A DNA stretch of 40,217 nucleotides from Nitrososphaeria archaeon (GTDB lineage: Archaea > Thermoproteota > Nitrososphaeria > Nitrososphaerales > JAAOZN01), in contig JARVJZ010000006.1 of the NCBI GenBank assembly GCA_029775855.1, forward strand, positions 140,353 through 180,569. Direction: 5' to 3'. Below, one piece after another: positions 1 to 40,217 of the stretch. Position numbers and translations under genes: made by a program. The stretch's first letter is position 1, and the number at the start of each line of letters is the position of its first letter. The notes below the pieces were generated by a model. The model was not told where the DNA came from and searched no databases. It worked only from the letters and a program-made list of their open reading frames with translations.

Positions 1-78
1 AGTTTACTACACGACTTCGACGCTGCTTGGATGAAGGGCGTAGATGCTGAGAAACGGATAAATGAACTTTGTAAGTAA
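1..78 (+). CDS. C-terminal fragment of an unidentified protein (gene starts upstream of window)
   Basis: Frame 1 is open from the first base to a TAA at 76-78 and encodes 25 residues, including F-D-A-A-W and A-E-K-R-I-N-E-L. The pattern of an aromatic-rich helix followed by 'AEKRI' faintly recalls the tails of TrmB-type regulators, but 25 residues are too few for a family call. The codon use is compatible with a real gene and the stop lies 53 bases before the ParB-like start. The product is unknown. It could also be a chance open frame. Confidence 0.35.
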   Translation, partial: SLLHDFDAAWMKGVDAEKRINELCK

Positions 79-131
79 ACATATGCTACACTACCTACAC
101 TTTTACCTAACATCAACTTATCTCCGAAAAT

Positions 132-1016
132 ATGCGCTCAACGCTCAGAAGCTACCTAACCAACAACTTTACATTTGACTACATAGACATAAATCTGATA
201 AAACCATCAAAAATCAACATAAGAAAAGAATTAGGCGACATAAATGGCCTTATGGCTTCTATAAAAGCGAACGGCTTACTACAACCTATAACAGTCCGCA
301 TTTGCGGCGAATATTTTGAAGTGGTTGCCGGTAATAGAAGGCTTGAGGCTTGTAAGCGACTGAGATGGGCAACCATACCTTGCTTTGTTAAGGATGTAGA
401 TGATAAAACAGCGTTCGAGTTATCATTAATAGAAAATGTGCAGCGTAGAACCCTAAACCCGCTTGAGGAAGCTGAAGCATTCAAACAATATGTGGACGGA
501 TATGGATGGGGTGGAATAACAGATCTAGCACATAAGATAGGCAAAAGCGTTGAGTATGTGTCACATAGACTAAAGCTGCTCGAACTACCTAAAGATGTGC
601 AGAATAAGCTAATCAGCGGCCAGCTTTCACCGAGCTGTGCACAAGAATTACTTTGGGTAGAAGACGATGATGCCCGAACTCAGTTAGCATCAACCACCGT
701 CGAGTTAAAGATGTCCACCAAAGAACTTAGATCAGCTGTTAAACTGATTAAAAGCGGGTTGAGCGTATCAGAGGCACTACTAGACTTAAGAGAAAATCAA
801 TTTAAAAGAAGTGAAGAGTGGGAACAGAAGGTAAAGGTGCTTGAAGAAGCCATCCTCATCCTCAGAATATGCTTAGTACGCTTCGATGATGTAGTGAAGA
901 AAGCAGCCAAATACCCTAAACTTAGGTCAATGCTCCTAAAAAAGCGGTACACAATACATAAACTGATTGACAGCGTCATATACGAGAAAAAAAGAATAGA
1001 GAAGGGTTGCGGCTAG
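132..1016 (+). CDS. ParB/Spo0J-family protein (orphan)
   Basis: The 294-residue product has a ParB N-terminal nuclease-like/CTP-binding fold at about residues 15-110. Visible family motifs are Q-P-I-T-V-R, the G-N-R-R-L-E-A box (bacterial ParB usually has GERR) and E-N-V-Q-R-R followed by N-P-L-E-E-A. A helix-turn-helix segment follows at about 125-150 (I-T-D-L-A-H-K-I-G-K-S-V-E-Y-V). The C-terminal third is charged and helical. Family members bind DNA and in bacteria load as CTP-gated clamps for chromosome or plasmid partition. No parA, origin or replication gene lies beside it, so its role here is open: chromosome organisation or gene regulation. The start is ATG. Its last four bases overlap the convergent oxidoreductase gene. 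No parS-like palindrome was recognised near it. Confidence 0.85.
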   Translation: MRSTLRSYLTNNFTFDYIDINLIKPSKINIRKELGDINGLMASIKANGLLQPITVRICGEYFEVVAGNRRLEACKRLRWATIPCFVKDVDDKTAFELSLIENVQRRTLNPLEEAEAFKQYVDGYGWGGITDLAHKIGKSVEYVSHRLKLLELPKDVQNKLISGQLSPSCAQELLWVEDDDARTQLASTTVELKMSTKELRSAVKLIKSGLSVSEALLDLRENQFKRSEEWEQKVKVLEEAILILRICLVRFDDVVKKAAKYPKLRSMLLKKRYTIHKLIDSVIYEKKRIEKGCG

Positions 1017-2002
1017 CTGAAGTAAGGTATTACATACTCCTTACACACCTTAGGCGTAAGCCAAGGATCAGGACTTATTTCAGCCCAGATTACAGTAGAT
1101 ACACCAACCTTGGCATACTCCTCGAATCTGCTTATGATTTGCTCTGGCTTTGATGCAATGTTGAATGCTGCGATAAGCACATCATCTCTTACAAGGGCTG
1201 AACGGCTTTCGATTACACGCGGATCTTGTGTGATTGAGTAGCACTCTGGTATTAGAACACCTCCGTATAGCCTCGCCTTTTTAAGGGCTTGCTCAAAGTC
1301 TGGGTGGTAAGATGTATCTACGAAAGCCATCTTCTCCATCTTATCTGGATCTTTACCGGCCTCTCTTGCTGCTGAGTTGAAGGCGGGTAGGATTACGGAT
1401 TTGAAGTAGTCTGGCGGACCAAGGCTTAAGATCCCATCACAGTATTTACCAGCGATCTTAGCCATCTTTACACCTCCAGCTACACCAATCAATGGTATGG
1501 GTTGCTTTGGTTTGTCATAAAGGTAGAAGAAAGTTTTGAAGTATCTTCCTTTGAATGTGAAGTAGTCTTGACTTGTCCAACACTTCTTAATCAGCTGTAT
1601 AGCCTCTTCAACCCTTGCCACACGCTCAGCATTACTTGGCCACACGCCAGTAACGGTATTTTCATTCATGGCTTCTCCTGTACCAACATGTAGCCCCACC
1701 CTACCTTCGTGCAGAATAGCCATAGTGGCTGTCTGCAAAGCTACATCAACGGGATGATTTCTTAAACCTAGAGGCGCAACCATGTAGTGGCAAGCAATCT
1801 TGCTGGTGCGCTGTAGATAGGCTTCTGTCATTATGTTTGCTGCTGAGCAGTGTCCATTAGTGTGGTGCCAAGGTAGCGTATGATCTCCTTCCCACAGTAG
1901 GTCGAAGCCTGCATCTTCATATAACGGGACTCTCTTTAGTATGTCGACTGGATCGTATTCGACTATAACTGGGCATATACCTATCTTGAGTTTTTTGGGC
2001 AT
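1013..2002 (-). CDS. LLM-class F420-dependent oxidoreductase, FGD-like
   Basis: A luciferase-like monooxygenase-fold (TIM barrel) protein of 329 residues, close in pattern to the F420-dependent glucose-6-phosphate dehydrogenase / secondary alcohol dehydrogenase group. Residues D40-H41, W45 and the G-T-G-E-A-x-N-E segment with E110 fall where mycobacterial FGD1 has its Asp39, His40, Trp44 and Glu109, which supports a hydride-transfer enzyme using cofactor F420. Whether the substrate is a sugar phosphate, an alcohol or something else cannot be read, and the sugar-phosphate lysines could not be aligned with confidence. It is transcribed away from the molybdenum hydroxylase operon, with a 76-base shared promoter region holding a perfect palindrome. 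It starts with ATG at 2002. Confidence 0.85.
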   Translation of the reverse strand: MPKKLKIGICPVIVEYDPVDILKRVPLYEDAGFDLLWEGDHTLPWHHTNGHCSAANIMTEAYLQRTSKIACHYMVAPLGLRNHPVDVALQTATMAILHEGRVGLHVGTGEAMNENTVTGVWPSNAERVARVEEAIQLIKKCWTSQDYFTFKGRYFKTFFYLYDKPKQPIPLIGVAGGVKMAKIAGKYCDGILSLGPPDYFKSVILPAFNSAAREAGKDPDKMEKMAFVDTSYHPDFEQALKKARLYGGVLIPECYSITQDPRVIESRSALVRDDVLIAAFNIASKPEQIISRFEEYAKVGVSTVIWAEISPDPWLTPKVCKEYVIPYFS

Positions 2003-2014
2003 AGTTTTTCACAA

Positions 2015-2027
2015 CACTATCATAGTG
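2015..2027. promoter_or_regulatory. 13-bp palindrome in divergent promoter region
   Basis: The bases form the perfect inverted repeat CACTAT-C-ATAGTG. It sits 13 bases upstream of the minus-strand FGD-like gene and about 52 bases upstream of the XdhB-like gene. This is a natural place for an operator controlling both transcripts. No regulator gene lies next to it, so the binding protein is unknown. Confidence 0.4.
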
Positions 2028-2078
2028 GTTCGTTTTAGGATTTACGGTTGAAGAAAGACTTAGCTGACCGTTAAGGTT

Positions 2079-2990
2079 ATGTTAGGCTATGAGGAGCCTC
2101 TTTTTGATATGGGAAGTTTACCGCCGTTTGAATATCTTGAGCCATCAACCTTACAGTATGCTCTATACATCCTTAACCGCTACGGAGAATCAGCAAGTAT
2201 CTTGGCTGGAGGCACAGACCTACTTGTTCAGATGCGCGATGGGAAGAAGACGCCAAAATATGTCGTGAATATCAAAAAAATCCCGCAGTTAGAAGGCATT
2301 AGACTTGAAAACGAAGGCGTAGTGATAGGTGCATTAACTACAGTCAACAAAATACACGAATCAAACCTTATCAAAGAAAAGTTTCCAGCGCTCCATCAAG
2401 CAGCTGGCGTATTAGCATCATATCAAGTGAGAAACAGAGCCACAATAGGAGGAAATCTCTGCAACGCTTCTCCGGCAGCTGACCTAGCACCTCCACTTCT
2501 AATCTACGAAGCAAAGCTGAAGATAGCTGGATTGAAAGGAGAAGATGAGGTGCCTATAAAGCGCTTCTTCTTAGGACCAGGTAAAACGGTTATAGAGCAG
2601 GGGATGATTCTAAAGGAGATCTACATCCCGACCCCTAAAGAACACACATACAGTATTCACCTAAAGTTTGGAGAGCGAAGAGCGATGGAGTGTGCAATAA
2701 TTAATGTAGCCGCATCGATAAGTATTGGAGACAGCATATGCGAAGATGCGAAGATAGCCTTAGGTTCCGTGGCACCAACACCTATTAGGTCTGAGAATGC
2801 TGAGGCTGAGTTGCGTGGAAAGAAGTTAGATGAAGAGGTGATAAAGAGAGCGGCTGAAGCGGCAGCAAAAGACAGTAAACCAATAAGTGACATTCGTGCT
2901 TCTGCAGAGTATAGAAGGGAGATGGTAAAGGTTTTTGTAAGAAGAGCCTTACATTCACTCATGATAGAGAGTAATATGGGGAATAGATAG
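2079..2990 (+). CDS. Molybdenum hydroxylase, FAD-binding medium subunit (XdhB/CoxM-like)
   Basis: Middle subunit of a xanthine dehydrogenase-family complex. It passes electrons from the [2Fe-2S] subunit to FAD and an external acceptor. The FAD-binding motifs are clear: A-G-G-T-D-L-L at about residues 43-49 and A-T-I-G-G-N-L-C-N-A-S-P-A-A-D at about 121-135. A C-terminal CO-dehydrogenase flavoprotein domain follows from about residue 185. The length of 303 residues is near normal. The start is ATG 2079; ATG 2109 is a reasonable alternative because homologues usually begin shortly before the F-x-Y-x-x-P segment. It is the first gene of an M-S-L ordered operon, followed after 8 bases by the iron-sulfur subunit. 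Confidence 0.92.
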   Translation: MLGYEEPLFDMGSLPPFEYLEPSTLQYALYILNRYGESASILAGGTDLLVQMRDGKKTPKYVVNIKKIPQLEGIRLENEGVVIGALTTVNKIHESNLIKEKFPALHQAAGVLASYQVRNRATIGGNLCNASPAADLAPPLLIYEAKLKIAGLKGEDEVPIKRFFLGPGKTVIEQGMILKEIYIPTPKEHTYSIHLKFGERRAMECAIINVAASISIGDSICEDAKIALGSVAPTPIRSENAEAELRGKKLDEEVIKRAAEAAAKDSKPISDIRASAEYRREMVKVFVRRALHSLMIESNMGNR

Positions 2991-2998
2991 GTGAAATT

Positions 2999-3481
2999 AT
3001 GAAACAGCGTATAAAACTTTTTGTAAACGGCGAAGCATATGAAGTATACACCGAACCCAACAGAACACTACTAGATGTTCTAAGAGAAGACCTAGAGTTA
3101 ACAGGCACAAAAAGAGGCTGTGACTCAGGGGAATGCGGTGCATGCACAGTACTTCTAAACGGTAAACCAGTAAACTCCTGCCTAATACTAGCACCAGAAG
3201 TAGATGGGCAGAGCGTAGTCACGATAGAAGGAATAAGCAAACCTAACCTACCCCTACATCCAGTGCAAGAAGCGTTCATCGAAAAATGGGCTATACAATG
3301 CGGCTTCTGCACACCTGGCATGGTAATTTCCGCTAAAGCGCTTTTAGATCGAAATCCAGAGCCTTCTGAGGAGGAGATTAAGCTGGCTTTAGCGGGTAAT
3401 CTATGTAGATGTACGGGTTATGTGAAGATTGTTGAAGCGGTTAAGGCTGCTGCTGAAAAGATGAAGGAGGGAAGAAGTTGA
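2999..3481 (+). CDS. Molybdenum hydroxylase, [2Fe-2S] small subunit (XdhC/CoxS-like)
   Basis: The 160-residue electron-transfer subunit has two [2Fe-2S] clusters. The plant-type ferredoxin cluster is carried by C41, C46, C49 and C61 (C-D-S-G-E-C-G-A-C). The second, all-helical domain cluster is carried by C101, C104, C136 and C138 (C-G-F-C-T-P-G-M and C-R-C-T-G-Y). All eight expected cysteines are present, so the subunit looks functional. The stop codon overlaps the TTG start of the large subunit by four bases (TTGA), and a GGAGGG Shine-Dalgarno-like run at 3466-3471 serves that start. This points to tightly coupled translation within the operon. Confidence 0.95.
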   Translation: MKQRIKLFVNGEAYEVYTEPNRTLLDVLREDLELTGTKRGCDSGECGACTVLLNGKPVNSCLILAPEVDGQSVVTIEGISKPNLPLHPVQEAFIEKWAIQCGFCTPGMVISAKALLDRNPEPSEEEIKLALAGNLCRCTGYVKIVEAVKAAAEKMKEGRS

Positions 3482-5766
3482 CTGTTCAAATAAGTCGAGA
3501 GAGTCTAATAGGGAAGTCTTTAACCAGAGTTGACGCGTTAGAGAAGGTTACTGGTAGAGCAGTTTACGGAGACGACATCAAAATGACAGGCTTGCTCTAC
3601 GGTAAGATTCTAAGAAGCCCAAAAGCGCATGCAAAGATCAAGAGGATTGATGTATCTAAGGCACTTGCTCTTGAAGGCGTTAAAGCTGTGGTGACTGGTA
3701 AAGACGCACCTTTCCGTGGTGGCGAAGCCTTAAGGGACCAACCTTTCCTCGCAATAGATAAGGTTAGATTTGTTGGCGAGCCTGTTGCTGCTGTTGCTGC
3801 TGTAGATGAGAGAATAGCTGAGGAGGCGATAAAGCTAATTGAAGTTGAATACGAGGATCTGCCAGCTGTGTTTGATGTTATGGACGCGCTGAAGCCAGAC
3901 GCCCCAATAATACATGAGGAGCTTCACACATATGAGCACATACCTATCGTGCAGCCAGTCCCTGGAACTAACATCTGCGCAAAATTTGAGTTTGAAAGAG
4001 GCGATTTAGAGAAGGGGTTTGCTGAAGCTGATGTAGTCATCGAAGACACTTTCACATTTGCACCTTCACACCACGGTCAAATAGAGCCATTTATGGCTAT
4101 AGCCCAAGTTGACTACAACGGTAGAATAACAGTCTGGGTTCCTAACGATGCACCAAGCAGACTCAGAAAGGATCTCTCAGACGCTATGAAGATACCTCAA
4201 GACAGAATACGCGTTATATCACCGCCTTATATGGGCGGAGGCTTTGGCGGAAAAGGTGGGCTCAAAGTTGAAATGGTATGCATAGCCCTAGCCATGAAGA
4301 CAGAATGCAGACCAGTAAAGATTAGGCTAACAAGAGAAGAAACCTTTGAAGCAACACTCACTAGGCACGGCGCAGTATGCTGGGTAAAGATGGGCGCTAA
4401 AAAAGATGGACGCATAGTGGCTTGCCACTCTAAACTCTACTACAACACAGGAGCATACGCTGAAAAAGGACCTACAGTGACGCTCCATGGCTGCGAATCT
4501 GGAGTTGGACCGTACGACATACCTAACATCAAGGTTGAAGGATATTGTGTTTATACGAATAGACCAGTCGCAGGAGCACTAAGAGGGTATGGGCTACCTC
4601 AATCCTCTTGGGCTCATGAGTCGCTTGTTGATATGCTTGCTCATAAACTTGGGTTAGACCCGCTGGAGATAAGGCTCAAAAACGCTCTGGTTGAAGGCTC
4701 AATCAACCCTATCAGAGGTGATGAGCTGTTTAGCGTCGGGTTAAAAGAGTGTCTTGAGAAGGCTGCGAAGGCTATTGACTGGTATAAAAAGAGACCGCCA
4801 AATAGGGGTGTAGGCATAGCCTGTGAATACAAAGCTACAAAGACACCATCAGGTTCAACAGCCTTTGTAAGGATCGAACAAGACGGGAGCGTTGAGGTAG
4901 TAACAAGCAGCGTTGAAATAGGTCAAGGAGTCAGAACCATACTCACACAAATAGTGGCAGAGGAGCTGGGCGCATCACCGAACATGATCAAAGTTACCGT
5001 CCCAGATACAGATTACACGCCATTCGACGCTTCAACCACAGCAAGCAGAACCACCTTCCACATGGGTAATGCGGTAAGAGAAGCTGCTAGAGATGCTAAA
5101 AAGCAGCTTCTTGAACTAGCGTCCAAACTCTACGGCATCAGCCCAGAGAGGCTAGATACTTGGGATGGCAAAGTCTTTCCGAAAGAAGGAGGGAAGGAGA
5201 TGAGCTTCAGAGAAGTTATTACAAGCCACTATAGGGCAGGGTTAAGCATACTTGGACGAGGCTCATACTACCCGAATATACCAGGCACACTCTTCTCAGC
5301 ACATAGCGTATTCTACATGTATGCTGCGCACGCAGTAGAAATTGAAGTAGATCCTGAGACTGGCGTAATCACGATTTTAAAGTATGCTGCTGCGCATGAT
5401 GTGGGCAGAGCTATCAACCCCAAGGCTTGTGAGGGGCAGATAGAAGGTGGTGTATTACAGGGAATAGGCTCAACGCTCTACGAGGAGATACTATTTGATG
5501 ATAAAGGGGTTATGCTCAACCCTAATTTCAGAGACTATAAGATGCCTACAAGCATGGATATGCCTAAAGTTATTCCGATAATAGTAGAGGCTCCGCATAA
5601 AGAAGGGCCGTTTGGGGCAAAAGGCATAGGCGAAATAACACTAGTCCCTGTGTCTCCAGCTATAGCTAACGCGCTCTTTAACGCCATAGGTGTTAGGATA
5701 AAGGATCTTCCACTTACAGCCGAAAAAGTTTACTTTGCTATCAAGAAGCAGAAAGGAGGGAATTAA
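3478..5766 (+). CDS. Molybdenum hydroxylase, molybdopterin-binding catalytic subunit (XdhA/aldehyde oxidase-like)
   Basis: The 762-residue catalytic subunit binds molybdopterin cofactor and hydroxylates a substrate carbon with water-derived oxygen. Visible are the N-terminal aldehyde-oxidase a/b hammerhead domain (about 12-125), the G-G-G-F-G-G-K cofactor motif near residue 252, a substrate-loop segment A-L-R-G-Y-G-L-P-Q near 367, and the C-terminal G-A-K-G-I-G-E segment (about 712-719) whose Glu is the conserved catalytic base. The loop resembles the A-F-R-G-F-G of xanthine and aldehyde enzymes and is not the A-Y-R-C-S-F-R of form I CO dehydrogenase, so CO oxidation is unlikely despite the coxMSL gene order. 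The substrate is probably an N-heterocycle or aldehyde. It starts with TTG inside the preceding stop codon. Confidence 0.92.
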   Translation: MTVQISRESLIGKSLTRVDALEKVTGRAVYGDDIKMTGLLYGKILRSPKAHAKIKRIDVSKALALEGVKAVVTGKDAPFRGGEALRDQPFLAIDKVRFVGEPVAAVAAVDERIAEEAIKLIEVEYEDLPAVFDVMDALKPDAPIIHEELHTYEHIPIVQPVPGTNICAKFEFERGDLEKGFAEADVVIEDTFTFAPSHHGQIEPFMAIAQVDYNGRITVWVPNDAPSRLRKDLSDAMKIPQDRIRVISPPYMGGGFGGKGGLKVEMVCIALAMKTECRPVKIRLTREETFEATLTRHGAVCWVKMGAKKDGRIVACHSKLYYNTGAYAEKGPTVTLHGCESGVGPYDIPNIKVEGYCVYTNRPVAGALRGYGLPQSSWAHESLVDMLAHKLGLDPLEIRLKNALVEGSINPIRGDELFSVGLKECLEKAAKAIDWYKKRPPNRGVGIACEYKATKTPSGSTAFVRIEQDGSVEVVTSSVEIGQGVRTILTQIVAEELGASPNMIKVTVPDTDYTPFDASTTASRTTFHMGNAVREAARDAKKQLLELASKLYGISPERLDTWDGKVFPKEGGKEMSFREVITSHYRAGLSILGRGSYYPNIPGTLFSAHSVFYMYAAHAVEIEVDPETGVITILKYAAAHDVGRAINPKACEGQIEGGVLQGIGSTLYEEILFDDKGVMLNPNFRDYKMPTSMDMPKVIPIIVEAPHKEGPFGAKGIGEITLVPVSPAIANALFNAIGVRIKDLPLTAEKVYFAIKKQKGGN

Positions 5767-6759
5767 ATGAGGTTCGGAGTAAGGCTGCCTAACTCAGGCC
5801 CCCTAGCGAGCAGAAAATCAATCGTTGAAGCAGCAAAGACAGCAGAAGCCTTAGGCTACGACTCCATTTGGGTGCACGACCATATTGTCTGGGGAACAGA
5901 GCAGCATAGAACACACCTCTCAGCAGGCTCAGCCGAAGCCTTAACTGAACAGCAGCTACCCAACTTCTACGAATCTCTAACAACACTATCTGTCTTGGCT
6001 GGTATGACCGAGAGAGTAAAGCTCGGTGTAGCAGTCATCATACTCCCACTTAGAAACCCAGTGGTCTTAGCCAAGCAAACCTCAGTCTTAGATGTGTTGT
6101 CAGAGGGCAGGTTCTTGATGGGAGTAGCCCCTGGAGCCCCTAAGATAACTGAAAAAGAGTTCGAGGCTGTTAATGTACCATACCACGAGAGAGGTAAGAT
6201 AACTGATGATTACATTAAAGCCATCAAAGCTATCTGGACTATGCCCCTAGCAACATACAGCGGCAAATATGTCTCATTTAAAGAACTACAGATCTTTCCT
6301 AAACCCCTTCAGAAGCCACATCCACCCATACTAATAGGTGGAGGAGAGAGGGGGCTAAGCGAAAAAGCATTCAAAAGAGCCTCTGAACTTGGCGAAGGCT
6401 GGATACCAGCCTACTTAACTGAAGAAGAGTTGACGGAAGGTGTCAAGCGGCTTAGAGAGATGACCGCAGCAGCGGGCAGAACAGTTAAGATGATAGTTGG
6501 GTTAGAGATGTTCACAAGCATAGATAGCGTAGAAGAGAAGGCTCTAAACGCAGCCAAACAAACATTGACCACAAACTTCTCCTCACTCGAAGAAGGGTTA
6601 AGGAGAAGCTTTGTCGGCACACCAACCCAAATATCTAAGCGGCTGGAGGGTTATAGAGCAGCAGACTACTTTGAGTTAAAGTTCATCTATCCAAGCGTAG
6701 AGCGGTTTAAAGAGATGCTGAAGCTCTTCGCTGAGACAATCTTAAAATCGTTCAACTAA
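5767..6759 (+). CDS. LLM-class F420/flavin-dependent oxidoreductase
   Basis: A 330-residue bacterial-luciferase-like TIM-barrel protein of the methylene-tetrahydromethanopterin reductase / F420-dependent group. Typical landmarks are the N-terminal F-G-V-R-L-P-N-S-G strand, E-A-L-G-Y-D-S-I-W-V-H-D-H, the L-G-V-A-V-I-I-L-P-L-R-N-P segment, L-S-E-G-R-F-L-M-G-V-A-P-G, and P-I-L-I-G-G-G near residue 190. Such enzymes transfer hydride with F420H2 or act as FMN monooxygenases; RutA, which opens the uracil ring, belongs to the same superfamily. Its ATG immediately follows the stop of the molybdenum hydroxylase large subunit, with an AAAGGAGGG ribosome-binding site at 5752-5760, so it is the fourth gene of that operon and probably acts on a related metabolite. 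The substrate is unknown. Confidence 0.88.
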   Translation: MRFGVRLPNSGPLASRKSIVEAAKTAEALGYDSIWVHDHIVWGTEQHRTHLSAGSAEALTEQQLPNFYESLTTLSVLAGMTERVKLGVAVIILPLRNPVVLAKQTSVLDVLSEGRFLMGVAPGAPKITEKEFEAVNVPYHERGKITDDYIKAIKAIWTMPLATYSGKYVSFKELQIFPKPLQKPHPPILIGGGERGLSEKAFKRASELGEGWIPAYLTEEELTEGVKRLREMTAAAGRTVKMIVGLEMFTSIDSVEEKALNAAKQTLTTNFSSLEEGLRRSFVGTPTQISKRLEGYRAADYFELKFIYPSVERFKEMLKLFAETILKSFN

Positions 6760-6782
6760 AAAAATTTGGGGGAAGCCTTAGC

Positions 6783-7796
6783 CTAGTAGGGTATCACTAC
6801 CTTACCATCTTTTATTATTAGTCTACCATCGACTTCAATAGTAGGATCTCTTATCGTCGCGTCAATATGTGACTTGCTGACATTCTTGCCTCCTGGATAA
6901 GCGCTGTGGTTATCTCCTAATGCTAGGTGGATAGTGCCGAGCATACCCTTCTCTGACAAAGTGCCATATTTTTCAAGGTGCCCCGTTCCTATAGAGAACT
7001 CCGCAACAACATTTGCGTTTGCGTCAGAACCTTCGATGACCCTCTTCAGGTGTGCTGCTTCAGCGCCTCCTTTGAAATCGATTGCACGCCCATCCTTTAC
7101 ATACACTTGGATAGGCTCTTTCAACCCAAAGGGTGCGACGATATTCATTACACCGTCTGCAACATACACACCGTTCGCTGAGTCCTCAACGGCTGCGAAG
7201 GCGATCTCGCCCCAGAGGGGCATAGGACCCATCATCACACCTTTTTCTCTTATTGGTGTGACTAGAAGAGGAGGTCTCCCTTTTATGGAAAGAGTCAGAT
7301 TAGTCCCTTTTGCAGCGGTGATCTTAATCTTGTCTGCACCTTCAAACGCTTTAACTAAGGCTTCAGTCCTCCTCTGCACTTGCAATATGTCATCTACTGT
7401 GAGACCCCAGGTGCCCAAACCTTCCTCTACCGAAGCAATCTTAGCTTGATTATCCACCGCAGTCCTAACAGCCTTAGTGTGAGCAAACCTATGCGCAAAA
7501 TCTATGTTAGTCTTGATTATCACAACATCTGAAGATGTTACCGCACCAAAGACATTCTTAGGAGGCTCGGGAATACCCGGCGCTAAAAGACCTCTAGCAA
7601 CTTGAGAAGATATATCGAGCACTATAACATCGCCACCAGCAGCGTTAGCAGCCGCGGCTAAGGCTTCTGCTTCAAGCCTATGCTCTGCATCCATAAGCAC
7701 CGTGACTACTTCCCCCGGTTGAACACGGTATCCTTGTGTGATGCAGACCGTCGCTTCTTTGAGTGCTGTGATGAATGAGGTCATATGCATCAACAT
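6783..7796 (-). CDS. M29 aminopeptidase / NicX-like metalloenzyme
   Basis: A 337-residue member of the peptidase M29 (aminopeptidase T, COG2309) superfamily, which also contains the ring-cleaving 2,5-dihydroxypyridine dioxygenase NicX. Probable metal ligands in the C-terminal domain are E266 in E-F-S-I-G-T-G, H290 in H-L-A-L-G-D-N, and H310/D312 in S-H-I-D. The default call is a leucyl-type aminopeptidase. The neighbourhood of a molybdenum hydroxylase, cupin and amidohydrolase makes a NicX-like or other non-peptidase role worth testing. It is convergent with the LLM gene, the two being 23 bases apart. Alternative in-frame starts are ATG at the first or fourth codon. Confidence 0.8.
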   Translation of the reverse strand: MLMHMTSFITALKEATVCITQGYRVQPGEVVTVLMDAEHRLEAEALAAAANAAGGDVIVLDISSQVARGLLAPGIPEPPKNVFGAVTSSDVVIIKTNIDFAHRFAHTKAVRTAVDNQAKIASVEEGLGTWGLTVDDILQVQRRTEALVKAFEGADKIKITAAKGTNLTLSIKGRPPLLVTPIREKGVMMGPMPLWGEIAFAAVEDSANGVYVADGVMNIVAPFGLKEPIQVYVKDGRAIDFKGGAEAAHLKRVIEGSDANANVVAEFSIGTGHLEKYGTLSEKGMLGTIHLALGDNHSAYPGGKNVSKSHIDATIRDPTIEVDGRLIIKDGKVVIPY

Positions 7797-7830
7797 AAGT
7801 TAGAGTTTAGGTTTTATTTAAATCAGTCCA

Positions 7831-8196
7831 CTAATCTTGCGCTACTGTAGGTGGATACTCAGGGTAAGAAAAGACGTAAACCATAGTGACATCGTCTTCG
7901 CCGTCGTTGACTACTGCGTGTGCTATGTTTGGTGGTATATATAGCGCGTCTCCTGCTTCAAAGTAGACGTAGCCGTTATCAAGCTCTAGCTTACCTTTTC
8001 CTGATATGACGAAGCAGAGTTCCTCTTCGCTATGTGTAAGCTTTTTTGTCTTGGTTTTCGGTTTGAAAGTTGAGTAGCCAAGCATACATTTTTTTGAACC
8101 GGCTAATTTTGAGGTTATGAGTTCTTGGACCCAGCTACCTCCCGCTAATTCTGTGCGTCTACCTGAGCCTAGTTTTACCACTTTTATGCTGCTCAA
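7831..8196 (-). CDS. Cupin-domain protein, single domain
   Basis: A 121-residue cupin. Motif 1 is H55-S-E-E-E-L followed by F-V-I-S-G-K-G, and motif 2 is G-D-A-L-Y-I-P-P-N-I-A-H93. The usual first histidine of the H-x-H pair is replaced, leaving H55, an acidic residue (E57-E59) and H93 as possible metal ligands. The product could be an isomerase, a dioxygenase or a small sensor; sequence does not decide. It lies 34 bases upstream of the M29-like gene on the same strand, and 22 bases downstream of the carboxymuconolactone decarboxylase-like gene. The three minus-strand genes probably form one transcript. Confidence 0.85.
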   Translation of the reverse strand: MSSIKVVKLGSGRRTELAGGSWVQELITSKLAGSKKCMLGYSTFKPKTKTKKLTHSEEELCFVISGKGKLELDNGYVYFEAGDALYIPPNIAHAVVNDGEDDVTMVYVFSYPEYPPTVAQD

Positions 8197-8218
8197 CTAA
8201 CTGTTGCCTCTACGGCGA

Positions 8219-8659
8219 CTATTTTTTCTCCGTTGTAACCTCTTTTGTCCAGTAGAAGGGTTTGCCTTCTCTTACTTTTTGCTCTTCGTCTTCCGCTGCA
8301 AGCACCGCATCCATCCCACTGTCTACCCAAGTGGACCAACCAGCAAGCCAAGTGCAGAGTTCAACAGCTTCTTCAACTTCCTTCGCTGTTGCGCCGAGCC
8401 TTACTGCTCTTCTGGCGTGGCTCTTTCCACCTTCACCGCGTCCAAGAGCGACTTCAACAGCGACGATAATTAACTCCTTGATCTTTTCTGGTAAAGCGCC
8501 TTCAGGAGCACCTTTAGGTTTGAGTGTTGCTTTTCTCATTGTGACGAAGCCTCTGAGCAACTCAGGATTATATCGGTCCATAGCTTCGAAGACTGGATGT
8601 ATTCTACCGAACTTCTCCATCAAATACTCTTTAATATCCTCATCCATTATTATCAACAC
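8219..8659 (-). CDS. Carboxymuconolactone decarboxylase-like (AhpD-fold) protein
   Basis: A 146-residue all-helical protein of the CMD/AhpD family. The conserved core is K-S-H81-A-R-R-A-V-R-L-G-A-T followed by E-V-E-E-A-V-E-L, matching the family's H-x-x-x-A-x-x-x-G-A-T region. The CxxC that AhpD peroxidases use four positions before this His is absent (G-R-G-E-G-G), so a peroxidase role is unlikely and a decarboxylase-like or other role is more plausible. The start is ATG 8659 or ATG 8647. It is the first gene of the minus-strand set and is preceded by a good TATA element at the leaderless distance. Confidence 0.8.
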   Translation of the reverse strand: MLIIMDEDIKEYLMEKFGRIHPVFEAMDRYNPELLRGFVTMRKATLKPKGAPEGALPEKIKELIIVAVEVALGRGEGGKSHARRAVRLGATAKEVEEAVELCTWLAGWSTWVDSGMDAVLAAEDEEQKVREGKPFYWTKEVTTEKK

Positions 8660-8677
8660 TTTGTCTTTTTCTCTAAG

Positions 8678-8690
8678 ATTTAAGTTTAAA
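8678..8690 (-). promoter_or_regulatory. TATA/BRE-like element of the CMD-cupin-M29 transcript
   Basis: On the minus strand the bases read TTTAAACTTAAAT. The centre lies about 25 bases upstream of the first codon at 8659, the spacing expected for a leaderless archaeal transcript. The identical 13-mer occurs upstream of the fumarase genes at 16918-16930. Confidence 0.5.
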
Positions 8691-8776
8691 AGGGCTTATA
8701 GAGCGGCATCACAACAGTAATTACCTAACTCGCAAAAACCTTAATTTGAATGTTTACCAGCATCAAATGATCAAAG

Positions 8777-9898
8777 TTGGCAGGATGGCTTGCACGGAGA
8801 AATGTTAGGTTGCTTATGACTCCTGGTCCAGTGGAGGTTTCCCCTAGGGTGTTAGCGGCTTTATCTTCTCCTCAGATATATCACTACTACCCTGGCTTCA
8901 TAGATTTCTTTGAGGATACTGTTGAGAAGGTTAAGCGGGTCTTTCAGACGAAGCAGGATGTTATCTTGATGCAAGGTGAAGGAGTACTTGGCTTAGAGGC
9001 TGCTGTGGCTAATATCATTGATCCAGGTGATAAGGTCTTGGTCTGCGACTCAGGGCCGTTTGGCAAGTGGTTTAGGGTCTATGTTGAGAATTATGGCGGT
9101 GTGGCTGTTGAGGCTTCGGTTGATCCTCGTGAAGTTATGGATGTTGAGTTGGTTAAGAGAGTGATGGATGATCATAAAGATCTAAAGGCTCTGACTATAG
9201 TTCACTGTGAGACACCTTGCGGCACCCTAAATCCAGTTGGAGAGATCTGTAGAGAGGCTAAGAAGCGCGGATTAATAACGATTGTGGATGCAGTAGCATC
9301 CCTAGGTGGAGTGGAGGTTAAGCCGGATGATTGGGGTATTGATGTTTGCATCTCAGCCTCTCAGAAATGCATCTCATCAACAGCAGGATTAACATTAATG
9401 ACAGTTAGTCAAAATGCTTGGCAAGCTATGGAAGCTAAGAAGAAGCCGCTAAGAAACTCTTACCTCAGCATCTTAGATTACCGAGAGACTTGGCTTAAGC
9501 AGAAACGCTTCCCCTTCACGCCGCTTGTAGCAGAAGTCTATGCGTTAAACGAGGCTGTATCCGAGCTGCTGGAGGAAGGGCTTGAGCAGTCATTTAAGAG
9601 GCATCGCGAGGCTGCTGAGCTATGTAGAAGGTACAGTAGGGAGATTGGGCTGACTCTATGGCCTAAGAAGGATGAGTATGCATCAAACACGGTTACCGCT
9701 GTAGAGGTTCCAACTCAATACTCTGACAAGACGATAGTTGAGCATATGGCTGAGAAATATGGTGTGCTGATAGGCGGAGGATACGGTGAAACAAAAGGTA
9801 GAGTGCTAAGGGTAGGACATATGGGATACCAAGCTACCACAGCGAACATAATCACAACTATGGAAGCGCTCCGGTTAACACTCAGAGACCTTAGCTAG
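8777..9898 (+). CDS. Class V PLP aminotransferase (alanine/serine/ureidoglycine-glyoxylate aminotransferase type)
   Basis: A 373-residue fold-type I PLP enzyme. Landmarks are L-M-T-P-G-P-V-E-V near residue 15, the pyridine-N aspartate D171 in I-V-D-A-V-A-S-L-G-G, and the Schiff-base lysine K197 in S-A-S-Q-K. Members transfer amino groups to glyoxylate or pyruvate. PucG, in the same family, uses ureidoglycine and glyoxylate in purine degradation, which would suit the surrounding genes. The specificity-determining residues could not be resolved by eye. The start is TTG 8777; ATG 8816 would remove 13 residues that homologues usually have in part. It is divergent from the CMD-cupin-M29 set and convergent, two bases apart, with the amidohydrolase. 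Confidence 0.88.
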   Translation: MAGWLARRNVRLLMTPGPVEVSPRVLAALSSPQIYHYYPGFIDFFEDTVEKVKRVFQTKQDVILMQGEGVLGLEAAVANIIDPGDKVLVCDSGPFGKWFRVYVENYGGVAVEASVDPREVMDVELVKRVMDDHKDLKALTIVHCETPCGTLNPVGEICREAKKRGLITIVDAVASLGGVEVKPDDWGIDVCISASQKCISSTAGLTLMTVSQNAWQAMEAKKKPLRNSYLSILDYRETWLKQKRFPFTPLVAEVYALNEAVSELLEEGLEQSFKRHREAAELCRRYSREIGLTLWPKKDEYASNTVTAVEVPTQYSDKTIVEHMAEKYGVLIGGGYGETKGRVLRVGHMGYQATTANIITTMEALRLTLRDLS

Positions 9899-9900
9899 AT

Positions 9901-10641
9901 TTATTCTAGCGCAAAGAGCTGAAGCGCGTTTCTCCCCAGCACAAGCTCTAATTCTTTTTCAGATAAATCTGCCACCATAACCTTCGTGAGTTCTACAGCA
10001 TAGTGGTGGAAGGGCACATCAGAACCCCAGAGGACTCGTTCAGCACCCAACATCTTCACTGCTTCAAGAATCTTAGTATGCATAGGCATCCCTGATGGTT
10101 CAAGGTAGATGTTCTTTCTTCTAGAAGCGACTTCTAAACTGCCGTTTATGTACACTATGTGACCGTGTCCCATATGCCCCAACACTATAGGCACATTGTT
10201 GAATTTTTCAGCCAAGGGTTCATAGCTCCAAGGCAGTGTGAAGGGGGGATGCCCACAGTGGGCAAGAACCCTCCAACCAGCATCCTTAACTAAACACATA
10301 ACTTCATTCAACACTTCTGGCGTAGGTAGGTAGCCGTCAAGTAGAGGGTGAAGCTTCACGCCAACAAACTTGGGGTCATTTAGATGCTTTTCAAGAAACT
10401 TTATGGTTTTAGAATCCTTCGGGTTCGCCCAGACCATTCCATACAGCTCTTTATGCGCTTTAACAGCCTTTTCAACACTCTCATTGTCGGATGTAAAGAT
10501 GATTGCTCTTTTGATGTTATATTTGTTAAGAGATTTAATTATCTCATCTGCGCTCAGCTTAACGTTGAAAATTGGGTAGATGCCTATGTGAGCATGGGCA
10601 TCAACTATGCTGAACCTTTTACCTAAATCTTTAATCTCCAA
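9901..10641 (-). CDS. Amidohydrolase-2 family metal-dependent hydrolase/decarboxylase
   Basis: A 246-residue TIM-barrel metallohydrolase (COG2159-like). The metal-site signature is complete: D14-A-H16-A-H18, K96-L-H98-P, H128 in L-A-H-C-G-H, H156 in L-G-H-M-G-H, and D208 in W-G-S-D-V-P. Relatives include hydrolases and non-oxidative decarboxylases of aromatic or heterocyclic acids such as gamma-resorcylate or aminocarboxymuconate-semialdehyde decarboxylase. The protein is shorter than most of these at 300 or more residues, so it is a compact member. It is divergent from the BMP transporter genes across a 198-base AT-rich region. The reaction is unknown. Confidence 0.85.
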   Translation of the reverse strand: MEIKDLGKRFSIVDAHAHIGIYPIFNVKLSADEIIKSLNKYNIKRAIIFTSDNESVEKAVKAHKELYGMVWANPKDSKTIKFLEKHLNDPKFVGVKLHPLLDGYLPTPEVLNEVMCLVKDAGWRVLAHCGHPPFTLPWSYEPLAEKFNNVPIVLGHMGHGHIVYINGSLEVASRRKNIYLEPSGMPMHTKILEAVKMLGAERVLWGSDVPFHHYAVELTKVMVADLSEKELELVLGRNALQLFALE

Positions 10642-10839
10642 GCGATGTTATATTGTGATAGGTTTTAATTATTCTTTTAGAGGCAGGGTATAAAACAATT
10701 GAAGCAATTTAATATATAGGAGCTGACGATTTATTGTTACTTCTACATAACACGGTACTTATAAATGCAGATTTATTTAGAGCAAACTTTTGAGCATAAA
10801 GTTTAAAGTCATATACTACCAACCAGATAGCTACCGAAT
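10642..10839. promoter_or_regulatory. Divergent AT-rich promoter region
   Basis: This 198-base region separates the amidohydrolase (minus) from the BMP receptor (plus). TATA-like runs are seen at 10759-10768 (CTTATAAATG) and at about 10797-10809 (ATAAAGTTTAAAG), the latter 30-40 bases before the receptor ATG. On the minus strand an A/T run at 10661-10673 lies about 25 bases before the amidohydrolase start. No clear operator palindrome was found. Confidence 0.35.
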
Positions 10840-12051
10840 ATGCCATCTAAAGAACTTCGTAAGAAGGAAATAGGCGTGTCTACAGCTGTCGCGGTTGGCG
10901 CAATAATAATCATCGCAATTATAGCTGGTGTTGCAGGCTACTTTGGTGGTGCTGGGCAAGTAGTAACAACAACCGTAACTGAGCGTCAAACAACAACAGC
11001 AACAGTAACACAGACAGCAGCAGCCCAAACCATAACACAAACAGTAACACAAACGGTAGCTGGGGAAGGAGTATTAGGCAGAAAGTTGAAGGTAGCGGTA
11101 ATAGTGCCTGGCAGAGCGAACGACTACGGTTGGAACCAGGAGGGTGTAGAGGGATTAAGGAAAGTTGCATCAAAGTTTGGTGCAGAATTCTCATTTAGTG
11201 AGGGACTAGGTTACGGTGAACCACCACTTCGGGCTATGGAAGATTACATTAGAAAGGGATATGATCTGGTAATAGGCCACGCTGGCGGCTATAGAGAGTT
11301 CGTCCTAGAGGCAGCTAGAACTGGTAAAATAGGCACAAGTAAGGTTCTGATCGTAAGCGAGGCTAAAGAGGGTGAGGAGGAGAAGGATGTAGTTCCAGGC
11401 AAGGTTGGAACCTACTCATTCGTAGTCTGGGCCGCTTCATACCCAGCGGGCTACCTCGCTGGTCTAATGACTAAATCTAACGTTGTAGGTATAGTTCAAT
11501 CTGTTGAGACGGATATCAACTGGATCAGGCAGAGCGCAGCATTTGCACAAGGACTTAAAGCAGCTAATCCTAAAGCTAAGCTACTCTTTACAGTTGTAGG
11601 CTCATATGAAGACCCGGCGAAAGGGAAAGAGTTTACCGCTGCGCAGATCGGGCTTGGTGCTGATGTGATCTTTGGGCAAGGTGATGGCACATCTTTCGGC
11701 ATAATGGATGCCTGCAGGGATGCTGGAGTTTGGTTTATCGATGTGATAGGTGATAAGAGGGCTATAGATGAGAAAGGCATACTATTAACTTCTGTACTCT
11801 GGGACTTCTCGAAGGCATATGAGCAAGCTCTGATAGACATTTATAATGGTGAATTCGGTAAACATAACTATTATATGTCGCATGCGAACCAAGCAATCTA
11901 CTTACTCACCCTAAACCCGAAGGTACCAGCTGATATAGCTACAAAGGTAAGTGAAGTTAGCAGGAAGATTCAAGCTGGAGAGATCAAAGTGAAGATTCCA
12001 GATAACATCGAGGATCTACACGCCATATTCAGGGAACTCGGCTACGAGTAG
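10840..12051 (+). CDS. BMP-family ABC transporter substrate-binding protein (nucleoside/purine type), membrane-tethered
   Basis: A 403-residue extracytoplasmic receptor. A basic N-terminus (K-E-L-R-K-K-E) precedes one hydrophobic helix at about 14-37. A Thr/Val/Gln-rich stretch (about 43-75, with repeated T-Q-T and T-T-T) follows, then the BMP/PnrA-type binding domain from about residue 82 (K-V-A-V-I-V-P-G-R-A-N-D-Y-G-W-N-Q). No lipobox cysteine follows the helix, so anchoring is by the uncleaved helix, and the Thr-rich linker is probably glycosylated, as is common for archaeal receptors. BMP proteins bind nucleosides, nucleobases or related compounds. It is followed after 25 bases by the two permeases and the ATPase. 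Confidence 0.92.
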   Translation: MPSKELRKKEIGVSTAVAVGAIIIIAIIAGVAGYFGGAGQVVTTTVTERQTTTATVTQTAAAQTITQTVTQTVAGEGVLGRKLKVAVIVPGRANDYGWNQEGVEGLRKVASKFGAEFSFSEGLGYGEPPLRAMEDYIRKGYDLVIGHAGGYREFVLEAARTGKIGTSKVLIVSEAKEGEEEKDVVPGKVGTYSFVVWAASYPAGYLAGLMTKSNVVGIVQSVETDINWIRQSAAFAQGLKAANPKAKLLFTVVGSYEDPAKGKEFTAAQIGLGADVIFGQGDGTSFGIMDACRDAGVWFIDVIGDKRAIDEKGILLTSVLWDFSKAYEQALIDIYNGEFGKHNYYMSHANQAIYLLTLNPKVPADIATKVSEVSRKIQAGEIKVKIPDNIEDLHAIFRELGYE

Positions 12052-12076
12052 CCGAGCCCATATTTTTCTTTTTCAA

Positions 12077-13225
12077 GTGTTGATTAGGTGTTTGAGTAAT
12101 ATGGTTAAAGTTTATAATGAAGATAAAAAAGATTTAAGCAGATTGAGTAAGGAAGGTTTAGCCATAGAGGCGAAGGTAAGCCCTATTAGTGTATTGGTAT
12201 CTTCAATTAAGCCTGCTCTTTCAACGATTATAGGTATAGTAGGTGGTATGGCCGCTGGCTCCATAGTGCTTTGGTTAACAGGTTTTGATCCGGGATATGT
12301 TTACTATACGATCTTTGCGCAAGCTTGGGGCACGTCCTTCGGTGTAGGTAAGATGTCTATTACGATGATGCCTCTTCTGATAATAGGTGTTGGGCTGCTC
12401 TTTTGCTTTAAAGCTGGAACTTGGAATATAGGTGCACAAGGGCAGATGATCTTAGGCGCACTTTTCGCTAATGTGGCTGGGTATGCTTTTGGGCCTCTGC
12501 CGGCGCCTATTCTTATACCTATTGTGCTTATCGCAAGCATAGTTGGTGGTTTACTCTGGATTCTTCCAGCTGCTGTTATGAAGGCTAAGTGGGGGATAAA
12601 TGAAGTCGTTACTACTATGCTTTTCAACTTCTTAGGGATATTTTTGCTGATGTATCTTGTTAAGAGCCCACTTAGATATCCAAAGGAATATCATCCAATC
12701 ACACAGCCAATCTACCCTTCAGCGCAGCTCCCTATGCTCCCTGGTGTTCCTATTCACAGTGGTCTAATTATCGGGTTAGCGCTTGCCATCTTCACATATA
12801 TCTTCTTTACAAAGACAACATTAGGCTTTCAATTCAGAATAATAGGGAGCAACTTGAAAGCTGCCAGATACGCTGGGCTACGCATACCTTGGCTAATCTT
12901 TTACTCCTTAATCATTAGCGGTGCAATATGTGGGTTAGCTGGTGGGGTTCAGCTCTCCGGTACTATGCGCTTTCTCGACCCAGACTGGGTCCCTTGGTAC
13001 GGTTTTCAAGCGGTACCTCTAGTCTTCTTAGCTAGGTTAAACGCGATAGCACTAATACCCTTCTCATTCTTCTTCGCGTCCTTACTCATAGGAGGTGATC
13101 TAATGCACAGGATAGTTGGTCTACCAGTATTCTTTGTGGATGTAATCTTCGGCTTGATGCTCATACTGTTCGCTGCTTCTGAATCTATCAAATACGTCAG
13201 GCTAAAGAAGCGGGGTGCAAAGTGA
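12077..13225 (+). CDS. BMP-type ABC transporter permease 1
   Basis: A 382-residue polytopic membrane protein of the branched-chain/ribose/BMP permease group, with about nine to ten hydrophobic helices beginning near residue 40. The family-typical region around A-G-T-W-N-I-G-A-Q-G-Q-M (about 112-125) is present. It forms the translocation path with the following permease. The start is GTG 12077, with ATG 12101 equally plausible. The stop overlaps the GTG start of permease 2 by four bases (GTGA), indicating translational coupling. Confidence 0.92.
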   Translation: MLIRCLSNMVKVYNEDKKDLSRLSKEGLAIEAKVSPISVLVSSIKPALSTIIGIVGGMAAGSIVLWLTGFDPGYVYYTIFAQAWGTSFGVGKMSITMMPLLIIGVGLLFCFKAGTWNIGAQGQMILGALFANVAGYAFGPLPAPILIPIVLIASIVGGLLWILPAAVMKAKWGINEVVTTMLFNFLGIFLLMYLVKSPLRYPKEYHPITQPIYPSAQLPMLPGVPIHSGLIIGLALAIFTYIFFTKTTLGFQFRIIGSNLKAARYAGLRIPWLIFYSLIISGAICGLAGGVQLSGTMRFLDPDWVPWYGFQAVPLVFLARLNAIALIPFSFFFASLLIGGDLMHRIVGLPVFFVDVIFGLMLILFAASESIKYVRLKKRGAK

Positions 13226-14175
13226 TCCCTATGATAGACCCTATCTTAACGATGTTCATAACATTCATATTAGCCAGCATGCTTAGAGTAGCAACGCCAA
13301 TCTTACTTGCAGCTTTAGGCGAATGCTATGTGGAGAATGCTGGGATACTTAACCTAGGTATAGAGGGGATAATGCTCTTCTCAGCCTTTACGAGCTTTTT
13401 AGGGGCAGTAGCAACCAACTCGAGTCTCATAGGGCTGGGGGTGGGTTTATGCACCGGTCTGGTCTTAGCGTTGATCTTAGCGGTTCTCTATGTTACTCTT
13501 AAATCAGACCAGATCGTTGTGGGCATAGCCTTCTCTTTATCAGCGATAGGTTTCACAAGCCTATACTTCAGAATACTCTATGGAACTACACTACCTAGGC
13601 TCCCAGTTAAAGAGTGGATTGTGACTGTTCCTCAACTTGCAGATGTACCGATTATAGGTAGAGTGTTCTTTAATCAACCATTCATGGTTTATGTGAGCAT
13701 CGCTTTGGTCCCCATCTTCTACTATATTCTCTACAGAACACGCTTTGGGCTAAAGGTCAGAACACTTGGTGAAAACCCAGTAGTTGCAGACACAGCAGGG
13801 GTCAACGTCTTCCTCTACCGCTACATAGTTATGCTCATAGGCGGAATGCTCGCTGGCGTAGGTGGGGCATACTTATCGCTCTACCAAGTTTCACTCTTCC
13901 AAGACAACATGATCCAAGGCCGAGGATATGTAGCTATAGCGATAGTTATGTTCGCCAGATGGAACCCTCTAAAGATCTTAGCTGGAGCGCTGCTCTACGG
14001 TGGAGCAGAAGCCTTTGCGGGTGCAATACAAGCACTAGGATACCTACGCACAATACCTGCAGAAATAGTTCTTATGCTGCCTTATCTAATAACTATTGTT
14101 GGGCTTGTTGTGCTTGCTCGGCGTGCACGCTTCCCACCAGCATTTGCAAGACCATATAGGAGGGAGATGAGATGA
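13222..14175 (+). CDS. BMP-type ABC transporter permease 2
   Basis: A 317-residue polytopic membrane protein with about eight to nine helices and the signature segment E-N-A-G-I-L-N-L-G-I-E-G-I-M (about 38-51) shared by BMP/nucleoside permeases. It also has the cytoplasmic E-N-P-V-V-A-D-T-A-G-V-N loop near 187 that contacts the ATPase. It starts with GTG within the preceding stop (or ATG 13231) and ends in an ATGA overlap with the ATPase gene. With permease 1 it makes a heterodimeric channel. Confidence 0.92.
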   Translation: MIPMIDPILTMFITFILASMLRVATPILLAALGECYVENAGILNLGIEGIMLFSAFTSFLGAVATNSSLIGLGVGLCTGLVLALILAVLYVTLKSDQIVVGIAFSLSAIGFTSLYFRILYGTTLPRLPVKEWIVTVPQLADVPIIGRVFFNQPFMVYVSIALVPIFYYILYRTRFGLKVRTLGENPVVADTAGVNVFLYRYIVMLIGGMLAGVGGAYLSLYQVSLFQDNMIQGRGYVAIAIVMFARWNPLKILAGALLYGGAEAFAGAIQALGYLRTIPAEIVLMLPYLITIVGLVVLARRARFPPAFARPYRREMR

Positions 14176-15695
14176 GTAAAGAAGACTATGCTGTGCAGAT
14201 GAGAGGCATAACAAAAACCTTCCCAGGGGTAGTGGCGAACAAAAATGTTGATTTAGATTTAAGGAAGGGTGAAATACACGGGCTTTTAGGTGAAAACGGT
14301 GCAGGCAAAACAACTCTAATGAACATACTATCCGGATTCTACAAACCAGATGAAGGAGAGATATATGTTGAAGGAAAGCGTGTTAAGATGCATTCACCTA
14401 AAGACGCGCTTAAGCTCGGTATAGGCATGGTTTACCAACACTTTACACTGGTTCCAGAATTCAAGGTAGTCGAAAACATCATGCTCGGTATGGATGTAGT
14501 AGGGAAGAAGCTGAGCCTAAAAGCAACAGCTAACCTAATAGAAGAGCAGGCTAAACAACTTGGCTTTACAGTAGACCCTTGGAGCAAAGTAGCAGATCTA
14601 TCCTTAGGCGAGCAGCAGAAAGTAGAGATTCTCAAAGTTCTCCTACGCGGAGCCAAAGTAATTATATTAGACGAACCGACCTCGGTATTAGCACCGGTAG
14701 AAATAGCGGGCTTATTCAACGTGTTAAAGCAGCTCGCATCTCAAGGCAAATCGATTGTTTTTATCACACATAAGCTTAATGAAGTTATGGAGATCTGCGA
14801 CAGAATAACCGTGCTCAGAAGTGGAATGAAGATAGGAACGTTAAACAGAAGTGAAATTGCATCAACATTAGATATCATAAAGATGATGTTTGGCGTAGAG
14901 GCTGAACCGGCACTTGCAGCAGAAGTTCCAAAAGAACTAGGTAAAGAAGTTCTAAAAGTAGAGAATCTCGTTGTTGAAAGTGACAGAGGAATAGACGCCG
15001 TCAAAGGAGTCTCATTCACAATAAGGGAAGGGGAGATTTTAGGGCTAGCAGGTATAGATGGAAATGGTCAAAAAGAACTCGCTGAAGCTCTGTCTAGAAT
15101 AAGAAGCGTAAAGTCTGGAAAAATATACTTCAAAGGGGAAGACGTCACAGCTCTTAGCCCAGCAGATCTTTACTTAAAGGGAGTCACATACATAACCGAT
15201 GACAGAATAAGTGAGGGGTTAATCCAAGACTTTACTTTAGCCGAGAACGTGGTGCTAAAAGACTTTAGAAAAAATGGTGTAAAACGTGGTTTATTTATCG
15301 ACTGGAAGAAGATCACAGAAAACGGGCGGAAACTCGCCGAAGAATACGAGTTAGCCGCAGCAAAGCCAAACTCATTAGTCCAAACACTTTCAGGTGGCAC
15401 ACAGCAGAAGCTACTTGTAGCTAGGGAGATAGGCGGCGACGCATCACTTATAATTGCCAATCAACCAACACACGGAGTTGACGCAAAGACTACAGCATAC
15501 ATTAGAAAGAAGCTGATAGAAAGCGCCGCTAAAGGCGCTGCTGTGCTCCTAATCTCTAACGATTTAGATGAGATATTCAGCTGCAGCAACACAATAGCGG
15601 TAATATACGAAGGCAGGATTCTTGGCATCTTAGATAGACAAAGCGCCACAAGAGAAAATGTAGCTTACCTTATGATAGGTGTAAAGAAGGATTAG
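14172..15695 (+). CDS. BMP/nucleoside ABC transporter ATPase, two-domain
   Basis: The 507-residue protein carries two nucleotide-binding domains in tandem. NBD1 is complete: Walker A at 40-48 (G-E-N-G-A-G-K-T-T), Q89, signature L-S-L-G-E-Q-Q 143-149, Walker B D-E-P-T 167-170 and H200. NBD2 has signature L-S-G-G-T-Q-Q near 406 but a degenerate Walker A (G-I-D-G-N-G-Q-K-E, 294-302) and N430-Q431 where Walker B normally has D-E. Such decay of the second site is usual in RbsA/BMP-type ATPases, implying one active ATP site per protein. It overlaps permease 2 by ATGA and is the last gene of the transporter set. Confidence 0.93.
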   Translation: MSKEDYAVQMRGITKTFPGVVANKNVDLDLRKGEIHGLLGENGAGKTTLMNILSGFYKPDEGEIYVEGKRVKMHSPKDALKLGIGMVYQHFTLVPEFKVVENIMLGMDVVGKKLSLKATANLIEEQAKQLGFTVDPWSKVADLSLGEQQKVEILKVLLRGAKVIILDEPTSVLAPVEIAGLFNVLKQLASQGKSIVFITHKLNEVMEICDRITVLRSGMKIGTLNRSEIASTLDIIKMMFGVEAEPALAAEVPKELGKEVLKVENLVVESDRGIDAVKGVSFTIREGEILGLAGIDGNGQKELAEALSRIRSVKSGKIYFKGEDVTALSPADLYLKGVTYITDDRISEGLIQDFTLAENVVLKDFRKNGVKRGLFIDWKKITENGRKLAEEYELAAAKPNSLVQTLSGGTQQKLLVAREIGGDASLIIANQPTHGVDAKTTAYIRKKLIESAAKGAAVLLISNDLDEIFSCSNTIAVIYEGRILGILDRQSATRENVAYLMIGVKKD

Positions 15696-15745
15696 CAGTT
15701 AAATAAGAGGATTAAGCTAAGAGTAAATAGGTTAAATTGGAGAGT

Positions 15746-16765
15746 ATGAAAGCAGCGGTATTTAGAGGGGTAAACAACCTCTCGGTAGAAGATAGACCTA
15801 TACCAGAAATCAGAAGCCCTAACGATGTTCTACTTGAAATATACGGCTGCGGCATCTGCGGCACAGATCCAAAAATAATAGCTGGGGAGCACCCCGTGGT
15901 GCCCGGAATAATACTTGGCCATGAATATGCTGGCACGGTTGTAAAAGTAGGAGAGAAGGTGAAGAACGTTAAACCTGGGGACCGTGTAACCGTTGATGTT
16001 GATATTAAATGCGGCGAATGCTACTACTGCAAGACTGGGAGAGAGAACCTATGCCAGAACATCAAGACCCTAGGTGAGCATCTTGATGGGGGATATGCAA
16101 AATATAATGTTTCACCGGCGCAAACACTTTACAAGATCCCAGATGATATGTCATTTGAAGCTGGTATAATGGCTGGACCAATATCTTGCGTGGTTAACGG
16201 TGTGAGGAGGGCTCAGATTAAGCCTGGAGACACTGTGGTTATTATTGGCGCAGGACCTATGGGGCTGCTCTACCTTCAACTGCTTAAAGACAGTGAAGCA
16301 AGCAAGGTTATTGTCTGCGAGATTAAAGATAAGCGCATCGAAGATGCGAAGCGCTTCGGCGCTAAAATAGTAATAGACCCCAAGAAAGAAGAGCCGGCTG
16401 AAGTTGTTAAGAGTTTGACTGATGGTAGAGGGGCTGATGTAGTTATAGAAGCCGCAGGCAACCCAACAGCAACTAGACAAGCGCTCTCTATGGTAGGCAG
16501 AGGAGGTAGGATAGTGCTATTCGGCATAAACCCTCAAGGCCAAGAGGTTCCGATACAACCATTTGACATAACCTTTAGGCAGATAGAGATAGTGGGTAGC
16601 TTCATCTCAAACTACACCTTCCACGCAGCGGTGGACCTCTTAAGCGCAGGTAAATTTGATACACATAATTTCATTACGCACCGAGTCAAAATTACAGATA
16701 TCCACAGAGGTATGGATCTAATGCGTAGAGGTGAATGCATAAAAGTCATGGTGATACCAGAGTAG
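15746..16765 (+). CDS. Zinc-dependent medium-chain alcohol/polyol dehydrogenase
   Basis: A 339-residue MDR-family dehydrogenase. The catalytic zinc set is C38 in C-G-I-C-G-T-D and H59-E60 in G-H-E-Y-A-G-T. The structural zinc cysteines are C89, C92, C95 and C103. The Rossmann motif I-I-G-A-G-P-M-G-L lies at about 167-175, and an acidic residue, E192, at the end of the second strand favours NAD over NADP. Relatives include threonine, sorbitol and alcohol dehydrogenases; the substrate is undetermined. ATG 15746 is chosen because M-K-A-A-V-F is the usual family start; a TTG at 15737 would add three residues. It lies 50 bases after the ABC ATPase and may share its transcript. Confidence 0.9.
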   Translation: MKAAVFRGVNNLSVEDRPIPEIRSPNDVLLEIYGCGICGTDPKIIAGEHPVVPGIILGHEYAGTVVKVGEKVKNVKPGDRVTVDVDIKCGECYYCKTGRENLCQNIKTLGEHLDGGYAKYNVSPAQTLYKIPDDMSFEAGIMAGPISCVVNGVRRAQIKPGDTVVIIGAGPMGLLYLQLLKDSEASKVIVCEIKDKRIEDAKRFGAKIVIDPKKEEPAEVVKSLTDGRGADVVIEAAGNPTATRQALSMVGRGGRIVLFGINPQGQEVPIQPFDITFRQIEIVGSFISNYTFHAAVDLLSAGKFDTHNFITHRVKITDIHRGMDLMRRGECIKVMVIPE

Positions 16766-16917
16766 TTGCTGGGCTAATATAATAGGTCTTGATCTAGTAA
16801 AACCGAAAGAAGTATCATCAACCAATATTACTTAATGGGTTTGGAGTCTTGGCACTGTATAGCGGTTGATAATGTTAACCTTTGGAGAGAGTGTAGTTAA
16901 GTATTCAAAAATTTTGT

Positions 16918-16934
16918 ATTTAAGTTTAAACTTA
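16918..16934 (+). promoter_or_regulatory. TATA-like palindromic element upstream of fumarase
   Basis: The bases include the perfect 14-bp palindrome TAAGTTTAAACTTA (16921-16934). The 13-mer ATTTAAGTTTAAA at 16918-16930 is identical to the element at 8678-8690. If used as a TATA box it would place transcription near 16945-16955, giving a leader of about 75 bases before the first fumarase codon. Confidence 0.4.
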
Positions 16935-17000
16935 TATTTGTTTTAATCAAAGGTGCAGCAGAGATTAAGATTATGAATATTGGATTGGATAAGAGTCTTA

Positions 17001-17017
17001 TAGATGTTTAACATCTA
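17001..17017 (+). repeat. Inverted repeat (hairpin or operator) before fumarase start
   Basis: Arms TAGATGT (17001-17007) and ACATCTA (17011-17017) are perfectly complementary around a three-base TTA loop. The repeat ends 10 bases before the TTG start at 17028. It could be an operator or a leader hairpin affecting ribosome access. Confidence 0.4.
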
Positions 17018-17027
17018 AAATCTTGAT

Positions 17028-17909
17028 TTGATAAGCAAACTCGTGGTAAAGTCGACAGTTAAAGAACTTTTGAGGATAGCTTCTGTGGAGCTGCCCAATG
17101 ATGTGAAGATGGCTTTAAGAGCTGCTTACGAGCGTGAGGTTGATGCTGTGCCTAAGATGCAGCTTAAAGCTATACTCGACAACATCGATCTTGCTGAAAA
17201 GACGGGTATTCCTATGTGTCAGGATACTGGCATTCATGTGGTGTATGTTAAGTGGGGTGATGTTGATGTTGAGGATTTGGAGGAAGCAGTAAGGGAGGGG
17301 GTTGCGGAGGCTACATCTTCTATACCTCTTCGCCCCAACGCTGTGCATCCCCTAACTCGAAAGAACCCTGGCACGAATGTCGGTTTGCATATGCCCTATA
17401 TACACATCGATAAAACAAAGGAGAAGTTCTTGGAGATCACGGTTATGCCTAAGGGGTTTGGTGCTGAAAATATGAGTGCTTTAGCGATGCTAACCCCAGC
17501 ACATGGACTCAAAGGTGTTAAGGAGTTTATTCTGCAGACGGTTGTGAAGGCTGGCGGCAACCCTTGCCCACCTGGCATACTTGGTATTGGGATTGGTGGG
17601 ACGGCTGATGTCGCTATGAAGCTCGCTAAGGAGGCTCTGCTTCGTCCACTTGGCTCTAGAAATCCTGATCCAGAGGTGGCTAAGTTGGAGGAGGAACTTC
17701 TTGAAGCGTTGAACGGCTTAGGCATAGGTCCTATGGGTTTAGGTGGTAAGACCACTTTGCTTGGTGTTAACATCGAGGTAGCCTACACTCATACGGCTGG
17801 GTTGCCTGTTGCTGTGAACTATCAGTGTTGGGCTGCTAGGCGTGCTTCTGCTAGAATATACCCTGATGGTAGGGTGGAGTATACTTCACATAGGAAGAAG
17901 GAGGTGTGA
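17028..17909 (+). CDS. Class I fumarate hydratase, alpha subunit (or tartrate dehydratase-type)
   Basis: The 293-residue N-terminal half of a two-subunit [4Fe-4S] hydro-lyase. The cluster cysteines are C64 in M-C-Q-D-T-G, C180 in G-G-N-P-C-P-P-G and C267 in Y-Q-C-W-A-A-R-R. The reaction is reversible hydration of fumarate to malate in the TCA cycle or reductive branch; the related L-tartrate dehydratase has the same architecture. The start is TTG 17028 with GTG 17043 as alternative. The beta subunit follows after 7 bases. Confidence 0.92.
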   Translation: MISKLVVKSTVKELLRIASVELPNDVKMALRAAYEREVDAVPKMQLKAILDNIDLAEKTGIPMCQDTGIHVVYVKWGDVDVEDLEEAVREGVAEATSSIPLRPNAVHPLTRKNPGTNVGLHMPYIHIDKTKEKFLEITVMPKGFGAENMSALAMLTPAHGLKGVKEFILQTVVKAGGNPCPPGILGIGIGGTADVAMKLAKEALLRPLGSRNPDPEVAKLEEELLEALNGLGIGPMGLGGKTTLLGVNIEVAYTHTAGLPVAVNYQCWAARRASARIYPDGRVEYTSHRKKEV

Positions 17910-17916
17910 AGATAGT

Positions 17917-18516
17917 TTGGCTGAGTATAGGCTTACTACTCCGCTTGACGATGATGTTGTTAGAAGTCTGAGTATAGGGGATATAGTTTACCTTACAGGC
18001 ATAATCTACACTGCACGAGACGAAGCGCATATACATATCTTAGAAGATTTAAGGCGTGGTCGTGAACTTAAGATATCTTTGAGGGGTGCGGTGATCTACC
18101 ACTGTGGCCCTATTCTCAAGCGTGTAAATGGGGGGTGGAGGGTGTTAGCTGCTGGGCCGACGACGAGTTCAAGAATGAATCCGCTTGAACCAGAGTTTAT
18201 CGAGAAGACCGGCGTGAAAGGTGTGATAGGGAAGGGTGGTATGTCTAAGCCTGTAGTTGAAGCTTTAGCTAAGCACGGGGCGGTTTACTTATCTTTCACA
18301 GGCGGTGCTGCTGTGCTAGCTGCAAACGGGATAAAGGCGGTTAAAGGTGTTTACTATGAGGAGCTCGGTATGGCTGAAGCTGTTTGGGTGTTTGAAGTTA
18401 AAGACTTTGGTCCACTGATAGTTGGGATAGATGCGAAGGGTAACTCAATATTTGAGAAGGTGGGCTTGGAGGTTCAGCAGAACATTCAAAGAGTTAGGGA
18501 GAAGCTGAGCATCTAG
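17917..18516 (+). CDS. Class I fumarate hydratase, beta subunit
   Basis: The C-terminal half of the fumarase heterodimer, 199 residues, a normal length. The family segment C-G-P-I near residue 67 and G-P-T-T-S-S-R-M-N-P (about 86-95), followed by K-G-G-M, are the recognisable active-site regions. The open frame extends upstream to 17842, but that part overlaps the alpha subunit in another frame and does not look like the family. The TTG at 17917, preceded by AGGAGGTG at about 17898-17905, is the better start. Confidence 0.88.
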   Translation: MAEYRLTTPLDDDVVRSLSIGDIVYLTGIIYTARDEAHIHILEDLRRGRELKISLRGAVIYHCGPILKRVNGGWRVLAAGPTTSSRMNPLEPEFIEKTGVKGVIGKGGMSKPVVEALAKHGAVYLSFTGGAAVLAANGIKAVKGVYYEELGMAEAVWVFEVKDFGPLIVGIDAKGNSIFEKVGLEVQQNIQRVREKLSI

Positions 18517-18521
18517 TTGGG

Positions 18522-19520
18522 TTAAGCGATTCTATAGAGCCTATGTCTAGCGTCTCTTAGATCTTGTGATCTCTTAATAAGACCTTTACTTAGTAGGAGC
18601 CTTAGTGCAAGCCTCGTGGTTCTAGGAGGTAATAGTGTCTTCTCTGAGATCTCCCTCTGCCCTAATGGACCTTCGTATTCAAGCGTCTTTAAAACCAGCT
18701 TGGCGCTTGGAGGCATTTTGAGGAGTTCTTCAGCTAGCTTAACCTTGCGCTTAATCTTGTTTTGGGTAGCCGATGCGCCTATTAGCCTCACAATTTTGGC
18801 TGGCGTTGACGCTTTCTTTGCTTTTACTGTATTCTCAGCCTTAACTCTTACTATACCATCTAGGACAACTTCGCAGTCATATCTGCTGTTGATTTCGCTG
18901 ATCTCTATGGTTGAAGAGTCATTTACAACAAGTGGTCTGCGCGTCACATCAACCGAGTTCACGGGCACAAGAAGAAAGACAGCGGCTTTTTGATGCACCA
19001 TAGGCCCTCCTGCTGACATAGCGTAGGCGGTTGAGCCGGTGGGTGTAGCTAGTATAAGACCATCGCCGTAATCCCTCCAAATGGTTTCACCGTCAACTTT
19101 GAGGAGGTATTCTATGAAGGAGGCGCTTCGGGTTGGGAAGATGGCTACTTCGTTTAACACTGGAGGCAGGTTTCTGTCATCAACTAGCACTTCAAGTCTG
19201 GTCGCTTCTTCTATCTGGTAGTTGGATGACGCTATATCTTGCAGAGATTGTTTAAAGTTTGAGATACCTACCTCTGTTAGAAAACTTTCTCCATCAGCTT
19301 CGCTTACACCTAGCACAGGTATGCTTTCTGAACCGAGCTTCTGGAACACTCTAAGCACATCACCATCTCCGCCTACGACAAGGATCATGTCGTATGCTTT
19401 AATGTTCTCAACTGTAGGTGCTTCTGCAACTTGATGTGTGAAGCCTAGTTTCTGAAGCGTCTCAGAGACCTCTCTTATAACTGGTCCTATTCGCCTCCTA
19501 GGTATTACTAGTATCTGCAT
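18522..19520 (-). CDS. nadK: NAD kinase fused to a C-terminal winged-helix domain
   Basis: The 332-residue protein phosphorylates NAD to NADP using ATP or polyphosphate. The kinase part (1 to about 250) has G50-G-D-G-D54, N123-E124 and D-G-L-I-L-A-T-P-T-G-S-T-A-Y-A-M-S-A-G-G-P (about 153-173). The diglycine motif reads GGDGD where most enzymes have GGDGT. After about residue 262 the chain continues into an 70-residue MarR-like winged helix (G-Q-R-E-I-S-E-K-T-L-L-P-P-R-T-T-R-L-A-L-R, then K-G-L-I-K-R) ending at the C-terminus. The ATG at 19520 has a clear AAAGGAGCC ribosome-binding site. It converges on the fumarase operon, five bases apart. Confidence 0.88.
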   Translation of the reverse strand: MQILVIPRRRIGPVIREVSETLQKLGFTHQVAEAPTVENIKAYDMILVVGGDGDVLRVFQKLGSESIPVLGVSEADGESFLTEVGISNFKQSLQDIASSNYQIEEATRLEVLVDDRNLPPVLNEVAIFPTRSASFIEYLLKVDGETIWRDYGDGLILATPTGSTAYAMSAGGPMVHQKAAVFLLVPVNSVDVTRRPLVVNDSSTIEISEINSRYDCEVVLDGIVRVKAENTVKAKKASTPAKIVRLIGASATQNKIKRKVKLAEELLKMPPSAKLVLKTLEYEGPLGQREISEKTLLPPRTTRLALRLLLSKGLIKRSQDLRDARHRLYRIA

Positions 19521-19609
19521 GGCTGGCTCCTTTTAGAGTCTAACTGTTAGGTTCGATTAATGTCTTTTGTGATTTGCTTATTAGCCTTTTGGCTTAATGG
19601 AGGTGAGGC

Positions 19610-20419
19610 TTATTTTCTTCCCGTTAAGCCGATGGATATAACGCCGTAAGGGCATTTAGAGTAGCAGACGAAGCATTTAGTGCATTCTGCAAAGGTCTTT
19701 TCTTCACAAACCATTAGACCTTCAGGACAGATTACAGCGCAAGCTCCGCAGCTTCTACATTCTTCTCTCTTAACTCTTGGTTTTATAAAAAAGTTGAATC
19801 TGCTGATTAAGGTTAATAGCCCAGCTACTGGGCAGATATATTTGCAGAAGAAGCGCTTCTCATACACATTAGCCGCTAAGACAGCGCCAACTATAGCCAT
19901 CTCAGCACCAGCAACAAAACTTCCAGCTACAGTGCCTCTACAAATGGTGCCTATTGGGCAGAAGCTACACCAAGATGGTGTCCTTGTTACAGCTGAGGAT
20001 ATTATAACCGCGCTTAGCGTGAAGTATTTGACTTCTTTACTCCAGATTCTACCTTCTTCTGCCTTAAGTGGGATTCGAGGTCTTCGTTCAACTAGAGGCT
20101 TAAACCTTCTCTTATTCATGACATGTTCTGTGAATTCGGTTATTGTACCTATGGGGCATGCCCAAGCACACCAAGCCCTGCCTAGAAGAATCGTCACAAA
20201 TATGAATATTGCAGTAGCAGATACGAATACTAGAAGTGTGGATTGTGGTATACTTGCTCCACTAGCAACTAGAATTTGAAGGGCACCTAGTGGCTCAACC
20301 ACTTCTACGCTTCCGATGACAAAGCTGCATACCGCGCCCACAACCACAGCGGTGAAAAATATAAAGAAGAATGCTTGTGAAATATGGCGAGTTTTCTGTA
20401 TAAGTTTCTTAAGGTTCAT
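19610..20419 (-). CDS. NapH-like membrane polyferredoxin
   Basis: A 269-residue membrane protein with about four helices. Cytoplasmic C-x-x-x-C-P motifs occur at about 83-88 (C-A-W-A-C-P), C-S-F-C-P-I-G, and C-K-Y-I-C-P-V. Two C-terminal [4Fe-4S] ferredoxin motifs follow (C-R-S-C-G-A-C-A-V-I-C-P and C-T-K-C-F-V-C-Y-S-K-C-P). NapH-type proteins take electrons from quinol and deliver them across the membrane to a partner ferredoxin. The ATG overlaps the stop of the NapG-like gene by four bases, so the two are co-translated. No terminal reductase lies nearby, so the electron acceptor is unknown. Confidence 0.88.
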   Translation of the reverse strand: MNLKKLIQKTRHISQAFFFIFFTAVVVGAVCSFVIGSVEVVEPLGALQILVASGASIPQSTLLVFVSATAIFIFVTILLGRAWCAWACPIGTITEFTEHVMNKRRFKPLVERRPRIPLKAEEGRIWSKEVKYFTLSAVIISSAVTRTPSWCSFCPIGTICRGTVAGSFVAGAEMAIVGAVLAANVYEKRFFCKYICPVAGLLTLISRFNFFIKPRVKREECRSCGACAVICPEGLMVCEEKTFAECTKCFVCYSKCPYGVISIGLTGRK

Positions 20420-21054
20420 ACTTGACCCCTTCTACTCCTCAACCTTTGCCCTTCAGATGTGTAGTCAGACAGTTTAACGCGTATAGCCTTCTCCGGCACT
20501 GGACAAATGTATTCACACTGCTGGCATCCTACACAGACAGAGCGGTTAACCTCTACCCCTCCTCTAGCCGTTATCTTCACAGCGTCGAAGACACATATAT
20601 CGACACACCTATAGCAGATATTATGAGTCCAAGCTAGGCAGAGGCTTCGATTAACTTCAGCCTCACCCATCTTAAGCTCTTCTACATCTACGCTTTCTAA
20701 GGCACCAGTGGGGCAAGTGTCTATGCACCTAAAGCAGAGCTCAGCAGAAGACTTAATCCTCTTAAAGGCTCTATTCTTGGATGGTGTGGGCTCCACTAGA
20801 TCAAGGTAGACTGCACAGTATCCATCTAGAATAGGTGTGCCTAGAGTAAATAGGCTGCTGTTATCAGGCTTAATTCCTTTAGTGGGGCATACATCTGCGC
20901 ACCTATTACATCTTATGCATAAAGAGAAGAAGTTATCTTCATTTACTACACCTGGTGGTCTAATCGCTTTGCTCTGCCTTATGTTAGTTAGAGTTAGGGT
21001 TATTGAGAGCGCTAAGAAGCTTGTTATTGACAGTAGGAAGCCTCTGCGGTTCAA
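20416..21054 (-). CDS. NapG-like exported polyferredoxin
   Basis: A 212-residue protein with an N-terminal N-R-R-G-F-L-L-S followed by a hydrophobic stretch, matching a Tat-type signal or anchor. About four [4Fe-4S] motifs follow (C-I-R-C-N-R-C-A-D-V-C-P; C-F-R-C-I-D-T-C-P; C-Y-R-C-V-D-I-C; C-V-G-C-Q-Q-C-E-Y-I-C-P). The protein resembles NapG/MauM, the extracytoplasmic partner of NapH in periplasmic electron delivery. It is first in the pair, and the preceding 205 bases are AT-rich and probably hold the promoter. It ends in an ATGA overlap with the NapH-like gene. Confidence 0.88.
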   Translation of the reverse strand: MNRRGFLLSITSFLALSITLTLTNIRQSKAIRPPGVVNEDNFFSLCIRCNRCADVCPTKGIKPDNSSLFTLGTPILDGYCAVYLDLVEPTPSKNRAFKRIKSSAELCFRCIDTCPTGALESVDVEELKMGEAEVNRSLCLAWTHNICYRCVDICVFDAVKITARGGVEVNRSVCVGCQQCEYICPVPEKAIRVKLSDYTSEGQRLRSRRGQV

Positions 21055-21259
21055 CTTATTTCAACCAAGCCATTAAATTGTAAGCTAGATATATGAAAAC
21101 TTCTGTTATAGAATATATATTAATGGTCTTTTTTGAAATATTTAGGTTTACTAAATTTATAAGATATTTGCGACTGCATATAGAGGAGTGGTGTGGGTTT
21201 TGATTATTATTTAGTGGAGTCAACAATAAATCTCCAACGACGCAAGTGTTTTAAATGCC

Positions 21260-22360
21260 TTATCGGAAGAAGAAGGGGTTGCTTCGTATTGCAAATATGT
21301 AGATGAGGGCTGCGATAACCCATACTAAGATGAACATAATCTTTCTACTCTTGGAGAGGGGTGAGACATCGTCAAGAGGCTTCATTTCAGGGCTTCTCAT
21401 CGAGAGGATTAGTATGAGGATAGCCATTAGTTGAAAACCTGTTATAAAGAGCACAGCTATACTAGCGTATGTGAGGATTTTATGCAGCTTTGGGCTTAAA
21501 ACGGCTCTAGCCACATGCCCCCCATCCAGTTGCCAAGCTGGCATAAGGTTTAGGAAGGTTATGAGAAAGCCGAGTGAAGATGCGAAGATTAGGGGTGAGA
21601 GTATTATTCCCGTGCCTACTCTTTGTGGGGCGAATATAGAAAGAAGGTACGCTGTGAAGATGTCAAGGTTGGATACCATTAAAAGTTTACCCGCAGCAGC
21701 TTGCCTACTCAACTCTTCAATAGGCACAGCTGCAGAAGTTAAAGCTCCACCTACAGCAACCAGTAGTGTGACTGCTAAACCAGCTAGAGGACCTGAGATG
21801 CCTAAGTCGAAGAGTGAATCTCTATTAGTAGGTGGTTCGCTTGAGGTGATAACAGCTCCTAAAGTTGGTAGGGCTCCTGGTATGCCGGGTATGAAGTAGG
21901 GTGAAGATGACTTGACACCGTGTAGTGCGGATGCTATTTTATGCCCCATTTCATGCACGCCGATTATCCCCATAATTCCTACTGCGTATAATCCAATCAT
22001 AAGAGGTAGGTTCCCCGGGTAGTTTGAGGATTTAAAGAAGCCGTCAGCTGCAACTGTGCCTAATGTTGCCAAAAGTAGTATAAGGTTTAGTCTTAAGCCT
22101 CTTTTTTTTACTTCAGGTTTTCTAAACGCTATGAGGGTTAGATAGCCTTCGCCTCTCCTCAACACAGCAAGGTAGCCTAAGGGTTTAATTTCTTTGATTA
22201 GTTTTAGGAAGGCTAGCTTGTTCCCCCCATCTTCTTCTACTTCAAATTCCACTGCTCCCTGCTCCCTGAAGTATTGGTTTCTAATGTGGAATAGGGTTTT
22301 AACCTTCTCCGCTACCATCCTCTGCTCGATGTAGAAGGTGCTTGAGGAGTCTTCAGCCAA
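21260..22360 (-). CDS. Site-2 protease-like M50 zinc metalloprotease
   Basis: A 366-residue membrane protein with about seven hydrophobic helices after an 85-residue soluble N-terminus. The zinc site is H136-E-M-G-H140 in a membrane helix plus the N271-x-M-P-x-W-x-L-D279-G-G-H segment that supplies the third ligand. S2P proteases cut transmembrane substrates such as anti-sigma factors or regulators; the substrate here is unknown. The arrangement is the compact form without a PDZ domain. The start is TTG 22360, or ATG 22318, which would shorten it by 14 residues. It is divergent from the acetyltransferase gene. Confidence 0.88.
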   Translation of the reverse strand: MAEDSSSTFYIEQRMVAEKVKTLFHIRNQYFREQGAVEFEVEEDGGNKLAFLKLIKEIKPLGYLAVLRRGEGYLTLIAFRKPEVKKRGLRLNLILLLATLGTVAADGFFKSSNYPGNLPLMIGLYAVGIMGIIGVHEMGHKIASALHGVKSSSPYFIPGIPGALPTLGAVITSSEPPTNRDSLFDLGISGPLAGLAVTLLVAVGGALTSAAVPIEELSRQAAAGKLLMVSNLDIFTAYLLSIFAPQRVGTGIILSPLIFASSLGFLITFLNLMPAWQLDGGHVARAVLSPKLHKILTYASIAVLFITGFQLMAILILILSMRSPEMKPLDDVSPLSKSRKIMFILVWVIAALIYIFAIRSNPFFFR

Positions 22361-22456
22361 CTTCCATGCTTAGATTCGATAGAGATGCTGTTAAGTATTG
22401 TGGTTAAGAGATGAGTTTATGTGTAAGTTGATAGAGGGTTTGATTGCGACTTACAT

Positions 22457-22960
22457 ATGCTTGCTAGGTGGGTTGGCGAGTATCTGATTAGACCGTGCAC
22501 CGAAGATGATATAGCGAGCGTGATATCGATAAATCTTGTTTCTTTGCCTGAACATTATAGTGACTACTTCTTTGAGGAGCTGAGGAGAGAATCTCCTGAA
22601 ACCTTTCTCGTCGCAGAAAAGAATGGTGAAGTCGTGGGCTACATAATGTGTAGAATCGAGTATGGCTTCTCAAACCTAAAGAGGTTCAACCTAGTTAAGA
22701 AGGGGCATATAGTCTCTATAGCGGTTTTAGAGCAGCATAGATCCAAGGGTATTGGGACCGTGCTACTTCAGGAAGCTATTAAGGCGATGGTTAAGAAAAA
22801 GTGCGCTGAAGCCTATCTTGAAGTAAGAGTTTCTAATGAGGGAGCTATTTCACTATATAAGCGCTTGGGATTCATCATAACATCTAAAATCGACTTCTAC
22901 TATAAGGATGGGGAAGCTGCTTATGTCATGACTTTGCCCTTAGAAAAGATGGGGCAGTAG
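22457..22960 (+). CDS. rimI: N-terminal protein acetyltransferase (RimI/Ard1-type GNAT)
   Basis: A 167-residue GNAT enzyme transferring acetyl from acetyl-CoA to protein N-termini. The pattern I-R-P-C-T-E-D-D-I near the start, I-N-L-V-S-L-P-E-H-Y, and Y-F-F-E-E-L matches the archaeal Ard1/NatA-like subgroup. The acetyl-CoA pyrophosphate loop Q-H-R-S-K-G-I-G-T lies at about 94-102. A-I-S-L-Y-K-R-L-G-F near the end is the usual GNAT motif B region. The start is ATG 22457. The DNA ligase gene begins 15 bases after its stop, so the two are probably co-transcribed. Confidence 0.9.
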   Translation: MLARWVGEYLIRPCTEDDIASVISINLVSLPEHYSDYFFEELRRESPETFLVAEKNGEVVGYIMCRIEYGFSNLKRFNLVKKGHIVSIAVLEQHRSKGIGTVLLQEAIKAMVKKKCAEAYLEVRVSNEGAISLYKRLGFIITSKIDFYYKDGEAAYVMTLPLEKMGQ

Positions 22961-22975
22961 GAAAGAAGAGGGGGT

Positions 22976-24619
22976 TTGGCGACACTATTAGAATTTGCTG
23001 AAGTATGCGAAAAGATCAAATTAACTACAAGCAAGAATCAGAAGGTAAGCATATTAGCAAACTACCTACTTAAACTTAGTAGAAATGAACTACCTATAGC
23101 CTGCAGACTCCTTACAAGCAAGGTCTTTCCACCTTGGGATACTAGAGCAGTAAACATAAGCTACTCTACAATCTCTGATGCCATCAAAGAGATTACAGAA
23201 GTAAGTGAAGATAAGCTCAAAGCAACCTACATCAAATACGGCGACTTAGGAGAAGCCGCTGAAGAGCTGATGAAGGGGAAGAAGATCACTACCTTAATAC
23301 AGAACACCCTTACGCTTCAAGATGTCTATAGCGCCTTAGATACCGCAGCCTCAAAGAAAGGAGAAGGAGCAACTGAAGTCAGATTAAGGGTGTTGAAGGG
23401 GCTGCTCGCTCTATGCAGCCCTATTGAAGCCAAGTATCTTGTTAAAGTTCTCTGCGGTGAGATGAGAATAGGATTAGATGAAGGGCTACTTGAAGAAGCT
23501 CTTGCTGCAGCCTATGGGCGTAGTTTAAAGCAGGTTAGAGAGGCTGGTTTGATAGTTGCTGACATAGGTGAAAGCGCCTTAGTCGCTTTAGATGGAAACT
23601 TTGATGCTGTTAAACTTAGTGTCTTTCACCCCACCAACTTCATGCTTGCTGAAGAGATGCCCTCTCCTCAAGAGGTAGCAGACTATTTCCGATGTGATTT
23701 ATATGCTGAGTATAAGTATGATGGTGTAAGGGCGCAGATACATAGTAGTGGCAAAGAAGTTCGAATATTTTCTCGCCGCCTTGAAGATGTGACGAACAGC
23801 TTTCCTGAATTCTCTAAACCATTTAGTGATAAAGCGGTAATACTTGATGGTGAGATAGTTCCCTATAAGGATGCACCACTACCGTTCCAGATGCTGCAGC
23901 GTAGACTACACCGCAAAGAGATTACAAAAGAGCTCTTGGAGGAGACACCCGTGGTATACTTTGCCTTTGACATACTCTACTACAACGGAGAAACTTACAT
24001 CAGCAGACCTCTGAGGGAAAGGAGGATGATTTTAGAAGGTCTTAATCTACAGCCACCACTATATTACGCCAACCAAATTAAAGTCAAGCTCAAAGAGGAT
24101 ATAGAAGAGGCTTTCGAAGCGAGTCTAAAGCTTGGCTACGAGGGGTTAGTAATCAAGCATCCAGATTCAGTATATACTCCCGGAAAGAGGGGTAAAAAGT
24201 GGGTTAAACTCAAAAAGGAACTTGCTACCTTAGATGTTGTGATAGTTGCTGCTGAGTATGGGCATGGTAAGAGGGCTGGTGTACTCTCAGACTACACCTT
24301 CGCGGTTAAATCTGAAGACGGGCTTAAGGTAATAGGGAAGGCTTACAGCGGCTTGACCGACAAAGAAATAGACGAGATGACAAAAATTTTAAGCGCTATA
24401 ACGGTAAAGGATTTAGGGCATCTTAAGATCGTTGAACCTAAGATCGTTTTAGAGGTGGCGTTCAACAACATACAGAAGAGCAGCAGACACAGCAGTGGAT
24501 ACGCTCTAAGATTCCCAAGAATCAAAAGAGTAAGATGGGACAAGAATGTTGATGAAATAGACACAATAGACAGAGTTAAAGAGATATACGAGATACAAGC
24601 ATATAAGAAAATGCTATAA
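22976..24619 (+). CDS. lig: ATP-dependent DNA ligase
   Basis: The 547-residue replicative archaeal DNA ligase seals nicks via an enzyme-AMP intermediate. An N-terminal DNA-binding domain (to about 225) is followed by the adenylation domain with nucleophile K247 in E-Y-K-Y-D-G-V-R. D-G-E-I-V-P (motif III) and L-G-Y-E-G-L-V-I-K-H (motif IV) follow, then W-V-K-L-K (motif V). The OB domain completes the C-terminus. Length is normal for the crenarchaeal/thaumarchaeal type. The TTG start at 22976 is supported by an AGAGGGGG run directly upstream. Confidence 0.93.
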   Translation: MATLLEFAEVCEKIKLTTSKNQKVSILANYLLKLSRNELPIACRLLTSKVFPPWDTRAVNISYSTISDAIKEITEVSEDKLKATYIKYGDLGEAAEELMKGKKITTLIQNTLTLQDVYSALDTAASKKGEGATEVRLRVLKGLLALCSPIEAKYLVKVLCGEMRIGLDEGLLEEALAAAYGRSLKQVREAGLIVADIGESALVALDGNFDAVKLSVFHPTNFMLAEEMPSPQEVADYFRCDLYAEYKYDGVRAQIHSSGKEVRIFSRRLEDVTNSFPEFSKPFSDKAVILDGEIVPYKDAPLPFQMLQRRLHRKEITKELLEETPVVYFAFDILYYNGETYISRPLRERRMILEGLNLQPPLYYANQIKVKLKEDIEEAFEASLKLGYEGLVIKHPDSVYTPGKRGKKWVKLKKELATLDVVIVAAEYGHGKRAGVLSDYTFAVKSEDGLKVIGKAYSGLTDKEIDEMTKILSAITVKDLGHLKIVEPKIVLEVAFNNIQKSSRHSSGYALRFPRIKRVRWDKNVDEIDTIDRVKEIYEIQAYKKML

Positions 24620-24677
24620 CAAAAATGTTCATAGAAAATGATATATATTGATGCTCTTAAGCACTATCTGAGCGCAT

Positions 24678-24962
24678 TTGGATAAGGATAGAGCGATTGG
24701 TGTCCTACTTGTTGTAGCTGGAGTTATTGGCATAATAGTTTACGGGCTTCTGCTCTGGAATCCTTGGACAGGAACACTTTACACCATGACCGTGTTAGCT
24801 ATAACAGCGTTTGTAGCGGTAGCAGCCCTCTTAGGTATCGTCGCTTGGATAGGCTGGACTATGGCTACAACACCACCCCCACCACCAATAGAAGCAGAAG
24901 TTCCAACGAGCGACCAGCAGTCAACCGGAGAAACCAAAGAAAGCGAATCTAAGAGCAGCTAA
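24678..24962 (+). CDS. Small two-helix membrane protein
   Basis: A 94-residue protein with two hydrophobic helices at about 6-27 and 36-64, a run of five prolines near 68-72, and a polar, acidic and serine-rich tail. I recall similar small proteins annotated as hypothetical in thaumarchaeal-type genomes, but their function is unknown to me. The start is TTG 24678; a TATA-like GATATATATT at about 24640-24650 lies roughly 30 bases upstream, suggesting its own promoter. Its end overlaps the convergent Trm5-like gene by four bases. Confidence 0.75.
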   Translation: MDKDRAIGVLLVVAGVIGIIVYGLLLWNPWTGTLYTMTVLAITAFVAVAALLGIVAWIGWTMATTPPPPPIEAEVPTSDQQSTGETKESESKSS

Positions 24963-25813
24963 TCGACTTTAAGATCCAAAACTACTTGCGCCAGCCTAGG
25001 CCCTACATCCCTTACAACACCAGCATAGTCTACATTAAATCTAAATAGTGCTTTATTGCTAATGTGCTCTATCGCCTTAAGAAGAGGGTCTTCACTAACT
25101 TCATAAAAGATGTGTTCATAATAGTGTATGATGCCTTTACCTCCTTTTAGTGCTGAATATGCGTCTGAGAGGTAGCTTAGGGCCTTTTCTGGGAGTGGCA
25201 TAATCACCCTATCAGCAACTTGTTGTAGAGTGTTGCGTATGACTTTAGCCGCATCTCCTAGTATAGGTATCACCTTTCCTTCAACTTTATTCAGCTTAAT
25301 GTTTTCTTGCATATATCGGTAGGCTTCGGGGTTATTATCTATCGAATAGACTCTAACTTCTCTAACCTTCTTTGCTATCAAAATAGAGTAGGGGCCTACA
25401 CCAGCGAACATGTTGATGACTACTTCCCCTTCTCTGACTTGGTTGGCTACTCTCAACCTCTCAGCAGACAGCCTTGGAGTAAAGTAAGCGGTGCGTAAAT
25501 CTACTTTATAGAGGCATCCGTGCTCCTTATGAATAGTTTCAAACTTAGGTTCACCAGCCAGCACCTCAAGCCCTCTGAGCCTATACTCGCCTTCCACTGG
25601 CGTGGTCTGCTGTAAAACTGTTTTCACACTCTTTACCGCTTTCAACAAAGATTCCGCTATCAGATGCCTTTTAAGCATAAGAGGTTCCGGTATCTTAAGA
25701 ACAGCTATATCCCCGATGATGTCAAACCCAGCATAAAGTGATTTGAGCTCGCTCGCGGTGAGCTTATCTTTTAACACCTCTTTCAGAAGCCTACCCAAAC
25801 TATTCAGCAGCAC
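24959..25813 (-). CDS. trm5: tRNA (guanine37-N1)-methyltransferase, Trm5 family
   Basis: A 284-residue class I SAM-dependent methyltransferase that methylates G37 next to the anticodon, protecting the reading frame. Landmarks are Y-F-T-P-R-L-S-A-E-R (about 110-119), the SAM motif N134-M-F-A-G-V-G-P-Y-S, D159 in the second strand, and the motif R-V-I-M-P-L-P-E-K-A (about 202-211). Archaeal TYW2/Taw2 is the main alternative; the R-L-S-A-E-R and M-P-L-P segments favour Trm5. The start is GTG 25813. It overlaps the end of the ABCE1 gene by 14 bases, so the two translation genes are likely co-transcribed. Confidence 0.85.
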   Translation of the reverse strand: MLLNSLGRLLKEVLKDKLTASELKSLYAGFDIIGDIAVLKIPEPLMLKRHLIAESLLKAVKSVKTVLQQTTPVEGEYRLRGLEVLAGEPKFETIHKEHGCLYKVDLRTAYFTPRLSAERLRVANQVREGEVVINMFAGVGPYSILIAKKVREVRVYSIDNNPEAYRYMQENIKLNKVEGKVIPILGDAAKVIRNTLQQVADRVIMPLPEKALSYLSDAYSALKGGKGIIHYYEHIFYEVSEDPLLKAIEHISNKALFRFNVDYAGVVRDVGPRLAQVVLDLKVD

Positions 25814-27596
25814 CCCGAGCTAAATAGTAGTATGAGCCAGATGACTTCTGAAACCTATCGAGCTTGCTTCCAGGCTTATTCACCCTAGGTCTTCCCGATT
25901 CAACATCTCGACGGTATGTGATGCCAAGACTCTTCAAGAAGAGGTTCATACCATCTTCTTTAGAGAGGGCTGGTGAAACTCTACCTTCTACAGCAGGCTT
26001 CCCAGTGAATATTAGGAGGCGATCTGAGACGATATCTATGAGCTGAATATCGTGGTCCACTACGAGTGCTGATTTGCCTTCAGCTTTAACGAATCTGTTT
26101 ATCGCCTTTGCTAATATGAACCTATCTTCTACATCGATGAAGGCTGATGGTTCGTCGAGGGCATAAATGTCAGCGTCTTGTAGGAGGCAAGCTGCTATTG
26201 CCACCTTCTGCAGCTCACCGCCACTCAGATCTCTGACCTGCTTATCAAGTAGCTTTGTTATGCCGAGAGGTTGGATTATCTGGCTCTGATACAGTCCTGA
26301 GTCTATTTTGCCGTTTGAAGCTTTATCCAATAGTGTTCTTACATCTCCATCTACATCTGAGTTTAGATATTGTGGCTTGTAGGAGATTTTGGCGGTTATG
26401 GTTAGGCTGCCTTCATCTGGCTGCTCCACGCCAGCAATCAGCTTAAGGAAGGTGGATTTACCTAAAGCGTTTGCGCCTAGTATACCTATAACTTCACCTT
26501 TTTTAACCTCGCCTTCATCGACTCTAAGTGTGAAACCAGGGTAATTTTTCACAATCTGTGTGTAGCTGGCTACAGGATACTGTGCATCTACTTTATCTAT
26601 CGGCGCTGTGGTGTCGAATTTGATAGGTCTGTCTCTGAATCTGATGTTTTCCTCTGGTATATAGCCGTCAAGTAGTATGTTTATGCCAACTCTTGAGGTC
26701 TGCACCTTTGAAACTATGCCATAAACTCCAGGCTCACCATACAGTATGTGGATGTAGTCGCTTAAGTAGTCAAGTAAGGTTAGATCGTGTTCAGCAACTA
26801 TAACAGATTTACCCTCTGAGGCAAGGCTTCTTATCACCTCTGCTACAGCCATCCTTTGGTAAACATCGTTGTATGAGGAGGGCTCGTCGAAGAAGTAGAC
26901 TTCAGCGTCTTTAGAGGCTGCAACGGCAACAGCGAGCCTTTGACACTCGCCTCCACTCATCTCTGAGACTGATTTATTTAGTGCTTCTTTGAGGTTAAGC
27001 GCTTCAGCAAGCTTATCAGCAGCTCCCTTTTCGTCATAAGTCTTAAGAAGCTCTTTACCAGTTCCTTTCCACACTTTTGAAAGAAGGTATACGGCTTGGG
27101 GCTTTACAGAGATCTTGATGCTCTTTGAAGCGATCTTCTCAAAGTATTCTTTTAGCTCTGTGCCCTTAAACGCTTCAATTATTTTATCCCAGTCTGGTGC
27201 TGCATCATAATATCCGAGGTTGGGTTTAAGCGCCCCTGAGAGAATTTTAATGGTTGTGCTCTTGCCTACACCATTCTTACCTACTAACCCAACTACCGCG
27301 CCTTTTCTTGGTATAGGGAGTCTGAATAACCTGTATCCGTTTACACCAAATTGATGTATCTTCTCTTCTTTTAGCTGTTCAGCGAGGTTAACTATAGTTA
27401 TGGCTTCAAAGGGGCATTTTTTGACGCAGATTCCGCATCCTGTGCAGAGCTCTTCGCTTATGACAGCCTTACCATCATCATTCAAAATTATGCATTCGCT
27501 TCCACCTTTGTTAACTGGGCAGAACTTTATACATTCAAGCCCGCATTTCCTAGAGTGGCAGTTATCAAGATCTACTACAGCGACTCTGTGAACCAT
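25800..27596 (-). CDS. rli1: ABCE1/Rli1 ribosome-recycling ATPase
   Basis: The 598-residue iron-sulfur ABC protein splits ribosomes after termination. An N-terminal two-cluster [4Fe-4S] domain (C13, C18, C22, C26 and the C-T-G-C-G-I-C-V-K-K-C-P set) precedes two NBDs. NBD1 has G-K-N-G-V-G-K-S-T and S-G-G-E-C-Q-R; NBD2 has G-A-N-A-L-G-K-S-T and S-G-G-E-L-Q-K. Both have F/L-D-E-P-S Walker B motifs. The open frame extends to a TTG at 27629, but the ATG at 27596 fits the family start (M-V-H-R-V-A-V-V-D) and has an AAAGGTG ribosome-binding site. It overlaps the downstream trm5. Confidence 0.95.
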   Translation of the reverse strand: MVHRVAVVDLDNCHSRKCGLECIKFCPVNKGGSECIILNDDGKAVISEELCTGCGICVKKCPFEAITIVNLAEQLKEEKIHQFGVNGYRLFRLPIPRKGAVVGLVGKNGVGKSTTIKILSGALKPNLGYYDAAPDWDKIIEAFKGTELKEYFEKIASKSIKISVKPQAVYLLSKVWKGTGKELLKTYDEKGAADKLAEALNLKEALNKSVSEMSGGECQRLAVAVAASKDAEVYFFDEPSSYNDVYQRMAVAEVIRSLASEGKSVIVAEHDLTLLDYLSDYIHILYGEPGVYGIVSKVQTSRVGINILLDGYIPEENIRFRDRPIKFDTTAPIDKVDAQYPVASYTQIVKNYPGFTLRVDEGEVKKGEVIGILGANALGKSTFLKLIAGVEQPDEGSLTITAKISYKPQYLNSDVDGDVRTLLDKASNGKIDSGLYQSQIIQPLGITKLLDKQVRDLSGGELQKVAIAACLLQDADIYALDEPSAFIDVEDRFILAKAINRFVKAEGKSALVVDHDIQLIDIVSDRLLIFTGKPAVEGRVSPALSKEDGMNLFLKSLGITYRRDVESGRPRVNKPGSKLDRFQKSSGSYYYLARGAAE

Positions 27597-27678
27597 TTGA
27601 AGAGCACCTTTTAATACTGAAGTGTTCAAGATATGTTATTACATATCCAAACTATGTAAATGTATTGCAATCAGAGCT

Positions 27679-28290
27679 TTATTTGGAAAATCGTTCTTTA
27701 AATTTTTCGATGAGCTTGATGAAGTGTTCTTTAGAGCTTCCAAGGACTTTGGCGACATCTTCAACAGTTTTTTGAGGGTCTTTGCCCTCTAAAATATGCG
27801 TAATCAGAAGGTCTGTATCTGTTAAGCTGTGCTTACTAAAAAGGGCTTGCTTCACAGCGTTTAACTCAACCAGCTTCCTATGTATACGATGCTCCTTAGT
27901 TTTTAACGCTTTGAGCCTTCTCTTCAGTAAATATATTTCGTCATCTACCTCTTGAAGCGCTTCAGCAAACTTTTTCCCCTCAAACTCGTAGCTGATATCA
28001 GCGATTACTGTAGACTTTGCAGCATTAATACAGAAGGAGTCTAGGCTCCGATCTGAATATAAGTTGACATCAACATATTTTGCCAAGAAGATCATCTGTT
28101 TCCCAAACTCTTCTAATTCAACAGTCTTAACTAACCCATACTTTTCTAAGACCTTAAGATGCTTAATAACAGCTTGTGGGGTAACTGATAGGAGTGAGGC
28201 TAGCTCTTGCATTGTATGTGGTCGAGAAGCAAGTATACCCAAGATCTTGAGCCTAGTAGGCGAACACGCTACCTTAATTATATCAGCCAA
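27679..28290 (-). CDS. ArsR-type winged-helix regulator with C-terminal helical domain (Phr-like)
   Basis: A 203-residue DNA-binding protein. The winged helix at about 8-68 contains P-T-R-L-K-I-L-G-I-L, the helix-turn-helix T-M-Q-E-L-A-S-L-L-S-V-T-P-Q-A-V-I-K-H-L-K-V-L-E and G-L-V-K-T-V. The C-terminal two thirds are helical with a charged coiled-coil-like stretch at about 108-150. Size, architecture and position divergent from hsp20-cdc48 match Pyrococcus Phr, the ArsR-like heat-shock repressor of hsp20 and an AAA+ ATPase. Sequence identity to Phr does not look high, so the equivalence is inferred. The start is TTG 28290. Confidence 0.8.
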   Translation of the reverse strand: MADIIKVACSPTRLKILGILASRPHTMQELASLLSVTPQAVIKHLKVLEKYGLVKTVELEEFGKQMIFLAKYVDVNLYSDRSLDSFCINAAKSTVIADISYEFEGKKFAEALQEVDDEIYLLKRRLKALKTKEHRIHRKLVELNAVKQALFSKHSLTDTDLLITHILEGKDPQKTVEDVAKVLGSSKEHFIKLIEKFKERFSK

Positions 28291-28302
28291 ATATGCATCT
28301 GT

Positions 28303-28341
28303 AGATAGGTGATGGGTGGATGCTTATAAAAGATAGGTGAT
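28303..28341. repeat. 11-bp direct repeats flanking the regulator's TATA box
   Basis: AGATAGGTGAT occurs exactly at 28303-28313 and again at 28331-28341, 28 bases apart. Between them lies the minus-strand TATA element TTTATAAGCA (28321-28330). The layout suggests autoregulatory operators straddling the regulator's promoter. Confidence 0.5.
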
Positions 28342-28474
28342 TCACATATTCATCTATGTTTAAATTTATTGCCTAAGAAGACACTTCATACCTTATTAAT
28401 TAAGCACTCTGTGAATATTTACTATATTTTTCGATGCGAAAATCAATTTTACACTTAAAATAATGGTGCATAAC

Positions 28475-28516
28475 ATTTATATTTTTGTTAACCGATAGTT
28501 ATTAACTGGTGGTTAA
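28475..28516 (+). promoter_or_regulatory. hsp20 promoter and possible operator
   Basis: A TATA-like ATTTATATTT (28475-28484) lies about 25-30 bases before 28509. Downstream, GTTAAC (28487-28492), TTAAC (28502-28506) and GTTAA (28512-28516) form repeated half-sites, the last two as an inverted repeat with a five-base spacer. These overlap the expected transcription start and could be repressor sites. Confidence 0.45.
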
Positions 28517-28517
28517 A

Positions 28518-29024
28518 ATGTTCGACGAAAGAAGAAGGTTTAGAGACATACTAGATGAGATCGACAAGCTGATGGCTGAGATGGAGCGTGAAATCGAAGA
28601 CTCCCTAAAAAACTTCCTTAAATTCGAGGGAAGTAGCTTTAACAAACCCATCATCTACGGTTTCTCCATGAGCCTAGACCCAGAAGGCACACCAACCTTC
28701 AGAACCTTTGGCAACCTTAAACCAGGGCTAGGGGGCTACAGAGAGCCGGTCAGCGACCAGATCTTAGATGAGCAGCGTGGTGAGTTGAGGCTAGTAGTTG
28801 AGCTGCCAGGTGTTGAGAAGAGCGATATACATATTCAAGCCTTAGAGGACACCGTCAGCTTGTCTGCTGAGCGGGGAGAGCGCAAGTATAAGGCAGAGAT
28901 ACCTTTGAGGGCTAAGGTTGATCCAACGAAGGCTAAGGCGAATTTCCAGAACGGTGTGCTGGAAATACTCTTCCCACTTAAAGAGAAGACTAATAAAGGG
29001 TTCTACAAGATTAATATAGAGTAG
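28518..29024 (+). CDS. hsp20: Small heat-shock protein Hsp20 (alpha-crystallin family)
   Basis: A 168-residue ATP-independent chaperone that holds unfolding proteins. A charged helical N-terminal arm precedes the alpha-crystallin domain (about 85-160), which shows V-V-E-L-P-G-V-E-K-S-D-I and the family-typical N-G-V-L-E-I-L-F-P. The C-terminal tail has an I-N-I (I-x-I) motif used in oligomer assembly. ATG 28518 with GGTGG about 6-10 bases upstream is preferred over GTG 28509. Cdc48 begins 15 bases after the stop, so the two form a stress operon divergent from the ArsR-type regulator. Confidence 0.92.
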   Translation: MFDERRRFRDILDEIDKLMAEMEREIEDSLKNFLKFEGSSFNKPIIYGFSMSLDPEGTPTFRTFGNLKPGLGGYREPVSDQILDEQRGELRLVVELPGVEKSDIHIQALEDTVSLSAERGERKYKAEIPLRAKVDPTKAKANFQNGVLEILFPLKEKTNKGFYKINIE

Positions 29025-29039
29025 TTGGGCGTGACATAG

Positions 29040-31205
<2,166 letters not shown>

Positions 31206-31214
31206 AGACCAGCT

Positions 31215-33122
31215 TCACCCACTCTTTTCTTCTATTGTCTGTTTGATTTCTTCTTGTAGGAGTATGCTGAGCCTCTTACCATCTACTTTACCCCTTAGAT
31301 CCCGCATCAATTCACCCATTAATGCGCTGAAGGCTCCTTGACCTCTAGATCTTATTAGCTGCTTATTCTTTTCCACCAACTCTTTCACCCTCTTCTTAAC
31401 CTCCTCTTCTGTAAAGGGTGTTAAACCGAGCTGTTCAGCAGCTTCCTTTGGGGTCTTAGCTTCACCTCGCAGAATCTTTTCTAAGATTGCAGGCACCCCC
31501 TCTTTTGATATCTCCATCTTGTCTACGAGTATAAAGACTTCTTTTATGGTCTGCTCGCTCAAGTTTTCCGTCTTTAACCCTAAGCGGGAGAGGCTGACTA
31601 AGGTTTCAGTTAAGGTTGCGGCTACAAAGCTCGGTTGAACCTTGGTTTCTTTGATTATCAGCTCGAATAGCTTTAGGTACTCTGAGTCGCAGATTTGTGA
31701 AGCTAGCTTCAGGCTTAAACCATATTTTGATGCATATTCTTTGATAGTTTCATCCCAAGGCTTCGGTATTACTGCACGGAGCCTCTCAACCCTCTCTTCT
31801 GAGATTGGTAGAGGTGGTATATCTGTCTCAGGATACATCCTTGCTGGACCGGGTCTTGGTCTTATGAATCGTGTTGTTCCTTCAGGGGTTGGTCCCCGTG
31901 TTTCTGGTGGCACACCTTTTACAGCAGCCCTTGCTCTTTCTATGATGGCTGCTACAACATCTTCTAGTGTACTTTTGTCTCCAGCTACTATGATGAAAGC
32001 ATCTTCATCTCTTAGGTTAAGTGCTACTCTTACATTCTTCACCTCTTCCTCTGATATGCCGTATGCTGGGAGCTCATCTGAGTGGAAGATTCCTCCTACA
32101 CCGTAGAATCTGACTAAGTCTGCGAATTCTTTTCCGAGTCTTATGTTAGGATGCTCCTCTAGTTTAAGTAGCCCTTTGAAGCCGCGTAGCGCTACACCTA
32201 TGACTGAGCCGCCTGAGTCTACGACTCTTTTGATGATCTTGCTTGAAGACTGCTTGAAGACCGAGTTTAACTCCTTTACCTCACCTACCGCTTCTTCAAC
32301 TTTTACACCTCTGCTTTGAAGGGTTTGGGCTATTTTTGCAAGGAAGTGCTGCCTCTTTGCCTCAAAGTCAACGATCTTTGAGATTAACTCTAGATTTTGA
32401 ACACCTTTAACTTCAACTACTGAGCCTCCTTGAATTGAGATGTTTATGTCTTGTCTAATTGTCCCTAAGCCCCTCATAACCCTTCCTGTGGAGCGCATCA
32501 CCCTACCTAATGTATACGCTACTTCCTGAACCTCATCTGGTGTGGCTGTGAAAGGTGCTAACGCGACTTCAACTAAAGGCACACAGAGTCTATCTAAACC
32601 ATAATTCCGCACACCTTCAGATTCATTAAGAAGCCTAGCCGCATCTTCCTCTAAGCAGACGGTCTGGACTGGAATCTCTCCTATAGGTGTTTTAAGCACC
32701 CCTCCTAAAGCAACTATCGCAGTTCTCTGGAAGCCGGTGGTGTTTGAGCCATCGATCACAATCTTCCTCATAACATGCAATTCATCTACTGGTGTTGAGC
32801 TTAGAGTTAGGGCTATGATAAGCGCTGTATCTACCGCTTCTTCATTTATTGGGTGAGGAGGCTCTTCATCAGCCTCAACAAGGCAGGCTGAATGCGCTCC
32901 AGCGTGATATTTGAAAGGTTTTCTCTTTTTAAACTCGAATAAAGCTGCTGGGTCGACTTGCCCAAGTTCGCTTTGTGAGGGTCTGAGCCTTCTCTCAAAT
33001 TTTGGTGTCTGATGTTCTTCGTCTATCGGCTTGCAGTCGCAGAAGAGCTTTGCTTTAGTGGCTAGCTGTTGGTGTATCTCTAAACCTACTAACAACCCTA
33101 TCTCTTTATAGAAGCTGCTCAA
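31215..33122 (-). CDS. gatE: Glutamyl-tRNA(Gln) amidotransferase subunit E
   Basis: The 635-residue archaeal-specific subunit works with GatD to convert Glu-tRNA(Gln) to Gln-tRNA(Gln). The N-terminal GatB/E cradle begins with G-L-E-I-H-Q-Q-L and includes C-D-C and H-P-I-N-E-E segments. An AspRS-type GAD insertion (about 280-410) is followed by R-F-I-R-P-R-P-G-P-A-R-M-Y-P-E-T-D and a YqeY-like tail ending in G-Q-G-A-F-S-A-L-M-G. The start is TTG 33122, overlapping gatD by 17 bases. The presence of GatDE implies no glutaminyl-tRNA synthetase route. Confidence 0.95.
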   Translation of the reverse strand: MSSFYKEIGLLVGLEIHQQLATKAKLFCDCKPIDEEHQTPKFERRLRPSQSELGQVDPAALFEFKKRKPFKYHAGAHSACLVEADEEPPHPINEEAVDTALIIALTLSSTPVDELHVMRKIVIDGSNTTGFQRTAIVALGGVLKTPIGEIPVQTVCLEEDAARLLNESEGVRNYGLDRLCVPLVEVALAPFTATPDEVQEVAYTLGRVMRSTGRVMRGLGTIRQDINISIQGGSVVEVKGVQNLELISKIVDFEAKRQHFLAKIAQTLQSRGVKVEEAVGEVKELNSVFKQSSSKIIKRVVDSGGSVIGVALRGFKGLLKLEEHPNIRLGKEFADLVRFYGVGGIFHSDELPAYGISEEEVKNVRVALNLRDEDAFIIVAGDKSTLEDVVAAIIERARAAVKGVPPETRGPTPEGTTRFIRPRPGPARMYPETDIPPLPISEERVERLRAVIPKPWDETIKEYASKYGLSLKLASQICDSEYLKLFELIIKETKVQPSFVAATLTETLVSLSRLGLKTENLSEQTIKEVFILVDKMEISKEGVPAILEKILRGEAKTPKEAAEQLGLTPFTEEEVKKRVKELVEKNKQLIRSRGQGAFSALMGELMRDLRGKVDGKRLSILLQEEIKQTIEEKSG

Positions 33123-34449
33123 ACCCTCTTCTCTCCTCTATAGTTAGGCGTTGAACCATTTCGCCTACAAGGTCTTTGAGCATAAGTTCCCTTGCTTCCT
33201 CTAAGGTCTTTGTGTTGCCTAAGACCCACATCATCTTAACCAAGGCAACTTCGGGAAAGAGTGTATCTAGTGGTAGCACACCTATGTTGAGCAGATCTCT
33301 GCCTGTGTCGTAGACGGTCATTCTTACTCTACCCCAGATGCACTGTGAACACATCCCAACCAAAACACCTTTACCAACAGCTCTTTTTATTGAATCGTAG
33401 CAATAGTGCCCTACATGCCCTAACCCAGTACCCTCTAATACCAAGCCTCTAACACCCTTATCCACCAAATAATCTATTAATGTAGCATCGAAGTTAGGAT
33501 GAAACTTAAGCAGAGCAACCTGCTCCTCAAATCTGGCAGAGGGTCTAAAATCCGTGGATTCACCTCTCGGCGGAAGATTGGAAGTGACTTGCTGAATCAC
33601 TCCATCCTTAACATAGGCTACAGGGCTTCTATTTATCGACTGGAAGGCATCTCTTCTGCTTGTATGATTCTTCCTTACAGAGGCTGCGTGGTGAACAGCT
33701 ATTACATCATCACTCAACCCAGCGTGCATAGCTACATAAACTCCTGAGAAGGTAGCTTTAGAGGCAACTGATACTGCTGCTAAAAGGTTTGTAGCCGCGT
33801 CAGAAGACGGTCTATCTGAAGAGCGCTGTGCACCAACTAAAACGACTGGCACAGGTATGCCCTTTAGAGCAAATGAGAGAGCTGCGGCTGTGTAGCCCAT
33901 GGTGTCGGTTCCGTGTGTGACTACTACACCCCTATACCCTTTATATAGTGAGGATGCGATGTGTTCAGCTATCTTACACCAGTGTTCGGCTCTTAAGTTT
34001 TCGCTAAATACGCTGAACAGAACTTCGGCATCAACCTGTGCTATTTCTGCTATTTCTGGTATGGAGGTATAGAGGTCTTCTGCCGTCAAAGCTGGGTGGA
34101 CTCCTCCTGTTCTGTAGTCTATTCTGCTCGCTATTGTGCCTCCTGTGCTTAGTATGAGTACTTTAGGTAGGTCTTTGCTGAACTTGGGGAGTAGGGCTGG
34201 TGTGTATTTTGGCTTCTCTCCTTCTGCTATCTTAGTTATGCTACGAACCTTCTTAATTGATATTCCAATGTTATATCCGTTTTTAAGCTTGATAACTATA
34301 TGATGGTTATCAGCCAACTCGTATCTGGGCATCAGATATCCTTCAAAAGATGTAGCGTTGGTCTCCACTTTCACAAGGTCTCCTATCGAGAGACCAGCAT
34401 TCTCAAGTAGAGATAGAGCTTCACCCCTGTAGCCCGCTAGCTCACCCAT
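33106..34449 (-). CDS. gatD: Glutamyl-tRNA(Gln) amidotransferase subunit D
   Basis: The 447-residue L-asparaginase-like subunit releases ammonia from glutamine or asparagine for GatE. A GatD N-terminal barrel (to about 75) precedes the asparaginase domain with T-G-G-T-I-A-S (about 100-106), T-H-G-T-D-T-M-G-Y-T-A (about 184-194) and S-S-D-A-A-T-N-L. These contain the catalytic Thr, Thr-Asp and neighbouring Lys/Ser positions expected for the family. The start is ATG 34449. It is first in the gatD-gatE operon with overlapping genes, so stoichiometric expression is likely. Confidence 0.95.
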   Translation of the reverse strand: MGELAGYRGEALSLLENAGLSIGDLVKVETNATSFEGYLMPRYELADNHHIVIKLKNGYNIGISIKKVRSITKIAEGEKPKYTPALLPKFSKDLPKVLILSTGGTIASRIDYRTGGVHPALTAEDLYTSIPEIAEIAQVDAEVLFSVFSENLRAEHWCKIAEHIASSLYKGYRGVVVTHGTDTMGYTAAALSFALKGIPVPVVLVGAQRSSDRPSSDAATNLLAAVSVASKATFSGVYVAMHAGLSDDVIAVHHAASVRKNHTSRRDAFQSINRSPVAYVKDGVIQQVTSNLPPRGESTDFRPSARFEEQVALLKFHPNFDATLIDYLVDKGVRGLVLEGTGLGHVGHYCYDSIKRAVGKGVLVGMCSQCIWGRVRMTVYDTGRDLLNIGVLPLDTLFPEVALVKMMWVLGNTKTLEEARELMLKDLVGEMVQRLTIEERRGFEQLL

Positions 34450-34513
34450 AGCCTCTGGTTGGTGAGAGTAGAAGATAAGAGTTTTTCAAAAAATGGAGAG
34501 GTGCCTTCGCAGC

Positions 34514-35302
34514 CTACTCTATCAGAAAAGTGGCTGACACACTTACAGTGATTTGAGACTCTCCAGGCATTATGTAGGTGTCTTTTGCTACTGCTTCTGC
34601 TGCGAGGGCTGTTCTGGTTGGTAGATATATACCTCCTATTGTAAGGCTCTTTAAGCCTATTACCTTTGTGCCCGCTGCAGCTGCAGCTACTTCAGCTTGA
34701 GTTTTTGCGTCTTGAACCGCTAGTGTGAGGGCTTCTGACTTTAGAGCCTTGGCTTTTTCGTTTGATACTTGGAAGGTTAATGAGTTGATGATGTTTGCGC
34801 CTGAGGTTATTGCTTTCTCAACTACTTCACCTACTTTGCTTAAGTCTTGCACAGTTATTGTTAGTGTGTTTCTCGCAATGTAGCCTATGATTTTTAGACC
34901 CGTTTTTTCTTCTCGTATGGGGGTTAAGAATAGACCTGATGTCTTCATATGCTCATCTTTTATTCCAAGTTCCTTCATAGCTTTGATGATGGAAGCCATT
35001 TTCCTCGTAGCTTCTTCTTGCGCTAAAGTGGCTGATGTGTTTGAGGCTTCTACTGTGACTTGCACAACCGCTTCATCTGGAGTGGTGTAGACTACACCCA
35101 TACCGTTCACATAGATTACCCGTTCACTGCCCTCGGATGCTACAGCTCTTGTGATGATTCTAGATTCAAGGTATCCGAGCAGGCTTTCTGTTTGAGTTGT
35201 GTAGAGTTGGGTTGTTGTGTATGCTGCGAAGGCTGCTATCACTATCACACCTGCTAAGATTATGCCTATCCAAGTTAAGGTTGGTTTGCTCACAGCATTC
35301 AC
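34514..35302 (-). CDS. SIMPL-domain (DUF541) protein, membrane anchored
   Basis: A 262-residue protein with a single N-terminal hydrophobic helix (about 8-32) and an extracytoplasmic SIMPL domain starting near I-Y-V-N-G-M-G-V-V (about 63). Typical parts are V-E-A-S-N-T-S-A-T-L-A-Q, L-T-I-T-V-Q-D-L-S-K-V-G and A-V-Q-D-A-K-T-Q-A-E-V-A-A. The family (BP26/OMP28 in bacteria) has poorly defined roles in stress resistance and cell surface processes. The start is GTG 35302 with AGGTAGGT directly upstream. It is divergent from pheS over 130 bases. Confidence 0.85.
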   Translation of the reverse strand: MNAVSKPTLTWIGIILAGVIVIAAFAAYTTTQLYTTQTESLLGYLESRIITRAVASEGSERVIYVNGMGVVYTTPDEAVVQVTVEASNTSATLAQEEATRKMASIIKAMKELGIKDEHMKTSGLFLTPIREEKTGLKIIGYIARNTLTITVQDLSKVGEVVEKAITSGANIINSLTFQVSNEKAKALKSEALTLAVQDAKTQAEVAAAAAGTKVIGLKSLTIGGIYLPTRTALAAEAVAKDTYIMPGESQITVSVSATFLIE

Positions 35303-35432
35303 CTACCTAACTATACTACAGATAGGTAGTAAACGATATCGAATAGAACCGTTTGTTCTACATTTTAAAACACATTTTGCTCTCAACGCTTAAAAACTGG
35401 TAGCTCAAAACCGATGTCGAGTAAGGTCAAAT

Positions 35433-36926
35433 ATGCAACCACTCCATCTACTTGAGAAGAAGATTTTAAGAGCGTTAAGCGAGGTAGGTCAAGCAGATTT
35501 AGAGGGGTTAATTTCATCTTCTAAACTAAGCGAAGACCAAGTTAGAAGAGCGATAGAGTGGCTTCAAGCAAAAGGTTTCATACAACTTAACACGACGCAG
35601 AAGAATCTAATTGCACTTGGCTCTAAAGGGTTAGAAGCACTTAAAGAAGGGCTGCCTGAGCGTAGACTCATACAACACCTAAAGAAAGGCGTAAAGAACC
35701 TAGTTGAATTGAAGGGTTTATTCAAAGACGAACAAGAGTTCAGCGCATCCTTAGGCAGAGCCAAAAGGAGGGGCTGGATCAAGATAACGAACGATTGTGT
35801 AGAGCTGGTAAACGAGCCCAGCAGACTACCTGAGGAAGATTTGCTCGAGAAGTTAAGTGTTAAGCAGAATGTGGAGGAAGAGGAGTTAGTCAAAGACAAG
35901 GTGCTCTATGAAGGTGTAAAAGAGCTCCTGAGCAGACCCAACTACCTATCTAAAAAAGTCGTTAAGAAGGTTCAAGTAAGCCTAACAGAGCAAGGTAAAG
36001 CAGCCTTAAAGAGCATAGTCGAGGAAGAAGAGCTAGACGCTCTAACCCCAGAAACAATAATCTCAGGTATATGGAGGCAGAAGCGCCTTAGAGCAATAGA
36101 TGTAGAGGCGCCAGCACCACCAATCTACGCTGGAAGAAGACACCCTGTTCAACTATTCATAGATGAAGTTAGAGAAATCTTCATCTCTATGGGGTTTGAG
36201 GAAATAGAGGGTTCACTAATACAACCTTGCTTCTGGAACTTTGATGCACTCTTTACACCACAAGACCACCCTGCTAGGGAGATGCAAGACACATTCTACA
36301 TAAAAGGCGTGGCTCAGAACTACGCTGATAAAGAAGAAATCGCAAAGGTCTCTGCAACCCACAAAGACGGGTGGAGAACAGGCTCAAGAGGCTGGGGCTA
36401 CAACTGGCGAGAAGACGAAGCAAAAAAGCTTGTTCTCAGAACCCACACAACATCCATAACAGTAAGATACCTTGCTGAGCATAAACCAAAAGAAGCAAGA
36501 GTATTTACAGTTGGAAGAGTATTCAGAAACGAAAAAGTAACCTTCAAGAACCTAGTTGAATTCCACCAGATAGAGGGTATAGCGGTAGGACCAAGACTTA
36601 CACTAAGGGACCTAATGGGTCTGCTCTCAACCTTCTATAGGAGGCTGGGGCTAGAGAAAGTGAAGTTTTGGCCCACATTCTTCCCCTATACTGAGCCATC
36701 TATGCAGTCTGTAGTCTACTATGATAAAGCTGGTAAATGGATTGAGCTCTGTGGCATGGGGATCTTTAGACCAGAGGTGACACTACCTTTTGGTGTAAAG
36801 AATCCGGTGTTGGCTTGGGGCGGGGGTTTAGAGAGGTTGGTTATGATGAAATATGATTTGGATGATGTAAGAGAGCTTTACGCAAATAGGCTGAGCTGGT
36901 TAAGGAGGAGCCCACTTTGCCTGTAG
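35433..36926 (+). CDS. pheS: Phenylalanyl-tRNA synthetase alpha subunit
   Basis: The 497-residue catalytic subunit of archaeal-type PheRS. Winged-helix modules occupy the N-terminal 215 residues (for example the L-S-E-D-Q-V-R-R-A-I-E-W-L helix), followed by the class II catalytic core. Visible are H-P-V-Q-L-F-I-D-E-V, T-H-T-T-S-I-T-V-R-Y, motif 2 G-R-V-F-R-N-E, F-H-Q-I-E-G and motif 3 A-W-G-G-G-L-E-R-L-V. All expected landmarks are intact. The start is ATG 35433. The gene overlaps pheT by 10 bases, and GGAGGAG at 36904-36910 serves the pheT start. Confidence 0.96.
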   Translation: MQPLHLLEKKILRALSEVGQADLEGLISSSKLSEDQVRRAIEWLQAKGFIQLNTTQKNLIALGSKGLEALKEGLPERRLIQHLKKGVKNLVELKGLFKDEQEFSASLGRAKRRGWIKITNDCVELVNEPSRLPEEDLLEKLSVKQNVEEEELVKDKVLYEGVKELLSRPNYLSKKVVKKVQVSLTEQGKAALKSIVEEEELDALTPETIISGIWRQKRLRAIDVEAPAPPIYAGRRHPVQLFIDEVREIFISMGFEEIEGSLIQPCFWNFDALFTPQDHPAREMQDTFYIKGVAQNYADKEEIAKVSATHKDGWRTGSRGWGYNWREDEAKKLVLRTHTTSITVRYLAEHKPKEARVFTVGRVFRNEKVTFKNLVEFHQIEGIAVGPRLTLRDLMGLLSTFYRRLGLEKVKFWPTFFPYTEPSMQSVVYYDKAGKWIELCGMGIFRPEVTLPFGVKNPVLAWGGGLERLVMMKYDLDDVRELYANRLSWLRRSPLCL

Positions 36927-38578
36927 TAACCGTATATTATGACAGGCTTAGAAGACTGATGAACACAAGCGACATAGAAGCTTGTATAGAGCGTCTACCA
37001 TACCTAGGGTTAGACATAGAGGAGCGTGCTCAAGACTACATAAGAGTGGAGTATAACCCCAATAGACCAGACTTCTCAACAGATTACGGCATAGCAAGGG
37101 CTTTAAAAGGGCTCCTTGGGTTGGAGAAGGGCTGCCCAAGATACACTGTGCACAAAAGCAACCTTCTGGTTCAAGTAGACCCAAGCGTAAAAGATGTTAG
37201 ACCATACATAGTCTCAACACTAATAGAAGGTATCACTTTAGACGACGAGACGATAAGGCAGATCATAGCGATGCAAGAAGATCTGCATCACACAATAGGG
37301 CGAAGAAGGGCAAAAGTTTCAATAGGCATACATAACTTCGATGTTCTCCAGCCCCCAATCATCTACACAACTGAAACGCCTGAATTCAGATTCATACCTC
37401 TAGGCGGAGTTGAACCCCTATCTATGAAGGAGATTCTTGAAAAGACTTCTGTAGGTCAGAAATATGGCTGGATAGTCTCAAAGTATCCACGCTACCCCAT
37501 ACTGATAGATTCGCTTGGTCAAGTGCTCTCATTCCCACCTATAATCAACGGCGAACTGACCAGACTAACACCAGCTACAAGAAACTTATTCATAGACATA
37601 ACGGCAACAGACTTAAAGGCTGCTGAAGACACACTAGCCATACTTACAACAACACTAGCAGACGCAGGAAGCAAAATTAACTCAGCTGAAATACACTACA
37701 CAGATGGGAGCATAGTTACACCTAACCTCGCTGAGACAGAGATGAAGATTGAATTAAGGCGTGTAAATAGGCTGCTTGGGCTTAAGCTAAGTGGTGAAGA
37801 AGCTGTAGAATGCTTGGCTCGAAGCAGAATAGACGCAACCTACACAAACAGTTGGCTTAAGACTAAGATACCAAGATACAGAATAGATTTGATGCACCCA
37901 GTAGACCTTGTAGAGGAGGTCGCAATAGGCTACGGCTTAGATAGACTTACACCTACACTCCCCCCCTCAACAAGTGTAGGCAGAGCTCATCCTGAACTCA
38001 AAAGACTCTCTTTGATAAGAGAGGTGTGTGTTGGACTTGGTTTAACAGAGGTTATGAACCTTAGCCTCACAAGCGAAGCAACCCTATACACCAACCTACA
38101 AAGGGAAGCAAGCAGCGCCATAAAGGTAGAGGAACCTAAGAGTGGTGAACATGAATATCTAAGGGACATGCTCATACCAACCCTACTATCAAACCTATCA
38201 ACCAACATCCACGAACCATATCCGCAGAAACTCTTTGAAATCGCCAAAACCTTCCAAAGAAGAGGAGAAGAAATATACGAAGAATACCATGTAGCGGTAG
38301 TCACATCACATTCGGAAGCAAACTACACAGAAGCAAAGTCGCTACTCGACGCACTACTGCAACAAAGCTTAGGAATCAAATGCGAAACAAAGCCAGCAGT
38401 CAACCCCCTCTTCGTAGAGGGAAGGTGTGCCGAAATCAGAAAAGACAACCTAAAGGGAGTAATTGGAGAAATAAAACCAGAAGTACTACAAGCATTCCAC
38501 CTCAGAATGCCAACAGCAGCATTCGAACTAAACATAAACCAAAACACACATCATATAAATAACAACACCCACAAATAA
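36917..38578 (+). CDS. pheT: Phenylalanyl-tRNA synthetase beta subunit
   Basis: The 553-residue partner of PheS carries the B3/B4 editing domain and B5 DNA-binding-like fold. V-E-Y-N-P-N-R-P-D-F-S-T-D-Y-G (about 43-57) and G-R-R-R-A-K-V-S-I-G-I-H-N are characteristic of archaeal/eukaryotic PheT, as is the length. V-A-I-G-Y-G-L-D and A-H-P-E-L lie in the C-terminal core-like domain. The start is TTG 36917. The last dozen residues are an Asn/His/Thr-rich tail, and the DNA encoding it carries the TATA element of the downstream RNA candidate. Confidence 0.95.
   Translation: MPVVTVYYDRLRRLMNTSDIEACIERLPYLGLDIEERAQDYIRVEYNPNRPDFSTDYGIARALKGLLGLEKGCPRYTVHKSNLLVQVDPSVKDVRPYIVSTLIEGITLDDETIRQIIAMQEDLHHTIGRRRAKVSIGIHNFDVLQPPIIYTTETPEFRFIPLGGVEPLSMKEILEKTSVGQKYGWIVSKYPRYPILIDSLGQVLSFPPIINGELTRLTPATRNLFIDITATDLKAAEDTLAILTTTLADAGSKINSAEIHYTDGSIVTPNLAETEMKIELRRVNRLLGLKLSGEEAVECLARSRIDATYTNSWLKTKIPRYRIDLMHPVDLVEEVAIGYGLDRLTPTLPPSTSVGRAHPELKRLSLIREVCVGLGLTEVMNLSLTSEATLYTNLQREASSAIKVEEPKSGEHEYLRDMLIPTLLSNLSTNIHEPYPQKLFEIAKTFQRRGEEIYEEYHVAVVTSHSEANYTEAKSLLDALLQQSLGIKCETKPAVNPLFVEGRCAEIRKDNLKGVIGEIKPEVLQAFHLRMPTAAFELNINQNTHHINNNTHK
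38553..38560 (+). promoter_or_regulatory. TATA box for the RNA candidate, inside the pheT 3' end
   Basis: ATATAAAT at 38553-38560 matches the archaeal TATA consensus and lies about 25-27 bases upstream of 38581-38584, where the GC-rich structured segment begins. It is within the last codons of pheT. Confidence 0.5.
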
Positions 38579-38580
38579 TA

Positions 38581-38747
38581 GGCGAAGGCCTCTGCCAAAC
38601 AGCGTGGCGACGGCGGGTGTTTGAGCAAAGATGAAAACCCCGTTTACCCAAACACGCAACAAGCAGAGGCCGCCCCGGGGTAAGAGGCTTAGTGAGAGGA
38701 GGCAAAGCCTCTCTATGATCCGAGCTGTTCAGAGCCGGGGTACAGCC
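38581..38747 (+). ncRNA. Unidentified GC-rich structured RNA candidate
   Basis: About 57 percent GC against a mid-40s background, with no plausible reading frame. GGCCTCTGC (38587-38595) pairs perfectly with GCAGAGGCC (38663-38671), extended by GGC/GCC outside a small bulge. Inside, GCGTG (38602-38606) and GTGTTTG (38617-38623) are alternative partners of the CAAACACGC run at 38649-38657. A second domain has CCCCGG (38673-38678) facing CCGGGG (38735-38740), enclosing a bulged hairpin at about 38695-38714 with an AAA loop. A TATA box lies at the right distance upstream. It lacks the conserved motifs I know for RNase P, SRP, 5S or tRNA. A leader or riboswitch of the following transporter gene is the main alternative. 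Direction and ends are inferred. Confidence 0.5.
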
Positions 38748-38791
38748 AAATTTCAGCAACACTTAATTACATATGAGCATAGTTGAGAATT

Positions 38792-39700
38792 ATGGTTCTA
38801 CGCTTCATCGTAGACAATGTGTTAAGAAACTCGACAGTCATACTTTTGTTGGCGATCTTTATCGGGTTGACCTTCCCACAAGCAGCCCACTTCTTCAAGG
38901 GCTATGTGAACTACTCTTTGATCATTATGCTTACAGTTTCAACTATGGGTATGCGCATCAGAGCAATCTTTTCGGCAAAAAGGGGAGTGAAGACGATTTT
39001 AATTGGGTTAACCTTAAATTATGTTGTGCTATCAGCGCTCTGCATACTTCTCGGCTACATCTTTTTCCCGATGGATGTTGAGCTAAGAAACGGATTTGTA
39101 GTTATGGCTGCTGTGCCTGTTGCTGTAGCTGTTGTTCCATTCACCTATCTTCTAAATGGTGATGCAGAGTATTCGATGAGTATAACTGCGCTTCTCTATC
39201 TTTTGGCGCTGATTTTAACGCCGCTTCTGATCTACATACTCTTCGGCTCAGCCATAAACCTCTTAGACCTAATCATACTTGATCTCCAGCTCATCCTACT
39301 ACCACTAATCCTTTCGAGGGTTCTACTGCTGCTTAAAGCAAATAGGCTCTCTAGAGGAGTCTACGACATTATAATTAACCTCTCACTTGTAGTCATAGTA
39401 TACGCAATAATAGGTGTGAACCAACCCACCTTCTTATCTGGAGAAGGGTTCCTCTACCCCATCTTAGCAGCCTCACTCATACGCACATTCGGCATAGGCA
39501 TCCTAACAGAAAAAATATCGGCAAAGATAGGTGTAGAAAAGCAGCTCATCCCACCCTTCGCCATGCTAGCATCCATCAAAAACATGGCGCTCACAAGCAC
39601 CCTAGCTCTAAGCCTATTCGCACCCAAAAGCAGCATACCAGCAGCAATATGCATGCCCCTAGAGATATTCTTCTTCATCTACCTTAAAGCAAAAGCTTAG
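38792..39700 (+). CDS. Bile acid:sodium symporter (BASS)-family transporter
   Basis: A 302-residue integral membrane protein with about nine to ten hydrophobic helices. The pattern M-A-A-V-P-V-A-V-A-V-V-P-F-T-Y-L-L-N-G-D near the middle is the conserved sodium-site and crossover region of the BASS fold. N-M-A-L-T-S-T-L-A near the C-terminus corresponds to the second half. Members carry organic anions or pantoate/pyruvate with sodium; the cargo here is unknown. ATG 38792 is preferred over TTG 38783. A TTAATTAC element at about 38763-38770 is a possible leaderless promoter. The stop lies directly before the tRNA promoter. Confidence 0.8.
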   Translation: MVLRFIVDNVLRNSTVILLLAIFIGLTFPQAAHFFKGYVNYSLIIMLTVSTMGMRIRAIFSAKRGVKTILIGLTLNYVVLSALCILLGYIFFPMDVELRNGFVVMAAVPVAVAVVPFTYLLNGDAEYSMSITALLYLLALILTPLLIYILFGSAINLLDLIILDLQLILLPLILSRVLLLLKANRLSRGVYDIIINLSLVVIVYAIIGVNQPTFLSGEGFLYPILAASLIRTFGIGILTEKISAKIGVEKQLIPPFAMLASIKNMALTSTLALSLFAPKSSIPAAICMPLEIFFFIYLKAKA

Positions 39701-39708
39701 GCTTATAT
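39701..39708 (+). promoter_or_regulatory. tRNA promoter TATA box
   Basis: GCTTATAT at 39701-39708 immediately follows the transporter stop codon and is about 30 bases upstream of the tRNA 5' end, as expected for an archaeal tRNA promoter. Confidence 0.55.
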
Positions 39709-39735
39709 GCCCCTTCTAACTCAGCCAATAAGGTT

Positions 39736-39810
39736 GGGCCAGTCGTCTAGCTCGGTTAGGATATCGCCCTTACACGGCGAGGGTCGCAGGTTCAAATCCT
39801 GCCTGGCCCA
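39736..39810 (+). tRNA. tRNA-Val (anticodon UAC)
   Basis: A complete 75-base cloverleaf. The acceptor stem GGGCCAG pairs with CTGGCCC, the D-arm contains TAGCTCGGTTAGG, and the anticodon stem TCGCC/GGCGA encloses the loop CTTACAC with anticodon TAC. The variable region is GGGTC, and the T-arm GCAGG-TTCAAAT-CCTGC is perfect. The discriminator is A at 39810, and CCA follows in the DNA at 39811-39813, so the 3' end is genomically encoded. There is no intron. It reads GUA codons and possibly other valine codons by wobble. Confidence 0.97.
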
Positions 39811-39813
39811 CCA

Positions 39814-40217
39814 AATTTCAGTCTAAATACAAAGCACTTTTCCTCCTTGACAGAAGTTGAGGACCAAGTACACATACTTAGCTGAGGACTTAGGCGTTGA
39901 TTCAGTAACTTACAGCCGAATTGATAGTTACTGCTATGTTTACCTCAGAATTCCAGCTTTGTGCTGAATGTAACGAATACGAAGGCTATGCTTGGAGTTG
40001 ATGGGGTTAAAGCGTCTGAGGATGGTTTTGCAGATTTATTCGGTATTCCATCTTCTGGATAGATTTGTTATCGCATCTAACCCATAAATCAACAAGGGAA
40101 CCAATGACCTTATCTTCAAAGACACACAGATAGGTTATCCAAATTTAGATGCAGAGCTGCGAAGGCTAACGTCACTACCGGATTACCGCCGAAAAAATTT
40201 TTTCTCCAAAAAATGTG
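39814..40217. other. Post-tRNA region without intact gene; possible decayed coding remnants
   Basis: No convincing gene was found in these 404 bases. Short stretches look coding-like but are broken by stops. One starts near 39878 (L-A-E-D-L-G-V-D-S-V-T-Y-S-R) and ends at a TGA near 39967. A 24-codon ATG frame runs 39988-40062. A frame open from 40088 to the window end has no start codon and includes L-D-A-E-L-R-R-L-T-S-L-P-D-Y. An A6/T6 run (about 40193-40204) near the end may act as a terminator. This could be relics of a gene or element that entered beside the tRNA. No attachment-site duplication was seen. Confidence 0.3.

Follow-up and report, generated by a model that had tools for sequence, protein, structure and literature searches.

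The segment between pheT and a transporter reading frame in this archaeal genome (1.5 Mb) is a genuine, ancient RNA gene with no match in Rfam, and the RNA represents a known functional class in an unusual architecture. With high probability, the gene encodes a two-hairpin archaeal box H/ACA guide RNA, which would possess its own promoter in the end of pheT and whose predicted targets are position 1921 and U1955 of 23S rRNA. This explanation draws on homology, covariation-based structure, H/ACA geometry, guide-target complementarity and synteny, all read from the sequence, and from these we infer transcription, assembly of the ribonucleoprotein, modification and the role of an additional outer helix. 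The RNA segment comprises about 166 nt within the window, i.e., the whole stretch of 40,217 nucleotides that was analysed. Its ends are approximate, as the 5' end was deduced from the TATA position and the 3' end from the ACA box. The predicted parts are as follows (all on the plus strand, the transporter frame being given without strand).

36917-38578, +: pheT (phenylalanyl-tRNA synthetase beta chain), open reading frame, conserved upstream neighbour of the H/ACA RNA
38552-38561, +: TATA-like box (CATATAAATA) in the last pheT codons, some 26-36 nt ahead of the outer helix
38581-38746, +: whole predicted RNA with two H/ACA hairpins, from conservation and fold
38587-38595, +: outer helix, 5' strand (GGCCUCUGC), from covariation
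38602-38606, +: hairpin 1 lower stem, 5' strand (GCGUG), from covariation
38609-38613, +: hairpin 1 5' guide (G-ACGG), its CGG pairing with CCG at E. coli 23S 1957-1959 in the target scan
38614-38624, +: hairpin 1 upper stem, 5' strand, with kink-turn GA (CGGG-U-GUUU-GA), from covariation and GA-stem length
38633-38642, +: hairpin 1 upper stem, 3' strand, with kink-turn GA (GA-AAACCCCG), from covariation
38643-38649, +: hairpin 1 3' guide (UUUACCC), pairing with GGGUAAG just 5' of 23S U1955 in the target scan
38653-38657, +: hairpin 1 lower stem, 3' strand (CACGC), from covariation
38659-38661, +: hairpin 1 ACA box, between lower stem and outer helix
38663-38671, +: outer helix, 3' strand (GCAGAGGCC), from covariation
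38672-38678, +: hairpin 2 lower stem, 5' strand (GCCCCGG), from the fold and alignment A10
38679-38685, +: hairpin 2 5' guide (GGUAAGA), its UAAGA pairing with UCUUA at 23S 1923-1927 in the target scan
38686-38695, +: hairpin 2 upper stem, 5' strand, ending in the kink-turn GA (GGCUUAGU-GA), from alignment A10
38714-38726, +: kink-turn bulge UAU, GA and hairpin 2 upper stem, 3' strand (UCCGAGCU), UGA being invariant in 36 homologs
38727-38734, +: hairpin 2 3' guide (GUUCAGAG), pairing with CUCUGAC 5' of the 23S 1921 uridine in the target scan
38735-38741, +: hairpin 2 lower stem, 3' strand (CCGGGGU), from the alignment
38742-38744, +: hairpin 2 ACA box, 15 nt from the first nucleotide of the 3' guide, ACA being invariant in 36 homologs
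38783-39700: transporter reading frame, downstream of the RNA segment

Judged from the pattern of substitutions among relatives, the structure of the RNA is under selection. Positions 38553-38747 fold 3.3 standard deviations better than dinucleotide shuffles (z -3.3, 0/200), and the first domain alone yields a z of -4.0 against shuffles. The nine-pair perfect stem 38587-38595/38663-38671 and the second bulged domain, both described in the original prediction, are present in the fold, and the covariation check proposed there for the stem revealed compensating changes in relatives: the pairing GGCCUCUGC/GCAGAGGCC is replaced by GUCUCCAUC/GAUGGAGAC in genome G021, and the helix takes many further compensated forms in others, with two-sided changes at all nine of its pairs. 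Taking hairpin 1 and the outer helix together, 21 of 22 pairs change on both sides among 34 diverse sequences, and the 175 double-change cells observed over these pairs and sequences compare with 64 in shuffles. The covariation score of 0.543 (0.206 when shuffled) was reached by none of 500 shuffles, while slid partners scored only 0.13-0.21. The lower stem of hairpin 1 is paired in 96.5% of cells and features two-sided changes in four of five pairs. In a second alignment, which was itself fitted to the model, 96.4% of cells pair compared with 78.3% after shuffling. Likewise, swapping strands between species lowered the pairing of the outer helix from 0.94 to 0.68 and that of the upper stem from 0.73 to 0.49 (0/2000 permutations). 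These pair counts cover hairpin 1 and the outer helix; the support for hairpin 2 consists in the conservation of its pocket, kink-turn UGA, lower stem and ACA, and in its lower stem CCCCG/CGGGG is visibly replaced by GCCCG/CGGGC. Pocket strands and ACA boxes stay fixed while the stems covary.

The assignment to the H/ACA class is close to certain on the basis of an anatomy of ACA boxes, kink-turns and pockets that had been missed before. Published rules for archaeal H/ACA RNAs ask for 10 pairs in the GA stem, place the ACA 14-16 nt away from the pocket and require three or more pairs with the target on either side (PMC4652768, PMC7991803). Both hairpins feature a lower stem, a pocket and an upper stem of 10 pairs to the kink-turn G.A pair, with an ACA 15-16 nt below. 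The distance from upper stem to ACA is 16 nt in hairpin 1 and 15 nt in hairpin 2 of the window. The ACA was found in 100/100 homologs for hairpin 1 and in 36/36 for hairpin 2, and in hairpin 1 its spacing from the first nucleotide of the 3' guide is 16 nt without exception among the 100 parsed homologs, the parsing having demanded the ACGG and an ACCC-type motif and not an exact ACA spacing. Two related loci (L043 and L072) carry AUA in place of the hairpin 1 ACA. The left strand of the hairpin 1 GA stem measures 10 nt (11 with one bulge) in 33/33 diverse representatives, in line with a stem of about 10 pairs closed by a kink-turn or kink-loop G.A, and both GA dinucleotides occur in 30 of them. 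Regarding the guides, ACGG of the hairpin 1 5' guide is present in 100/100 parsed homologs, and the 3' guide reads TTTACCC in 69 and TCCACCC in 21 of the 100; as the parsing demanded both motifs, their conservation is partly selected. In hairpin 2, UCAGA of the 3' guide is invariant in 36/36 aligned homologs, the 3' guide reads GUCAGAG in most relatives, and the guide is present in 86 of 102 loci.

The box H/ACA sRNAs of Pyrococcus, Haloferax and Archaeoglobus share the lower stem, the pocket, the 10-pair GA stem with kink-turn or kink-loop, the ACA 14-16 nt from the pocket and an rRNA target, but they usually consist of one hairpin that has a lower stem of 7-9 pairs and ends at the ACA. Hairpin 1 departs from this canonical form by its lower stem of five pairs and by the further covarying helix which encloses the ACA and extends beyond it. 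Since sR201 and sR202 of Pyrobaculum also have lower stems of only 5-6 pairs, hairpin 1 is regarded as a variant within the class. A Cbf5 gene is encoded in the same genome. In the window, a search of Rfam 15 returned nothing at the gathering threshold except tRNA, and the RNA was not matched in 18 homologous loci, which agrees with the proposal in the original prediction of a structured RNA outside the known families. A Pseudomon-1 hit on the opposite strand (E 2.8) was dismissed as a chance match. A literature search of partial coverage yielded no paper describing this pheT-linked RNA.

Going by PheT, the genome of the window has its closest named relatives in Nitrososphaeria/Thaumarchaeota. 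The RNA recurs behind pheT over a wide range of archaea. DNA searches detected it at 86% identity right behind pheT in a genome of the same genus and, as a weak match in the same place, in another family of the order. With a covariance model built on the first domain, it was recovered from 72 of 250 related genomes, and with an improved model from 49 of the 61 nearest genomes as well as from 145 of 398 across the phylum. The model of the second hairpin gave matches in 96 of these 398, among them f8 genomes in which the covariance models left hairpin 1 undetected; hairpin 2 adjoins pheT from behind in both f8 loci examined. According to tblastn, pheT lies beside the RNA in 40/50 and 32/48 homologous loci, in two sets which share a few genomes and include some short loci. 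The linkage spans Nitrososphaeria and many Bathyarchaeia, and named carriers include Nitrosotalea, Gagatemarchaeum, one 'Methylarchaceae' genome and several Bathyarchaeota. The arrangement of the hairpins varies in a set of f13 and f2 loci (L021-L023, L042, L048, L057): hairpin 2 lies about 90 nt or more downstream of hairpin 1 in the f2 loci and was not found adjacent to it in the f13 loci L021-L023. Candidate H/ACA hairpins that resemble hairpin 2 and carry GUCAGGG guides and an ACA occur in two more distant members of the phylum (L215 in G333, 1120-1189, and L216 in G437, 952-1020); pheT was not found beside them. In the window, a tRNA-Val gene (anticodon TAC) is situated beyond the transporter at 39736-39813; in genome G002 of the same genus, the RNA is directly followed by a closely similar tRNA sequence (L002, about 1357-1432), and the transporter was not found.

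Judged by sequence position, the RNA probably has its own promoter inside pheT. The TATA box that had been reported upstream within pheT could be placed at 38552-38561 and is positionally conserved: in 50 homologous loci, the AT fraction reaches at least 0.9 at -30 to -28 from the outer helix, and most homologs carry a TATA-like element at -35 to -27. Such a positioned element argues for a separate transcript starting approximately at 38581, where the start had been expected. Poly-T terminators after the last ACA are not enriched, with 25 of 69 homologs equalling the AAAA control. A sigma-70 promoter scan is inapplicable to archaea.

Targets were sought by the H/ACA pairing rule, according to which the 3' guide pairs 5' of the uridine and the 5' guide pairs after U-N. 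For both hairpins, a site was found in 23S rRNA with the U-N unpaired and at least three pairs on each side. The consensus of hairpin 2 (GUCAGAG; UAAGA) fits CUCUGAC-U-C-UCUUA with 7+5 pairs, a result obtained with 2 of 20,000 shuffled guides (35/20,000 for the f11 form and 4/20,000 for the Nitrosotalea form). In the window genome, the guide GUUCAGAG contains one extra U, so the match at 1921 requires one bulged U here; with no bulge allowed, the score loses significance (4,917/20,000). Hairpin 1 fits GGGUAAG-U-U-CCG with 7+3 pairs, where the 5' guide contributes just three contiguous pairs and the 3' guide starts with a G.U pair; by chance this fit arises in 407/20,000 cases with a 5+9-nt guide and in 238/20,000 with a 4+7-nt guide, a moderate significance of p about 0.01-0.02. 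The two predicted sites are 34 nt apart, and a distance of at most 40 nt occurred in 201/20,000 random guide pairs. Alignment to E. coli 23S rRNA identified them as positions 1921 (helix 69) and U1955 (helix 71 region), with 1921 being G in E. coli and U in the carrier archaea. The idea of U1955 as the site of E. coli RluC was dropped; RluC presumably makes Psi955, 2504 and 2580.

It is likely that hairpin 2 directs modification of position 1921, given the fit of its consensus guides. In yeast, Psi2264 of 25S rRNA in the helix 69 intersubunit bridge is made by the H/ACA RNA snR3, and 2258 and 2260 count as positions that yeast has in common with E. coli (PMC8307265). Because the latter two equal 1915 and 1917, position 1921 corresponds to Psi2264. 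In trypanosomes, several helix 69 guides, including that for Psi528, could not be removed (PMC10662448). The likeness of hairpin 2 to snR3 and to Trypanosoma TB3Cs2H1 (the guide for Psi528, which the spacing of the helix 69 sites places at 1921) lies in the target position only, as these eukaryotic RNAs have no kink-turn and no sequence homology is claimed. For hairpin 1, guidance of U1955 is plausible from its pairing. The yeast modification table (PMC8307265) lists nothing equivalent to position 1955. In f10 (Nitrosotalea type) and other lineages, the 3' guide of hairpin 1 reads UCCACCC or UUCACCC and fits U1955 less well, and a search of one Nitrosotalea 23S rRNA with flanks and of the 16S rRNA of the window genome gave no convincing better target for the f10-type guide. 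Thus, position 1955 in f10 is the weakest part of the assignment. In the 23S rRNA of three genomes (L144 in G008, L154 in G132 and L155 in G138), the stretch preceding CUUAAGGUAGC departs from the common helix 69 sequence in a manner that would fit a 23S intron within the predicted target of hairpin 2; matches to the large subunit rRNA are longer than normal in these and some other genomes.

In the proposed mechanism, a separate promoter within the last part of pheT would drive transcription of the RNA, and each hairpin would bind one set of Cbf5, Nop10, Gar1 and L7Ae, with L7Ae placed on the kink-turn and Cbf5 on the lower stem and the ACA box. The pocket would hold a stretch of 23S rRNA in such a way that one uridine reaches the active site of Cbf5 and is converted to pseudouridine. 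Hairpin 2 would most likely direct this reaction to the 1921 uridine in helix 69 and hairpin 1 most likely to U1955 near helix 71. The outer helix may act as a clamp around hairpin 1 and its ACA box, a role that would probably serve folding, stability or end-processing.

The closeness of both predicted targets on one rRNA stretch, the usual presence of both hairpins on one RNA and the retention of hairpin 1 in f10 despite its weakened target fit would also suit a ribonucleoprotein that serves mainly as a folding chaperone for rRNA, its pockets holding 1914-1926 and 1948-1959 at once, with modification being secondary or, for hairpin 1, lost. This is considered unlikely, since the catalytic geometry is kept (10-pair GA stem, 14-16 nt to the ACA), an H/ACA RNA is known to act at the yeast equivalent of position 1921 (PMC8307265), and one hairpin is separated or missing in some lineages. 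The deep linkage to pheT from Nitrososphaeria to Bathyarchaeia could moreover point to a regulatory element in the 3' UTR of the pheST operon, affecting mRNA stability or processing, in place of a free RNA. A positioned TATA-like box between most of pheT and the RNA, the concentration of conserved letters in pocket strands and ACA boxes, and several lineages with the RNA in which pheT was not found nearby (L019, L020, L024, L032) render this even less probable than a chaperone.

The original prediction had connected the RNA with a BASS transporter and had taken mutually exclusive inner pairings as a hint at a switch. Both pairings are indeed possible in this genome, and the location between pheT and the transporter would be suitable for a cis-regulatory switch or leader of the latter; yet just 6 of 33 diverse homologs reach 6/7 pairs for the alternative GUGUUUG/CAAACAC pairing, which is thus not conserved. 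The transporter was not found in any of the 49 other homologous loci tested, many of them with only about 800 nt of flank, and pheT is the conserved neighbour. No riboswitch of Rfam matched either, and a transporter leader or riboswitch, contradicted by synteny and covariation, retains very little probability. The least probable reading is another class of structured RNA (RNase P, SRP, 5S or tRNA-like), for which size and GC content might speak: archaeal RNase P and SRP RNA gave strong scores at other places in this genome, in keeping with the earlier statement that the segment does not show their conserved motifs, and these separate genes together with the empty Rfam search contradict such an identity.

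For the H/ACA guide RNA, the outer helix constitutes the unusual trait. It comprises 4-9 pairs, encloses hairpin 1 with its ACA box and covaries from Nitrososphaeria to Bathyarchaeia. An ACA-enclosing helix of this kind was not described in the literature searched, and as the coverage of this search was partial, the enclosing helix is likely rather than proven to be a new feature. The H/ACA-like sRNAs of Pyrobaculum also show an atypical archaeal architecture, but they are devoid of a lower stem, whereas the pheT-linked RNA retains this stem and has a further helix beneath the ACA box. Enclosure by a basal helix implies that Cbf5 must recognise the ACA in an internal loop and not at a free 3' end, which questions how strictly the enzyme needs a 3'-terminal ACA. 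The chances are about even that Nitrososphaeria and Bathyarchaeia possess a distinct H/ACA architecture in which a basal helix encloses the ACA and hairpin 1 makes Psi at 23S U1955.

With this RNA, a widespread gene without Rfam match is added to ammonia-oxidising archaea and their relatives, and two specific pseudouridines are predicted in the intersubunit-bridge region of the ribosomes of its carriers. Hairpin 2 would supply a predicted archaeal counterpart to snR3, the eukaryotic helix 69 guide for Psi2264. The covariance models could be used for annotating the RNA in carrier genomes. Besides, in Bathyarchaeota a second, different hairpin ending in GGGA-AACA was noticed by eye, which appears to be enclosed likewise. 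Four loci (L098, L100, L101 and L125) and Bathyarchaeota-like loci carry a second H/ACA-like hairpin (GAGAGAGCUUAACC...GUGGGAAACA) just after hairpin 1, which appears in turn to have its own outer helix such as GCGGGCGC/GCGCCCGC; the latter trait is that of the second hairpin.
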